A stretch of 64,000 nucleotides of DNA from Haliovirga abyssi (lineage in GTDB: Bacteria; Fusobacteriota; Fusobacteriia; Fusobacteriales; Haliovirgaceae). Under the pieces are notes generated by a model. That model saw only the letters and a program-made list of their open reading frames with translations, had not been told where the DNA came from and did no database searches. How positions within the stretch are numbered: position 1 is the first letter of the stretch; every line of letters begins with the position of its first letter. The stretch spans positions 2,352,637-2,416,636 of the forward strand of contig NZ_AP027059.1 in assembly GCF_030295325.1 (NCBI RefSeq), given 5' to 3'. The position numbers were made by a program, and so were the translations under genes. Below, in pieces: positions 1 to 64,000 of the stretch.

Positions 1-303
1 AGAAAAAATTGGATTTAAGCTAAATATAACAGCTCCTCTAGCTGCATCTATATATTTTAGACTCAAATGAAAAGCTCCAAGAGATATGGTTACACCTAAA
101 ATCCCAAGTAATGTCAATTTTATAAAATCATTCTTTTTTATTTTCTTTATTTTTTTGAAATCAAATGAAATTAATACAATTCCACTTAAAAAAAATCTCA
201 AAAAAGCTAAATATATAGGGTCTATGTCATTACCTATTATTTTCGACACAACTTCTATTGTACTGAAAAATAAAATTGTAAAAAATATTGCTAAATATCC
301 CAT
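1..303 (-). CDS. EamA/DMT-family membrane transporter, N-terminal part (runs off window)
   Basis: Reading the minus strand from the ATG at 303 gives 101 open codons up to the window edge, so the C-terminal part lies outside. The start has a strong ribosome site (GAGGAGG) 6 bases upstream. The protein begins MGYLAIFFTILFFSTIEV and contains LRFFLSG, a basic loop, then LLGILGVTISLGAF and a YIDAARGA segment. This hydrophobic pattern is typical of the first EamA (drug/metabolite transporter) repeat, which moves small organic solutes across the inner membrane. The substrate cannot be told. It is divergent from the SDR gene at 537, with 233 bases of AT-rich DNA between them. Confidence 0.75.
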   Translation of the reverse strand, partial: MGYLAIFFTILFFSTIEVVSKIIGNDIDPIYLAFLRFFLSGIVLISFDFKKIKKIKKNDFIKLTLLGILGVTISLGAFHLSLKYIDAARGAVIFSLNPIFS

Positions 304-536
304 TTATATCCTCCTCTTTCTCAGAAAAAACATATTTTGTTTTATAAAATCTATTTTTTCTTAAAATTTTTAATTTTATCTATTATTTCTCTTATATAGT
401 ATAACATATTTATTAGTTTTTTTTTAGTTTTTAACAATCTTTTATTTGCTTTTTCTTTATTATTATTGTAAACTTATAATATAAATATATAAGTCACTTA
501 TTTTTTAAATATTATTGGCTTAAAGGAGATGAAACT

Positions 537-1352
537 ATGAATAAAACTATCTTTGTAACTGGCTCTTCTTCTGGTATAGGAAAAGAAACAGTTAAATATT
601 TTCAAAAAAAAGGGTGGAATGTAGCTGCCACAATGAGAAGCCCTGAAAAAGAAAAAGAATTAAACAAATTAGAAAATGTAAAACTTTACAAACTTGATGT
701 TACAGATAATGATTCTATTCTTAGTTCTATAACTTCTGCAATTAATGATTTTGGTAAAATTGATGTGTTACTAAATAACGCAGGATTTGGAACTAATGGA
801 ATATTTGAAGCAGCTACAGATGAACAAATATATAGACAATTTAATGTAAATGTATTTGGTGTAATGAGAGTTATAAAAGGAATTTTGCCACATTTTAAAA
901 ATAACAAAAGCGGAACTATTGTAAATATTTCATCAATGGGAGGATTGGTTACAATACCTTTATATTCGCTTTATCATTCTACAAAATTTGCAATTGAGGG
1001 ATTTATAGAATCTCTACAATTTGAATTAGCTACTTTTAATATTAAATTAAAATTAATAGAGCCAGGTGCAATAAAAACAGATTTTTATTCTCGTTCTAAA
1101 GAGGTTTTAATGAATGATAATCTTAGCGAATATAAAAATTATTTTGATAAAGTTACTAAAAATATAGATAATGCGGGTAATAATGGATTGCCTCCAATTG
1201 CTGTAGCTAAAAAAATATATAAAGCTGTTACTGATAATAGTAATAGATTAAGATATTCAATTGGAAAAGAAGCTCCATATTTGATTGCACTTAAAAGGTT
1301 TATTCCTAACTGGATAGTTTTTAAATTGACGAAATTTGTTATGGAGAAGTGA
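537..1352 (+). CDS. SDR-family NAD(P)-dependent oxidoreductase
   Basis: A 271-residue classical short-chain dehydrogenase/reductase, a cytoplasmic enzyme that reduces carbonyls or oxidises alcohols. Visible motifs are the Rossmann glycine motif TGSSSGIG (8-15), NNAG (80-83), catalytic Ser near 133, and YxxxK as Tyr146/Lys150. The Arg34 after beta-strand 2 suggests NADPH use (inference). Length is normal for the extended-tail classical group. The start has AAAGGAGATG just upstream (521-531). It is one of few plus-strand genes and appears to be transcribed alone; a weak possible promoter (TTGTAA 466-471, TATAAG 488-493) precedes it and a hairpin at 1402-1431 follows. The substrate is unknown. 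Confidence 0.9.
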   Translation: MNKTIFVTGSSSGIGKETVKYFQKKGWNVAATMRSPEKEKELNKLENVKLYKLDVTDNDSILSSITSAINDFGKIDVLLNNAGFGTNGIFEAATDEQIYRQFNVNVFGVMRVIKGILPHFKNNKSGTIVNISSMGGLVTIPLYSLYHSTKFAIEGFIESLQFELATFNIKLKLIEPGAIKTDFYSRSKEVLMNDNLSEYKNYFDKVTKNIDNAGNNGLPPIAVAKKIYKAVTDNSNRLRYSIGKEAPYLIALKRFIPNWIVFKLTKFVMEK

Positions 1353-1401
1353 AATTGAATTGTTTAAGATAAAAATTATTAGCCTTTTACATATTTTCAA
1401 C

Positions 1402-1431
1402 ATCAGGGCGAACAGATAGGTTCGCCCTGAT
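1402..1431. terminator. Hairpin terminator between convergent SDR and psuG genes
   Basis: An 11-bp perfect stem (ATCAGGGCGAA / TTCGCCCTGAT) with an 8-base loop, followed on the plus strand by a T-rich stretch. It sits in the 97-base gap between two converging genes and can serve both. Confidence 0.75.
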
Positions 1432-1449
1432 ATAAAATTTTTCCCTCTT

Positions 1450-2376
1450 CTATCCTAATTCAGAATATTCTTTTGCTATTTTTGCTGCAACTTTTGCATT
1501 ATTATAAACTAATTTTATATTTGAAGCCAAACTATCTCCACCTGTTAAATCTTTTATTTTAGATAATAAAAATGGAGTGCTTTCTTTTCCTTTTATCCCT
1601 TTTTCTTTTGCTTCTTTTACTGCTTTGTCTATTGCTTCATTTATTGTGTAATACTCCATTTGATACTCTTCTGGAATTGGGTTTGCTATTATAAATCCAC
1701 CTTTTAATCCTAAATCCCATTTAGCTTTCATTGCTAATGCTACTTCTTTTTCCTCTTCTATTTTATAATCTACATTAAATCCGCTTTTTCTTGTATAAAA
1801 TGCAGGTAATTCATCTGTTCTTACTCCTACAACTGGCACCCCTTTAGTTTCTAAATATTCCAAAGTTAATCCAATATCCAATATTGATTTTACCCCTGCA
1901 CAAATTACTGCAACATCTGTATTAGCTAATTCTTCCAAATCTGCTGATATATCCATAGTTGTTTCTGCTCCTCTATGCACACCGCCTACTCCTCCTGTTG
2001 CAAAAACTTTTATTCCGGCAAGTGCGGATATTATCATTGTAGATGCTACTGTAGTTGCTCCATCCATTTTTTTTGCTATTATAAATGGTATATCTCTTCT
2101 ACTTGCTTTCGTTACATTTTCCCCTGCTTTTCCTAAATATTCAATTTCATCTTTTGTTAATCCTGCTTTTAATCTTCCATTTAAAATTGCAATTGTTGCT
2201 GGAATTGCTCCATTTGCTCTTACTACTGCTTCCACTTTTAATGCTGTTTCCACATTTTGAGGATATGGCATTCCGTGTGATATAATAGTTGATTCTAACG
2301 CTACTACTGGTTTCCCCTCTTCTATAGCTTTTTTTACCTCTTCATTTACATCTAAATACTTTTTAATATTTAACAT
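1450..2376 (-). CDS. psuG: Pseudouridine-5'-phosphate glycosidase
   Basis: A 308-residue cytoplasmic enzyme that splits pseudouridine 5'-phosphate into uracil and ribose 5-phosphate. It has the family signature [16 protein letters not shown] near the N-terminus, with Glu28, and AGVKSILD with Lys163. These line up with the catalytic Glu31 and Lys166 of the E. coli enzyme (about 312 residues), with a constant offset of 3. The glycine-rich [14 protein letters not shown] segment (125-138) is also present. The ribosome site GGGAGATGAAGT precedes the ATG. The kinase that makes its substrate is the next gene upstream in the same direction (2800-3894), but a 423-base spacer with repeats separates them. 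Confidence 0.96.
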
Positions 2377-2470
2377 TACTTCATCTCCCTTTTTATATAT
2401 TATATTTGTATTTTATCCAGTTATAAATCACGCTCTCATTAAATTAAGAATAATTTCCAAAACTAAAAGA

Positions 2471-2761
2471 TTCAGCACAAAGAAAGAAGATCACAAAGAA
2501 GCACAAAGAGAAGCTTATAAAATTAATTTATATATTTCTATCTCTATAATAAAAAAATTATTAACTAAAAAATAAGCTACGCTTCAGCTCGTAAAGTGTA
2601 AATATTTCCCTAAAATTTTGGTTTCTGAAAAATTTTGCCTTAGAAAATCGCATATTTCAAAAAAACTGCATAGCTTATTTTCTAAATAAATTTATACTTT
2701 CCTAATAACTAAAAAAATGTTTTCTTCGTGTATCTTAGCGTTCTCCTTTCTTTGTGCTGAA
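2471..2761. repeat. Intergenic element with TTCAGCAC...GTGCTGAA ends (copy A, long form)
   Basis: Bounded by TTCAGCACAAAG on the left and CTTTGTGCTGAA on the right, a perfect 12-base terminal inverted repeat. Compared with the copies at 6553 and 6727, this one is reversed: its right arm (2715-2761) read backwards matches their left arm, including the CTAAGATACAC(A/G)AAGAAAACAT stretch, and its left arm matches their GGGTCACGAAGAGG arm. It carries about 160 extra bases in the centre, including inverted pieces of a second repeat family. It fills most of the psuK-psuG spacer (2377-2799), in which no gene is seen. Confidence 0.8.
2564..2717. repeat. Inverted pair of GCGTAGCTTATTTTT repeats inside copy A
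   Basis: At 2564-2587 the minus strand reads CTGAAGCGTAGCTTATTTTT. At 2664-2717 the plus strand reads CTGCATAGCTTATTTT followed by AAATAAATTTATACTTT. The latter is closely related to 5655-5709, and shorter pieces occur at 24838-24861 and 62036-62078. The pair would form a large stem-loop. Confidence 0.6.
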
Positions 2762-2799
2762 CGAATTACCGCCTTTATGTATTGTCAATTTCTCTTAAT

Positions 2800-3894
2800 C
2801 TAACGCTCTAGTTCTCTTTCAATTTTATGTATCTCCTCTACTGATAGCTTAGGATTTATTGTTTCTTCACTTGAAATTGCTACAATACTTGCCATTGCGC
2901 TAAATTTTACGCTTTCATATATATCCAATGAATTTATATGCGAATACGCCAGTCCTGCTGCAAAAGCATCTCCTGCTCCACTTGCATTTACCATTTTTAC
3001 TTTTTTAGTTTTGAATATACCACTTTTTTCTTCATTTTGATAATAAACCCCATCTTCTCCTAATGTTATTATTACTGTTTTTACTCCTTTATTTATAAAA
3101 ATATCCCCTGCTTTTTTCAAATCTGAATCTGTTTTTATTTTTATCCCTGTAAGTATTTCTGCTTCTATTTTATTTGGCTTTATTATTTGAAAATATCCAA
3201 TTATATCTTTTATTTTCATAGCTTTTGAAGTAGATACTGTGTCTAATAAAAATTCTGTATCTCCGCTAAATTCTTTTACTATATATTCGATTGTTTCTTT
3301 TGGTATGTTTGTGTCTATAACGCATAAATTAGAATTTTTAATTATTTTATCTTTTGTTTTTATAAACTCTACATTCATATTTTCAAAAATATCCATTGCA
3401 GCAATTGCAACATCCATATTTCCATTTTCATCTAAAATAGACAAATATGTAGAACTATTACTATTCTTCATTATCAAAGAATTCTCTATTTTTATCCCAA
3501 CTTCCCTAGAATGTTCCGTTATATTGTCAGCGTATATATCGTCCCCTAAAACTGTTATTAAATTTGTATCAATCCCTAATTTAACTAAATTTTCTGATAT
3601 ATTTCTTCCAACACCTCCCAATGCCAATTTTATTGCGCCAGGATTAGAATCATTTTTTATTAATTTCTTAAAAGGAAACCCATAAATATCAATATTTGCT
3701 CCGCCAACTACACAAACATATGGATTTTCTCTTACAATATATCCTTTTCCTGTAATATAACCCTTTTTTATCAAATTACTAATATGAACTGCAGCTCCTG
3801 ACCTTGTTATCCCTAATTTTTCAGCTAATTCTTTTTGAGAAATAAGAGGATTTTTTCTTATTTCTTCTAATATTTGATTCTCTCTATTTGTCAT
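2800..3894 (-). CDS. Winged-helix PfkB-family sugar kinase, probable pseudouridine kinase
   Basis: A 364-residue protein with an N-terminal winged helix-turn-helix (about 1-60; SQKELAEKLGITRSGAAVHI) joined to a PfkB/ribokinase kinase. Kinase marks are GGANIDIYG, GGVGRNISENL and the C-terminal signature NASGAGDAFAAGLAYS with the catalytic Asp. It phosphorylates a nucleoside or sugar, most likely pseudouridine since psuG follows downstream. The wHTH fusion is the YeiI-like architecture, so it may also regulate its own promoter. Two ATGs follow the AAAGGAGG site; the second (3894) has the better spacing, so I use that start. A consensus promoter and an 18-bp inverted repeat lie directly upstream. 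Confidence 0.85.
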   Translation of the reverse strand: MTNRENQILEEIRKNPLISQKELAEKLGITRSGAAVHISNLIKKGYITGKGYIVRENPYVCVVGGANIDIYGFPFKKLIKNDSNPGAIKLALGGVGRNISENLVKLGIDTNLITVLGDDIYADNITEHSREVGIKIENSLIMKNSNSSTYLSILDENGNMDVAIAAMDIFENMNVEFIKTKDKIIKNSNLCVIDTNIPKETIEYIVKEFSGDTEFLLDTVSTSKAMKIKDIIGYFQIIKPNKIEAEILTGIKIKTDSDLKKAGDIFINKGVKTVIITLGEDGVYYQNEEKSGIFKTKKVKMVNASGAGDAFAAGLAYSHINSLDIYESVKFSAMASIVAISSEETINPKLSVEEIHKIERELER

Positions 3895-3910
3895 CATACC
3901 TCCTTTTTCC

Positions 3911-3952
3911 AAAATTAACAAAAGTTTAGCTTGTTAAACTTTTGTTAATTTT
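3911..3952. promoter_or_regulatory. 18-bp perfect inverted repeat at the kinase transcription start (likely operator)
   Basis: AAAATTAACAAAAGTTTA at 3911-3928 and its exact reverse complement at 3935-3952, separated by 6 bases. It starts one base downstream of the -10 box and ends just before the ribosome site, so a protein bound here would block transcription. It could instead form a leader hairpin. The wHTH domain of the adjacent gene product is the obvious candidate ligand (inference). Confidence 0.8.
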
Positions 3953-3953
3953 G

Positions 3954-3982
3954 ATTATACAACATTTTTGTTATATTTTCAA
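3954..3982 (-). promoter_or_regulatory. Sigma70-type promoter of the wHTH-PfkB kinase gene
   Basis: On the minus strand TTGAAA (3977-3982), a 17-base spacer, then TATAAT (3954-3959). This is near-consensus and correctly placed about 60 bases before the start codon. Confidence 0.8.
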
Positions 3983-4043
3983 CTCTTTTTTATAAAAAGT
4001 TGTAGAGGAAATGTTGCACGTGCCAAAATATCAATAAAATCAA

Positions 4044-4075
4044 AAAAAGCAAAAGAATTAAATCTTTTGCTTTTT
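4044..4075 (-). terminator. Hairpin terminator after the lipoprotein/hydrolase pair
   Basis: A 13-bp perfect stem AAAAAGCAAAAGA / TCTTTTGCTTTTT with a 6-base loop, about 40 bases past the stop codon of the hydrolase gene. The A/T runs make it usable in either direction. Confidence 0.75.
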
Positions 4076-4116
4076 CCCAAAATTAATATTTTTTATATTT
4101 TCAATTTTTATTATTC

Positions 4117-4962
4117 CTAATTATCACTAACCATCTTTATAATCTCAGCTTTTGTTTTATCATCTAATTTTTCTCCAATATCATCATGTCCTGCACCTTC
4201 GACTATCATAAGCTTTTTAGTCCCTCTAGCTTTATTAAATAGATCTTTTGAATTACTCGGTGATACCATTTTATCATTAGAGCCATGAATGAATAGTACA
4301 TTGCTGTTTATTTTGTCAATTTTATTAATATTGTCATATTTGGCATCAGATATCCATGATCCTGGTATATCAAAACTTGTGAATCCTTTTAATTCATTTG
4401 TAAAATCTGTAAATGCAGACATAGTAATAAGAGATTTTTCATTCTCTTTAGTTGCTAAATCTATAGCCACTGCACTTCCAAGCGAATGACCCATAATTAT
4501 TATATTCCCATCTTTAAATTTACCACTATCTATTGTTAATAAATAATTATAAGCATACTGGGCATCTTCATATGTACTTGCTTCTGTTGTTGTAAATCCT
4601 GATGACTGTCCATATCCTCTATATTCCATTGCAAAGAAATTAATTCCATTTTCATAAAAGAAATTTGCCATCTCTATTTGAGTTCCTTTATCTATTCTCC
4701 CACCATTTCCATGAAAAAACAGAACAATTTTATCTTTGTAAACATCATTTTTTCCTTTTACATATAATCCATAATTATCACAATTTCCATAATTCATTTT
4801 TACAAGTTCCCAACTATCTTTTGGAATTTTTAATTCAGAAAAGTTATAATCACTATTTTTGCTATTCCCAGCAAATAAAACGCTTCTTTCCATATCTACA
4901 CATGAAACTGTATTTATTATTAATACAAAGCCTATAAAAATATTTTTCATAATTTTTTTCAT
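4117..4962 (-). CDS. Alpha/beta hydrolase, probable membrane-attached lipoprotein
   Basis: A 281-residue alpha/beta-fold serine hydrolase. It shows the oxyanion segment FFHGNGG, the nucleophile elbow GHSLG, a late Asp in HGSNDKMV and a His in GAGHDD, i.e. a complete Ser-Asp-His triad. The N-terminus is a signal sequence ending NTVSC, a plausible though imperfect lipobox, so it may be anchored in a membrane. The EYRGYGQSSG segment resembles the BEM46/YqiA-type group often annotated as alpha/beta hydrolase without known substrate. It follows the lipoprotein gene by 12 bases and is probably co-transcribed with it. The start at 4962 has GAAGGAGATAAATT upstream. Confidence 0.85.
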   Translation of the reverse strand: MKKIMKNIFIGFVLIINTVSCVDMERSVLFAGNSKNSDYNFSELKIPKDSWELVKMNYGNCDNYGLYVKGKNDVYKDKIVLFFHGNGGRIDKGTQIEMANFFYENGINFFAMEYRGYGQSSGFTTTEASTYEDAQYAYNYLLTIDSGKFKDGNIIIMGHSLGSAVAIDLATKENEKSLITMSAFTDFTNELKGFTSFDIPGSWISDAKYDNINKIDKINSNVLFIHGSNDKMVSPSNSKDLFNKARGTKKLMIVEGAGHDDIGEKLDDKTKAEIIKMVSDN

Positions 4963-4974
4963 AATTTATCTCCT

Positions 4975-5574
4975 TCATTGTTTTATTGTAGTCCCAAACA
5001 TAATAACTGGATATCCGAAATCTGCCATCATATTTTTATACCCTATATTATTTACACCAATTTCTAAATCTAATGCCCATTTTTCTCTAATTTTATATTC
5101 AACTCCAAGTTTAATATTTGTTTTTAAACTAACTTTTTTTTCATCACTTCTAAACTCAGTTAATTCTTCAAAGACCATATATCCACCCCATTTTTCACCT
5201 TCATATTTTGGAACAAATCCAATAACAGGATAAATTTTTATATCTGATGTTTTCAACGAATAAAGTGTTGGAAATGATAGATATCCATTTAAAGTTGGTC
5301 TTTTTCCATTTTGTTTTATTATATTTTTTACCAATGCAGGTTCAAACATAATAATATTTTTTGAAGCAAATACAGGTGAAGTTATATTCATATCTAAATT
5401 TAATTTATCATTAACTCCATATTTTACTCCGCCACTTATATTTGGAGATGAATTCATTCCTACTGCTATTTCATAAACAACATCATCTTTTTTTACCATA
5501 TTTTTACCAACTGATAAACCTGTACATCCTGTTATTAGCAAACATAAACTCGCTACAACTATTATTATTTTCAC
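4975..5574 (-). CDS. Hypothetical lipoprotein, beta-rich
   Basis: I do not recognise the family. The best start is a GTG at 5574, preceded by GAGGAGGGCAAA; this gives 199 residues beginning with a short hydrophobic signal and the lipobox LITGC. An upstream in-frame extension to 5697 would lack a ribosome site and cover repeat DNA, so I reject it. The mature part is made of alternating hydrophobic/polar strands (for example KLNLDMNITSPV, SLKTNIKLGVEYKI and WALDLEIGVNNIG), as in small outer-membrane beta-barrels. It is probably an outer-membrane lipoprotein co-transcribed with the downstream hydrolase. Confidence 0.7.
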   Translation of the reverse strand: MKIIIVVASLCLLITGCTGLSVGKNMVKKDDVVYEIAVGMNSSPNISGGVKYGVNDKLNLDMNITSPVFASKNIIMFEPALVKNIIKQNGKRPTLNGYLSFPTLYSLKTSDIKIYPVIGFVPKYEGEKWGGYMVFEELTEFRSDEKKVSLKTNIKLGVEYKIREKWALDLEIGVNNIGYKNMMADFGYPVIMFGTTIKQ

Positions 5575-5654
5575 TTTGCCCTCCTCTTTCTGTTTTAGAA
5601 TATTATGTTTTATAATACCACTTATAATATTTTTTGTCAAAACGTTTATAATAG

Positions 5655-5709
5655 CAAAAACAGCGTAGCTTATTTTTTGAATAAATTTATACTTCACTAA
5701 TAAATAAAA
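5655..5709. repeat. GCGTAGCTTATTTTTT...ATAAATTTATACTT repeat
   Basis: This stretch is about 85% identical by eye to 2659-2717 over some 55 bases, with the core AGCTTATTTT and AATAAATTTATACTT. It lies between the lipoprotein gene and the terminator of the hydrogenase-like operon. Confidence 0.65.
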
Positions 5710-5710
5710 A

Positions 5711-5736
5711 AAAGAGCTGTATAATTACAGCCCTTT
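5711..5736 (-). terminator. Terminator of the hydrogenase-like (Ehr) operon
   Basis: On the minus strand AAAGGGCTGT, short loop, ACAGCTCTTT (one G-U pair), then a run of T, immediately after the stop codon at 5740. A classic intrinsic terminator. Confidence 0.85.
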
Positions 5737-5739
5737 TAT

Positions 5740-6495
5740 TTATTTATCTTTTTTAAAGAATTTAACCAAAGCATATAAAAGTGTCATAGGATGTGGTGGA
5801 CATCCAGGAACAAACAGGTCAACTTTAAATAGATTACTTACACCATTTAATTGCTCTTTATTATCTCTAAATACTCCTCCAGATAATGCACAAGCTCCCG
5901 AAGCTATTACAACTTTTGGATTTGGAACTGCCTCATACGCTTTTTTTAACGCATATTCCATATTTTTAGTTACAGGCCCTACAATTAATAATCCATCAGC
6001 ATGTCTTGGAGATGCTGCAAATTGTATCCCAAATCTTGACAAATCATAAACTGGAGTATTTAATACATTAATATCTGCCTCACAAGAATTACATCCTCCA
6101 GCTGAAACAACTCTAAGCTGCAAAGCTCCTCCAAATATTTTTTTAAAATATTCTTTACTCTCTATTTCCATTTTTTTATTTTCTTTATCTATTATCAAAT
6201 CATTTTCATTTGTAACACCCATCTCAAAATTTTGAGAAAATTTAACAAATTCTCCATTAGCAACTCTTTCACATTCACCACAAAAAGTACATTTTCTCAA
6301 ATCAATACTTTTATTTTCTACATTAATAGCATCTTGAGGACATATTTTTGCACACTCTTCAACTACTTCTTTAGAACATTCAGGATTAATTACCGGTACT
6401 CCTCTATAATTTTTAGGAAGAGAAATTTTCCCTTTTGGATATTTAGATGTTCTATTCCCTTGCTCCGCTCTATTTTTAATTATATCTATAAACAT
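5740..6495 (-). CDS. NuoB/HyfI-like small subunit with N-terminal ferredoxin domain
   Basis: A 251-residue iron-sulfur protein of a membrane-bound complex related to group 4 hydrogenases and complex I. The N-terminal part carries cysteines at 40, 48, 52, 69, 72 and 75; the CxxCxxC plus CP pattern suggests one [4Fe-4S] cluster, while a second ferredoxin cluster looks incomplete. The C-terminal domain has the NuoB-type ligands: Cys135 and Cys138 (GCNSCEAD), Cys202 (SGACALSGG) and Cys232 (PGCPPHP). It should pass electrons to or from the large subunit. It is the last gene of the operon, cut off from the others by a 385-base spacer with a tandem repeat, and is followed by a strong terminator. Confidence 0.9.
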   Translation of the reverse strand: MFIDIIKNRAEQGNRTSKYPKGKISLPKNYRGVPVINPECSKEVVEECAKICPQDAINVENKSIDLRKCTFCGECERVANGEFVKFSQNFEMGVTNENDLIIDKENKKMEIESKEYFKKIFGGALQLRVVSAGGCNSCEADINVLNTPVYDLSRFGIQFAASPRHADGLLIVGPVTKNMEYALKKAYEAVPNPKVVIASGACALSGGVFRDNKEQLNGVSNLFKVDLFVPGCPPHPMTLLYALVKFFKKDK

Positions 6496-6552
6496 TTTTA
6501 TTACCTCACTTTTTTATGTTTTTCTTATATTTATTATTACTACTTTAATTCT

Positions 6553-6683
6553 TTCAGCACAAAGACGCAAAGAACACTAAGATACACAAAGAAAACATTT
6601 TTTATTATTTGCGTATAAACGGATTATCCCTATATATAAGCCCCTCTTCGTGACCCTTTGCGCTCTCCTTTCTTCGTGCTGAA
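6553..6683. repeat. TTCAGCAC...GTGCTGAA element, tandem unit 1
   Basis: A 131-base unit that starts TTCAGCACAAAGACGCAAAG and ends CCTTTCTTCGTGCTGAA. The arms are imperfect inverted repeats rich in CAAAG/CTTTG words; the centre reads AAACGGATTATCCC. It repeats as unit 2 with a period of 174 bases, the flanking AT-rich spacer being duplicated too. It sits inside the hydrogenase-like operon between the NuoCD-like and NuoB-like genes. The 6496-6880 spacer holds nothing else recognisable. Confidence 0.85.
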
Positions 6684-6726
6684 TCTTTTATTCTTTTCTT
6701 ATATTTACTATTAATACTTTAATTCT

Positions 6727-6856
6727 TTCAGCACAAAGACGCAAAAACTCTAAGATACATTAAGGAAACATCTTTTATTATTTGCATATAAACGGATTAT
6801 CCCTATACATAAGCCCCTCTTCGTGACCCTTTGCGCTCTCCTTTCTTTGTGCTGAA
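6727..6856. repeat. TTCAGCAC...GTGCTGAA element, tandem unit 2
   Basis: A 130-base unit nearly identical to unit 1, differing mainly by a small deletion around 6745 and scattered substitutions. It ends 24 bases downstream of the NuoCD-like stop codon. The tandem arrangement implies duplication after insertion. Confidence 0.85.
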
Positions 6857-6880
6857 TCTTTTATTCCTTTCTTCATCTCC

Positions 6881-8407
6881 CTACAAATCAAACCCACAAT
6901 ACGACAAATTAAAACTTTTATTACAAACAGGAAAATCAGCTATAGCTTCATTTCTTAATGCAAATGCAAGTCCATCCCAATTATGAAAAGATGGGTCTTT
7001 TATCTTATATCTCAATATCTCGCTTTTAGAATCTGTAATCACACAATGAGAAAGCTCTCCTCTCCATCCTTCCTGCATTGTTACAACCAAACTATTTACC
7101 CCTAACTCTATCTCTTTTTTCTCCTCATTTTCACTCTCTTTTTCCCCATAAAATTCCAACTCTTTCAAAAAACGTTCTACCAATTCAAATGACTCTTTAA
7201 CTTCTCTATATCTCATTAATGCTCTAGCTAATACATCTCCTGATTTTTCTCTTATTTTCTCAACTTTTACTTTTTCCCAAATTCCAGTTGGAAAACTATC
7301 TCTTACATCATATTTTATTCCACTTGCTCTTGCAGTAAATCCAACCATTCCAAGCTGTTCTGCTGTTTCTTTGTTTACTTTTCCTGTATCTTCAAATCTT
7401 CCAACTACTCCTGCTTGTGCAAATATCATATCCCCAACATGTATAGTCTCTTTTTTTAGTTGCTCCAATCTCTTTAAATAATCATTTTTTTGACTTTCAC
7501 TAATTTCAAATCTTGCTTTTTTAGCTCTTATTAATCCTTTTCCAAATCTATTCCCGCAAATATCAAGCAATATATTTAAAAAATCTCCTCTCATTCTCCC
7601 ATAATATGCTGCTGGTGGCAAAAATGCTACATCTCCACTAAGAGCTCCTAAATCTCCAACATGATTTGCTATTCTTTCTAATTCCAAAGCTATTCCTCTT
7701 ATTAAAAGTTGATTTTTATCTAATTTTATATCTGCCAAACTTTCTATTGCTTCTGAAAATGCTATTGAATTCCCAATTGTTGTATCCCCTGCCACACTTT
7801 CTATTATTAATGGTAATTTTTTCATAGATGCTTTTAAAAGTTGCTTTTCTACTCCTCTGTGTTGATATCCATGTTGTATTTCTAAATGTAAAACTTTTTC
7901 CCCTATACAATTAAATCTAAAATGACCAGGTTCTATAACTCCTGCATGAATTGGTCCCACTGCTACTTGATGAATCTCTTCTCCTTCCACTTCATAAAAT
8001 GGATAATTTCCAGGAATAACCTCTTTATAATCATTTTTAAAAGCATCCTTTTTCCCAGTATAATTTTTGTGATATCTTAAAGATTTCATCCAGGGATGAT
8101 TAATTATTTCTATTCCAAATTGTTCTGCTAACTCTCTTTCAAACATATTTAGTTGTGGAATTTTATTTGTTAAACTTTCATATTTATTAGGTGCTTCTGT
8201 TATTCCTAACCATAATTTTTCTGTTCTTAATATTGCTACTAATTTTATTTTTTTATTTTCATCTTTAAATCCAAAATATTGAACTATTTTTGCATTTTTT
8301 TCAGACAATTCTAACATTTCATTATAAAAATCTTTAAACTCCATTATTGTAATATTCTCTAAATTTATCTTTTCTCCATTTTTTATATTTATAAATTTAT
8401 TATTCAT
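6881..8407 (-). CDS. NuoCD/HyfG-like large subunit lacking Ni-Fe ligands (Ehr type)
   Basis: A 508-residue fusion of a NuoC-like 30-kDa domain (signature ERELAEQFGI at 90-99) and a NuoD/HycE-like large-subunit domain (from about 145; QHGYQHRGVEK). In true group 4 [NiFe] hydrogenases the metal ligands are CxxC in the ERVCGIC region and CxxC near the C-terminus. Here the first reads ESVAGDTTIGNS (203-214) and the last nine residues are NLSYCGFDL, so both pairs are lost. The protein cannot hold a Ni-Fe centre in the usual way and belongs with the 'hydrogenase-related' complexes. It overlaps the HyfF-like gene by 8 bases, showing tight coupling. Confidence 0.92.
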   Translation of the reverse strand: MNNKFINIKNGEKINLENITIMEFKDFYNEMLELSEKNAKIVQYFGFKDENKKIKLVAILRTEKLWLGITEAPNKYESLTNKIPQLNMFERELAEQFGIEIINHPWMKSLRYHKNYTGKKDAFKNDYKEVIPGNYPFYEVEGEEIHQVAVGPIHAGVIEPGHFRFNCIGEKVLHLEIQHGYQHRGVEKQLLKASMKKLPLIIESVAGDTTIGNSIAFSEAIESLADIKLDKNQLLIRGIALELERIANHVGDLGALSGDVAFLPPAAYYGRMRGDFLNILLDICGNRFGKGLIRAKKARFEISESQKNDYLKRLEQLKKETIHVGDMIFAQAGVVGRFEDTGKVNKETAEQLGMVGFTARASGIKYDVRDSFPTGIWEKVKVEKIREKSGDVLARALMRYREVKESFELVERFLKELEFYGEKESENEEKKEIELGVNSLVVTMQEGWRGELSHCVITDSKSEILRYKIKDPSFHNWDGLAFALRNEAIADFPVCNKSFNLSYCGFDL

Positions 8408-9827
8408 GAATCATACCTCCAATCACTGCTACTGCACTTGTCATTATATCTGAAATTTGGTTTATTTGCATATAACAAAGCACCAAAGATGTAAATAGCA
8501 ATATATATTGTGGATAAACTCTCCATCTGTTTTCTTTTACTTTAGGCTCTACTTCTGATTCTCCAAATGACATTTTTACCACATATTTTGAAAGTCCTGC
8601 AAATATTAAAATTAAACTTAACACAAATATTCCAGCACTTATATATGCACCTCTTCTTAATGCACCCAAAACTATAAAAAACTCACTAAAAAATAGTCCA
8701 AATGGAGGAAATCCAGCTATTCCAATAAACCCAGCAAACATTATAATCGCTGTTTTAGGTAAAAATTTGAATATATTTCCAACTTTATCTATTAATTTAG
8801 TTTTATAACTCATTAGCACATTTCCTGCTGATAAAAACAGAGAAGATTTTATCAAAGCATGATGAACTAAATGAAACATAGCACCATATGCAGCTATTCC
8901 GCCTATTCCTGTTCCAAATGCAATAATACCCATATTTTCTATACTTGAATAAGCCAACATTCTTTTATAATCATATTGTTTTAATATAAATACCGCTGCT
9001 ACAACTGTTGATAATAGTCCTAATATTATTAATGATACATCTGCAAATTTCCCTAATTCTGCCAAATGCAATATCCTACTCATTTTAAATATTCCCAAAA
9101 ATGCTGTATTTAACAAAGCTCCTGAAAGTAATGCTGAAGCTGGACTTGGAGCTTCACTATGTGCATCTGGAAGCCAAGTATGCATTGGAGCAAGTCCCAT
9201 TTTTGTTCCATACCCAATTAATATAAATAAAAATCCTATTTTTAACCAATCTTTATTTAATAACATTGCATTTTTTTCTAATTCTGTAAAATTCAAATTT
9301 ATACTTAATCCAGCTTTATCTCTTGCTATTGCTATTAAAAATGTTCCAAGTAGCGCTAATGCAATTCCTACAGAACACACTAACACATATTTCCAAGTTG
9401 CTTCTAATGCTGTTTTTGTCTTATGAACATATATAAGTGGAGCACTTGTTAAGCTTGTTGCCTCTACCGATATCCAAAACAGTATTAAACTATTTGAAAT
9501 TGCAACAGAACTCATTGATGCTAAGAAAAATAGCATAGAACTTGTAAAAAGTTTTTCATTTTCCATCTTCTCTTCTTTTAAATAAGAAACTGTATAAATT
9601 GATATCATAAAAAAAAGATATGATGTCACCGCTAAAACTAATATTCCTTCTGGTTTTATTCCTACATATTCATTAAATAATGGAACTGAAATCCCCCTCC
9701 AAATTAAAATTGTAAATATAATGTGAATTAAACCAGTAATTGGCAAAAGCCATCTTCCATATTTGTTTTTCACCAATAATGATAATATTCCTGCTATAAT
9801 TGGTATTAAAATAACTAACTCAGCCAT
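8400..9827 (-). CDS. HyfF/NuoN-type proton-translocating membrane subunit
   Basis: A 475-residue polytopic membrane protein of the MrpA/NuoL-M-N antiporter-like family. Motifs are FWISVEATSLTSAPLIY (conserved Glu in TM5), MGLAPMHTWLPDAHSEAPSPASALLSG and LAYSSIENMGIIAFG, the usual quinone/proton channel signatures of HyfF and Ehr subunits. About 14 membrane segments can be counted. In the complex it would move protons or sodium ions across the inner membrane. It follows the HyfE-like gene by 4 bases and overlaps the next gene. Confidence 0.92.
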   Translation of the reverse strand: MAELVILIPIIAGILSLLVKNKYGRWLLPITGLIHIIFTILIWRGISVPLFNEYVGIKPEGILVLAVTSYLFFMISIYTVSYLKEEKMENEKLFTSSMLFFLASMSSVAISNSLILFWISVEATSLTSAPLIYVHKTKTALEATWKYVLVCSVGIALALLGTFLIAIARDKAGLSINLNFTELEKNAMLLNKDWLKIGFLFILIGYGTKMGLAPMHTWLPDAHSEAPSPASALLSGALLNTAFLGIFKMSRILHLAELGKFADVSLIILGLLSTVVAAVFILKQYDYKRMLAYSSIENMGIIAFGTGIGGIAAYGAMFHLVHHALIKSSLFLSAGNVLMSYKTKLIDKVGNIFKFLPKTAIIMFAGFIGIAGFPPFGLFFSEFFIVLGALRRGAYISAGIFVLSLILIFAGLSKYVVKMSFGESEVEPKVKENRWRVYPQYILLFTSLVLCYMQINQISDIMTSAVAVIGGMIHE

Positions 9828-9831
9828 ATTA

Positions 9832-10467
9832 TTACTCCTTTAAATTTTTTAGTTTTGAACTATTTATATCGTGAAATGTAATATTTATTTGTTGAAGTAC
9901 AATTACCATAATCATCACTCCAACTAAAATATCCAATAATACTCCAAATTCAACAATATATCTACTTTTATTTGATAGGGTTATTCCTATTAAATAAATT
10001 CCATTTTCCATCATTAAATATCCTATTATTTGAGTTATCGTTTTTCTTCTAGATGTCAGCAAAAACATACCTGATATTATAGTTGCCATTGCTGTAATCC
10101 CGAGTAAATTCCCACCAATTGGGAAATGCACTTTATTTCCTAAATATGTTGATAAAACTATTATGAATAAGGCTATAAACATCGAAAAATTATACCCTAT
10201 AATTGGCTCTATCTCTTTTTTTATTTTAATTTTATTAAATACACTCATTAACAACCAAGGAATTAAAAATCCTTTTACAGTCAAAGTTATTAATATAAAT
10301 ATAGCTGTTATTGTTGAAATTTTTTCTTCTAAAAACATAGGCATTATTGAAACTAATGCTCCTTGCAAAAACATAACCATAATCAAAATTCTTAACCTAC
10401 TAGAATTAAGTGCAAAAATAAGCGATAGCAATATTACGGAAAGCATTATATGTGATATTGTAATCAT
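9832..10467 (-). CDS. HyfE-like membrane subunit
   Basis: A 211-residue protein with about six to seven membrane segments; its C-terminal half has MENGIYLIGITL, typical of HyfE/NuoK-like subunits of hydrogenase-4 and related complexes. Its role is structural or in ion translocation within the membrane arm. Start and stop overlap neighbours by the ATGA arrangement (10464-10467), so it is translated together with the NuoH-like gene. The length fits HyfE (about 216). Confidence 0.88.
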   Translation of the reverse strand: MITISHIMLSVILLSLIFALNSSRLRILIMVMFLQGALVSIMPMFLEEKISTITAIFILITLTVKGFLIPWLLMSVFNKIKIKKEIEPIIGYNFSMFIALFIIVLSTYLGNKVHFPIGGNLLGITAMATIISGMFLLTSRRKTITQIIGYLMMENGIYLIGITLSNKSRYIVEFGVLLDILVGVMIMVIVLQQINITFHDINSSKLKNLKE

Positions 10468-11384
10468 TTTAACCTCCCTAAAATAATTATATTTGCAAAA
10501 AAGACTAATGCAAAAGATGTTAATATATATTTAGGAACTTTAGTAAATCTAAATCTTGCCATAATAGATTCTACAATTCCAATAAACAGATATATTAAAG
10601 CAACAACTATATAAAATACTATTATGTCTACCCAGAAATTTCTAAAAGAAAACGGAACTATTAATCTTGCTATAAACACTGAATAAAACATAAGTTTCAT
10701 ATTAGCTCCAAGATGTATAAGCCCTAATTCTGGTCCACTATGGTCAAGCACCATAACTTCATGAATCATTGTAAGCTCTAAATGTGTTGCATGGTCATCT
10801 ACTGGTATTCTTGAATTTTCTGTAAGCAAAATCATAAATAGCGATATGATTATTAACATTAACGAAGCTCCATACATCCCCCATAAATTCATACCATTTG
10901 CAATTGATAAACTTTTAGAAAAACTTATAGTTCCAGTTATTTTTTGTATAAATATAAATGTCATAAACAGAGTTAATTCTGCTATAATTGAAAAATAAGC
11001 TTCTCTACTAGCTCCCATTCCTTCAAAAGCCGATCCTGTATCAAGTGCTGCTAATATTGTGAAAAATCTTCCTAATGCCATAAGATAAATTATAAAAATC
11101 ATATCTCCTTTAAATGAAAATATTGAATTTACCCCTCCAAATGGAAAAAACATTAAAACTACTGTTATTACTGAAAATGATATTATTACACTCATTCTAA
11201 AAATAAACGTTGTAGTCTCACTATAAACAGAGCTTTTATATTTAAAAAGTTTTATTAAAGTATAATAATTAATAAATATTGAAGGTCCCTTTCTACCTGC
11301 AAAGAATGCTTTTACTTTCAATATTATTGCTGCAAATAATGGTGAAATTAAAACAGTTAAAACAAATAATATTATAGATTTCAT
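10464..11384 (-). CDS. NuoH/HyfC-like membrane anchor subunit
   Basis: A 306-residue membrane protein of the complex I NuoH / hydrogenase HyfC family, which links the membrane arm to the hydrophilic module. Family marks are the FAGRKGPSIF loop, GSAFEGMGASREAYFS (the conserved Glu-rich loop), ENSRIPVDDHATHLELTMIHE and the C-terminal GIVESIMARFR. The start at 11384 is supported by GAGGTGG upstream and by an ATGA overlap with the stop of the NuoL-like gene; the longer open frame to 11471 is rejected because it lacks these. Confidence 0.92.
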   Translation of the reverse strand: MKSIILFVLTVLISPLFAAIILKVKAFFAGRKGPSIFINYYTLIKLFKYKSSVYSETTTFIFRMSVIISFSVITVVLMFFPFGGVNSIFSFKGDMIFIIYLMALGRFFTILAALDTGSAFEGMGASREAYFSIIAELTLFMTFIFIQKITGTISFSKSLSIANGMNLWGMYGASLMLIIISLFMILLTENSRIPVDDHATHLELTMIHEVMVLDHSGPELGLIHLGANMKLMFYSVFIARLIVPFSFRNFWVDIIVFYIVVALIYLFIGIVESIMARFRFTKVPKYILTSFALVFFANIIILGRLK

Positions 11385-13354
11385 TTTATTACCACCTCTA
11401 CTATTAATAACAATACTATTCCTCCTACAATATATAATATGTAGGCATGAAGGTCTCCAGATTGTATCCATCTTAATTTATCCATCACTGCTAAAACTGG
11501 TCTTACAATGTATTTCATTATAAAATATTCTGCTATGTCTATTGTTTTAGAATGATATTTACTTTTTTTAGGAAATAATCCTTCAACTTCTATTGTTTTT
11601 TCTTCTATTTTTATAAATGGTTTAAAAAAATTAACTATCTCCATTGCATATGAACTACCTGTATATTGCATTTTTGATGTTCCATATTTATATCCACAAC
11701 CCCAAGTAACACTTTTTTTATTCTTTGAATTTATATAAAATATTTTCCATAAAATATATACTACAATTAATACTCCTAAAAATATCATTGCTCCAAATGT
11801 TATTTCAGATGGAATTGTTAATGTTGGCATAACTGCATCTTTTGACACAAACCAAAATGTTTTTACAATATTTGACACTACATTAATAGGTAATGCTGGT
11901 AAAATTCCAATTGAAATACACACTAATGCCAATATTTCCATTGGAAGTGTCATTTCCCATTTACTTTCAACAGCTTTTGCTGCTTTTTCATTTCTTGCAT
12001 TTCCTAAAAATACCACTCCAATCACTTTTGTAAAACAAGCTGCTGCTAATCCGCCTATTATAGCAAGTGACAAAATTACAAATGTAGCAAAAGCAAATGA
12101 AACTCCACTTCCACTGTTAATTCCACTAAATCCAGCAAAATATATTAAAAATTCACTTACAAATCCGTTAAATGGTGGTACTCCTGATATAGCTAATGCT
12201 CCTACTAAAAATGTTATTCCTGTAATCTTCATATTTTTCATCAAACCACCCATTTGTTCTATAACTTCAAGCTTAGTTTGATGTAAAACAGAACCTGCTC
12301 CCATAAATAGCAATGATTTAAACAGTGCATGATTTAATATATGTAATATCCCACCAGCAAATCCAAATATAGCCATTGTACTATTTCCAATAGAAACTCC
12401 AACCATTCCAATTCCTAATCCAGTGGTAATTATTCCTATATTCTCAATACTGTGATATGCCAATAATTTTTTCAAATTATGTTGTCCTAAAGCATATACA
12501 ACTCCTAAAACTCCTGATATTGCTCCAATTATTACTACCATATAACTTATGGAAATCATATTTGTATGTAAAATAAGATACATTTTTATAATTCCATAAA
12601 TCCCAATTTTTATCATAACTCCTGACATAATTGCAGATACTTGACTTGGTGCCACAGGATGTGCATAAGGCAGCCACACGTGAACAGGAAACAATCCTGC
12701 TTTTGAACCAAATCCAATAAATGCTAATATAAATGCAATTAATTTTATGTTATCAGGTATATTTCCAATTGTGTCAAATCCAAAACTTTTTGTATACGCA
12801 TAAATCAATCCAAATGAAGCAAAAATTGCCATTCCTCCAATGTGAGTAAATACAAAATATACATAACCTGCTTTTCTAACTTTTTCTTTATTATAGTCAT
12901 AAATAACTAAAAAGAATGCTGATAAAGACATAACTTCCCAAGCAAATGCAAATGTAAGTAAATTATTTGCAATTACTACTAAAATCATAGATACCACTAA
13001 TATAGAATAAAAAAAGTAATTCCCAGCTACCCTTAATGCTTTTTTTCTATTCTCCATATATGAATACCCATATAAAGCTCCTAACATACCAACAAAGCAT
13101 ATAATCGTTATAAAAAATGCTGATAATGGTGTTACTTTAAATTCCATTGGGAAATGCATTAGTCCACTGTATTTCACTATATCAGGATAGTTCCCTGTTA
13201 ATAACTCTTTAATAGCTGTAATAACTCCCAATATTGAACCTAATCCAATAAAAAAGACTGCTGTTACTCTCATAAAAGTAAAATTTTTATATAAAACTAA
13301 TGGCAAACTGCCACCTAATAATATAAAAAAAATTACTACCCAAATAGTGCCCAT
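11381..13354 (-). CDS. HyfB/NuoL-like proton-translocating membrane subunit
   Basis: A 657-residue polytopic protein, the largest antiporter-like subunit of the complex. Signatures are FAFAWEVMSLSAFFLVIYD (TM5 Glu), GSKAGLFPVHVWLPYAHPVAPSQ and LLAYHSIENIGIITTG. Length and order (before the NuoH-like gene) match HyfB. A cytoplasmic-looking C-terminal stretch with GCGYKYGTSKMQYTGSSYAM is usual for this group. The start codon is preceded by GGAGGAGAGGTT. It lies 25 bases after the HTH-EIIA gene. Confidence 0.92.
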   Translation of the reverse strand: MGTIWVVIFFILLGGSLPLVLYKNFTFMRVTAVFFIGLGSILGVITAIKELLTGNYPDIVKYSGLMHFPMEFKVTPLSAFFITIICFVGMLGALYGYSYMENRKKALRVAGNYFFYSILVVSMILVVIANNLLTFAFAWEVMSLSAFFLVIYDYNKEKVRKAGYVYFVFTHIGGMAIFASFGLIYAYTKSFGFDTIGNIPDNIKLIAFILAFIGFGSKAGLFPVHVWLPYAHPVAPSQVSAIMSGVMIKIGIYGIIKMYLILHTNMISISYMVVIIGAISGVLGVVYALGQHNLKKLLAYHSIENIGIITTGLGIGMVGVSIGNSTMAIFGFAGGILHILNHALFKSLLFMGAGSVLHQTKLEVIEQMGGLMKNMKITGITFLVGALAISGVPPFNGFVSEFLIYFAGFSGINSGSGVSFAFATFVILSLAIIGGLAAACFTKVIGVVFLGNARNEKAAKAVESKWEMTLPMEILALVCISIGILPALPINVVSNIVKTFWFVSKDAVMPTLTIPSEITFGAMIFLGVLIVVYILWKIFYINSKNKKSVTWGCGYKYGTSKMQYTGSSYAMEIVNFFKPFIKIEEKTIEVEGLFPKKSKYHSKTIDIAEYFIMKYIVRPVLAVMDKLRWIQSGDLHAYILYIVGGIVLLLIVEVVIK

Positions 13355-13379
13355 AACCTCTCCTCCATTTAAAATTAAT

Positions 13380-14060
13380 TTATATTTTTTTTCTTCTTTC
13401 CATTATTTCATCCCATTCAACTTTTTTTAATCTTATAAACTCAATAATTTTTTCTTTTGATTGAAGCTCCAGCATATCTAGAAACTCCTTATTACGAGAT
13501 AAAAAAGATATTTTAGCCAATAATTCTATATGTCTCTCTTTTCTAGCACTCAAAATTAAAAATAATGTATGTATTTTTTTACCATCCAAAGCATTATAAT
13601 CTATTGGCTTTTTTAAAAAACATACAAAAACTCTCTCATCTTCTATCTCCTCAATAACTTTCTCTTGAGGATGAGGCACTGCTATTCCATTTCCTATTCC
13701 TGTAGATATCATCTCTTCTCTTTTTATTAATTCTTCAATTAATTTATCTTTTTTCAAATTTACAGGCAATTTAATAATTCCCACCATATTTTCTATTACC
13801 TCTTTTACATCATCTCCTTCTACTTCATAAAACCCACCTTTTCCCAATAAATCTGGCAAATTAATCGGTTCTTCATCTTCTATTTCTTTTTTTCTATTTA
13901 CCATTTTATTTTCTGAAATCCACCTGTTTATCTCTTCTTCACTAAAACGATATTGCCCATTGATTTTATAAGCAGGTATTTTCCCTGATTTTATCCAACG
14001 GTAAATAGTTTTTTCCGATACATTTAAAATCTCCGTAATATCAGCAATTTTTAAGTTCAT
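13380..14060 (-). CDS. Helix-turn-helix / PTS EIIA (PtsN-type) fusion protein
   Basis: A 226-residue protein. Residues 1-50 form an excisionase/MerR-like HTH (ILNVSEKTIYRWIKSGKIPAYKINGQYRF), followed by a charged linker and a PTS EIIA-type-2 domain (about 70-220) with the phosphorylatable His130 in GNGIAVPHPQ. It is probably a DNA-binding regulator whose state follows PTS phosphorylation, placed as first gene of the hydrogenase-related operon. A second EIIA domain is fused to the ClC channel at 21759. The start has CAGGAGATGATAA upstream, and a consensus promoter with direct repeats sits further upstream. Confidence 0.88.
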   Translation of the reverse strand: MNLKIADITEILNVSEKTIYRWIKSGKIPAYKINGQYRFSEEEINRWISENKMVNRKKEIEDEEPINLPDLLGKGGFYEVEGDDVKEVIENMVGIIKLPVNLKKDKLIEELIKREEMISTGIGNGIAVPHPQEKVIEEIEDERVFVCFLKKPIDYNALDGKKIHTLFLILSARKERHIELLAKISFLSRNKEFLDMLELQSKEKIIEFIRLKKVEWDEIMERRKKI

Positions 14061-14120
14061 TTATCATCTCCTGTGCTTATTTTTTATGTGTCCAATGCTA
14101 GCTTTATATAAATTGTCTCT

Positions 14121-14170
14121 ATTTTACTCTTAATTTCTATTTTTGTCAACAAATGTCTTTAAATGTCTAA
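14121..14170 (-). promoter_or_regulatory. Promoter of the Ehr operon with 10-bp direct repeats
   Basis: Minus strand TTGACA (14144-14149), a 17-base spacer, TAAAAT (14121-14126). Directly upstream of the -35 box, AAATGTCTTT (14151-14160) and AAATGTCTAA (14161-14170) are direct repeats in plus-strand reading, spaced one helical turn apart; a plausible site for the HTH protein encoded first in the operon. Confidence 0.75.
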
Positions 14171-14224
14171 TTGTTTTTTTATAATTAGATTAAAAATTTA
14201 ACCTTAACATATCGAAAATCTTCC

Positions 14225-14253
14225 TTGCAAAATTACTAATAAAATACTATAAT
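14225..14253 (+). promoter_or_regulatory. Promoter of the small gene at 14303
   Basis: TTGCAA (14225-14230), 17 bases, TATAAT (14248-14253), then 49 bases to the ATG with CAGGAGATGATT before it. Confidence 0.75.
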
Positions 14254-14302
14254 AACTAATAAGAATATTATTATTTTTAATGGCTCTCCAGGAGATGATT
14301 AT

Positions 14303-14647
14303 ATGAATATTATTTTAGAATTAATTAATAAGAACTTTAGCGACTATTTATGTATCTATGAAATCAAAGATTCATTTTTTTTTAATGGATTGGAAATTGA
14401 AGATAGTGAAATTGAAAAAATACTTTTTAAATATACTAAAAATAATAATGAAATTTTTGAAATAACCAATTATACTGATTTCCAATTTTCTAATATAACC
14501 TTAAATGAACTTTCAGAAGATTTACAAGATTATATTCAAAACAAAAGAAAACAATATAGTATAAATAATAATTTAGATAATCTCTCTAACAATAACTATT
14601 TAGATACAGATTTTCATATAAAAAAGAAACAGCTCAAATTAATATGA
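14303..14647 (+). CDS. Small protein of unknown function
   Basis: A 114-residue acidic, Asn-rich protein that I cannot place in any family. It has no signal peptide or membrane segment, some leucine/isoleucine-spaced stretches (LELINKNF, LNELSEDLQDYI) and a basic end (HIKKKQLKLI). That it is a real gene is supported by its own consensus promoter, a good ribosome site (GGAGATGATT) and a perfect terminator whose stem overlaps the last codons. It is isolated on the plus strand between the Ehr operon and the rRNA operon. Confidence 0.7.
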   Translation: MNIILELINKNFSDYLCIYEIKDSFFFNGLEIEDSEIEKILFKYTKNNNEIFEITNYTDFQFSNITLNELSEDLQDYIQNKRKQYSINNNLDNLSNNNYLDTDFHIKKKQLKLI

Positions 14648-14660
14648 GCTGTTTCTTTTT
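14621..14660. terminator. Bidirectional terminator between the small gene and the rRNA operon
   Basis: A 16-bp perfect stem AAAAAGAAACAGCTCA / TGAGCTGTTTCTTTTT with an 8-base loop. It overlaps the 3' end of the small gene; because both arms end in A/T runs it can also stop the rRNA transcript coming from the other side. Confidence 0.85.
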
Positions 14661-14704
14661 TATATACTCAAATATTTATTAAAATATAATGATTTTAAAT
14701 AAAA

Positions 14705-14792
14705 CTATATTTTAACTTCTTTTTTAATCTTAAATCCATATTCTGATACATACACTCCAAATAATGTCATTATCCCACAAAAAATAAAAAAA
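14705..14792 (-). pseudogene. Possible relic of a membrane transporter C-terminus
   Basis: Downstream of tRNA-Asn the minus strand stays open for about 29 codons and ends with the readable tail FFCGIMTLFGVYVSEYGF followed by a Lys-rich end. A hydrophobic segment with GVY and a basic tail is how many EamA/DMT transporters end. No start or upstream part exists because the tRNA gene abuts it. It may equally be chance reading of AT-rich DNA. Confidence 0.3.
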
Positions 14793-14868
14793 TGGCTCCC
14801 TGAACCGGATTCGAACCAGTGACAAGGTGGTTAACAGCCACCTGCTCTACCAACTGAGCTATCAGGGA
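14793..14868 (-). tRNA. tRNA-Asn (GTT)
   Basis: A 76-base cloverleaf with encoded CCA; acceptor TCCCTGA/TCAGGGA, T-arm GGTTCGAATCC, anticodon loop CTGTTAA. It lies 20 bases after the 5S gene and is probably part of the rRNA transcript. Confidence 0.97.
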
Positions 14869-14888
14869 AACCAGTATGTATAAATTAA

Positions 14889-15008
14889 AGCTTGGCAGGG
14901 ACCTATCCTCCCAGACCGCTACCAGTCAAGTACTTTCGGCGCATAAAGGCTTAACTACCAGGTTCGAAATGTAAACTGGGTGTACCCCTTTAGCTATACC
15001 CACCAAGC
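14889..15008 (-). rRNA. rrf: 5S ribosomal RNA
   Basis: About 118-120 bases starting AGCTTGGTGGGTATAGCT and ending in the complementary CTGCCAAGCT; contains the conserved CGAACCTGG segment. It lies between the 23S and tRNA-Asn genes. Ends are placed from the terminal helix. Confidence 0.95.
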
Positions 15009-15146
15009 TAAATAATAATTGGTTTATGAACGTTTAAAAATAAACTTACGTTATTCTTTAAACAGTTCTTTAATATTCTTTTTTTTAAAAGAGATTCAAA
15101 ATTGTATAGTAATATTACAAGCAGTTTTAATCAAAGAAACTATTTA

Positions 15147-18086
<2,940 letters not shown>

Positions 18087-18190
18087 TATTTTTCTTCTTT
18101 TCTTCTGCTTATTACTTAAAAACGAATTAAAAATATAAAAATATTCTTCAAACGTTTTTTACTACTATACAATTTCCAATGTCCTTTTTA

Positions 18191-18266
18191 TGGTGGAGCT
18201 AAGCGGACTCGAACCGCTGACCCCCGCCTTGCAAGGGCGGTGCTCTCCCAACTGAGCTATAGCCCC
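18191..18266 (-). tRNA. tRNA-Ala (TGC) in the 16S-23S spacer
   Basis: 76 bases including CCA; GGGGCTATAGCTCAG start, anticodon loop TTGCAAG, T-arm GGTTCGAGTCC. Confidence 0.97.
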
Positions 18267-18292
18267 ATAAATGACAAAATCCAATTAAACTA

Positions 18293-18371
<79 letters not shown>

Positions 18372-18412
18372 CTAGGATATAAACCTAATAGAGAGAAGCT
18401 ATTATACTCCTT

Positions 18413-19933
<1,521 letters not shown>

Positions 19934-20028
19934 ATATTTTTTTACACCTTTTTGTCTTTTTCTTGGTTTGCTTTACTTCTCTCTATTAAGTTTTCAATGT
20001 CCTTTGCCCTCTCTCGAGGACGAGATTA

Positions 20029-20057
20029 ATATTATCACACTTATCACATTTTGTCAA
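20029..20057 (-). promoter_or_regulatory. rRNA operon promoter
   Basis: Minus strand TTGACA (20052-20057), 17 bases, TAATAT (20029-20034), followed by a GC-richer leader with CTCGTCCTCGAGAG. It lies about 100 bases before the 16S gene. A full -35 consensus is expected for a strong rRNA promoter. Confidence 0.85.
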
Positions 20058-20116
20058 ACATTTTTTTGCTTTTTTTTAATTTTTTTTTTATAAATCTTAT
20101 AATCCCTTTAAAACAA

Positions 20117-20162
20117 AGGCTTACACGAAAATAAATTTATGATTTTATTTTTGTGCAAGCCT
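20117..20162. terminator. Hairpin terminator after the PII-like/antiporter genes
   Basis: A 19-bp stem, AGGCTTACACGAAAATAAA against TTTATTTTTGTGCAAGCCT with one G-C/A mismatch region, followed by T runs on both strands. It separates the ion-transport operon from the rRNA promoter. Confidence 0.8.
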
Positions 20163-20191
20163 ATTTTTTTTTAATTACTTTTAAATAAATT

Positions 20192-20530
20192 TTAACTTTT
20201 TTCAATTTTATCAAAAATATAATCCACTTTCCACGCTACTACTCTTATTATATCATCATTTTCTATATCAATATCTGCTTCTTTTAATATATTTATAAAA
20301 TCATCAATTTGCTTTTTTTCTTTAACTAAAGCGGTTATTAATATTACTTTTTTAGATTTATCTTCTTCCGTTTTAAAAAATCCTTTGAATATTGGCATTT
20401 CATCTCTTAGTATACTATCTAAATTATTTCCTTCTACATAAGAAGCTTTATCTATTTCTACACTTTCTAATGCCAAAAATATATCATCTTTATAATCTAT
20501 ATCTATTATTTTTAAAAACATAAAATACAT
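20192..20530 (-). CDS. PII-like small signalling protein next to an antiporter
   Basis: A 112-residue soluble protein whose layout resembles the GlnB/PII superfamily: a start strand (MFLKIIDIDYKDDIFLAL), the KASYVEGNNL segment before a flexible loop with MPIFKGFFK, then KKVILITALVKEKKQIDDFINIL and an end strand IIRVVAWKVDYIF. PII-like proteins bind nucleotides and tune membrane transporters. The gene follows the CPA2 antiporter gene by 11 bases, so a role in controlling that antiporter is a fair inference. The family call rests on fold-like pattern only, and the classical uridylylation loop is not seen. Confidence 0.55.
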   Translation of the reverse strand: MYFMFLKIIDIDYKDDIFLALESVEIDKASYVEGNNLDSILRDEMPIFKGFFKTEEDKSKKVILITALVKEKKQIDDFINILKEADIDIENDDIIRVVAWKVDYIFDKIEKS

Positions 20531-20541
20531 ATTATACCTCC

Positions 20542-21750
20542 CTATTCTTTTATTTCACCAGATTTTTTTAATACCAATTTTGTTAAAAACGGTCCAATCA
20601 CTTCTGTTATCATTGTTGTAAATAATAATATGTTTATAACTACTAAAGCGATATCTTTACCTTTATCTCCATAAAGGGGTATGCTAAAGTTTTTCTTTAT
20701 AGACAACGCTAACGCTAATGCTACTCCAACTTGAGGCAATAATGCAAAGCCTATATATTTTTTCACTTTATCTGTTGCTCCTCCAATAACCGCTCCAAGG
20801 CTGGCTCCTCCTATCTTTCCTATACTTCTAGCAAAAAAATAAAGCATTCCAATTCCACCTATTTGCTTTACTACTCTTATATCTAAATGCGCTCCTCCTA
20901 AAATAAAAAATGCTGCTAAAAAAATAGGAACAAAAAAATCGACTATTTTACCACTTCTTTTTTCTATTATTGGTGATAAATTTGTTATAAAAGCTGAAAA
21001 AATCATTATTGTTAAAAGTTCCGATATATGAAACTGTTCTGTAACTCCTAATAACATTAGTATAAATGCTGTTATCATTAACTCTATTGTATCTTCGTTT
21101 CTTATGTTCTTCATAATAAAAATATAGACATATGCTGCTACAATTCCAATAACAGCTGATAATCCAATGGATATTAAAGCATTAATTAATATAGTGACGC
21201 TACTAATGTGTTCCCCTAGTATCATTCCTTTGGCAAAACTAGATGCAAATACATATATAATTAATGCTACTGCATCGTCTATTCCTACCACTGCTATAAT
21301 TGTTGATGTAAGGCTTCCTTTTGCCTTATACTGCCTTATTACAGCTACTGTCGCTGCTGGTGCTGTCGCTGCAGCAACAGACCCTAGTAATAGTGCTTTA
21401 TACATTTCTCCTTTAAATACAAATGCTAAAGTAAAAAAAACTATTATAAAAGCTCCAAAACTTTCAAAAAAAACTATTGCAGTTATTGATTTTCCAAGTT
21501 TTTTTATTGTAGACAGTTTCAATTCAGCTCCAATTGTAAATGCTATTATTCCTAAAGCTATAGTTGATAAATATCCTAATTTATCAACTACATCATTTGT
21601 TAATATTTTTAATATTGATTCCCCTAACAACACCCCTACAATTACATAGCCTGTAACTTCTGGTATTTTAAATTTTTGAGTAAATTTCTTTGTCAAAAAT
21701 GCTGCAAAAAACAGCATTCCTAAATAAAATAAAACATTTATTTCTTTCAT
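20542..21750 (-). CDS. CPA2-family cation:proton antiporter (Kef/NapA type)
   Basis: A 402-residue protein with about 12-13 membrane segments. The ion-binding Asp pair of CPA2 exchangers is visible in VVGIDDAVALIIY, and the first half has PEVTGYVIVGVLLG and LGIIAFTIGAELKL, both typical. It should exchange Na+ or K+ for protons at the inner membrane. No C-terminal TrkA/RCK domain is present; instead a separate PII-like protein is encoded just downstream. It lies 8 bases after the ClC-EIIA gene, so the three form one unit. Confidence 0.9.
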   Translation of the reverse strand: MKEINVLFYLGMLFFAAFLTKKFTQKFKIPEVTGYVIVGVLLGESILKILTNDVVDKLGYLSTIALGIIAFTIGAELKLSTIKKLGKSITAIVFFESFGAFIIVFFTLAFVFKGEMYKALLLGSVAAATAPAATVAVIRQYKAKGSLTSTIIAVVGIDDAVALIIYVFASSFAKGMILGEHISSVTILINALISIGLSAVIGIVAAYVYIFIMKNIRNEDTIELMITAFILMLLGVTEQFHISELLTIMIFSAFITNLSPIIEKRSGKIVDFFVPIFLAAFFILGGAHLDIRVVKQIGGIGMLYFFARSIGKIGGASLGAVIGGATDKVKKYIGFALLPQVGVALALALSIKKNFSIPLYGDKGKDIALVVINILLFTTMITEVIGPFLTKLVLKKSGEIKE

Positions 21751-21758
21751 TACCCCTC

Positions 21759-23555
21759 CTAAAATTCTTTGAATATATCAACAATATCTTCCGCTTTTTT
21801 AGAATTAAATAGTTTTTCTCTTCTACTTTCATTTTTTACAAGTAACATTAATTTAGATATTATTTTTAAATATTTTTTTTGTTTTCCTTCTGGTCCCCCA
21901 ATTAAAAATACCACTCCAACTGGCTTTCTATCTATTGAATCCCAATCTAATCCTTGTTTTGCTACTCCCACAATTATAAAAAATTCATCTATATCATCTA
22001 GTTTAGCATGTGGCATTGCTATTCCTAATCCTATTCCTGTACTAACTATATCTTCTCTTTCAAAAATTGCATTTTTAAATTCTTCTATATCTTTTATATG
22101 TCCTTTCTCTTTTGCTTTTGCTATCATTACTTCCAACGTATCCTTGACACCTGTTGTTTCTAAAAATGTTACATCATCCTCGTTTATCAATTCATGTAAT
22201 TTCACTTTTACCCCTCCTCCAAAATTAACCGATTTTAATTTTTCCATTATATCATCTATGCCATCATTTTGAAAATTAACTTCTGTATTTTCTATCTCTT
22301 TTCCTATTTCTATATCCAAAGCTCCGGATTTTTTCATTGCTAATATTTGAGACGGATATACGCTTCTATGCCCAGAAATTAAAAAACTAATTACACATGC
22401 AACTGCAGCATATGGAGAAATTTCTACTCCAAACAGTTCTATTGCCATTATACTGGCTGCTATTGGAGCATTCGTTGTTCCCGCTAATACTGCTACAAAT
22501 CCAATAGCAGAAAACAGTGCTATTGGCTCATTTATTAATTGGGCAAATAAATTCCCTGATGTAGTTCCTATATAAAATATAGGTGTAACAATACCTCCAC
22601 TTCCTCCAAATCCAAGACTTAATGCTGTAAATATCATTTTAAAAAATGAGGTATACCATGGTAAAATTTCGCCTGTCAAACTTCTTTTTATTGTATCTAT
22701 TCCTAGTCCTAAATAACTTTCAGAACTAACAAATACTAACCCTATTATTAATATTCCTCCTAAAAAACCTTTTATGCTTTCATCTAGTTTTATTTTTTCT
22801 ATATTCTTCTCTAAAAATTTTAATATTTCTATAAACAAAAATGATATTACTCCAAAAAATATGCCAGCTAAAATTACTTTCAAATACATAGTTTCACTAA
22901 AATTTGTAATACTAGAAAAATCTATTTTAAAATACGAATATTTTATTCCTAGTGACCTTGCCACTTGATACGCCATTACTCCAGATATAAATGATGGTAA
23001 CAATACATCATATAAAATTGTTCCTATAAATAAGACTTCTACTCCAAAAATTGCACCTGCTATTGGAGTTCCAAAAACTGCGGCAAATCCTCCACTAATT
23101 CCACATATAACAAATTTTTTTCTATCATTCTCTGAAAACTTAAATAAATCTGCTATCCAAGAAGCTGTTCCTCCACCTATTTGCGCTCCAGGTCCTTCTT
23201 TTCCAACTGAACCACCTGACATAATTGTCAATACTGTAGCCACTAACTTTACCGGTATTACTGAAAAATTTATTTTTCCATTATTTTTATGTACCGCTTC
23301 TATTACTTTTTCTGTTCCGTGTCCTTTTGCATCAGGAGCAAAATATTTTACCAATAAAATACTTATTACAATTGCAAAAGGAAGAAAATAATAATATTTA
23401 ACAGGTAATACTCCTCTATATTCTATACTCTTATCTAAAATCATTAAAAATATTGTAGTTAACCCTCCAACAACAACACCTATAATTGTAGCTAAAAAAG
23501 CCCATTTTAAAACACTTAGAAACATTACTGTTCCTTCTACCATTTTTTTCTTCAT
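21759..23555 (-). CDS. ClC chloride channel/exchanger fused to a PTS EIIA domain
   Basis: A 598-residue protein. Residues 1 to about 410 are a ClC transporter: SGGSVGKEGPGAQIGGG (111-129) with the gating Glu120, and GFGGSGGIVTP for the second anion-binding loop. The C-terminal part (about 450-598) is a PtsN/fructose-type EIIA domain with phosphorylatable His516 in GLGIAMPHAK. Chloride flux may therefore respond to PTS phosphorylation (inference). Usual bacterial ClCs lack this tail or carry CBS domains. The gene is preceded by an extended -10-like TGATATACT and a weak ribosome site AAAGGGAT. Confidence 0.92.
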   Translation of the reverse strand: MKKKMVEGTVMFLSVLKWAFLATIIGVVVGGLTTIFLMILDKSIEYRGVLPVKYYYFLPFAIVISILLVKYFAPDAKGHGTEKVIEAVHKNNGKINFSVIPVKLVATVLTIMSGGSVGKEGPGAQIGGGTASWIADLFKFSENDRKKFVICGISGGFAAVFGTPIAGAIFGVEVLFIGTILYDVLLPSFISGVMAYQVARSLGIKYSYFKIDFSSITNFSETMYLKVILAGIFFGVISFLFIEILKFLEKNIEKIKLDESIKGFLGGILIIGLVFVSSESYLGLGIDTIKRSLTGEILPWYTSFFKMIFTALSLGFGGSGGIVTPIFYIGTTSGNLFAQLINEPIALFSAIGFVAVLAGTTNAPIAASIMAIELFGVEISPYAAVACVISFLISGHRSVYPSQILAMKKSGALDIEIGKEIENTEVNFQNDGIDDIMEKLKSVNFGGGVKVKLHELINEDDVTFLETTGVKDTLEVMIAKAKEKGHIKDIEEFKNAIFEREDIVSTGIGLGIAMPHAKLDDIDEFFIIVGVAKQGLDWDSIDRKPVGVVFLIGGPEGKQKKYLKIISKLMLLVKNESRREKLFNSKKAEDIVDIFKEF

Positions 23556-23637
23556 TATTTATTATCCCTTTCTCCAGTATATCATTCCAAAAGATTGTTT
23601 TTCTCAACTATCGCCTTAGTTTCTTAGCAAAACTTAA

Positions 23638-23664
23638 AATAGAAAAAAGATTCTTTTTTCTATT
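23638..23664. terminator. Perfect 12-bp hairpin between the K+ channel and ClC genes
   Basis: AATAGAAAAAAG / CTTTTTTCTATT with a 3-base loop, about 110 bases after the K+ channel gene. Probable terminator; the 3' tail is only moderately T-rich. The rest of 23556-23774 shows a twice-occurring TAGCTCTCAAAT word and no gene. Confidence 0.55.
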
Positions 23665-23774
23665 AGCTCTCAAATAAACAAAGGTTGTACTCTTTTTTAA
23701 TAAATATGAAAAACTAATTAATCACGTTCCACCAATAATTATAATAGCTCTCAAATTTAGCATAATTCTCCTCC

Positions 23775-24824
23775 CTATAATTGTATTTTTATATTTTCAA
23801 CACCTCTGTCTTTTATATCTCCAGAAGCGATTTTTTTCAATTGTTCTATTTGCTTTTCATTTCCCATTACTAAAAGTTCATCCCCATATTCTAAAATTGT
23901 CATTGAAAGTGGGTTTAATATCATTTTCTTTTCTTTTTTCATTCCAATTACTATTAAATCAGTTTTTTGTGGTATTCTTGCATCTTTTAATAATATATTA
24001 TCTAAATCACTATCTTTACTTATTTTTATTAACTCTAATCTTAAATCTTCTCCGCCTATACTTGTTACAACATCTAAAAAATTAACTACTCCCGGCTTTA
24101 ATGCTGTACTTATAATTCTTTGTGCTGCTATTTCTACTGGCGATATTATAAAATCAGCCCCTGCCTTTTTTAATTTTCTTTCATTATTTTGTTCTACTGC
24201 TCTAACAATTACTTTTAATTTTTTATTTAATGATTTTGCTGTTAAACTTAAGAATACATTTTCAGCATCTGTAGAAAGTACAGCTATTAAGGTTTTAGCC
24301 TTTTCTATACCTGCTTCTATTAACACTTCATCTTTTGTAGAATCATCTTTTATAAATAACACTTTATCTTTGTATTTTGTTTCTAATTCTAAAATTCCTT
24401 CATCTTCATTCTCTATTACAACAAACTCTTTACCTAATTTCAGGAATTCTTCTACAATTTTTCTACCTGTTTTCCCATATCCACAAATTATATAATGATT
24501 TTTCAATTTTGATATCTTTTTTTTCATTTTTACCCCTTTTAAATAATTTTTCAATTCTCCTTCTATAAAAAATGAGGTTATTGAACTTAATCCATAAAGA
24601 ACTAATGTAACTCCACTTAAAATTAGAAACATTGTAAAAATTTTACCTGTATTAGATAATTTATGAACCTCTTCAAATCCAACAGTGCTAATAGTTATTA
24701 CAGTCATATAAAGAGCATCAAATAAACTATATCCCTCTATCACAACATATCCTAAAACTCCTAAAATAAATATTAATACCAATAATTCTATAAAAATTAA
24801 TATTTTTTTTAATTCTCTATCCAA
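23775..24824 (-). CDS. Potassium channel with RCK (TrkA-N/TrkA-C) domains
   Basis: A 349-residue two-transmembrane ion channel. Two membrane helices flank a pore loop with the filter TISTVGFEEVHKLS (47-52 TVGFEE, where most K+ channels have TVGYGD). Then comes an RCK domain with the nucleotide-binding motif ICGYGKTGRK (113-122) and acidic strand end VIENEDE, and a C-terminal TrkA-C region (LLKDARIPQKTDLIVIGMKK). Architecture is that of MthK-like ligand-gated channels. It is a likely part of a K+/H+/Cl- balance cluster with the two following transporter genes, although a hairpin separates them. Confidence 0.92.
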   Translation of the reverse strand: MDRELKKILIFIELLVLIFILGVLGYVVIEGYSLFDALYMTVITISTVGFEEVHKLSNTGKIFTMFLILSGVTLVLYGLSSITSFFIEGELKNYLKGVKMKKKISKLKNHYIICGYGKTGRKIVEEFLKLGKEFVVIENEDEGILELETKYKDKVLFIKDDSTKDEVLIEAGIEKAKTLIAVLSTDAENVFLSLTAKSLNKKLKVIVRAVEQNNERKLKKAGADFIISPVEIAAQRIISTALKPGVVNFLDVVTSIGGEDLRLELIKISKDSDLDNILLKDARIPQKTDLIVIGMKKEKKMILNPLSMTILEYGDELLVMGNEKQIEQLKKIASGDIKDRGVENIKIQL

Positions 24825-24837
24825 ATTTTCCCCCTAA

Positions 24838-24861
24838 ATAAAAAATAAGATACGCTTCATC
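24838..24861. repeat. Short piece of the GCGTAGCTTATTTTT repeat
   Basis: Minus strand GAAGCGTATCTTATTTTTTA, one or two changes from the inverted half at 2564-2587. Confidence 0.5.
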
Positions 24862-24928
24862 TAATAAATAACATAATAACCATATCTTCTTTTCTAACAT
24901 ACACAATTTCCAAATCATCCCTAAGGAT

Positions 24929-24954
24929 AAAACCGGAATATAAATCCCGGTTTT
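24929..24954. terminator. Hairpin at the end of the GH13 gene
   Basis: AAAACCGG and CCGGTTTT arms around a 10-base loop, overlapping the stop codon of the GH13 gene at 24953; T runs lie on the plus-strand side. A plausible intrinsic terminator. Confidence 0.6.
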
Positions 24955-27900
24955 ATATTTTTTTTAATATTTTTCCTGTTTTTTTATCTAAATTCACTAT
25001 TATATTTCCTTGAGGCCCAGTTGCTAACTTTTCTGAATTAAGCAAATCTATAAATTTTTCATCTTGAAAATCTGTTGGTATTACTATATTTTCTTGGTTT
25101 TCAAAACTATTATTCAAAATAATTAGAAAATGATTTTCATCATCAAATCTAGAATATGAAATTATATCTTTTTCATTATCCCAATATATTTCTTTAAATT
25201 CCCCATATATTAAAGTCGAATTTTCTTTTCTAATCTTAATTATTTTTTTATACCAAGAAAAAAATTCTTTGTCTGGTTTCACTTTATAATTTTCTTTGCT
25301 TTTTACTCCTAAAGTTCCATCTGTTTCATTTTCATAATCAAATTCTTCCCAAAGCATTGGTTTCCTACAATATGGGTCAGTTGCTCCCCACATACCCACT
25401 TCATCGCCATAATAGAGCATTGGAGCACCTATATATGTCATTTGAAATATTGAGATTAACTTTAATATATCTTTTGGTTTTATTTCTGATTTTTTCCAAT
25501 TTATTGTTGTATTTTTATGTGAATTATCTGTTAAATCTGGTCTTTTTGTGTTGTATCCTTTATCTAGTTGTTTTCCTTCTTCTAAGTCTCTGCCTAATTT
25601 ATCATTTACTATTCTTGATAATAACCTATCAGTATCGTGTGAGCCGTTTAAATTTTGAGATACTTGAAGAGACTGTATTGGATACCAGTATCTTTTTTCT
25701 TTTAATTCATTAAAAAACTGTTCTGCTGTTAATTTATATGAAGCATTGAATTCTTTACCTTGATTTATAAAATATCCAATAGTTGATTTTAGCCATTCAT
25801 AATTCATTACAGTGTCGTATTTTACTCCATCATTTATATCAGAACGAGCATCTCCCCAAAGTTCAGCAGTTATATATGCATCTTTTTTTGTGTCTTTTAC
25901 TACTTTTCTCCATAATTGCCAAAAATATTGATTTTCTACACAATTTGGAACATCTAGTCTAAAACCATCTATTCCATCATCTTCCATCCAATTTTCAGAA
26001 TTTTTTCCATCAGGCCCTAACAACCACTTCTTTGTTATATTAAAAATATATTCCATATACTCTTTATTGTATGTATTAAATTCTGGTAAATCATTAAATC
26101 CTGCCCAACCTGAATAATGCACACTATTTTTATTGTGTAATAAAGTTTTATATGCTTCTTCTTCTGACATATCATCTTTTATCTCTTTAAATTTTGAAAA
26201 ATCATGAAATTTATACCATTTTGCATATTTAGAATTAACTCCCTCTGCCATTGCTAATTCAAAACTCCAATGATTTTTCCCAGTATGATTAAACACTCCA
26301 TCAAATATAACTCTTATTCCATTTTTATGCAATTCTTTTATTAAATCAACTGCTATTAAATCTGATTCTGTCCATACCCAAGTTTCTGGATTTTCTGTTT
26401 CAAAATATCCATTTTTACCCTTGTTTTCTCCCTGGATTTTTACTCTTAAAAGTTTTAATTCACTCTCTTTTTCATATCCATTTGTTAATATATCTAAATA
26501 AGTTTTATTTCCATATCTGTTTTCTTTTGACACTTTTATATTATAATCTTTTCCTGTCATTTTTATAGTTCCAAAATCTGGTGAAACATGTCTAAAATCA
26601 GATGTTCCATATTTATGATTTGAATCTGCAAAAAATATTGGATTTAACCAAATTGCATTTACTCCTAGCTCTTTTAAATATGGTATTTTTTCTTTTATAC
26701 CTTGTAAATCGCCACCATACATTCTTGAATATTTCACAGAGTATCCAACATCTTTTTCCCTTTTTTCTTCCCATTCTAATTTTGTTTCAAAGTCTGAAGT
26801 CCAATTATTTAATTTAAATTCTCCAAATTTATCTGTATATATTCCCCATTTATATTTTTCTATATCATCACTTCTTTTATTTGGAGCAATAAAATTTTCT
26901 GGTCCAAATTCATTATACAATGGGTCATTTTCTTTATTTCCGTTATAGAATCTTTCAGGAAAAATATTATACCAAATTGCTTCTTTTGCCCATTTAGGTA
27001 CGTCAAAAATTGGAAATTCTCCTGTGGCATAATCAACTTCAAAAAAATCTATTGTATCATATACTAATCCTTTTGGAGTATAATAAGCAATTTTATTTCC
27101 ATCTTTTAATTCAAAATAGTATTTGAATTTTTCAGAATTAATTCTAAATTTAATTATTCTTTTAAAGTAATCAAATTGATACCCTTTACTGTTTATTCTT
27201 TCTAATTCATATACCTCTTCTATACCATCTTCTTCTAATAAGTGCAGAAATATTTTTTCTACATCATTTTCTTGTGTTCTTATACTAAATTCTATATCAT
27301 CCTCTACTTTATTTAAATAATCTAATTTATGCGGAATATGAACTATTGCTTTTATTTTATTATTCTTATCAATTGCATCATACACAAATTTTCCATTTCC
27401 TATTTCACCTTTTGGAAATAAACTACCTATTTCTCCAACTATTAATTTTAGATTATTGTCAAATGGAACCCAATCTCCATCTATTACTAATTTGTATTCA
27501 TAAACTCCTTCATCTAATGCAAGATAAGTTTCAAATATAGAATTAGATATTTTTGTTAAAACAGTTGTATGAATATTCCAGCCATTAAAATTTGATGGCA
27601 TTTCTACTTTTTTAGGATTCTCATATCCATATCTTTTTGTATCTATTACAAACTTAGTAAACCTCATTTTTTTTAAAGAAACTTTACTGTTTTTTATATC
27701 AAATATAATTAATATATCATCGCCTGATTTTATTCCACCAACAGGCTTTTTTTGCTCCAACTTTGAGGTATATGCTTCAAAAATTTTAGAAAATGGTGCT
27801 GTGTGCGAAAAAGTAATATTACATTTTTCGTTAGATTCTTTTTTTATAATTTCAAAACTGTATGCTCCATCTGTTTCTACATTATGCCATTTTCCTATAT

Positions 27901-27982
27901 AAATTCCATTATTTATTTTTTCTAAATTTATCTCTTTATATAATTTTTTTTCTGATGTAAAAACCCTCAAAATCCTATTCAT
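24953..27982 (-). CDS. GH13-family amylase/pullulanase-like enzyme, cytoplasmic
   Basis: A 1009-residue glycoside hydrolase acting on alpha-glucans. N-terminal domains include a CBM48/CBM20-like starch module (about 125-175; FNGWN, VYEYKLVIDGDWV). The catalytic barrel starts near 330 and has all four GH13 regions: DGVFNH (561-566), GFRLDV with nucleophile Asp677, AELWGD with acid/base Glu707, and NGSHDTD with Asp783. A roughly 90-residue insertion (about 470-545) between early barrel elements is seen in amylopullulanase/neopullulanase types. There is no signal peptide, so it probably degrades internal glycogen or imported oligosaccharides. It follows ribH by 7 bases; the ribosome site AAAGGAGATAT is somewhat far from the ATG. 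Confidence 0.9.
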   Translation of the reverse strand: MNRILRVFTSEKKLYKEINLEKINNGIYIGKWHNVETDGAYSFEIIKKESNEKCNITFSHTAPFSKIFEAYTSKLEQKKPVGGIKSGDDILIIFDIKNSKVSLKKMRFTKFVIDTKRYGYENPKKVEMPSNFNGWNIHTTVLTKISNSIFETYLALDEGVYEYKLVIDGDWVPFDNNLKLIVGEIGSLFPKGEIGNGKFVYDAIDKNNKIKAIVHIPHKLDYLNKVEDDIEFSIRTQENDVEKIFLHLLEEDGIEEVYELERINSKGYQFDYFKRIIKFRINSEKFKYYFELKDGNKIAYYTPKGLVYDTIDFFEVDYATGEFPIFDVPKWAKEAIWYNIFPERFYNGNKENDPLYNEFGPENFIAPNKRSDDIEKYKWGIYTDKFGEFKLNNWTSDFETKLEWEEKREKDVGYSVKYSRMYGGDLQGIKEKIPYLKELGVNAIWLNPIFFADSNHKYGTSDFRHVSPDFGTIKMTGKDYNIKVSKENRYGNKTYLDILTNGYEKESELKLLRVKIQGENKGKNGYFETENPETWVWTESDLIAVDLIKELHKNGIRVIFDGVFNHTGKNHWSFELAMAEGVNSKYAKWYKFHDFSKFKEIKDDMSEEEAYKTLLHNKNSVHYSGWAGFNDLPEFNTYNKEYMEYIFNITKKWLLGPDGKNSENWMEDDGIDGFRLDVPNCVENQYFWQLWRKVVKDTKKDAYITAELWGDARSDINDGVKYDTVMNYEWLKSTIGYFINQGKEFNASYKLTAEQFFNELKEKRYWYPIQSLQVSQNLNGSHDTDRLLSRIVNDKLGRDLEEGKQLDKGYNTKRPDLTDNSHKNTTINWKKSEIKPKDILKLISIFQMTYIGAPMLYYGDEVGMWGATDPYCRKPMLWEEFDYENETDGTLGVKSKENYKVKPDKEFFSWYKKIIKIRKENSTLIYGEFKEIYWDNEKDIISYSRFDDENHFLIILNNSFENQENIVIPTDFQDEKFIDLLNSEKLATGPQGNIIVNLDKKTGKILKKI

Positions 27983-27989
27983 TTTATAA

Positions 27990-28457
27990 TTATATCTCCT
28001 TTAATAAATTAACTAATTCTATTGCTGTCATAGCTGCATCTACACCTTTATTTCCTGCTTTTGTTCCTGCTCTTTCTATTGCTTGTTCTATAGTATCTGT
28101 AGTTAATACTCCAAATATTATAGGAACTCCTGTTTTTAATCCTACACTTGCAACTCCTTTTGATACTTCTGAAGAAACAAAGTCAAAATGTGGTGTAGCA
28201 CCTCTTATTACAGCTCCCAATGTTATAACAGCATGATATTTTGTAGATTCTGCCATTTTTTGAGCAACTAAAGGTATTTCAAATGCTCCTGGAACCCAAA
28301 CTATATCTATTGTTTCTTCTGATACTCCATGTCTTTTTAATGTGTCTAATGCTCCTGATAAAAGTTTTGATGTTATAAATTCATTAAATCTAGCTACCAC
28401 TATTCCTATTTTTATATTTCCACCTGTTTCAAATAAATTTCCTTCAATTATTCTCAT
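27990..28457 (-). CDS. ribH: 6,7-dimethyl-8-ribityllumazine synthase
   Basis: A 155-residue enzyme making the direct riboflavin precursor from the pyrimidine and butanone phosphate substrates. It has [17 protein letters not shown] and [14 protein letters not shown] with the catalytic His, plus the conserved end [14 protein letters not shown]. Normal length for the icosahedral cytoplasmic synthase. It is alone, with no other rib genes and no recognisable FMN riboswitch in the 77 bases upstream. AGGAGGAATAAAAA precedes the ATG. Confidence 0.97.
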
Positions 28458-28534
28458 TTTTTATTCCTCCTCATTATGTTTTGTGTTTTTGTATAAGCAG
28501 TTAATTAATTCTAAAAAACAAATAATAAACTATC

Positions 28535-29566
28535 CTAAGGCAAATATCCTATTAAATTTAAACCTTCCATCTCATTAAATCCAGCCATAATATTAAAATT
28601 TTGTATTGCTTGTCCTGAAGCTCCTTTTGTTATATTATCTATTGCTGAAGTTACTATTATTCTGTTTGTTCTTTTATCCAATTTTACTGCTATATCTATA
28701 AAATTGCTTCCTCTTACATTTTTAGTCTGTACTACTTCTACTATTCTTACAAACTTTTCATTTTTATAAAAAGTTTTGTATAGTTCAACTATCTCTTCTT
28801 CAGTTTGTTCTGATATTAAATTTGAATATATTGTACTTAACATCCCTCTTGTCATGGGTATTAAATGTGGTGTGAAACTTATTATTATATCTTTTTTTGC
28901 TAATTTTGATAACTCTTGCTCAATTTCAGGAGTATGTCTATGTGATGCTATTCCATAAGCTTTAAAATTTTCATTTGTTTCTGAAAAATGCGTTGTAGCT
29001 GTACATTTTTTCCCTGCTCCAGAAACTCCTGATTTTGAATCAGATATTATTGTATTTATATCTATTAATTTTTCTGATAACAGTGGAGCTAGTCCCAATA
29101 TCACTGTTGTTGGATAACAACCTGGATTGGCTACTAATCTTGCTTTTTTTATCTTTTCTCTATTTAATTCTGGTAATCCATATACAGCTTCTTCTAAATA
29201 TTCTTTTGCCACATGATTTTCTTTATACCACTGCTCATAAACTTCAAAATCATCTATTCTAAAATCTGCGCTTAAATCTATAACCTTTTTTCCCATTTTT
29301 AATAGCATTGGAACATATTCCATTGCTGCTTTATGTGGCACAGCTAAAAATATATACTCACTATCTTTTAATTCAACTTCTAAATTTGAAACTCCTATAA
29401 ACTCTTTTTCAAATATATTTTTTAAATTTTGGAAAAGTTCACTTACTTTTTTTCCTTTATTACTTTCTGAAACTATTTTGTCAATTTCTACTTTTGGATG
29501 ATTTAATAATATTCTTATTAATTCAATTCCTGTATATCCTGATCCACCAACTATCGAAACTTTCAT
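28535..29566 (-). CDS. argC: N-acetyl-gamma-glutamyl-phosphate reductase
   Basis: A 343-residue NADP-dependent reductase of arginine biosynthesis. It shows the N-terminal dinucleotide fold GGSGYTGIELIRIL, the catalytic Cys150 in ANPGCYPTT, GVSGAGKK and the HRHTPEIEQEL segment with catalytic His. Length matches ArgC (about 340). No other arg genes are seen here; it sits between a GGDEF-like gene and ribH, all in the same direction. Confidence 0.96.
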   Translation of the reverse strand: MKVSIVGGSGYTGIELIRILLNHPKVEIDKIVSESNKGKKVSELFQNLKNIFEKEFIGVSNLEVELKDSEYIFLAVPHKAAMEYVPMLLKMGKKVIDLSADFRIDDFEVYEQWYKENHVAKEYLEEAVYGLPELNREKIKKARLVANPGCYPTTVILGLAPLLSEKLIDINTIISDSKSGVSGAGKKCTATTHFSETNENFKAYGIASHRHTPEIEQELSKLAKKDIIISFTPHLIPMTRGMLSTIYSNLISEQTEEEIVELYKTFYKNEKFVRIVEVVQTKNVRGSNFIDIAVKLDKRTNRIIVTSAIDNITKGASGQAIQNFNIMAGFNEMEGLNLIGYLP

Positions 29567-29589
29567 ATTTATTTTTCCTTTCTAATTTT

Positions 29590-30873
29590 TTAAAACTCTA
29601 CAATTGTATTTTTCCCTAAAATTTTTGCTTTATACATTCTTTGTTCTAATAATATTTTCATTTCTCTTATTGTTTTTACACTGTCAATTGGGATAGCAAT
29701 TACTCCTGCACTAAAAGTTAATTTCACTTTATCATTTTTTACATTAAATTCTATATTAGAAAACTCATCTTTTATATTTTCTAATATCTCTTTTGAAATA
29801 TATTTCCCTCTATTTTCTAATATAATTATAAAGTTATTTCCTCCATACCTTCCTATAAAATCTTTTTTTTCTAACTTACTTTTTATAAACTTAACAGCCT
29901 TAACTAATACAATATCTCCATTTAGACTTCCATAAAGTTCATTTATTTTTTTAAAATTATCTAAATCCAATTGAATTATCGTATAAAGAATCTGCTTTTC
30001 TTTACTATCTGCTAATACTTTTTTTATTTTTTTATCCACATAATTTTTAGATGGTATATCTAGCAAATCATCATATAGACTTTTATTATAATAATTTAAA
30101 TTTGAAATCGCTAATCCTAATACAGTTCCATAATTTCCTAAATTTTCTACATCTCGTTTAGTATAATTTTTAATATTATCCTCTATACTTATTATTCCAA
30201 TAACCTCATCTCCACTTTTTATTGGAACTGATATAAATCTATTTAAAGAATCAATATAATTATTAAATCTTTTATCTCTTGAAGCTATATTACTATAAAT
30301 ATTATTTCCATTTAAAATGTAATTCAAAAGGGAGCTTTCATTTTTTAAATTTTTTTCTAACAATTCCTTATTGATATTATTTTCTGTTGAAATAATCTTT
30401 TGTATAACTTTATCTTTTTTGATTAAAATTATACTACAATTTTTAGATTCAAATTTATCTTTTGTATATTTTACAATCTCATCTAAAAATTTATCAAGAT
30501 TATCTCTTTCATAAGAAATTTCCATTATATTTTTATAAAGTCTAGAAACTAATATCTCTTTTTTTAATTTACTAAATATAAACCCCATAAGTAAAGTATA
30601 TATAGAGAAAAATATTTGGAAAATTCCTATTAATATAACCTCGTGATTAAAACCATATTTTTTTAAATTTTCTAAAAAAAAGTATGTAATTGTAAAATTT
30701 AAAAATAGTGTTGTAAATATGGATAAATCAAATTCAAAATAACTTATTATTGTAATTGGAATTAAAAATAGACTCATCAAATAAACTATTGGAATATTAT
30801 ATATGATTTTGACAAATAACATTATTAAAATCACAACAAAATTTATTATTATTATACTATTTTCCTTTTTCAT
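29590..30873 (-). CDS. Membrane GAF-GGDEF protein with degenerate active site (GGNNF)
   Basis: A 427-residue protein. About four membrane segments fill residues 1-100, followed by a GAF-like sensor (about 125-265; CSIILIKKDKVIQKI, FISVPIKSGDEVIGIISIED) and a GGDEF domain. The GGDEF core reads RYGGNNFIIIL (342-352), so the metal-binding acidic pair of the signature is replaced by Asn-Asn, while the D-x-D-x-FK motif before it (LDLDNFKKINELYG) is intact. It is therefore probably not a diguanylate cyclase; it may bind GTP or another partner as a receptor. It lies 8 bases after hisIE. Confidence 0.85.
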   Translation of the reverse strand: MKKENSIIIINFVVILIMLFVKIIYNIPIVYLMSLFLIPITIISYFEFDLSIFTTLFLNFTITYFFLENLKKYGFNHEVILIGIFQIFFSIYTLLMGFIFSKLKKEILVSRLYKNIMEISYERDNLDKFLDEIVKYTKDKFESKNCSIILIKKDKVIQKIISTENNINKELLEKNLKNESSLLNYILNGNNIYSNIASRDKRFNNYIDSLNRFISVPIKSGDEVIGIISIEDNIKNYTKRDVENLGNYGTVLGLAISNLNYYNKSLYDDLLDIPSKNYVDKKIKKVLADSKEKQILYTIIQLDLDNFKKINELYGSLNGDIVLVKAVKFIKSKLEKKDFIGRYGGNNFIIILENRGKYISKEILENIKDEFSNIEFNVKNDKVKLTFSAGVIAIPIDSVKTIREMKILLEQRMYKAKILGKNTIVEF

Positions 30874-30881
30874 ATCATCAC

Positions 30882-31505
30882 CTATTTTTTCTCTCTTTTT
30901 CTTAACTCCTCCTCAACTTCTGAAGGTTTAATATCAAAATATGCTAACAGTACCAATGAATGGTACACAAGGTCCGACATTTCATAAATTACCTCTGCTT
31001 TATCTTCATTTTTAGCACCTATTATCACTTCTGCTGATTCTTCGCCTACTTTTTTTAATATTTTATCTAATCCTTGTTCAAACAAATAAGTAGTATATGA
31101 TCCTTCTACTGGATTTGATTTTCTATTTATTAATAAACTATATAAAGCGTTTACAACACTCTCTTTTTCTACTTTTTCAAATTCTTTTAATTTTCTATAA
31201 AAACAGCTTCTATTTCCTGTATGACAAGCTACATTTCCTACTTGTTCAACTTTTATCAAAAGTGTATCTCCATCACAATCATAAAACATCTCTTTTACAT
31301 TTTGAATATGTCCTGATGTTTCTCCTTTTACCCATAATTTTTGCCTACTTCTACTAAAATAAGTAGCTTTTCCTGTTTCTAATGTTAATTTTAACGATTC
31401 TTTATTCATATACGCCATCATAAGTACTTCGTTGTCTTTATAATCCTGCACTATTGTAGGTATAAGACCTTTTTCATCAAATTTTAATTCTTCCCAATTT
31501 ATCAT
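30882..31505 (-). CDS. hisIE: Bifunctional phosphoribosyl-AMP cyclohydrolase / phosphoribosyl-ATP pyrophosphatase
   Basis: A 207-residue fusion for steps 2 and 3 of histidine biosynthesis. The N-terminal HisI domain has [17 protein letters not shown], the zinc/magnesium site YDCDGD and [11 protein letters not shown]. The C-terminal HisE domain (from about 115) has the [16 protein letters not shown] helix and [12 protein letters not shown]. It directly follows hisF (45 bases). The length is normal for fused HisIE. Confidence 0.97.
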
Positions 31506-31550
31506 ATTAAAACCTCCTAAAATTATTTATAATTTAATTTATGATTTAAC

Positions 31551-32306
31551 TTATAATCTAACTTCTATCCCTTTTTCTTTTAAATATTGTTTTGCTTCTT
31601 TTATTGTATATTCTTTAAAATGAAATATTGATGCTGCAAGTGCTGCATCAGCTTTTCCTAATGTAAATCCTTCATATATATGTTCTAAATTTCCCACTCC
31701 ACCTGATGCTATTACTGGTATATTTACACTTTCAGATATCATTTTAGTAAGTTCTAAGTCATATCCATCTTTAGTCCCATCTTTATCCATAGATGTAAGT
31801 AGTATCTCACCTGCGCCTAATTTTTCTACTGTTTTTGCCCATTCTAATACGTTTATTCCTGTTGGTGTTCTGCCACCATGTAAAAATATTTCCCAAAATT
31901 CTCCATTATTTTTAGCATCCATTGCTACAACTATACATTGACTTCCAAAAATTTTTGCTCCTTCTGATATCAAATCAGGAGTATTTACTGCAGCTGTATT
32001 TATAGCTATTTTATCTGCTCCAGCACTTATTATTGCTCTTATATCATCTACTGTTTTTATTCCTCCGCCAACTGTAAATGGAATAAAGACTGCTTCTGCT
32101 ACTTTTTTTACCATCTCTACAACTGTTTTTCTCCTGTCAGATGAAGCTGTTATATCTAAAAATACTAATTCGTCTGCTCCTTCACTATTATATATCTTTG
32201 CTATTTCAACTGGATCCCCTGCATCTTTTAATCCTAAAAAATTTATACCTTTTACAACTCTTCCATCTTTCACATCAAGACACGGAATTATTCTTTTGGC
32301 TAACAT
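31551..32306 (-). CDS. hisF: Imidazole glycerol phosphate synthase cyclase subunit
   Basis: A 251-residue TIM barrel that, with HisH, makes imidazole glycerol phosphate. It begins [20 protein letters not shown] (catalytic Asp11), with [18 protein letters not shown], the second catalytic Asp in [13 protein letters not shown] and [11 protein letters not shown]. The partner gene hisH is not in the window; hisA lies 27 kb away at 58726. Length is standard. Confidence 0.98.
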
Positions 32307-32325
32307 TTTTACCCATCTCCTAACT

Positions 32326-33204
32326 TTAAAAATATGTTAATAAATATACTGAAAATATTGAACTTCTTATTAAAACATTTATAACTATACTTTTATTATA
32401 TTTTATATAAATATGTGAAAATGCAATACTCAATCCAAATAGTAGTAAAGAAGCTGGAATTAATCTATATATCATATCTGTCGTTAGCTCTGGAACAAGA
32501 AATACTTTAAGTGTAAATAAAATAGATGTTAAAAAATATGCTAATCTATAATTAATTCCATTTTTTATTAAATCTTCTAATAATAATTTTCTAAAAAAAA
32601 GTTCTTCGCCTACAGAATAAAAAACAGACATAATTACAATGCCAATAATAACCTTTATATTTCCAGTTATATAAATTTTAAATCCAATTAAATTTTGATA
32701 AGCTATATAATTTATAATAAAAAATCCACCTGCCAATATTCCCCTAAATATTTGTTGAGAAAACATCGTTAAGATTTTTAAATTTATATTTTTTAATTTT
32801 TCTAAATTAACAATAATTATTGGAATAATATAGAATAATAAAATTAGTAAATTTACATTCCCATAAGAATTAAAATATTGTAACTCTCTATTATATATAA
32901 ATCCATTAAAAATATTTTCTAATATTAACATCATTAATAAAACAACTAATATACTAAAGCTTATTTGTAATCTTTTTTCTTTTTTGGAATAAAAAGCGTA
33001 TATTAAATAATACCCACCGAAAACAAAAACATCTATAAAACTATTTTTTAAATATATATTATCTTTAAAAAAAAATCTAATTAATCCTTCAATTCCAACT
33101 ATAACAAAAGCAAAAAATAATATCATAAAATTTTCTTTATTAAAAAAGCTTTTTAAATAAAGTAATTTATTATTTTTTTTTAATATTAAACTTTCTATAT
33201 TCAT
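32326..33204 (-). CDS. CPBP-family (CAAX protease-like) membrane protein, partly degenerate
   Basis: A 292-residue protein with about eight membrane segments. The first CPBP motif EExxxR is present as GEELFFRK (Glu200, Glu201, Arg205). The usual second motif FxxxH is replaced by FTLK in [12 protein letters not shown], and the third motif lacks the normal His (NVLIRSS). The family covers membrane-embedded proteases and their non-catalytic relatives; the missing His makes activity doubtful. It lies 19 bases upstream of hisF, with no obvious functional link. Confidence 0.7.
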
Positions 33205-33290
33205 AATAAAAGCTCCTTTTTTTTAACAGCTTAAAAACTCTTCATCTATTTTATAATAAAATTTTAGAACAATATTTTTTAAACATTCTT

Positions 33291-33316
33291 TAGGAATGGC
33301 TTAAAAATAACATTCC
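33291..33316. repeat. GGAATGGCTTAAAAA repeat, copy 1
   Basis: TAGGAATGGCTTAAAAATAA followed by CATTCC, so the copy can also fold on itself. Related copies lie at 39375-39395 and, reversed, at 62681-62698. Confidence 0.5.
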
Positions 33317-33365
33317 TATTTTGTTTTAAAATACGCAGTGATTCAAGCGTTTTTATAACAAAATT

Positions 33366-34364
33366 TTAAACATTCTTTAATACTTTTTTATAAATACTTT
33401 TTAATTTTTCTCCTATTATTTTTAAATCTCTTTCTTCTGCTGTTTTTCTTCCATTTTCAACTATATTTTTTATCTTATCTTCATCTATCTCACTTATTAT
33501 TTTTATAAATTCATCTATATTTTTACCTTTAAAAGCATTTTTATTATTATTTAACCATTTTTCATATACAGGAATATCTCTTACAATTACAGGTGTTTTC
33601 ATTGATAATGCTTCTAATACTACGATTCCTTCATTTTCTTCATATGTAGGAAAAAAGAAAGCTTTTGCTTCTGAATAAGCACCTAAAATTATTTCATTTG
33701 AAACATATCCTGGAAACTTCACATTTTCAGGTGGATTTTTCATTAATTTCTGTACATCTCTTGGTAAAAGTGATGCCATTTTAGCTCCAAACCATATAAA
33801 TTGATAATCTGGTAATTTTTTTGCCACTTCACAAAAATCAAATATCCCTTTTCTTCTAAATGGCAACCCTACACATATAATAAGCGGTTTATTTAATGGA
33901 TATTCTTCTTTAAACTTATCTGCTAATTCTCTATTTTTTATAAATTTGTTTGTATCCACTCCATTTGATACTACATCTATATTTTTATCTATACCATAAC
34001 TTTTTATTAAATTTTTTGTATATTCACTTGGAGATATTAAAGAATCTGCTTGTGAATATAATTTTATTAATCTTTTTTTTATAAAAGGTGATATCATATT
34101 ACTTAATACAAAGCTATTTCTAAAATCTTCAAATGTTGTATGGGTATGATATATCACAGGAATTCCACTTTTTTTAGACTTCTTTAATATTTTATCTGAG
34201 CCTGGACCTATTGTATTTATATGAACTACATCATATTTTTCATTTTCATCTGTTGTAAATTCAACACCTGCTTGTGTTAATGCTTCTTTTTGATGAGTTA
34301 ACGCTCTTCCAACGCCTGATTTATTAAATAAACTTTTACCTTCTGAATATAATAATACTTTCAC
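33366..34364 (-). CDS. Glycosyltransferase family 4 (GT-B), possibly a lipid glucosyltransferase
   Basis: A 332-residue cytoplasmic or membrane-associated GT-B enzyme. Seen are the N-terminal acceptor domain with SGVGRALTHQKEAL, HTHTTFEDF, DSLISPSEYTKNLI and the donor-binding EENEGIVVLEAL (E-x7-E type motif). The overall pattern resembles the GT4 enzymes that add glucose to diacylglycerol or monoglucosyl lipid, but the acceptor cannot be fixed from sequence. It is apparently a single gene, flanked by repeat-bearing spacers. Confidence 0.85.
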   Translation of the reverse strand: MKVLLYSEGKSLFNKSGVGRALTHQKEALTQAGVEFTTDENEKYDVVHINTIGPGSDKILKKSKKSGIPVIYHTHTTFEDFRNSFVLSNMISPFIKKRLIKLYSQADSLISPSEYTKNLIKSYGIDKNIDVVSNGVDTNKFIKNRELADKFKEEYPLNKPLIICVGLPFRRKGIFDFCEVAKKLPDYQFIWFGAKMASLLPRDVQKLMKNPPENVKFPGYVSNEIILGAYSEAKAFFFPTYEENEGIVVLEALSMKTPVIVRDIPVYEKWLNNNKNAFKGKNIDEFIKIISEIDEDKIKNIVENGRKTAEERDLKIIGEKLKSIYKKVLKNV

Positions 34365-34456
34365 TTTTCCTCCTAAGTTATATATTTGTTCATTTTATTA
34401 TACTCTTTATAATGGTTTTTTTCAAGATTTAATTCTTGTCTTTGATGATATACAAC

Positions 34457-34511
34457 AAAATAGAACTATAAAAATCAATAATGGTATGATTGATTTTTAT
34501 AGTTCTATTTT
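34457..34511. other. 23-bp perfect inverted repeat (long hairpin)
   Basis: AAAATAGAACTATAAAAATC(AAT) at 34457-34479 and its exact reverse complement at 34489-34511, with a 9-base loop. It directly follows the stop of the jetD relic on the minus strand. It could be a terminator, though the tail is poor in T on that strand, or the remains of a mobile element. The whole 34365-34893 spacer holds this hairpin, the relic, a palindromic element and one tiny frame. Confidence 0.7.
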
Positions 34512-34614
34512 ATAATTTTTTTATATAATTCTCTTTATTATATTGAACTTTAAAATAATTAAAAATTTCTATAAATACAACTGGATTATCTAGTATAAAA
34601 TCTGATTTGAATAG
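34510..34614 (-). pseudogene. Relic of a second jetD-like gene with internal deletion
   Basis: A frame between two stops translates with FILDNPVVFIEIFNYFKVQ then YN, matching residues 291-313 of the intact JetD-like protein at 42282 (LIIVENPAVFIEIFNYFKVE). It then jumps directly to KENYIKKL and a stop, which matches JetD residues 375-382 (RENYIKNL). About 62 codons between are missing. DNA similarity to 42658-42720 is also evident. No start or other parts remain, so this is a decayed fragment. Confidence 0.8.
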
Positions 34615-34656
34615 TTAATTTTTGTTAAAATTATTGAAATTAGCATTAGATTATTA

Positions 34657-34762
34657 AACTCCCAAATGGTAGTTTTCTAAAAACCACTACATATAGTTTC
34701 ATAAAACCTTTTGAACACTACATGTAGCGGTATGAAGAAAACTAAATACTTTTTTGTGGGTC
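34657..34762. mobile_element. MITE-like imperfect palindrome
   Basis: The ends are ACTCCCAAATGGTAGTTTTCT (left) and, read on the other strand, GACCCACAAAAAAGTATTTAG (right), followed inward by ACCACTACATATAGT and ACCGCTACATGTAGT. The 106-base unit is thus an imperfect dyad with no coding capacity. One similar end occurs alone at 55599-55628. This suggests a non-autonomous element; no target duplication is visible by eye. Confidence 0.55.
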
Positions 34763-34831
34763 AATCGTTATATAATATATAATGAATAGACTTATTAATT
34801 TGTGATGAATAGGGCTATCTTCTAAATCCAT
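34742..34831 (-). CDS. Tiny frame after the RND gene, possibly truncated by the palindromic element
   Basis: 29 codons beginning MDLEDSPIHHKLISLF, with a strong GAGGGGGAAGTT site before the ATG. The last codons run into the right end of the MITE-like palindrome, so this may be the start of a gene cut by the insertion. No family is recognised. Confidence 0.25.
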   Translation of the reverse strand: MDLEDSPIHHKLISLFIIYYITIDPQKSI

Positions 34832-34893
34832 AACTTCCCCCTCAAATTTTGATACTCTAAATTCGAACTGTTACTTTCCTTAATAGCTTATCC

Positions 34894-37302
34894 TTATTTA
34901 TCAAAAGCTTTGAATTTTTTTATCATAAAAGGTGTTAAAAAATAATCTGTAAACAAAGCAAAACTTAGACCACATATCACAGTAATTCCCAAATTGACAT
35001 ACATTTTCACAGGTGAAGAAATAAACATACCATATGTAAATATCAAAATCACTGTTGTAAGAGTAATTGCTTTTCCTATATCAAGAAATGTATTTTTTAT
35101 CGCTATATCATACTCCCCTGTTTTTTCATAGTTAAATTTCATCTGATTAATAAAATGAATCGTATCATCAACTGAAATACCAATAATCATAGGCATAATC
35201 GTAACAGTCATAAAATCAAGAGGAAAATCAAAGTAACCCATAACTCCACCGATAACAACCAGTGGCAATACATTTGGAATCATCCCGATTAATCCAACTT
35301 TTATGCTGCCAAAAACTATCATTAACAGTACAGCTATAACTCCAATTGCAACAAATAATGATATTAATTGTCCTTTCACTAGGTATTGTGACATTTTTGC
35401 AAACTGAGTAGCTCCTCCTGTAAATTCCGGTTTCATATCTGGAAAATATTCTCTTACTTTTTTTGTTATTAAGTCATACTCATTCATAAATTCTTTTGAC
35501 TTAAAATCTGACATTTCAACTTGAATTCTAAAATATGAAGATTTATCATCACTTTTTTCAAGAGTTTTCACTCCTTTTTCAAAAATATCGAAACCTAAAT
35601 CATCTACTTCTTCAGCGTAATTTATCCAACTTCTTGCTTCATCTCCACCTGAAGTATCATACAGAAACATTAGCTGAGAAATTGTTTCTTTACTATCTGG
35701 TATTTTGTAATATTCTTTGTTACCATCATTTACTACCTGGTTTAACTCCTTTAAAATGTCAATAAAAGATGTAGTTCGTTTTGTCAAAGGCTGCTTGTTT
35801 ATATACTTAATAATTTTTTCCATATTTTTCATATTTTTAGGATTTTTTAAACTGTCAAAATCTTTAAATGGTAAAGTTATATCATATGAATATATTGTCC
35901 CAATCTTTGAGTTTCCTGTTTCATATGCCTCTTTTACATACGGAACTTTTAGCCCCATTGTTTTCATCATATCAACATCTACATTTAGCTTTGTAATACC
36001 AAATCCAATTATTCCAAGAAAAATTGTCATAACAAAAAGTATTTTTGTAATATTTTTTTGTCCCCATTCACCAACATTCATAAAAAAAATATCTAATTTA
36101 CTAAATTCCTTGATATTTTTATTTTTCTTCACTTTTCCAAAACTTAAAAATATCGGCAATAATATAAGTGTATAAATATATACTGTTGAAATTACAGCTC
36201 CGCATGTATAGCCGATCCATCTGATTGTCATTACATTTGTAAAAATCATTGAAAGAAATGCAACTATTGTTGTTAGCGCTGTAAATAATAATGGCCAGCC
36301 TGTATGTTCTATTGCATAAATTGCAGCTTTTTTTCTATCTCTTGTTATTGCCAATCCTCTTTTAAATGTATTAAATATATGAATAGAGTACCCAACGGAA
36401 ACACCTATTCCTAAATACAGCGGTAGTGTAACAGACATCATCTGTATTTTTATTCCAAGAAGTCCCATAAATCCAAACGGAATTAAAATACTTAGTATCA
36501 TTGTAGCTGACGGGATTATAACTCCACGAAATGACCTTAAGGTTATCATCAGAAGAATTATTGAGGCTATAAGTGCAAGTATTATTCTCTGACCCATCTC
36601 CTTTCCTAAAAACTCTGTCTCTTCAAGTTCGAGAATAGGCGCTCCTGTTGCTCTGATTTTTATTCCTTTTTTATTAAACTCTGGCATTTTTAGAATATTT
36701 TTTATTTCTTTAGCTACCATCGCTGATGGTGGATTCCTTATATCAAAATCATCTGGAAATGGTTTTAATTTTAGTATTAACCATGTTTGTTTTGAATCAT
36801 CAGATACAATTTTATTAACAAGATTTTTCTTGCTAAGTACTTTTTTCCTAATCATTTCCAATTTCTCACTCTTTTTAGGAATAACGCTTGGCACGATATC
36901 AATTATTTCCATCTTGTCATTTGAGCCTTGAATATACTCAAATTCTGTAAGTGATATAACCGGATTCTGCGAAGAAACATAAGGTACTTTTTCTACTAGA
37001 ACATCCCCTAAATTTCGTATTACTTTTAACGTTTCATAATTAAATACATCTTTTGATTCAATTAAAAAAGCAACATATTCATTATTTCCAAACCTTTCTT
37101 CAAACTTTTCCTTTTGCTGTAAAAAAGGGTCTTTTTTATCAAACCAGCTGTCTGGAGAAACATCCATTGACATTTTGCCTAGACCGAAAAAAGCTATCAT
37201 CGTGAGTAAAGTTATTATTCCCAGAAAAATGAATCTTTTTTTTATTAGTTTTTCTCCAAACTTTTTAAACCCTTTATTTATCTTTGATATATTTATTCCC
37301 AT
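34894..37302 (-). CDS. RND-superfamily (MMPL-type) exporter
   Basis: An 802-residue protein with the two-fold RND layout: one N-terminal helix, a large periplasmic domain, five to six helices, then the same again. MMPL/HAE2-type features include RFGNNEYVAFLIES, LGIGVSVGYSIHIFNTF and the second-half counterpart IIGISVDDTIHFINQM with the acidic pair in the membrane that carries proton flow. It probably moves a lipid or hydrophobic compound. It is the third gene of an operon with a beta-barrel protein and a LolA-like protein (gaps 10 and 11 bases), an arrangement known for COG1033 exporters. Confidence 0.9.
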   Translation of the reverse strand: MGINISKINKGFKKFGEKLIKKRFIFLGIITLLTMIAFFGLGKMSMDVSPDSWFDKKDPFLQQKEKFEERFGNNEYVAFLIESKDVFNYETLKVIRNLGDVLVEKVPYVSSQNPVISLTEFEYIQGSNDKMEIIDIVPSVIPKKSEKLEMIRKKVLSKKNLVNKIVSDDSKQTWLILKLKPFPDDFDIRNPPSAMVAKEIKNILKMPEFNKKGIKIRATGAPILELEETEFLGKEMGQRIILALIASIILLMITLRSFRGVIIPSATMILSILIPFGFMGLLGIKIQMMSVTLPLYLGIGVSVGYSIHIFNTFKRGLAITRDRKKAAIYAIEHTGWPLLFTALTTIVAFLSMIFTNVMTIRWIGYTCGAVISTVYIYTLILLPIFLSFGKVKKNKNIKEFSKLDIFFMNVGEWGQKNITKILFVMTIFLGIIGFGITKLNVDVDMMKTMGLKVPYVKEAYETGNSKIGTIYSYDITLPFKDFDSLKNPKNMKNMEKIIKYINKQPLTKRTTSFIDILKELNQVVNDGNKEYYKIPDSKETISQLMFLYDTSGGDEARSWINYAEEVDDLGFDIFEKGVKTLEKSDDKSSYFRIQVEMSDFKSKEFMNEYDLITKKVREYFPDMKPEFTGGATQFAKMSQYLVKGQLISLFVAIGVIAVLLMIVFGSIKVGLIGMIPNVLPLVVIGGVMGYFDFPLDFMTVTIMPMIIGISVDDTIHFINQMKFNYEKTGEYDIAIKNTFLDIGKAITLTTVILIFTYGMFISSPVKMYVNLGITVICGLSFALFTDYFLTPFMIKKFKAFDK

Positions 37303-37312
37303 TTTTTCCCCC

Positions 37313-38491
37313 TTAAAAATTATAAGTTGTTTTTAAAGACAACTTTGTATTTTCTTGTTTTATTGAAATCCCTGTTTCAAAGTTAATATTATCATTTATT
37401 GAATATTTTACCATCGGTGTTATCTCCCATACTTCAGATGATAGATTAATATAACCTGACATAGACATTGTCAGCAGGTCATTAAATATTGTTTTGGAAA
37501 AAGATGATATTAAAAAAGGTTCCTCTTTTTTTCTTGAAATAGAGTCGTTATAATTAAATATTCTATCCCCTCCAAATGCCAAACTACCTCCAAGGCTATT
37601 CCCAAAATTAAATTCACATACAAGAGCATAACCTATATAATCTTTTTCAATTGCTCCATTACTACCATTTAAACCTACTTTTTCAAAACTTTTTTCAAAA
37701 AAATACCCAGTTTCTCCTCTAAGCACCATACTGCCAATTTTTTTTGAAAAATCCATTCCTAGCATTTTCTCTTTACCAAAAGTTACTTTCTTATTAATTT
37801 TATCATAAATAGGGAAATCATTTATCCCTTTAAATGCCATCAAGCTGATTTCAGTTGTACCAAGGTATTTTTTATATTTCACACCTACTTCTATGTTTTT
37901 TAAATTCACTGAAGGAGTTATGACATTGTATTTCTGATTATCAATTTCTAAATTACTCACTGGTGAAACAGGAATTATAATAAAATTCAATTCAGAACTA
38001 TTTTTTAATATATCTACTTTTATTGCATTAACTGGAACTTTTAAATCATTGTATTCGAAACTATATCCAGAAACAAGATTTACAGGATTTATTATATCAA
38101 CAATCTGTGCACCATCTACAACTCCCCATTCTATTATTTGCCTACCTATTCTTATTGAAAAAACATCATTAACATAATCGTAATACAGTTCTTTAAGATC
38201 AAGTGAAGGATTTTTCCTATTATCAAACAAAGTTTCCAATGAGATAAAAAGGTCCTTTTTTTTCAATTCCGAATAAAGCTTTAATTCTGAAAGATTTATT
38301 TTTCCAGATTTTTCTATTTCAACAATATTTGTATTTCTTAGCGAACCACTTATTTCCCAATTTGATTTTTCTTCATTATATCCTGACTGCGAACTATTAA
38401 TATCCAAACCTATAAAATCAAAGTTTTCCTCTCCAAAAGATATTAATGCAAAACTAAAAAACAAAATTGCTACTATTAATTTTTTTTTCAA
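37313..38491 (-). CDS. Outer-membrane beta-barrel protein of the RND operon
   Basis: A 392-residue protein with a clear signal peptide (MKKKLIVAILFFSFALISFG) and then repeated amphipathic strands, for example LSELKLYSELKKKDLFISLET, a DFVFSIRIGRQIIEWG-like porin motif and an aromatic last strand ending in Phe (TTYNF). DUF1302-type barrels encoded next to RND exporters look like this. It is probably the outer-membrane partner or a porin linked to the exporter. Co-transcribed with the genes on both sides. Confidence 0.75.
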   Translation of the reverse strand: MKKKLIVAILFFSFALISFGEENFDFIGLDINSSQSGYNEEKSNWEISGSLRNTNIVEIEKSGKINLSELKLYSELKKKDLFISLETLFDNRKNPSLDLKELYYDYVNDVFSIRIGRQIIEWGVVDGAQIVDIINPVNLVSGYSFEYNDLKVPVNAIKVDILKNSSELNFIIIPVSPVSNLEIDNQKYNVITPSVNLKNIEVGVKYKKYLGTTEISLMAFKGINDFPIYDKINKKVTFGKEKMLGMDFSKKIGSMVLRGETGYFFEKSFEKVGLNGSNGAIEKDYIGYALVCEFNFGNSLGGSLAFGGDRIFNYNDSISRKKEEPFLISSFSKTIFNDLLTMSMSGYINLSSEVWEITPMVKYSINDNINFETGISIKQENTKLSLKTTYNF

Positions 38492-38502
38492 TTTTTCCTC
38501 CT

Positions 38503-39324
38503 TTATTTTCTATAAAAAGTTGAAGGTAAAAAGAGCTTTTTATCCATTTGTTTAGGATAATTTATCTCTAAAAGAAATATATAAGTAGAATGTCCTGTCT
38601 GGACATTTTTCATGGCCATATCCTTTATATACCAGTATTTTCCACTTTTATTTATACTGCTTCCACCTTCTTTTGATCTCAAGTTCTTTGTAGTCAACAC
38701 TTTAAATAGTTTATTATCCCTATCATAATATTCTACTTTTGCTATTACCATATTATCTTTTCTAATCCAAAAAATTCTTTTACTATAAATTTCATATTTA
38801 TTCAATTGTTTTGGAATAGATTCTATTATGTAACATTCCTTACCATCTATAATACTCTCTTTGGAATTAACAAAATTAAAATTATCCTTCTGTAACTCTA
38901 ATTCCCCCAGGTCATCCAGTGTAAAATCTGAACCCATAAAGCTAGCATTCTTGTCATTTCTTGAAGAGGATATCTGTCTTGGAGCCCCTTTTTTTATTCC
39001 CGGCAAAGATAACCATGTAATATCCTCCTTATTATTAACATCATAATCCCACATTAACATAGAAGTTCCTTTTACTTCAGCAGGAGCTATGAATTTAAAA
39101 CAGCTTTCACTTTTATTTTCCCCATCTATTTTTTTAGAATAGCCAATAAATTCTCTCACTCTTTTTCTATTTTTCTTATCAACTAAAATCATTTTTTGCC
39201 TCGAATATTGGAATTCTGCTGCTTCTTTTCCTTTGGCTTTTTCCATAACTTCATAAGCTGACATTCCAAAAACAGTAGTTCCTAATATTCCCAACAAAGT
39301 TAAATAAAATAATACTTTCCTCAT
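38503..39324 (-). CDS. LolA-like periplasmic outer-membrane lipoprotein-sorting protein
   Basis: A 273-residue exported protein with signal peptide ending VFGMSA. The mature part reads as the COG2834 family: KMILVDKKNRKRVREFIGYSKK, GTSMLMWDYD, WLSLPGIKKGAPRQISSS, FMGSDFTLDDLG and RIFWIRKDNMVIAKVEYYD. Such proteins carry lipids or lipoproteins through the periplasm and are typical partners of COG1033 RND exporters. First gene of the operon; TTAGGAGGG precedes the ATG. No regulator gene is adjacent. Confidence 0.85.
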   Translation of the reverse strand: MRKVLFYLTLLGILGTTVFGMSAYEVMEKAKGKEAAEFQYSRQKMILVDKKNRKRVREFIGYSKKIDGENKSESCFKFIAPAEVKGTSMLMWDYDVNNKEDITWLSLPGIKKGAPRQISSSRNDKNASFMGSDFTLDDLGELELQKDNFNFVNSKESIIDGKECYIIESIPKQLNKYEIYSKRIFWIRKDNMVIAKVEYYDRDNKLFKVLTTKNLRSKEGGSSINKSGKYWYIKDMAMKNVQTGHSTYIFLLEINYPKQMDKKLFLPSTFYRK

Positions 39325-39374
39325 CTTTTTCCCTCCTAATTTTTTTATAATCCCTTATTACTAAAAACTATATC

Positions 39375-39395
39375 TAAGGAACGGCTTAAAAATTA
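39375..39395. repeat. GGAACGGCTTAAAAA repeat, copy 2
   Basis: TAAGGAACGGCTTAAAAATTA, one base different from copy 1 over the GGAATGGCTTAAAAA core. It lies in the leader of the RND operon, whose promoter I could not identify. Confidence 0.5.
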
Positions 39396-39480
39396 TTTAC
39401 CCTTTTCATAACAACGTATACAATGGTTATAGCATTTTTGATATGAATTTAGAGTAAGTTATTCTTTCAACGTTTCTCAA

Positions 39481-39847
39481 TTAATCTCGACTTATAATTT
39501 CTTTATAGGCTTTTGTAGCTATTGACATCCCAAATATTGCAAAAATAAATAAAATTAGTATTTGAATTGTCAAATCTCTAGTAAAAACAAATGATCCTTG
39601 CTGAGTAAACATTGTCCGAAGCCCTGCCACTAGATAGGTCATTGGATTTATTTTGACAATTATTCCAAATATTAATGGTAGTTTTTCTGTAGCATACAAA
39701 ACATTACTAAAAAATAGAAGTGGCATCTGTAGCATAAATATCACCATATAGTATGCACCATTATTTTGGGCTTTTGATGCAAAATAAAGGGCAATTCCAG
39801 AAAAACCAAATCCAAACAATATTATTAATACTTAATATATTATTCAT
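39481..39847 (-). pseudogene. Broken ABC-2 type permease gene
   Basis: The C-terminal ~112 residues of an ABC-2 permease are intact in frame (MLQMPLLFFSNVLYATEKLP, NPMTYLVAGLRTMF, IATKAYKEIISRD). There is no ATG in that frame. A proper start with AAGGAAGGTGTATTA before it lies at 39847, but it is in another frame and only about ten codons long before the shift. Roughly 130 N-terminal residues are therefore deleted. No ATPase partner gene is present. It was presumably once the second gene after the EFR1 gene, 13 bases away. Confidence 0.8.
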
Positions 39848-39860
39848 TAATACACCTTCC

Positions 39861-40610
39861 TTAAAATTTGTACTGCTCTTTTTCCTTTCCTTTTATTCTA
39901 AATGCATTTACAGGACAACTATTAACACATCTCATACACGCAACGCAATTTTTACCAATATTTACACTGTTGCCATCCACTTTCAAATTGTCTACAGGAC
40001 AATTTTCTTCACACTTTTTGCAGCCTATACAAACATTAGAATCAACTGACATATTTTTAGTTGCCCATTTTTTTAAATAATTTTCCATCAAATTAACTAA
40101 TGGTAAAGTTAACCAATATCTTAATTTCCATGGATTTTTTATCATCTTTTCATTATTAAAAAATTTTTCTATTATCTTTTCAACTTTAATTTCTGTTATT
40201 TCTTTTGATTCTTTGATTTTCTCTTCTGAAGGAACTTCTCCTGTCCAATTATTTGGCATAGTTATCTCTTGCTGAATTATTATCTCAAAACCTTTTTTCT
40301 CAAGTATTTTTGCCATTATTTTTAATGCTGGCGGAGTACCTTTTGATCCTAGAGTTGAGGTCAATATCGCCTTTTTTCCCTTTGAAATATTTACATTTTT
40401 TTCAACCCAGTCAACATAAATTTTTGGAAAAAATTCTGCATAAATTGGTGCACTGAAAATATAAAAATCATACTTATCTTCAAAATTTTCACTACTATCA
40501 ATTGCCTGTAAATCTACACTTACTCCTTTCGCATCAAACTTTTCTTTGAATTTTTCCATAAGAAACTTTGTATTTCCTGTTCCCGAAAAATAAATTCCTA
40601 AACCTTTCAT
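39861..40610 (-). CDS. EFR1-type flavodoxin-ferredoxin fusion protein
   Basis: A 249-residue cytoplasmic electron carrier. The N-terminal half is a flavodoxin-like domain with the FMN phosphate loop FSGTGNTKF, and IFSAPIYAEFFPKIYVDWV. The C-terminal quarter has two complete [4Fe-4S] motifs (CIGCKKCEENCP and CVACMRCVNSCP). The family is often called EFR1 ferredoxin. It is controlled by a promoter of MerR type at 40702-40732, sharing its operator with the merR-like gene at 41437. AAAAGGAGGG precedes the ATG. Confidence 0.9.
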   Translation of the reverse strand: MKGLGIYFSGTGNTKFLMEKFKEKFDAKGVSVDLQAIDSSENFEDKYDFYIFSAPIYAEFFPKIYVDWVEKNVNISKGKKAILTSTLGSKGTPPALKIMAKILEKKGFEIIIQQEITMPNNWTGEVPSEEKIKESKEITEIKVEKIIEKFFNNEKMIKNPWKLRYWLTLPLVNLMENYLKKWATKNMSVDSNVCIGCKKCEENCPVDNLKVDGNSVNIGKNCVACMRCVNSCPVNAFRIKGKEKEQYKF

Positions 40611-40701
40611 TTTTTTAACCCTCCTTTTTTCATAACAATAAACTGCTTTCTTCCCACCTATTTTCTCTTCACTTTTTTATCGCCTCCACCTTATTAATAA
40701 A

Positions 40702-40732
40702 AGTATACACCGTTACGTTACGTAATGTGCAA
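40702..40732 (-). promoter_or_regulatory. MerR-type promoter (19-bp spacer) of the EFR1 gene
   Basis: Minus strand TTGCAC (40727-40732), a 19-base spacer holding TTACGTAACGTAA, then TATACT (40702-40707). The overlong spacer with a central dyad is the hallmark of promoters activated by MerR-family proteins. The same arrangement is found before the MerR-family gene. Confidence 0.88.
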
Positions 40733-40786
40733 GAGGCTTTTTTATTTTTTTAATAGGTATATAAAACATTATAATTTAACAAAAAT

Positions 40787-40841
40787 AAAAAAAGCTGACC
40801 CAAAAGTATATTATTGCATTACTTTTGAATACAGCCTTTTT
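40787..40841 (-). terminator. Terminator after the membrane-protein gene
   Basis: A long hairpin: AAAAAAGGCTG and CAAAAGTA paired with TACTTTTG and CAGCTTTTTTT on the minus strand, with small internal loops, ending in T. It closes the MerR/membrane-protein unit. Confidence 0.75.
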
Positions 40842-40865
40842 AATTATTCGAATATAAATATATAT

Positions 40866-41426
40866 CTATTTATTAGTCTTTTTTCTTAATTTTAAAAATA
40901 ACGTTTTTATTGGTAAAAATATTGTAAATAAACATGCAAATATTAATACAGGCATCTGAAATATTCCTTTGATTAAGGTAATCCAGAATTGTACTTTAAA
41001 TATTAGGTCACTTGAATCAATTCCATTTAGTAATAAACTTCTTATAAAAACATCTTCTCCCATATCCAACATAGCAATTAACATAGGTAATCCCAGTCCC
41101 AGTAACCATAGTTTTCTTCCTCTCCACTTTAGTATGTTATATCCAAAGTATACCAAAACACATATAAAGAAAATGGAATAGAATAAAACAAATCCAAAAT
41201 CCAGAGGAATAAGCTTAGAAATATATAGTTTTATCTCTGAAGGGGAATAAGATCCCAGTAATTCTATAATTTTGTCTTTTGGAGCTCCTATCTGATCGTC
41301 AATCATTCTTCCCATTAAGGATCCTGGTTGAGTGAAAAAGTAAGCAGAGTATAGACTAAACATAATAAGCGATAGAATTATTCCTTTCCACGTGGTTAAT
41401 ACCTTTTTAATTATACTGTTTTTCAT
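40866..41426 (-). CDS. Membrane protein of unknown function, co-transcribed with MerR-type regulator
   Basis: A 186-residue protein with about four membrane helices (WKGIILSLIMFSLYSAYFF, FGFVLFYSIFFICVLVYFGY, KLWLLGLGLPMLIAMLDMG, FQMPVLIFACLFTIFLPI) and a conserved-looking GEDVFIRSLLL loop. I do not recognise the family. The start is taken at the ATG 41426, because AAGGAGGAGAAA stands right before it; a TTG further upstream overlaps the regulator gene and lacks a site. It lies 10 bases after the MerR-type gene, so it shares its promoter and is probably part of the same response. Confidence 0.75.
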   Translation of the reverse strand: MKNSIIKKVLTTWKGIILSLIMFSLYSAYFFTQPGSLMGRMIDDQIGAPKDKIIELLGSYSPSEIKLYISKLIPLDFGFVLFYSIFFICVLVYFGYNILKWRGRKLWLLGLGLPMLIAMLDMGEDVFIRSLLLNGIDSSDLIFKVQFWITLIKGIFQMPVLIFACLFTIFLPIKTLFLKLRKKTNK

Positions 41427-41436
41427 TTTCTCCTCC

Positions 41437-42171
41437 TTATTTTTTTTCAATAAGCTTTTTACTAATAAACATTTCGAGTTTATCCATGTTTATTCCTTTT
41501 ATTTCTGGCATATCTTGAGTTTTAATCATCTCATTCAACAAATCAAAATTTTTCTTTATACTCTCTTGATCTACCTTTCCCCATAACACTTTAATAAATT
41601 CTTTTAATGCATTCACAATTTCATCTCTATCTTCTTGTTTAACATTGTCAATCTCTGTTAAACTAACAACTTTTAATGCTGAAAATAGTCTATCGTGTAT
41701 TTCCTTATTTTGATCTTCAAGATGTAATACTTCTTGTAAAATATCTTCTGGAAAATATTTTTTCATAATTTCCTTATGACTTGCCATCTTTAGCTTTTCA
41801 TATATTCCAAAAATATCAAGTTCTCCACTTTGTACCTCATCTGTGTGTTCAATTGCAAAATCTATTTTTTTTACAACTGATTTAAAGTCTCTTATTTTTT
41901 CAAGCAATCCTTCTTTTTGAGCTTTTAAAATATTTACCAAGTTTACATCAGGTTTGATTAAATAACGGCTAATTTCCTTCAAGGAAAAACCAATCATTTT
42001 CATTCCCTGAATTATTTGAAGCTGTTTAATATCCTCCAGCATATAAGCTCTATGTCCATTATCCAATATTTTACTTGGTTTTAAAAGTCCTATCTGATCA
42101 TAGTATCTAAGAGTCCTTACTGTTACACCAGCCATTTTTGCTAATTCCCCCGTTTTAAGCAATTTTTCCAT
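41437..42171 (-). CDS. MerR-family transcriptional regulator
   Basis: A 244-residue regulator. Residues 1-70 are a MerR winged helix-turn-helix (LKTGELAKMAGVTVRTLRYYDQIGLL, then GHRAYMLEDIKQLQIIQGMKMIGFSLKEI), followed by a coiled-coil dimer helix and a helical C-terminal domain of unknown ligand; no metal-binding cysteines are seen, so a small molecule rather than a metal is likely. It appears to activate its own promoter (42193-42223) and that of the EFR1 gene. The start codon is the first ATG after the promoter, with GGGAGGTGAT close by. Confidence 0.92.
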   Translation of the reverse strand: MEKLLKTGELAKMAGVTVRTLRYYDQIGLLKPSKILDNGHRAYMLEDIKQLQIIQGMKMIGFSLKEISRYLIKPDVNLVNILKAQKEGLLEKIRDFKSVVKKIDFAIEHTDEVQSGELDIFGIYEKLKMASHKEIMKKYFPEDILQEVLHLEDQNKEIHDRLFSALKVVSLTEIDNVKQEDRDEIVNALKEFIKVLWGKVDQESIKKNFDLLNEMIKTQDMPEIKGINMDKLEMFISKKLIEKK

Positions 42172-42192
42172 TTTTTATCACCTCCCATATTA

Positions 42193-42223
42193 AGTATACA
42201 GCATAACGTTGCGTAACGTGCAA
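42193..42223 (-). promoter_or_regulatory. MerR-type promoter (19-bp spacer) of the merR-like gene
   Basis: Minus strand TTGCAC (42218-42223), 19 bases, TATACT (42193-42198), with the dyad ACGTT-GCGT-AACGT in the spacer. Both boxes are identical to those of the EFR1 promoter and the spacer is closely similar. Confidence 0.88.
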
Positions 42224-42281
42224 GAAAAAATTAAAAGCAACATTATTTATTACAATATTCCTAAATTTTGCGGTCAAATAT

Positions 42282-43595
42282 CTAATCAATTTTTAATATA
42301 TTCATCACATCTTTAATTATAACATTAATAAATTTTTCTTGAAAAGATTTTCCACCAACTTCTTTTAAAATTTCTGATATTTTTTTTAACTCTAAATCTT
42401 CAATTTTATTTAATTTTTTCATACTTGTATCTTTTATCTTCTCATCTGATAAATTTTTTATGTAATTTTCTCTGTTATATCCAATTAATTTAATATTTTT
42501 ATTATAACGTTTTTTTAATTTATCTGCTATAATCAATCCTTCTGGATCTAAATCTCCAGAATATATAAGTTTTATGTCGCTTTTAACTGCTAAATCCATT
42601 AAAAATAGTGCTGATGATTTTATATTACCATATCCACAAATCATAGGAATAATAATATTATATTCAACTTTAAAATAGTTAAATATCTCTATAAATACAG
42701 CTGGATTCTCAACTATAATCAAATAATTATAGTTAGAAATAATTTTTTTTAATTTTGTAATTCCTGTCATAGGCATAATAAAATATTCGCCATTATTATA
42801 AAATTCTCTCCAGCCAGTGTGCCTTCCTTTTGCTATTTCTGCTTCTAATCCTGATATTGCCACGCTATTTGAAATGTCATCTGTAATTATACCTGCTTCA
42901 ATATACATTTCAATTCTCTCTTCCGCATTTGTTGGATATTTCTTATTTAAATAATATGATATTCCATATAAAAGTAACTTTCCAGCAAAATTTTTATTGT
43001 CAAAAAAGTGTGGGTCTTTTGATATATCTGATGCAAATATTGCTAAAAGTTTATACTCTTTTTTGATTATAGGTAAATTATTTAGACCTTTTATTATTCT
43101 TTCTATTATAATTTCAAATTCATTAAGATTATTTTCTTTTTCAAATTTATTATATTCTTTTATTAAAATATTATTCCCTTTATTTCCTTCAATTAAAAAT
43201 TTTAAAAATTCTCCGCCTACTGTTTCTGCATACCATTCATATAAGTCGACAAAAAACTTTTCTCTTTGTTTTTCATAATTTTCCATTTTATCTTTTTTGT
43301 ATATAATATTTTCATTAAAATAAATTTCTAAAGCCAATTTAAAATTATCATTTGAAAAGTTCATATTATTAAAACTTTTTATTATATTTTCTATTAAAAT
43401 TGTTTTTTTACCTATCTCGTAATTTTCTCCTGTAATTTCAGAAAGAGCTGATTTCTCAGCTCTTGACAGTTTTTCTTTTTTTATTTTTCCTAAAAATTTT
43501 CCAAATGACTCATATTTATTTTTAATAATTATTAAAATTTTTCTTAAATCTTTTTTAGATTTTAAATATTTCACTAATTCCTGCTCTTTAGTCAT
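42282..43595 (-). CDS. jetD: Wadjet JetD-like protein (TIGR02679/DUF2399, Toprim-like nuclease)
   Basis: A 437-residue protein, last gene of the four-gene SMC defence operon. Its C-terminal third is Toprim-like: a Glu in YLIIVENPAVF (Glu296), then PMICGYGNIKSSALFLMDL and the acidic pair in YSGDLDPEGLIIADKL (Asp348, Asp350). These residues would bind metal for DNA cleavage. In studied Wadjet systems JetD cuts plasmid DNA that the SMC complex has extruded. The N-terminal part is helical and variable. It follows jetC by 38 bases. A fragment of a second copy lies at 34510-34614. Confidence 0.88.
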   Translation of the reverse strand: MTKEQELVKYLKSKKDLRKILIIIKNKYESFGKFLGKIKKEKLSRAEKSALSEITGENYEIGKKTILIENIIKSFNNMNFSNDNFKLALEIYFNENIIYKKDKMENYEKQREKFFVDLYEWYAETVGGEFLKFLIEGNKGNNILIKEYNKFEKENNLNEFEIIIERIIKGLNNLPIIKKEYKLLAIFASDISKDPHFFDNKNFAGKLLLYGISYYLNKKYPTNAEERIEMYIEAGIITDDISNSVAISGLEAEIAKGRHTGWREFYNNGEYFIMPMTGITKLKKIISNYNYLIIVENPAVFIEIFNYFKVEYNIIIPMICGYGNIKSSALFLMDLAVKSDIKLIYSGDLDPEGLIIADKLKKRYNKNIKLIGYNRENYIKNLSDEKIKDTSMKKLNKIEDLELKKISEILKEVGGKSFQEKFINVIIKDVMNILKID

Positions 43596-43633
43596 ATTAT
43601 TCTCCTAATTTTTTCTTCTCAACTCTTTATCCT

Positions 43634-46600
43634 CTAAAACATCTTCATATTCCCGCTTTTATTATCGTATAATTCTTTCCCCACTACAGCTGTTCTTTTA
43701 TTTCCATTCCATTTATATCTAAATACTGTTACTACATCAGAATTATTTGGTCTATATAATTCAGCTATTGCAAGATTTGGTATTGTTCCATAATCTCCCC
43801 ATAAAACCTGAGAATTAACTATAAAATCAAATTTCATATTAACCATAAATTCAAACATTACACTAATATTTCTTTCATCTACTCCTGCAAAAGCTTCATC
43901 AAGAGATATTATTTTTGGCGCATCTTTTGAAGCATTGTCATATCTGGCACTTACTGCTGCGAACAGCGGAACATACATTGTCATTGCTTTTTCTCCGCCA
44001 CTAAATTTATAAAATTCATTTTGAGTTAATTGTTTTTTTAGTCCCTCTCCTCTTTTTACTGATAATTTAAATTCATACCACTCTCTATAATCCAGCAACT
44101 CTTTCATAATTGTATGAAATGATTTAATATTATCCTCTTTCTCCATCTCTTTTTTAGCTTCTGCTATTTTTGATTTAAAATGAGATACTATTTTCGTTAT
44201 ATCTTCTGTTCTTCTTGTAAATTCATCTTTTCTTAATAATTTAACAAGCTCACTTGAATTCATCTGTTCCTCATTATCTGGTTTTCTTCCAGCCCAACTT
44301 AATCCAAGTCTTATTGTATTAGTATTCATACTCTCCATTAATTTATTCATATTAAAAACCCAAATTTCGCTTTTTTCAATTTTTTCTGTAATTCTTTTAC
44401 TAATTGTTTTTATTAATATCTCTTCAAAAAGCTCTCTCTCTTTATCTGCTAATAGTTTTTCATCTCTTAATATATTTTCTTCTATATCTGATAATATATG
44501 TATAAGATTTGTCTTTTCTCCTCTTATTTTTCCTATTACATCAACTCTTTTTAATTCTCCTAAAACTTCATTAATAACTCCATTTATAGGCTCATTAAAT
44601 CTATATTCCATATTAAGTCTATAATCTGATAAATAGTTTTTTGATATTAAAAACTTATTATTAAGGTCATTAGAATACTCTATCCCTTTATCTATATCAA
44701 TATTTCCTGATAATCTTTGTGATAATGCCTTTAATTCACTTTTATTGCTAATATCCAGCTCATTAACTACATACGCTAAATTTACCTCTTCATATAATCC
44801 TTTTTTCCAAGACGATTCTAACTCTTTTAAATTTTCGCTTTCTTGCTCTATTTTTATTAAATTTTCTTTTAAATTTTTTATTTCTGATTCTATTGAGCTT
44901 ATTCTCATTATAGTTTCATTAAAATTTTTCTCATTTTCTTTACGTTTTTCTTTTAATTGTGCCAATTGCTCTACTAAATTTTCTATTCCTTCTTGTTCTG
45001 CTCTTTTTTCTAACTCTTCCAATATTTGCTTTTGTGTATCTAACGCTTTTTTAATTTTATTTAAATTTAATTTTATATCTTCAATTTCATCTTCTACATT
45101 TTCAATATTTTCTATTAATCTATCTATTCTTTGCCCAAAATCTAAAAATCTTTTATATTTATTTTCTATTTCCAAAATATTATATCTGTATTTTTCAATT
45201 AAATCCAAAGCTTCTGTAAATGATTCTAAATCTAAATTAATTTTTGTTCTTACTCTTAACTCGTTTACTTTTTCATTTAAACTATTTTTTCTCTGTCTAG
45301 CAATTAATTCTTCTTTCTCCTTTTCCTCTATTTGGTAAAATTTCATCTGTTTTTCTCTTTTTAATATATTTATATTTTCCATTATTTCTTCTATTTGAAT
45401 AAAATCAGGTATATTTTCAAACTCTTTTTTTAACATCTCTTTTCTATTTTTTAGATTAGATAATTTTTCTTCTATTTTTGCTTTTTCTAAATTTAAACTC
45501 TCAATCTTTTCTTCAAGCAATTTTATTAGCTCTTTTTTATAATTTTCTCTTGCACTTATTCCTATAAATTTTGCTTTATTAATTTTTGTTGTTTTTCCTT
45601 CAATTGGACCATAACTATATTTTCCCTCTATACCAATAAAAAATTCTCCACTTTTTTGATTAACAGGGATAGATTTTAATATTTTTTCAATATACTCTTT
45701 CTCTTCTTCGTTATATTTAGCTTCTACTTTTAAATAATTAAATAAATTTTTATTTTCTCTGTTTTCTTCAGATATATTTTTATCATCTCTATTTTTATTA
45801 TACGTCTTTAATAATTTTATCCCCTCTTCAATATCCAATTTTGGCATTTCATTATCAAATAAAATTATTGAGCTAATTATATTTGTATCAATTAATATCT
45901 CTTCAATTATCCCTTTTGTTTCCTCAGATATATTTTCTCTAAAATCAACTGTTTTCCAAAACATATCATATTTTATTTTTAGACTATCCAACTTTTTACA
46001 ATATTTTTTTTCTTTTTCTTCAATTTCATATATAGGGTCTTTTTTTGATTTCCACTCATCTATTTCATCACTTTTTTCTTGAATTTTTTCATTTAAATTT
46101 TCAATATGAAACCTGTTTTCAATAACCTCTTTTTCTATATTATTACTACATCTATTAAAAATGTTTTTATATTTATATTTAATATCCAAAATATATTTTT
46201 TTTCATCACAACTATTTACTGCTATAATTATATCTTCTAAATCTTTTTCTTGGAAATTCAATTCTTTAGTTTCACTTGCATATTTTTCTAATTTCTCTAA
46301 ATATATCTCTTTAGAATTATCAGATTTCTTTTCTTCATTTACAATCTCTTCCTCAATTTTTCTTAATTCATCTTTTAAATCATCTACTATTTTTACTATT
46401 TTATCATATTCTTCACAGCTTTTTTTATAATTTTCTATTATAATTTTTCCATTCCTAAAAAAATCTTTGAAAATATCTGTCTCTTTTTTTAATAATTCAA
46501 AATTATAATCTTTATCCAATTTTGAAAAAAACTCTTTTCTAAAATTTATATCTTCTGAAAAATTAATTTCATTAGCCCTCTCTCTGTTTTCATCTATTAA

Positions 46601-47758
46601 GCTGTTTAATTGACTATATAAAACCTCTTTATCATTTTTAAGAGAATTAATTTCAGAATATTTTATATTTCTATCCTCTTCTCTTCTTTCGAGTCTTCTG
46701 TTTTCTGTTTCAAAATCCTCTTTTTTCTCTTTTACATATGATTTTATATCTAAAATTTCTTTTTGTAATTGATAAAATTCGCTTTTTTCATATGTCTCTA
46801 TTAAATGATTTATACTCTCTTTTTCAGCTTCAAGTTTATCTCTTTTTGTTATTGACTCATTTTTCTGATTATTAATATTTAAAATATATTTTTCCGTTCT
46901 TTTTAATTCTGATATATTTTTGTCTAAGTTTTCTTTAGCTTGAATATATTTGTTTAATTTTTTTAATAAAATATATGAATTATATTTATCGTAAGCTCTT
47001 TTTATTTTTTCAGATTCTCGTTTTGCATTTTTTAAAGATTTTAAATTATCTTGAAGTTCATCCATATTTTCTACTGCTTCTGTTAAAGGTCTTAATTCAT
47101 CATCAGATATAGGCTCTAATGAACCTTTTAATATTTCATAAGTTGCACTTGGTTTGAAATTTTTAGATAATTTTGGACTTCTAAGATTTATTAATAGATT
47201 AACTAAATCTTCATATTCTTTTACAGTTTCAAATCCAAATATATATCTATTAACCATAGCCACATAATCGCTTTGTTTATCAACAACTGTCCCGCCATTT
47301 CCAATTGCATTTTTTAGCTCCATTTTAGACAATGGAACTTTATTTACTTTCTCTTTATATAAATAAAAATCTCGTCCAATTCTTCTTCCATCATCTATAC
47401 AAAAATACCATGTCCTTGTTGCAGTTCCACGTTTTGCTCTAATTCCCATACCAAATGAAATATACTCACCTGTTTTCTTCTTTAACTCCATATAAAGATA
47501 ACCTGTATTTTCATCATACTCTGTTCCTTCCGGAAGTATATATGAATCTATTCTTCTTGCTCTTGAACCAAAAGGATCTAATCTTTCAGGTCTTACACTT
47601 CCGTCAAGAAGCAACGGTATAAAACTCTGCATAGTTACTGACTTTCCAGAACCATTAGAACCTCTTAATAACAATTTTCCATCTTCTAATGTAAACTCTT
47701 CATCATCATAATACCAAAAATTTATCAACCCAAATCTCTTTATTTGCCATCTATTCAT
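43634..47758 (-). CDS. jetC: Wadjet JetC-like SMC/SbcC-type ATPase (TIGR02680)
   Basis: A 1374-residue SMC-like ATPase. The N-terminus RFGLINFWYYDDEEF leads to the Walker A LLLRGSNGSGKS (33-40) and SRARRIDSYILPEG. Long coiled coils rich in Glu/Lys/Leu fill about 230-1150, with a hinge-like middle near 640-760. The C-terminal head has the ABC signature KFSGGEKAM (FSGGEK 1252-1257) and Walker B KIISLDEAFAGVDERN (LDEA 1286-1289). The length matches the TIGR02680 group (about 1350). As motor subunit it should load on and extrude circular DNA. Its start overlaps jetB by 8 bases. Confidence 0.93.
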   Translation of the reverse strand: MNRWQIKRFGLINFWYYDDEEFTLEDGKLLLRGSNGSGKSVTMQSFIPLLLDGSVRPERLDPFGSRARRIDSYILPEGTEYDENTGYLYMELKKKTGEYISFGMGIRAKRGTATRTWYFCIDDGRRIGRDFYLYKEKVNKVPLSKMELKNAIGNGGTVVDKQSDYVAMVNRYIFGFETVKEYEDLVNLLINLRSPKLSKNFKPSATYEILKGSLEPISDDELRPLTEAVENMDELQDNLKSLKNAKRESEKIKRAYDKYNSYILLKKLNKYIQAKENLDKNISELKRTEKYILNINNQKNESITKRDKLEAEKESINHLIETYEKSEFYQLQKEILDIKSYVKEKKEDFETENRRLERREEDRNIKYSEINSLKNDKEVLYSQLNSLIDENRERANEINFSEDINFRKEFFSKLDKDYNFELLKKETDIFKDFFRNGKIIIENYKKSCEEYDKIVKIVDDLKDELRKIEEEIVNEEKKSDNSKEIYLEKLEKYASETKELNFQEKDLEDIIIAVNSCDEKKYILDIKYKYKNIFNRCSNNIEKEVIENRFHIENLNEKIQEKSDEIDEWKSKKDPIYEIEEKEKKYCKKLDSLKIKYDMFWKTVDFRENISEETKGIIEEILIDTNIISSIILFDNEMPKLDIEEGIKLLKTYNKNRDDKNISEENRENKNLFNYLKVEAKYNEEEKEYIEKILKSIPVNQKSGEFFIGIEGKYSYGPIEGKTTKINKAKFIGISARENYKKELIKLLEEKIESLNLEKAKIEEKLSNLKNRKEMLKKEFENIPDFIQIEEIMENINILKREKQMKFYQIEEKEKEELIARQRKNSLNEKVNELRVRTKINLDLESFTEALDLIEKYRYNILEIENKYKRFLDFGQRIDRLIENIENVEDEIEDIKLNLNKIKKALDTQKQILEELEKRAEQEGIENLVEQLAQLKEKRKENEKNFNETIMRISSIESEIKNLKENLIKIEQESENLKELESSWKKGLYEEVNLAYVVNELDISNKSELKALSQRLSGNIDIDKGIEYSNDLNNKFLISKNYLSDYRLNMEYRFNEPINGVINEVLGELKRVDVIGKIRGEKTNLIHILSDIEENILRDEKLLADKERELFEEILIKTISKRITEKIEKSEIWVFNMNKLMESMNTNTIRLGLSWAGRKPDNEEQMNSSELVKLLRKDEFTRRTEDITKIVSHFKSKIAEAKKEMEKEDNIKSFHTIMKELLDYREWYEFKLSVKRGEGLKKQLTQNEFYKFSGGEKAMTMYVPLFAAVSARYDNASKDAPKIISLDEAFAGVDERNISVMFEFMVNMKFDFIVNSQVLWGDYGTIPNLAIAELYRPNNSDVVTVFRYKWNGNKRTAVVGKELYDNKSGNMKMF

Positions 47759-48899
47759 TCTCTTTCTCCTTATAAAAATCTTTTGGATAATTCCCTATAT
47801 ATTTAGATATTGCCGGTAATAATTCTATCTCGCCTTTATTCTCATTATTATTGTTCAAAAGATTGAATCCTTTCATATATTTAATTAAATCTTTTGTTAT
47901 CCCTTCAACACTCATATTTCTATATTCACTACTCCATCCAGAACTATATTTTTCTTTACATAATTTTACTATTTCTAAAAATTTATCATAACTAATAATA
48001 ATTCTATCTCTTTCATTATACGAAATTTCTCCTACATTTACTTTATTAATTATTTCTCTACTAACCAATAAAACTATATCTGAAATAGCTTTTGCTCCAG
48101 GAAAAACATCTTTATAATTATAGCTGTTTTCAATTTCAATCATTGCATAATTTTTTGTCAAATTAAATCCAGCTTCGAGATATTTTTCAAATTCAGATGC
48201 AATATTATGAGTTTGTTTTTTCATATAATCAAAATCTGATTCATTCTCATTATCTCTTGTTACAACTGCATTTATCAATAAATTTTTATATACTCTTTGA
48301 GCTCTTGCAGTTCCTCTATCTCTACTTTCATCTTGCCAAATCTCATTTTCGAAATCACTTATATCTTTATATTCAGAAATATCTCTATTAAAATTTCTTA
48401 TAAAATATCTGGATATTCCAGTAGATTCATATAAAACTTGCGCATTCAAATCGTTTTTAAAACTATCTTCTTCTCCAAAATTTATTTTAACTAATTTCAT
48501 CTCAACTAAAAATTTTAAAACTTTAACAAAACTCTTTCTTAATGAATAACTATTCCAATCAATATAAAATTCTATTGGATAATTTAACTCCACAAATTCT
48601 GAAATATCAGAAAGTATAAATTGGTCACCTCTGTCTTTATCTTCTAAAAATGCCAATACCAAAGAGAACATTATATATTGTTCAGTTTGATTAAAATCTG
48701 GAATTCCCATCCAATCTTCTGCTCTCTCTGGTATTTTTTCTAATTTAATTAAATGTTTATTTCTTATTACTGACAATCCACATTTTTCTTCTAAAAATGG
48801 TTTAAAAGTAGCTATTTTTTCTTTTATTTCAAAATATCTATCTTTATCATCTTCTTTTAATATCCAAAATTTTTCCAATAATATCTCAATCTCTTTCAT
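47751..48899 (-). CDS. jetB: Wadjet JetB-like protein (TIGR02678/DUF2398)
   Basis: A 382-residue protein of the MukE-like winged-helix type that binds the kleisin of the SMC complex. It has the features expected of TIGR02678: ILKEDDKDRYFEIKEK, RKSFVKVLKFLVEMKLVKIN as a winged helix, and ARAQRVYKNLLINAVV. The length (about 375-400) and its place between jetA and jetC support the call. The start codon shares a base with the jetA stop (TAATG), so the two are translationally coupled. Family assignment is from pattern and context. Confidence 0.85.
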   Translation of the reverse strand: MKEIEILLEKFWILKEDDKDRYFEIKEKIATFKPFLEEKCGLSVIRNKHLIKLEKIPERAEDWMGIPDFNQTEQYIMFSLVLAFLEDKDRGDQFILSDISEFVELNYPIEFYIDWNSYSLRKSFVKVLKFLVEMKLVKINFGEEDSFKNDLNAQVLYESTGISRYFIRNFNRDISEYKDISDFENEIWQDESRDRGTARAQRVYKNLLINAVVTRDNENESDFDYMKKQTHNIASEFEKYLEAGFNLTKNYAMIEIENSYNYKDVFPGAKAISDIVLLVSREIINKVNVGEISYNERDRIIISYDKFLEIVKLCKEKYSSGWSSEYRNMSVEGITKDLIKYMKGFNLLNNNNENKGEIELLPAISKYIGNYPKDFYKEKENE

Positions 48900-50428
48900 T
48901 AGCTCTCACCTACAATTTTTATAATAATATCTGGCATATAAAATATCCCATCAATACAATTTAATCTGATTTGATTTTTATCATTCATTAAAATTTTATA
49001 TGAACTGTTATCTTCATTTTTTCTAATTGGAAATACCCTATATTTAATATTTTCAACTATTTCAAACTCTTTATTCCCGGGAGATTCAATTCCCCTTACT
49101 ATCCATCTAAGCAAAGTTTTTCTAACATTTTCAGATATATTATCCAAATCAGAAATTTTTATCATTTCACTTTTTACAAGCTCTAATATCTCTTGTTTTT
49201 CTTTTTCTAATTCTCGCTGTTTTTCTCTAATTATTTCAGCTTTTCTATGTGTTTTATCAATAATAGCTATTGATTGTCTTTTTTCTCTATATTTTCTTGT
49301 TCGTGGTTTTATCTCTAATTCTATTGGCTCTGTTTCAAATGCTCCTATATTTTTATCTGTAACTTCTCCTCTAATTTCACCTTTAAAATGTTTGGTATTA
49401 AAAGCTCCAAAAATCATTGCTGAAAGTTTATGAGCTTCATTAATAGAATTACAATTTGAAAACAGAGAAGCTATTTTTAAGCACTCCTCTTTTCTACTTG
49501 AAATTTGTCTACTACTTTCCGATATATGTAAAGCTATTCTTACTATTTTTCTTATAATTTCATTTGTCCTGTCATATAACATCTCCATCTCACTTTTTCT
49601 ATTTTCATTCCCCAAAAACCAAAGTAAAACAGCTTCCCATTTTCCAGTTAAATCCTCAAAAATATTTTCTTCTGTTATATCAGGAGTTAAAATCATAATT
49701 TTCTTTTTTTCTAATGAAATTTTCCTAAATATCTCTTCTATTTTTTCTTTATCTATATCTTTCAAAATTTTTACTATAGATAATCCATATTTTTGTAATC
49801 CTTTGATGAAATTCCTCAAATAATCAATAAGATTATCTTTATATATTATAAATTGAGTTGTATTAAGTAGCTCTTCAAATTTAAAACTATTAAGTTTCAT
49901 TATATAGCTTTTATAATTATTATTTAATCTTTCAAAATCAGATATAATATTACTCCACAAAGAATTTATATCGGTAACTTTATTAATCTCTTTTTTATCC
50001 AATTCCTCAAGACTATCTCTTAATCTCTCCATAAGAGATGGATCTAATTCTGCTTCTTGAAAAACTATTTTTTCTAAATCTTCTGACACAAGTTTTTCTA
50101 TAGTTATAGCTTTTTCTGTAATTTGATAAATATATTTTTTATTTTTAAATTCTTCTGGAGTGGTTGCTTTAGCTGTATCTTGAATTCCTATTATATTGCC
50201 CCATTCCATTAATTTATTTATATCCTGCTCACACATATCAGAACTATAATCTTTAAATTGCTCGCTTTCTCTCATAATTTTTACAATCTCATCTTTATAT
50301 AAAGTCCGATTTAATTGGTTATATTTTTCATAAAAAATCCTAATTATCGCTCTATATCTCCTTACATTTTCTGCATTCAGATATTTCACTTCAGTTATAG
50401 GTTTTAAATGTTTATTAAAAAATTCCAT
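48899..50428 (-). CDS. jetA: Wadjet JetA-like kleisin protein (TIGR02677/DUF2397)
   Basis: A 509-residue protein. The N-terminus VKYLNAENVRRYRAIIRIF and LMEWGNIIGIQDTAKATTPEEF match the TIGR02677 pattern of the kleisin-like subunit of these SMC systems. A helical region follows, with ADI-like charged stretches and RKYREKRQSIAIIDKTHRKAE before a C-terminal winged-helix-like part. It should bridge the two JetC heads. It is 69 bases downstream of the third AAA/nuclease gene, with no terminator evident, so co-transcription with those genes is possible. AAAGGGGATAAG precedes the ATG. Confidence 0.87.
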   Translation of the reverse strand: MEFFNKHLKPITEVKYLNAENVRRYRAIIRIFYEKYNQLNRTLYKDEIVKIMRESEQFKDYSSDMCEQDINKLMEWGNIIGIQDTAKATTPEEFKNKKYIYQITEKAITIEKLVSEDLEKIVFQEAELDPSLMERLRDSLEELDKKEINKVTDINSLWSNIISDFERLNNNYKSYIMKLNSFKFEELLNTTQFIIYKDNLIDYLRNFIKGLQKYGLSIVKILKDIDKEKIEEIFRKISLEKKKIMILTPDITEENIFEDLTGKWEAVLLWFLGNENRKSEMEMLYDRTNEIIRKIVRIALHISESSRQISSRKEECLKIASLFSNCNSINEAHKLSAMIFGAFNTKHFKGEIRGEVTDKNIGAFETEPIELEIKPRTRKYREKRQSIAIIDKTHRKAEIIREKQRELEKEKQEILELVKSEMIKISDLDNISENVRKTLLRWIVRGIESPGNKEFEIVENIKYRVFPIRKNEDNSSYKILMNDKNQIRLNCIDGIFYMPDIIIKIVGES

Positions 50429-50497
50429 CTTATCCCCTTTTTATTGTTTTTTAATTGTTAATATGTCGTATAAAGGTCAATTATCTTTCCCATCTTA

Positions 50498-52048
50498 TCA
50501 CACAACTATCTCAAATATCTCTTTCCCTTCCACTATAACTCTATCCTTAATATACTTTTTCCCCTTATTAAAATTATAAAACACCATATACCCCTTATCT
50601 AAATTTTGTGCCTCCAAATATCCACACAACTGCTCCCTACCCTCTTGTTCATACTGACCACCACGCCATATCTTTAACTCTATTACATATTTTTTCATAT
50701 TGTAAGTTACAACTATATCCATTCTATTGGACTCTCTTGTTTCTGATTCCACAAAATAAAATCCCGTTCCATTTATTATTGGCTTTAAAAATGCTAAAAA
50801 TAGAAGCCGTCCTTCTCGCTCTACAAATTTTTCATCTATTTTTCTATATTCTGCTTTCATTAGTTCTTGAAATTTACTTAATACTAATTCCATATCCAAA
50901 TCGCCATTATCATTTATAAATTTCCCCATATATTTATAATCAAGAACAGGCCCTTTTTTCATTTCTCTCATTGCTATCATATAGTTATATAAAAGTATCT
51001 CAAATATCTTATTATTAATTATTAATTTATGTTTTTCATTTTCTCTAAATATTCCATACATTATTCCTAAATTATGAGCTTGTAAATTATACTGTATTTC
51101 CTCTCCATCAAGGACTATTCTCTCTATTAGATTATATAATTCTTTATATCTATTTATATTTTTTATTACATCATCAAATAATGTATTATTACTATTTAAT
51201 ATTATTTTTATAGCTTCTTCTAACCCTTTTTCACTAAAATCTCTATCTAATTTTTCATCTATTACTTTGCATAATTTACTTACTAAAAACGGATACCCAT
51301 TTGTATACATATATATTTTTTCAGAAATATTTTTTATATCCATTCCTGTCTTTGCATCTACTTCATATTCAATTAACATTGTTGATATCTCTTCTGAATT
51401 AAAGCTCATATCTATATCAAAATCTAACGCTATATTCCACGGACTATTTAATGTCCTAGTTTCATCTGGTCTTAATTTCAATTTCAAATTTTTTACATCA
51501 TGTACTCCTGCTAATATTACTGTATTAAATGTATAATCTTTTCCCATATTTCTTCTTAAATATTTATCTCTAAACATTCCTATAAAATTTAAGAATAATT
51601 GATTATTACTGCTTTTATCTACTTCATCTATCATTAATATTACTTTTTTATTTGCTTCTAATATAAAGTCTGTTATAAATTCATCTAACTCTTCGAAATT
51701 TGTTACCCTATTATTTTCATCAATAAATTTTATTAATTTTGTTTCTTTTTTTAATTTTAACTCTTTTCTTAATAGTTTTATAAATACTTTTGATAAATTT
51801 TTTTCATTTTCAAAAGGAACTTCTCCTATCCCTTCAAAACTTATTGATATTAATAAATATTCCTTATTATCTCTCAATTTTCTTTCTAATAAATACATTG
51901 TTGTTGTCTTCCCATATTGTCTTGGACGATTTATTGTAAAATATTTTCTTTTTTCTATTAATTTTATTATTTCATTTAATTTAGATGTTGTATCTACCAT
52001 ATAATGTTCTTCAGGAATACAAGTTCCTGTTATATTAAATTCTTTCAT
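50498..52048 (-). CDS. AAA-ATPase / PD-(D/E)XK nuclease protein, paralogue 3
   Basis: A 516-residue protein of the AAA-ATPase-like plus PDDEXK_9 (DUF1703) type. Walker A is RPRQYGKTT (41-49), Walker B VILMIDEVD (136-144); a winged-helix-like middle follows, and the C-terminus has the nuclease core with Asp444, Glu457-x-Lys459 (VIELK) and the late Gln in REQLCGYL. Compared with paralogues 1 and 2, residues 1-284 and 384-516 are almost the same, while 285-378 differ most. It is nearest to jetA, in the same direction. The biological role of the family is not established; phage or toxin-like defence roles are guesses. Confidence 0.88.
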   Translation of the reverse strand: MKEFNITGTCIPEEHYMVDTTSKLNEIIKLIEKRKYFTINRPRQYGKTTTMYLLERKLRDNKEYLLISISFEGIGEVPFENEKNLSKVFIKLLRKELKLKKETKLIKFIDENNRVTNFEELDEFITDFILEANKKVILMIDEVDKSSNNQLFLNFIGMFRDKYLRRNMGKDYTFNTVILAGVHDVKNLKLKLRPDETRTLNSPWNIALDFDIDMSFNSEEISTMLIEYEVDAKTGMDIKNISEKIYMYTNGYPFLVSKLCKVIDEKLDRDFSEKGLEEAIKIILNSNNTLFDDVIKNINRYKELYNLIERIVLDGEEIQYNLQAHNLGIMYGIFRENEKHKLIINNKIFEILLYNYMIAMREMKKGPVLDYKYMGKFINDNGDLDMELVLSKFQELMKAEYRKIDEKFVEREGRLLFLAFLKPIINGTGFYFVESETRESNRMDIVVTYNMKKYVIELKIWRGGQYEQEGREQLCGYLEAQNLDKGYMVFYNFNKGKKYIKDRVIVEGKEIFEIVV

Positions 52049-52170
52049 TTTTACCTCCTATTGCTTTATAATCTATCTTTAAATTTATAACTATTTTTCT
52101 ATTACTTTTCAAATTTGAAATCTATCCATATAAAATTTTATTAAATTTTTATTTTATTTTCTATCTGCCC

Positions 52171-52219
52171 CTATCCGCCTTTATCTCGTGGTTAAAATTT
52201 ATTTTTTCTTCTATCTTCT
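52171..52219. repeat. CCGCCTTTATC..GGTTAAAAT repeat, copy 1
   Basis: ATCCGCCTTTATCTCGTGG then TTAAAATTTATTTTTTCTTC. A near-identical stretch lies at 55772-55820. Both are in spacers next to the AAA/nuclease genes. Confidence 0.6.
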
Positions 52220-52245
52220 CATTATAAATTTTCAATTATACTTTT

Positions 52246-53799
52246 TCACACAACTATCTCAAATATCTCTTTTCCTTCTACTATAACTCTATCCTTAATA
52301 TACTTTTTTCCCTTATTAAAATTATAAAACACCATATACCCCTTATCTAAATTTTGTGCCTCCAAATATCCACACAACTGCTCCCTACCCTCTTGTTCAT
52401 ACTGCCCACCACGCCATATCTTTAACTCTATTACATATTTTTTCATATTATATGTAACAACTATATCCATTCTATTTGACTCTCTTGTTTCTGATTCTAC
52501 AAAATAAAATCCCGTTCCATTTATTATTGGCTTTAAAAATGCTAAAAATAGAAGCCGTCCTTCTCGCTCTATAAATTTTTCATCTATTTTTCTATATTCT
52601 GCTTTCATTAGTTCTTGAAATTTACTTAATACCAATTCCATATCTAAATTACCATTATCATCTATAAATTTTGTCCTAAATTCATAAGTTAAAACTACTC
52701 CTTTTTCTCTCTCTCTTTTTGCTATCATATGATTGTAAAGTAATATTTCAAATATTTTATTGTCTATCTCTACTTTTTTATTTTTTCCTCTTATTATTCC
52801 ATACATTTTGCCTAATGAAGCCATTATATCTGTATGCACATAATCAACTTTCTCATTTCCTAATATAACTTTTTCTATAAATTTATAAAACTCTCTATTA
52901 TTTTCTATATTTTTTATTATATCATCAAATAGTGTATTTGGGGTTTCCAATATTATTTTTATAGCTTCTTCTAACCCTTTTTCTGTAAAATCTCTATCTA
53001 ATTTTTCATCTATTACTTTGCATAATTTACTTACTAAAAATGGATACCCATTTGTATACATATATATTTTTTCTGAAATGTTTTTTATATCCATACCTGT
53101 TTTCGCATTTTTCTCATAATCTATTAACATTGTTGATATCTCTTCTGGACTAAAGCTCATATCTATATCAAAATCTACCGCTATATTCCACGGACTATTT
53201 AAAGTTCTGTTTTCATCTGGTCGCAATTTCAACTTTAAATTTTTTACATCATGTACTCCTGCTAATATTACTGTATTAAATGTATAATCTTTTCCCATAT
53301 TTCTTCTTAAATATTTATCTCTAAACATTCCTATAAAATTTAAGAATAGTTGATTATTACTGCTTTTATCTACTTCATCTATCATTAATATTACTTTTTT
53401 ATTTGCTTCTAATATAAATTCTGTTATAAATTCATCTAACTCTTCGAAATTTGTTACCCTATTATTTTCATCAATAAATTTTATTAATTTTGTTTCTTTT
53501 TTTAATTTTAACTCTTTTCTTAATAGTTTTATAAATACTTTTGATAAATTTTTTTCATTTTCAAAAGGAACTTCTCCTATCCCTTCAAAACTTATTGATA
53601 TTAATAAATATTCTTTATTATTTTTCAATTTTTCTTCTAATAGATACATTGTTGTTGTCTTCCCATATTGTCTTGGACGATTTATTGTGAAATATTTTCT
53701 TTTTTCTATTAATTTTATTATTTCATTCAATTTAGATGTTGTATCTACCATATAGTGTTCTTCAGGAATACAAGTCCCTGTTATATTAAATTCTTTCAT
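52246..53799 (-). CDS. AAA-ATPase / PD-(D/E)XK nuclease protein, paralogue 2
   Basis: A 517-residue member of the same family with the same Walker A, Walker B and nuclease motifs as its neighbours. Its central block (about 285-378) is the most divergent of the three: it reads ETPNTLFDDIIKNIENNREF, VHTDIMASLGKMYGIIRG and REREKGVVLTYEF, where the others share NSNNTLFDDVIKNINRYKEL, AHxLGIxYGIFREN and MKKGxVLDYKYMGKF. The start is at 53799 because GGAGGTTGTAAAA stands before this ATG; the longer frame from 53826 has none. Spacers of 189 and 197 bases separate it from the flanking copies. Confidence 0.88.
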   Translation of the reverse strand: MKEFNITGTCIPEEHYMVDTTSKLNEIIKLIEKRKYFTINRPRQYGKTTTMYLLEEKLKNNKEYLLISISFEGIGEVPFENEKNLSKVFIKLLRKELKLKKETKLIKFIDENNRVTNFEELDEFITEFILEANKKVILMIDEVDKSSNNQLFLNFIGMFRDKYLRRNMGKDYTFNTVILAGVHDVKNLKLKLRPDENRTLNSPWNIAVDFDIDMSFSPEEISTMLIDYEKNAKTGMDIKNISEKIYMYTNGYPFLVSKLCKVIDEKLDRDFTEKGLEEAIKIILETPNTLFDDIIKNIENNREFYKFIEKVILGNEKVDYVHTDIMASLGKMYGIIRGKNKKVEIDNKIFEILLYNHMIAKREREKGVVLTYEFRTKFIDDNGNLDMELVLSKFQELMKAEYRKIDEKFIEREGRLLFLAFLKPIINGTGFYFVESETRESNRMDIVVTYNMKKYVIELKIWRGGQYEQEGREQLCGYLEAQNLDKGYMVFYNFNKGKKYIKDRVIVEGKEIFEIVV

Positions 53800-53989
53800 T
53801 TTTACAACCTCCGCTTGTTTTATCATTTATCTTTAAATTTATAATTGCTTTTCTATTATTATTATATCTTCTACTCCATTATTTAGCATATTTGGAATCT
53901 ACTCCTACAAAAAAATTTTTTGAATTATCACTATATCTTCTATGCTTCTATCTTCTCATTGTTAATTTTTCATTATCAATTATCTCTTA

Positions 53990-55540
53990 TCACACAACTA
54001 TCTCAAATATCTCTTTACCTTCCACTATAACTCTATCCTTAATATACATTTTCCCCTTATTAAAATTATAAAACACCATATACCCCTTATTTAAATTTTG
54101 TGCCTCCAAATATCCACACAACTGTTCCCTACCCTCTTGTTCATACTGACCACCACGCCATATTTTTAACTCTATTACATATTTTTTCATATTATATGTA
54201 ACAACTATATCCATTCTATTGGACTCTCTTGTTTCTGATTCTACAAAATAAAATCCTGTTCCATTTATTATTGGCTTTAAAAATGCTAAAAACAGTAATC
54301 GCCCTTCTCGTTCTACAAACTTTTCATCTATTTTTCTATATTCTGCTTTCATCAATTCTTGAAATTTACTTAATACCAATTCCATATCTAAATTGCCATT
54401 ATCATCTATAAATTTCCCCATATATTTATAATCAAGAACAGAACCTTTTTTCATATCTCTCATTGCTATCATATAATTATATAAACGTATCTCAAATATT
54501 TTATTATGAATTATTAATTTATGCTTTTTATTTTCTCTAAATATTCCATATATTATTCCTAAACTATGAGCATCAGAATTATATTGAATCTCCTCTCCAT
54601 CAAGGACTATTCTCTCTATTAGATTATATAATTCCTTATATCTATTTATATTTTTTATTACATCATCAAATAATGTATTATTACTATTTAATATTATTTT
54701 TATTGCTTCTTCTAACCCTTTTTCTGTAAAATCTCTATCTAATTTTTCATCTATTACTTTGCATAATTTACTTACTAAAAATGGATACCCATTTGTATAC
54801 ATATATATTTTTTCTGAAATGTTTTTTATATCCATTCCTGTTTTAGCATCTGCTTCATATTCAATTAGCATTGTTGATATCTCTTCTGAATTAAAGCTCA
54901 TATCTATATCAAAATCTACCGCTATATTCCACGGACTATTTAAAGTTCTGTTTTCATCTGGTCGCAATTTCAACTTTAAATTTTTTACATCATGTACTCC
55001 TGCCAATATTACTGTATTAAATGTATAATCTTTTCCCATATTTCTTCTTAAATATTTATCTCTAAACATTCCTATAAAATTTAAGAATAGTTGATTGTTA
55101 CTACTTTTATCTACTTCATCTATCATTAATATTACTTTTTTATTTGCTTCTAACATAAGCTCTGTTATAAATTCATCTAACTCTTCAAAATTTGTTGCAT
55201 TATTATTTTCATCAATAAATTTTATTAATTTTGTTTCTTTTTTTAATTTTAACTCTTTTCTTAATAGTTTTATAAATACTTTTGATAATTTTTTTTCATT
55301 TTCAAAAGGAACTTCTCCTATTCCTTCAAAACTTATTGATATTAATAAATATTCCTTATTATCTCTCAATTTTCTTTCCAATAAATACATTGTTGTTGTC
55401 TTCCCATATTGTCTTGGACGATTTATTGTAAAATATTTTCTTTTTTCTATTAATTTTATTATTTCATTCAATTTAGATGTTGTATCTACCATATAATGTT
55501 CTTCAGGAATACAAGTTCCTGTTATATTAAATTCTTTCAT
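53990..55540 (-). CDS. AAA-ATPase / PD-(D/E)XK nuclease protein, paralogue 1
   Basis: A 516-residue protein, first of the tandem set and closest to a possible promoter. Motifs are as in paralogue 3, to which its central block is closely related (a handful of changes). It differs at a few flank positions, such as NNATNFEELDEFITELM against NRVTNFEELDEFITDFI. The start at 55540 is chosen because ATGGAGGTTGTAAAA precedes it; the longer frame to 55573 starts at a poor site. The very high DNA identity of the flanks with the other two genes points to recent duplication or gene conversion. Confidence 0.88.
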   Translation of the reverse strand: MKEFNITGTCIPEEHYMVDTTSKLNEIIKLIEKRKYFTINRPRQYGKTTTMYLLERKLRDNKEYLLISISFEGIGEVPFENEKKLSKVFIKLLRKELKLKKETKLIKFIDENNNATNFEELDEFITELMLEANKKVILMIDEVDKSSNNQLFLNFIGMFRDKYLRRNMGKDYTFNTVILAGVHDVKNLKLKLRPDENRTLNSPWNIAVDFDIDMSFNSEEISTMLIEYEADAKTGMDIKNISEKIYMYTNGYPFLVSKLCKVIDEKLDRDFTEKGLEEAIKIILNSNNTLFDDVIKNINRYKELYNLIERIVLDGEEIQYNSDAHSLGIIYGIFRENKKHKLIIHNKIFEIRLYNYMIAMRDMKKGSVLDYKYMGKFIDDNGNLDMELVLSKFQELMKAEYRKIDEKFVEREGRLLFLAFLKPIINGTGFYFVESETRESNRMDIVVTYNMKKYVIELKIWRGGQYEQEGREQLCGYLEAQNLNKGYMVFYNFNKGKMYIKDRVIVEGKEIFEIVV

Positions 55541-55598
55541 TTTTACAACCTCCATTAGTTTGCCTTGTTTCAATTTCTTTTTTATTATATTATGATTA

Positions 55599-55628
55599 GA
55601 CCCCCAAAATGTAGCTTTCTAAAATCAT
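55599..55628. repeat. Single end of the palindromic MITE-like element
   Basis: GACCCCCAAAATGTAGCTTTCT followed by AAAATCAT, matching both ends of the palindrome at 34657-34762 (CCCAAATGGTAGTTTTCTAAAA). Only one end is present here. Confidence 0.5.
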
Positions 55629-55657
55629 ATTATTAAGAGCTCAATTAACTTAATAGT

Positions 55658-55666
55658 ATTATAACA
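55658..55666 (-). promoter_or_regulatory. Possible extended -10 promoter for the AAA/nuclease-Wadjet set
   Basis: Minus strand TGTTATAAT, an extended -10 box, about 120 bases before paralogue 1. The -35 region 17 bases upstream (TTTATT) is weak. Otherwise the 55541-55872 spacer holds a repeat end, the CCGCCTTTATC repeat and a terminator. Confidence 0.4.
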
Positions 55667-55771
55667 TATTTGAATTACAAAATAAATTTTTTTATATTTT
55701 CCAACAGTCCCAAGTTTTTGTAGAAAAAAATTTCATTTAGTTTTCATTATTATTTTATCTTACATTACTTT

Positions 55772-55820
55772 TTATCCGCCTTTATCCCTTGGTTAAAATA
55801 TATTTTTTCTTTTTTCTTCT
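55772..55820. repeat. CCGCCTTTATC..GGTTAAAAT repeat, copy 2
   Basis: ATCCGCCTTTATCCCTTGG then TTAAAATATATTTTTTCTTT; closely matches 52171-52219. Confidence 0.6.
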
Positions 55821-55843
55821 ATATTCTAATTGTCAACTATTAA

Positions 55844-55871
55844 AAAAAGGACGGCTTTCGCCATCCTTTTT
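55844..55871 (-). terminator. Terminator of the aminopeptidase gene
   Basis: Minus strand AAAAAGGATGGC, GAAA loop, GCCGTCCTTTTTTT: a 12-bp stem with one G-U pair and a T run, directly after the stop codon. It insulates the defence block from the upstream housekeeping genes. Confidence 0.9.
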
Positions 55872-55872
55872 C

Positions 55873-57261
55873 CTATCTCTCATAAAAAACTTTATATGTT
55901 CTATAAGTCTCAAATAGATCAAATTTTGATGCTACTTCATAAGGTGAATGCATAGCAAGTAAAGCTGGTCCTGCATCAATTGTATGTATTCCAAAGTGTG
56001 CAAGATATTTTGCTACTGTTCCTCCTCCACCTTCATCTATTTTTCCTAACATTCCTGTTTGCCATTTTATTCCTGCATCATTTAACATTTTTCTAAGCAT
56101 TCCTACATATTCTGCATCTGCATCATTAGAAGCACCTTTTCCTCCATGACCTGTATATTTAGTCATTACAATTCCATATCCTAATTTTGAAGCATTTTGT
56201 TCTTCATGAACACTTTTAAATATTGGATTAATTCCTCCATTTACATCTGAAGATAATGCATAACTATTCCATAAACATTTTCTTAAGAAATAATCATTAT
56301 AATTATCTTTTAATTTATACATAATATCACTCATAAAGAATTCAAGATATCTTGATTCTAATCCAGTAGAACCAGTTGACCCTATCTCCTCTTTATCTGC
56401 TAAATAACATACTGCTGTATGTTTTGGAGTTTTTTCTATTTCTAAAATAGCTTTTAATGATGTATATCCACAAATTCTATCATCATGTCCATATCCAGCT
56501 ATCATACTTCTATCAAATCCTAAATCTTTTGCTTTAAATGCTGGTACAACTTCAAATTCTGCTGAAATAAAATCTTCTTCTTTCATTCCATAATCACTAT
56601 TTAATTTTTCTAAAATAGCTTGTTTTACTTTATCTTTTACCTCTTTATCTTCAATTGATGTAGGTATTGAACCAACTACAAGTTGTAACTCTTCCCCTTT
56701 TATAACTTCTCTAGCTTTTCTATCATCTTGTGCATTTTTAGATAGATGTGGCAATATATCTGGTATTGTAAATATAGGATCATTATCATCTTCTCCTATT
56801 GCTAAATCTACTTTTTTACCATCTTCTAATATTACTGTTCCATGTAATGCTAAAGGAATAGAAACCCATTGATATTTTTTTACTCCACCATAATAATGTG
56901 TTCTTAATAAAGCAAATTCTGTATCTTCAAATAATGGATTTTGTTTTAAATCTAATCTTGGAGAATCAATATGAGAAACTACAAAATTAACACCTTTTTC
57001 TACTTCCTCTTCTCCTACAATAACTAAAACAAGATTTTTTTCTCTATTTACATAATAAATTTTATCTCCTGCTTTTAATTTTTCTACATTTTCTGCATTT
57101 ACAAATCCATTCTCTTCTGCAACTTTTATTCCATTTCTTACAAATTCTCTTTCTGTTTTAGAGTCATTTAAAAATTTCTTATATCCATTTGAAAATTCAA
57201 ATATCTCTTTTTTCTTTTCTTCTGCCATATTTTTCCATCCATTTTCTTTTTTTAATCTCAT
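55873..57261 (-). CDS. M18-family aminopeptidase
   Basis: A 462-residue zinc aminopeptidase that trims N-terminal acidic or other residues from peptides in the cytoplasm. M18 motifs are the metal His in NFVVSHIDSPRLDLK, DDRICGYTSLKA, the Glu pair in ADKEEIGSTGSTGLE, SSDVNGGINP and a C-terminal HSPYEVASKFD with the last metal His. Length agrees with the family (about 430-470). The start at 57261 has GGAGGAGAATACA before it; an internal ATG at 57228 is less well supported. It lies downstream of pgi with a hairpin between. Confidence 0.93.
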   Translation of the reverse strand: MRLKKENGWKNMAEEKKKEIFEFSNGYKKFLNDSKTEREFVRNGIKVAEENGFVNAENVEKLKAGDKIYYVNREKNLVLVIVGEEEVEKGVNFVVSHIDSPRLDLKQNPLFEDTEFALLRTHYYGGVKKYQWVSIPLALHGTVILEDGKKVDLAIGEDDNDPIFTIPDILPHLSKNAQDDRKAREVIKGEELQLVVGSIPTSIEDKEVKDKVKQAILEKLNSDYGMKEEDFISAEFEVVPAFKAKDLGFDRSMIAGYGHDDRICGYTSLKAILEIEKTPKHTAVCYLADKEEIGSTGSTGLESRYLEFFMSDIMYKLKDNYNDYFLRKCLWNSYALSSDVNGGINPIFKSVHEEQNASKLGYGIVMTKYTGHGGKGASNDADAEYVGMLRKMLNDAGIKWQTGMLGKIDEGGGGTVAKYLAHFGIHTIDAGPALLAMHSPYEVASKFDLFETYRTYKVFYER

Positions 57262-57313
57262 TGTATTCTCCTCCTGTATATGTCTATTATTACAATTTTG
57301 AACTGTAAATTAT

Positions 57314-57347
57314 AAATTGTCGGGATTATTAATATTCCCGACAATTT
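57314..57347. terminator. Hairpin between pgi and the aminopeptidase gene
   Basis: AAATTGTCGGGA / TCCCGACAATTT, a 12-bp stem with a 10-base loop. It lies 13 bases after the pgi stop codon and acts as a terminator or attenuator. Confidence 0.8.
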
Positions 57348-57359
57348 TTTATGATTTTT

Positions 57360-58703
57360 TTATAATCTTTTTTCTAATTTTTCTTTTTCTTCTTCATAAC
57401 CTGGTTTTCCAAGTAATGCAAACATATTTTTCTTATATGCTTCAACTCCCGGTTGATCAAAAGGATTTACTCCTAATAAATAACCACTTATAGCACAAGC
57501 TTTTTCAAAGAAATAAAATAGATATCCTAAATTATATTCATTTATTTCTGGTATATTTATAACTAAATTAGGAACTCCTCCATCCACATGAGCTAACATT
57601 GTTCCTTGGAATGCTTTTTTATTAACATAGTCAATTGATTTTCCTGCTAAATAATTTAATCCATCCAAATTATCTTTAGTTTCTTTTATAGTTAATTCTT
57701 CTACTGGTTTTCCAATATTTAATACTGTTTCAAATAATATTCTATTTCCATCTTGTATATATTGACCCATAGAATGTAAATCTGTTGTGAAATCCACTGC
57801 TGCTGGGAAAATTCCTTTTCCATCTTTTCCTTCACTTTCTCCATTAAGCTGTTTCCACCATTCAGCTATATAATGCAAAGAAGGTTCATAATCTACCATT
57901 ATTTCTATTAATTTCCCTTTTCTGTGTAAAATATTTCTAAGTGCTGCATATTTATAACAATCATTTTCTTTAAATGGTGCTTTATAATCTTCCATTGCAT
58001 CAGCTGCACCAGCCATTAATTGTTCTATATCTATCCCTGCTGCTGCTATTGGTAATAATCCAACTGCTGTTAAAACAGAAAATCTTCCACCAACATCATC
58101 TGGAACAACAAAAGTTTCATATCCTTCTGCTGTAGCAAGTTCTTTTAAAGCTCCTTTTTTAGCATCTGTTGTAGCAAATATTCTATCTTTTGCATTTTCT
58201 TTTCCATACTTTTCTTCTAATAATTCTTTAAAAATTCTAAAAGCTATAGCTGGTTCTGTAGTTGTTCCTGATTTAGAGATAATATTTATAGCAAAATCTT
58301 TATTTTTTATTAAATTATAAAGATGTTTTATATATGTAGAGCTTATATTATTTCCTACAAAATATATTTCTGGTGTTTTTCTATCTTCTTTTTTCATATT
58401 GTTATAAAAACTATCTGTTAAAGCTTCTATTGCAGCTCTAGCCCCAAGATATGAACCACCAATTCCAATTACTAAAAGTACATCTGAATTAGATTTTATT
58501 TTTTCTGCTGCTTTTTTTATTCTATCAAACTCTTCTTTATTATATGTTTTAGGTAAATCTACCCATCCTAAAAAATCACTTCCTGGACCTTTTTTTGAAT
58601 TTAATAACTCTTCTGCTGCATTTACTTGAGATCCCATAAACTCAATTTCATTTTCACGTACAAATTCTAATGCATTTGAATAATCTAAAGATATTTTTTT
58701 CAT
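57360..58703 (-). CDS. pgi: Glucose-6-phosphate isomerase
   Basis: A 447-residue cytoplasmic enzyme interconverting glucose 6-phosphate and fructose 6-phosphate. It contains [33 protein letters not shown] (sugar phosphate site), the PGI signature [16 protein letters not shown] and [15 protein letters not shown] with the catalytic Lys. The short ~450-residue form is the Firmicute/Fusobacterial type. It follows hisA by 22 bases and so may share its transcript. Confidence 0.97.
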
Positions 58704-58725
58704 ACAAAATCCTCCCTATATAAAT

Positions 58726-59463
58726 TTATTTTTGAGCCATTTCTAAATATTTTATAACTTCTTTTAAATTTAATCTATTTTCATATATTGCTTTTCCTAC
58801 AATTACACCTTCAAGTTTTTCATTTTCTAATTTATTTAATTCTATAATATCATTAATAGTTCCAACTCCACCTGATGCTACTAAATTTATTTTTGTTTCT
58901 TCTAATATTTTTTTCATTATATCCAAATTTATGCCTTCTAACATTCCATCTTTTGATATATCAGTATATATAACTGTTTTTACACCTAATTTTTCCATAT
59001 CTTTTATAAATTCTATAGAATCTTTTTTTGTAATTTCTGTCCAACCAGTAATTGCAACTTTTCCATCTTTTGCATCAATTCCAATAACTATTTTTTCTGC
59101 ACCAAATTTCTCTACTGCTTCTTTTACTATTTCAGGTTTTTTTATTGCAATAGTTCCTAATATAACTCTACTTACTCCTAATTTTAATAACTCTTCAATT
59201 CTGAATAAATCTCTAATTCCTCCTCCTAATTCTACAGGAATATTTATATTGTTCACAATATCTCTTATCAGTTCTCTATTTTTTAATTCTCCTTCTAATG
59301 CTCCATCCAAATCCACTAAATGAATAAATCCAGCACCTTCTTCTTCAAATCTTTTAGCTACTTCAACTGGATTGTCAAAAAATATTGTTTCTTTCTTATA
59401 ATCTCCTTGTGTAAGTCTTACACATTTTCCATTTCTAATATCAATTGCTGGAAATATCTTCAT
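58726..59463 (-). CDS. hisA: Phosphoribosylformimino-5-aminoimidazole carboxamide ribotide isomerase
   Basis: A 245-residue TIM barrel for step 4 of histidine biosynthesis. It begins MKIFPAIDIRNGKCVRLTQG (catalytic Asp8), with HLVDLDGA, ELGGGIRD, the second Asp in YTDISKDGMLEG and ASGGVGTINDI. The start at 59463 has GGAGGAGTATA before it; a frame extension to 59490 has no site. It is away from hisF/hisIE (30.9-32.3 kb) and lies between a PilZ gene and pgi, so the pathway genes are scattered. Confidence 0.97.
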   Translation of the reverse strand: MKIFPAIDIRNGKCVRLTQGDYKKETIFFDNPVEVAKRFEEEGAGFIHLVDLDGALEGELKNRELIRDIVNNINIPVELGGGIRDLFRIEELLKLGVSRVILGTIAIKKPEIVKEAVEKFGAEKIVIGIDAKDGKVAITGWTEITKKDSIEFIKDMEKLGVKTVIYTDISKDGMLEGINLDIMKKILEETKINLVASGGVGTINDIIELNKLENEKLEGVIVGKAIYENRLNLKEVIKYLEMAQK

Positions 59464-59498
59464 TATACTCCTCCACACCATTATTTTCAATTACTTTT

Positions 59499-60173
59499 TT
59501 AAAGTTCTATACCTTTACTTCTTCTATCTCTTTGAACTTTAAATAAATATGAAATTATTCTGTCTCTTAATTTTTCATTTATCTTAACAAATTCTAAACC
59601 ATAACCATATCTTTTTCCTCTATCATCTTCAAGAATATCTTTTCGTTTTATTGCTCCAAATATTTTTTTACATTCCACTCCATTAGGTAATTTAAATTCT
59701 ATTTCAAATTTATCATTCATTTTCAGATTATTTAAAACTAAAATATAAATTCCACCACCACTTATATTTTTAGAAACTCCTTTTATTATTTCAAATTTAT
59801 CTTCCTCATTTTCAGGATTTTCTTTTTTCCTTTTTAAGGTAGCAATTACATTCATTCTTATTCTTACATAATTTCTTCTTTGTAATCTTTCTATCTTCTC
59901 AGGATAATGCAACACAAAATTTGAAAAAGGTTTTAAATATCTTCTTACCACTTTTCCTGAAAATCCATAAACTCCATCTTTTTTCACTTCACTTATTCTA
60001 ACCATTTCTCCCACTCTTAATGGAATAACGTGTCCTTTTTCTATTGGTAATCCTATATGAACATCATTTTTTTCATCTATATCTTCTATTTTAGTTAAAT
60101 ATGGACCTTTTTTAGTTTCAGGAAGTTCTATCTCTATTCTATTTCCTATTTTTATAACATCTTCTATATTCAT
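59499..60173 (-). CDS. PilZ-domain c-di-GMP receptor (YcgR-like)
   Basis: A 224-residue protein with an N-terminal YcgR-N-like beta domain (about 1-95) and a C-terminal PilZ domain. The c-di-GMP binding arginines appear as RLQRRNYVRIR (RxxxR type) and the second motif as SKNISGGGIYIL (normally D/N-x-S-x-x-G). YcgR-like proteins couple c-di-GMP to motility or envelope functions. No active diguanylate cyclase is in this window; the only GGDEF protein has a changed signature. It lies 9 bases after the SLH porin gene and 35 before hisA. Confidence 0.88.
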   Translation of the reverse strand: MNIEDVIKIGNRIEIELPETKKGPYLTKIEDIDEKNDVHIGLPIEKGHVIPLRVGEMVRISEVKKDGVYGFSGKVVRRYLKPFSNFVLHYPEKIERLQRRNYVRIRMNVIATLKRKKENPENEEDKFEIIKGVSKNISGGGIYILVLNNLKMNDKFEIEFKLPNGVECKKIFGAIKRKDILEDDRGKRYGYGLEFVKINEKLRDRIISYLFKVQRDRRSKGIEL

Positions 60174-60182
60174 AAGCTCCCC

Positions 60183-61859
60183 CTAGAACTCTATTTTCAT
60201 CCCTATTCTTATCTCTCCGTTTTTATTATTTTTTATAAATTTATCTTCATTATCAAAATTTAAATTATAATCTTTATTGAAAAAATCTTTTTCATTATCT
60301 ATATAATCTTTATCACTTTTTATATATAATATGTATGTTTTGAAATTTTGATTTAATTCATACAACAATTTTAAGTATAATACATTATAATTTTCTATAT
60401 TGCTTTTTTTATTTTTATATCCTATATCAAAATTTAAATTTTTTAAAAAATCATATTTTATCTTACCATATATTTCAGTTGATTCTTGATTTTTTTTAAA
60501 ATCATCTAAAACAAATGTTGTATTACTTTGTATTGTATCTATATTAAAACTTTCTTCATCGATAGATTTTTTATTTACACCTATATAAATATTTGTTCCA
60601 TAAATTTTATTTTCTATTATTATATAATGATTTATAAAAGTATCTAATATAGTATCATAATAATTCATTCTATAATGTATAAATCCGTTTTTTATAACTT
60701 CATATGAAGTTTCAGCAGATATTTTATTATAAAATTGTGCTTTCCCATCTTTTCTTTCATATCCAATTTTAAAATTTGAATATTCTGCAATTATATTATA
60801 TATTTTCATATTGTTTGTCTCTGTAGTATTCGTTTTTGTATATCCTAATTTTAATTTTAAATTATCATCTAATATTTTTATCAATGATAATTTTCCCAAA
60901 AGTTCATACTTTAAATTATTCTCTTTTTCGTTTGGAATATACTCTAAAAATATATCTGCATATTTTGTAGATACTTTATCCATAATTTTTAATACACTAT
61001 TATTTTTTTCTAAATTAAATATATTTATATCATTTTTTAAAATTAATCCATATGAATTAAATTCGTTATTTGTAATATCATAGTTATCATATTCAATATT
61101 TCCTAATGATGAATATAATTTATTTTCATATCCTTTTGTATAAAATTGAAGCTTTAATTTCTCTATAATATCATAATCCATTTTTAATTTTGTTACTAAA
61201 TTATTATCAATACTGTTTTTTCCCATTACAAATTCATAATTATTTCCATATAATTTTAATTCTGAATCATATTTTGAATTGTAGTTTTTTGCATTAATAT
61301 CACCGGTTGATATATAATAATCTAATGATAATTTATAATTACTATTAGATAAAAATTGTTTTTCTGTTGAATTCGAACTTACAGAAGTTGTATTTTTTAA
61401 GTTATTTGTTTTTATCATAGATTCTATTTTTTTTATTTTTAAATTTAGATTTTCTATCTCTTTACTATTTTTTGTTTCATTTTCTGTTTTTAAATTTAAT
61501 TTTTTTTCTAAATCTTTTATTTTATTTGTATATTTATTTATGTTAAATCCAAAATCACTTAAATTTTTTGAAAAATCATATACTAAATTTTCTATTATAA
61601 GCAGATCATCTTTACTTGCTTTTTCATCATCTAATTTATTTAAAACTTTTGATAAATAATATGCTAATTCATATTTTGTTATTTTTTGTTCTCCATTAAA
61701 AAAATCTGAGTCAACTGTTAAAACTCCTTTGTAAACTAAATTTTCTATTGCTTTATACGCCCAATGCTCTTTACTAACATCTTTATATAGTGCATCATCT
61801 TTAGCATAGCTAAGCAAATTTATTATTACAAATAAGATCATAAATATCTTTAATTTCAT
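60183..61859 (-). CDS. SLH-domain outer-membrane porin-like protein
   Basis: A 558-residue envelope protein: signal peptide (MKLKIFMILFVIINLLSYA), one S-layer homology domain (YKDVSKEHWAYKAIENLVYKGVL, with the TKYELAYYLSKVL end), a coiled coil (about 85-165) and a long Asn/Lys/Tyr-rich beta-barrel ending in a terminal strand with Phe (GMKIEF). The layout is that of OmpM-like porins, whose SLH domain binds peptidoglycan and ties the outer membrane to the wall. The start at 61859 is supported by GAGGTGTGGCATA; the longer frame to 61913 is not. The 280-base spacer upstream holds only a weak repeat and a terminator. Confidence 0.85.
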   Translation of the reverse strand: MKLKIFMILFVIINLLSYAKDDALYKDVSKEHWAYKAIENLVYKGVLTVDSDFFNGEQKITKYELAYYLSKVLNKLDDEKASKDDLLIIENLVYDFSKNLSDFGFNINKYTNKIKDLEKKLNLKTENETKNSKEIENLNLKIKKIESMIKTNNLKNTTSVSSNSTEKQFLSNSNYKLSLDYYISTGDINAKNYNSKYDSELKLYGNNYEFVMGKNSIDNNLVTKLKMDYDIIEKLKLQFYTKGYENKLYSSLGNIEYDNYDITNNEFNSYGLILKNDINIFNLEKNNSVLKIMDKVSTKYADIFLEYIPNEKENNLKYELLGKLSLIKILDDNLKLKLGYTKTNTTETNNMKIYNIIAEYSNFKIGYERKDGKAQFYNKISAETSYEVIKNGFIHYRMNYYDTILDTFINHYIIIENKIYGTNIYIGVNKKSIDEESFNIDTIQSNTTFVLDDFKKNQESTEIYGKIKYDFLKNLNFDIGYKNKKSNIENYNVLYLKLLYELNQNFKTYILYIKSDKDYIDNEKDFFNKDYNLNFDNEDKFIKNNKNGEIRIGMKIEF

Positions 61860-62035
61860 TATGCCACACCTCACATTTTTTTTAATTATAACATAAAGAT
61901 TAGTTATTATCAATAAACAATTCTACCATGAATGTGTTAATATTCACCTTATAATTCTTTTAATCCAATGAGTATATTTATTAAAACTGTTTCTTAATTT
62001 AAAATTACTAAATATTTTTTTTATAACAAAAAAAC

Positions 62036-62078
62036 TTTTTTCTAAATAAATTTATACTTTTACATTAAATAAATAAAA
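62036..62078. repeat. Weak copy of the AATAAATTTATACTT repeat
   Basis: TTTTTCTAAATAAATTTATA then CTTTTACATTAAATAAATA; matches the right half of 2659-2717. Confidence 0.4.
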
Positions 62079-62088
62079 ATATATTAAA

Positions 62089-62117
62089 AAAAGCTGAATA
62101 TATTATATTCAGCTTTT
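62089..62117. terminator. Terminator after tRNA-Gln
   Basis: AAAAGCTGAATATA and its reverse complement almost back to back, a long A/T-ended hairpin 23 bases past the tRNA 3' end. Confidence 0.75.
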
Positions 62118-62139
62118 AAATTACTTTATTTTTTTTAAA

Positions 62140-62214
62140 TGGCTGGGCTGGCTGGATTCGAACCAGCGCATGCGAGAGTCAAAGTCTCGTGCCTTACCGC
62201 TTGGCGACAGCCCA
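62140..62214 (-). tRNA. tRNA-Gln (TTG)
   Basis: A 75-base cloverleaf with encoded CCA; acceptor TGGGCTG/CAGCCCA, anticodon loop CTTTGAC (TTG), T-arm GGTTCGAATCC. Stand-alone gene downstream of spoVG. Confidence 0.96.
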
Positions 62215-62290
62215 ACAATTGCTAATTGCGCGAGAATTATTCTACTATTTTTCTTATGTTTTGTCAAGAGTTTTTTTAAAAAACTTTTTT

Positions 62291-62575
62291 CTAAGCTTCT
62301 GCTATTACATCTACATTTACTAAATCTTGATATTTTTTTACAACTATTTCGTTTATTGATGTTCTTACATCTGTTTTTATTGGATGTGCAATATCTTTAA
62401 ATTCTCCATTTGGCATCCTTCTTGATGGCATTGCTACAAATAATCCATTTTTACCTTCAATAACCTTTAAACCATGAATTACGAATGCATCTTCAAAAGT
62501 TACATCAGCATATGCTTTTAATTTCACCTCTTCTTCTGCTCTAGAAATTCTTACTCTTACATCAGTAATGTTCAT
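62291..62575 (-). CDS. spoVG: Septation/regulatory protein SpoVG
   Basis: A 94-residue small nucleic-acid-binding protein. It begins MNITDVRVRI and contains LKAYADVTFEDAFVIHGLKV, GLFVAMPSRRMPNGEFKDIAHPI and the end SINEIVVKKYQ, all diagnostic. It is widespread in Firmicutes, spirochaetes and Fusobacteria and binds DNA and RNA to tune gene expression. AAAAGGAGGAG precedes the ATG. It is followed by tRNA-Gln in the same direction. Confidence 0.97.
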   Translation of the reverse strand: MNITDVRVRISRAEEEVKLKAYADVTFEDAFVIHGLKVIEGKNGLFVAMPSRRMPNGEFKDIAHPIKTDVRTSINEIVVKKYQDLVNVDVIAEA

Positions 62576-62680
62576 TTTGTATACTCCTCCTTTTGGGAAC
62601 GTTTAAAAAAACAACTTGCTCTAATTTTATATCAAAACTACTATAAAATCGCATCTTTATAATATAAAATCAACAAATAT

Positions 62681-62698
62681 TTTTTAAGCCATTCCTCA
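62681..62698. repeat. GGAATGGCTTAAAAA repeat, copy 3 (reversed)
   Basis: TTTTTAAGCCATTCCTCA, the reverse complement of the core at 33291. Confidence 0.5.
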
Positions 62699-62721
62699 GT
62701 AATTTTTGTAAACCGTTTTTT

Positions 62722-63585
62722 TTATATTATTTCATTAATATTTATAAAATAAGATGGAAACTCTTTTTTTAATTTTAATTCTATATTTTTACTTTTATCT
62801 TTTCTAGCCAAAATATAATAACAGCTTCCACTTCCAGACATATTAAATCTCACATCTAATATATCTTTTAATTTTTTTTCAAAATCTCTTATATCTTTAG
62901 ATTTTTTATACATATTTTGTTGTAAATTATTTTCTATGTTATCTACTATTAATTTTAAATTATCATTTTTTAACCCTTTTATTATTTTTTTTATATTTGA
63001 TATTTTCATATTATCTTGCTCTAACACATTTTCATATGCTAATTTTGTACTTACTCCAAAATCAGGTTTTATTAAAATAATATCAAAATTTTTAATTATA
63101 TTTATAACTTCTATTTTTTCTCCAATTCCTTTTACTAATGCTGGTTTATTTATTATGAAAAAAGGTATATCTGCCCCTATTTTCAATCCTATTTCTAATA
63201 ATTCTTCCTCTTTTAATATATTTTTATAATAACAATTTAACTCTTTTAAAAAAAATGCACCATCACTACTTCCACCCCCAAGACCTGCTTGTGATGGAAT
63301 ATTTTTTATTAAATTAACTTCTATCTTTTCTTTTTTTATCCCTATTTTCTTATAAAATTCATTGTATATTTTATAAATTATATTTTCTTTTCCAGTAGGA
63401 ATATCTTTTTTATTAGAACTTATTATAAGTTCACCTAGCTCACCGCTAAATTTAATTTCTAATCTATCATATAAATTTATTGGAACCATTATCATCTCTA
63501 ATCTGTGATAACCATTCTCCAATTTCTCCAAAACATTTAATCCTATATTTATTTTAGCATTACTTTCAACTGAAACTGTCCCCAT
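62722..63585 (-). CDS. ispE: 4-diphosphocytidyl-2-C-methyl-D-erythritol kinase
   Basis: A 287-residue GHMP kinase of the non-mevalonate isoprenoid pathway. It shows the catalytic Lys11 in SNAKINIGLNV, the ATP loop PSQAGLGGGSSDGAFF (GLGGGSSDGA 101-110), the catalytic Asp139 in GADIPFF, and the C-terminal MSGSGSCYY. Length is standard. The ribosome site is weak (AAAGGGTG, rather far from the ATG). A promoter with a 17-base spacer lies upstream. Confidence 0.96.
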   Translation of the reverse strand: MGTVSVESNAKINIGLNVLEKLENGYHRLEMIMVPINLYDRLEIKFSGELGELIISSNKKDIPTGKENIIYKIYNEFYKKIGIKKEKIEVNLIKNIPSQAGLGGGSSDGAFFLKELNCYYKNILKEEELLEIGLKIGADIPFFIINKPALVKGIGEKIEVINIIKNFDIILIKPDFGVSTKLAYENVLEQDNMKISNIKKIIKGLKNDNLKLIVDNIENNLQQNMYKKSKDIRDFEKKLKDILDVRFNMSGSGSCYYILARKDKSKNIELKLKKEFPSYFININEII

Positions 63586-63610
63586 TCACAAGTACACCCT
63601 TTCATTAATT

Positions 63611-63639
63611 ATAGTATCATAATAAAAAAAAAAAATCAA
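63611..63639 (-). promoter_or_regulatory. Probable ispE promoter
   Basis: Minus strand TTGATT (63634-63639), 17 mostly-T bases, TACTAT (63611-63616). The -35 box overlaps the preceding terminator. Confidence 0.5.
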
Positions 63640-63665
63640 TATATTCTATATAATGATTTTTTTTT
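63632..63665 (-). terminator. Terminator after rqcP
   Basis: Minus strand AATCATTATAT / ATATATTGATT (one mismatch) followed by a run of about 12 T, directly after the rqcP stop codon. Confidence 0.7.
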
Positions 63666-63666
63666 A

Positions 63667-63927
63667 TTATCCTTTTCGTGGATCAATTATTATCTCTATT
63701 AATTTATCTGCATCTTTTTTTCCTACATTTCTTGTTGGCACTTCTAATATTTTAAATTTTATAATTTTATCATAATAACTAACTTCTATAATATCTCCCA
63801 CTTTTACCTTTGTAGATGGTTTTTTTACTTTTCCGTTTATCATAATTTTTTCATTTTCAGCTACATTTTTTGCTACAGTTCTTCTTTTTATTATTCTTGA
63901 AATTTTTAAAAATTTATCCAATCTCAC
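63667..63927 (-). CDS. rqcP: S4-domain RNA-binding protein RqcP (YabO)
   Basis: An 86-residue protein that is a single S4 RNA-binding domain: MRLDKFLKISRIIKRRTVAK, then INGKVKKPSTKVKVGDIIEV. The length and its place right after mazG match B. subtilis YabO/RqcP, which works with RqcH in ribosome-associated quality control on stalled 50S subunits. The start is a GTG with GGGAGGAAGC upstream and lies inside the 3' end of mazG (14-base overlap), so translation is coupled. Confidence 0.92.
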   Translation of the reverse strand: MRLDKFLKISRIIKRRTVAKNVAENEKIMINGKVKKPSTKVKVGDIIEVSYYDKIIKFKILEVPTRNVGKKDADKLIEIIIDPRKG

Positions 63928-64000
63928 TTTTTGCTTCCTCCCACAATTTTTCCATAGCTTCTAAATCAGCCTTTTCTATATCTGTATTATCTTCTATATA
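63914..64000 (-). CDS. mazG: MazG-type nucleotide pyrophosphohydrolase, C-terminal end (runs off window)
   Basis: The last 28 codons of a gene entering from the right edge: DNTDIEKADLEAMEKLWEEA followed by KSEIG and TAA. MazG proteins end with a helix of the type LEEMDALWEEAK, and the mazG-yabO gene order is common, so the call is fairly safe although only the tail is seen. It hydrolyses non-canonical nucleoside triphosphates. Confidence 0.7.
   Translation of the reverse strand, partial: YIEDNTDIEKADLEAMEKLWEEAKSEIG

Follow-up and report, generated by a model that had tools for sequence, protein, structure and literature searches.

A probable non-functional remnant of a partial jetD copy lies 8 kb from the type II Wadjet operon of Haliovirga abyssi

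The JetD protein of Wadjet systems is described as a toprim-domain nuclease whose conserved active-site residues are essential (PMC12287153). A keyword search of the literature brought up no evident published account of a decayed Wadjet locus. The 64,000-nucleotide stretch of Haliovirga abyssi DNA that we analysed (the window) carries an intact Wadjet operon at 42282-50428, in which jetA, jetB, jetC and jetD follow one another in that order on one strand. Its products match the PADLOC JetB2, JetC2 and JetD2 models and the DUF2397, DUF2398 and DUF3323/DUF2399 families, which identifies the operon as a type II Wadjet system.

42282-43595, minus strand: intact jetD (type II Wadjet), the paralogue of the relic described below (PADLOC JetD2, 1.1e-111; DUF3323 and DUF2399)
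43634-50428, minus strand: intact jetC, jetB and jetA, in an operon with jetD (PADLOC JetC2, E 0, and JetB2, 3.6e-131; JetA DUF2397, 1.3e-112)

The resident JetD has no near neighbors among the sequences that we compared. The nearest genomes available for comparison belong to the same order, and the nearest JetD within the phylum is ~32% identical. An alignment scan returned 266 relatives, mostly from Bacillota, with identities of at most 37% among those listed. Single-protein scans of genome and viral contig collections produced no closer relatives, a plasmid scan produced two, both distant, and no solved structure matching by sequence was found. Directly upstream of the operon, two near-identical AAA-ATPase-like genes stand in tandem (50498-52048 and 52246-53826), and the C-terminus of their products is of the PD-(D/E)XK type.

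Eight kilobases from the intact jetD, between two unrelated genes, lies a span of ~85-90 bp that is related to it and that has the same orientation as jetD, the last gene of the operon. Six-frame translation and codon alignment show two jetD-like pieces within one stop-to-stop frame, as the first-pass annotation of this DNA had described.

34510-34614, minus strand: stop-to-stop frame containing both relic segments
34536-34598, minus strand: relic segment 1, equivalent to jetD codons 293/294-313
34513-34536, minus strand: relic segment 2, equivalent to jetD codons 375-382, in frame straight after segment 1
34537-34543, minus strand: deletion or switch junction, from sequence comparison

The frame translates as LFKSDFILDNPVVFIEIFNYFKVQYNKENYIKKL*. 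It ends after 34 codons at a TAA stop (34510-34512) and contains no ATG, GTG or TTG start codon; it is therefore not a gene. The gap between the two segments corresponds to jetD codons 314-374, which is 61 codons or 183 bp, and a 6-bp ATATAA at the junction is common to jetD codons 312-313 and 373-374. The internal deletion proposed in the first-pass annotation is thus present, at 61 rather than 62 codons. The end of its first piece (residue 313) and both limits of its second piece (375-382) likewise stand, while the first piece begins at residue 293/294 and not at 291.

The similarity of segment 1 to jetD is clear at the DNA level. Positions 34536-34598 align without gaps to 42656-42718 of the intact gene (previously placed at 42658-42720), with 55 of 63 bases identical (87%) and a score of 78.8 bits. 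When the whole 2.7-Mb genome is searched with jetD, the runner-up scores 55.4 bits, a margin of 23 bits, and below the relic match there is a long tail of AT-rich noise. In local alignment the relic scores 90, whereas none of 1000 dinucleotide-preserving shuffles scored above 55. In a tblastn comparison of JetD with the intergenic region, residues 294-313 match with an E-value of 1e-9 and residues 371-388 match in the same frame with an E-value of 5e-4. We do not take BLAST E-values literally in this AT-rich genome because clear noise gets to 1e-7, and we rely rather on the 23-bit margin and on the shuffles. The similarity of the relic to jetD is above chance.

Segment 2 is shorter, and its score depends more on the test that is applied. 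It agrees with jetD from codon 375 onward at 20 of 24 bases, in frame. Taken alone, this score was equalled in 45 of 20,000 shuffles (p ~0.002), by one codon 8-mer among 6339 taken from other genes and by none of 2806 intergenic 24-mers, while gapped scoring against the entire jetD gives a p-value of 0.06. We accept segment 2 as real because it comes directly after segment 1, keeping both frame and order, with ATATAA on both sides of the gap. It could be argued that the whole likeness is an accident of AT-rich DNA, given the many weak jetD matches spread across the genome and the test-dependent values for segment 2. We give this explanation almost no credence, since segment 1 exceeds every other site in the genome, lies far above the shuffles and keeps its frame while carrying residues peculiar to the resident JetD; for segment 1, the genome-wide margin and the shuffles rule it out. 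The objection of AT-rich bias, which the first-pass annotation had itself named as the refuting outcome, is answered by how strongly the relic matches the resident jetD. When the translated relic is compared with only the broader JetD family, it gives the best match in the window besides jetD, but that match is weak (E 0.12).

The residues of the relic identify its closest relative. Five residues that are rare among 88 homologs (I302, F305, N306, Y307 and V310) are common to the relic and the resident JetD, as is an EYN insertion that is absent from 68-77 of the 88. The relic is therefore a paralogue of the resident jetD lineage rather than a piece of an unrelated Wadjet. The relic and the resident jetD share common descent, lie on the same strand and correspond in two collinear pieces joined in frame at ATATAA, which bears out the earlier description of a second, internally deleted piece of jetD.

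Compared with a JetD protein, the relic is homologous to codons ~293-313 and to codons 375-382, a portion that takes in the beginning of the toprim-like domain (I-x-E/D-N-P), but it retains only ~28 of 437 codons and thus lacks the full N-terminal DUF3323 and C-terminal DUF2399 regions of a functional JetD. It has Asp where Glu (E296, of the ...ENP.VF motif) stands in all 88 homologs compared. The codons for the YSGDLDPEG motif (SGDxDPEG in general form), which is invariant in a small JetD alignment, fall within the missing 314-374. By analogy with the toprim family, E296 and the GDLD residues are presumably the active-site residues described for JetD. Above-chance homology to a functional gene is thus combined with disabling lesions, namely the missing start codon, the stop at 34510-34512, the 183-bp gap and the lost motif. 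In being short, AT-rich, frame-decayed and intergenic, and in having lost DNA at a short direct repeat, the relic resembles ordinary bacterial pseudogene fragments; no notable difference separates it from them, and it is just too short for gene callers. It is ordinary gene debris. The likely reading of these comparisons is that this lineage once carried a further copy of some part of its own jetD, and that 34513-34598 is what survives of it, without function.

The relic occupies a 529-bp intergenic interval (34365-34893) with the following neighbors.

33366-34364, minus strand: glycosyltransferase gene, bordering the interval
34425-34397, minus strand: good sigma-70-type promoter of the glycosyltransferase gene, TTGAAA-17-TATAAT
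34457-34512, minus strand: near-perfect 25-bp hairpin directly beyond the relic (fold z-score -4.84; inverted repeat 91%)
34652-34764, no strand assigned: imperfect copy of a dispersed palindromic MITE-like repeat, with an imperfect 7-bp flanking duplication (ATTAGAT / GTTATAT)
34894-37302, minus strand: MMPL-family transporter gene, bordering the interval

Transcription along the minus strand would meet the palindromic repeat copy, the relic, the hairpin and the glycosyltransferase promoter, in that order. The hairpin is the probable transcription end of the gene set at 34894-39324; a terminator scan that requires G+C did not call it. The relic thus sits in a probable 3' untranslated region before a strong hairpin, a position that might be thought to suit a small RNA, the coding of a tiny peptide or a role as donor in recombination with jetD. 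Nothing points directly to such a function and we consider it very improbable. The relic has no start codon and meets a stop after 34 codons, it is sense to jetD and hence would not pair as antisense with the operon's transcript, and an RNA family search gave nothing past a low-scoring hairpin match.

Given that the palindromic repeat lies just 54 bp from the relic, we also considered whether the relic belongs to a dispersed repeat or came in with this element. The repeat has eight good chromosomal copies elsewhere (78-88% identity) and several partial copies on both contigs. Its consensus is ~115 bp with ends GATTAGACCCCCAAAAGG / GGTATTTAGTTTTC...GGGTCAATC, and its copies are flanked by what look like 7-bp target duplications (AAATTAT, ATACAAT and ATAATAT, for example). 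Although the relic shares its intergenic region with one copy, it is non-repetitive, has no terminal inverted repeats and has jetD as its sole relative, with no third copy in the genome. Furthermore, it lies outside the defined repeat ends and flanking duplication, and no jetD sequence adjoins the other repeat copies. A dispersed repeat as the carrier of the relic is therefore not supported, and we rate this origin as highly unlikely. The AAA-ATPase-like genes have one end of the same repeat close by, at 55589-55629 (95% over 41 bp).

A second dispersed intergenic repeat, of ~75 bp, is present at 33249-33291 and 33321-33378 in the window and in most of the 20-kb genome samples (L064-L080, for example L079:2243-2322). 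We sampled 57.6 kb of intergenic DNA from 444 kb of the genome for gene scraps like the relic. The other strong intergenic-to-gene matches in this sample came nearly all from the ~75-bp repeat, so the jetD relic is rare in this genome, and a genome-wide habit of scattering gene scraps is not borne out in the sample.

The relic and the live jetD differ at 12 of 84 bases, and third codon positions hold eight of the 12 differences (counted by hand from the codon alignment). Over 28 codons the NG86 method gives a dN of 0.09 and a dS of 0.59, values that are very noisy at such length. The third-position excess has a p-value of 0.019 under no constraint and 0.076 if the live copy alone was constrained. 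At two positions the relic fits the JetD family better than the live gene does, with F293 (F in 56% of the 88 homologs) and K375 (K in 19%). These two residues suggest that change has occurred in both copies since their separation. The relic is not a recent copy, given the 12 differences and these two residues, which are commoner in the family than their counterparts in the live gene. Taken together, the dN/dS values and the third-position bias hint, short of proof, that for some time the relic copy functioned as a gene.

These observations bear on the earlier suggestion that either a second Wadjet system once existed here or part of jetD was copied. The first alternative holds that the relic is what remains of a complete second Wadjet operon (or a full tandem jetABCD) between the transporter and glycosyltransferase genes, otherwise deleted. 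The low dN relative to dS and the family-like residues 293 and 375 suggest a source jetD that still worked and had already diverged, and the relic is oriented like the operon, whose final gene is jetD. In addition, the DNA separating jetD from the relic has seen gene truncation, as a shortened ABC-2 permease gene at 39481-39819 shows. This gene, probably a pseudogene, matches only positions 140-209 of the 211 in its family model and has stops upstream and no adjoining ATPase gene.

The genome-wide searches argue against a lost system. The PADLOC JetD2 model matches the genome once, at 42282-43595, so there is no second full JetD, and JetA and JetB likewise have one genome match apiece and no further family members. 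Across the whole genome no jetA, jetB or jetC DNA fragments rise above background, and none of these three genes is found beside the relic. The flanks of the relic (34599-34893 and 34365-34470) are without similarity to jetA-D, its boundaries are sharp, and its intergenic region holds no more jetA-D pieces, including after removal of the MITE-like repeat. On this sequence evidence a complete second Wadjet system is not supported, and we regard it as improbable. A partial copy has more in its favour and takes most of the remaining probability.

For a partial copy, at least part of jetD would have been duplicated ~8 kb downstream on the same strand, and two routes agree equally with the sequence. 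By one route, a segmental duplication would have been followed by a 183-bp slippage deletion between the 6-bp ATATAA repeats. By another, a single repair event may have copied two nearby jetD patches, with a template switch at ATATAA; that microhomology-guided template switching stitched these patches in one step into a repair site 8 kb off is possible but rather doubtful. In either case the relic would later have drifted neutrally within the untranslated DNA that separates the transporter operon from its terminator hairpin, and it would have no present activity. Two points weigh against a partial copy, namely that only ~85 bp is involved and that the hint of constraint (dN/dS and third positions) counts against it, because a neutral partial copy would never have been a working gene.

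Relics shorter than 100 bp that are missed by annotation can thus be found by careful reading. The jetD relic does not by itself demonstrate the loss of a second defence system; if it is true that related strains hold a full jetABCD at this site, then the relic would be one clear case of Wadjet loss. As it stands, the relic hints at rearrangement in the Wadjet region of this lineage.
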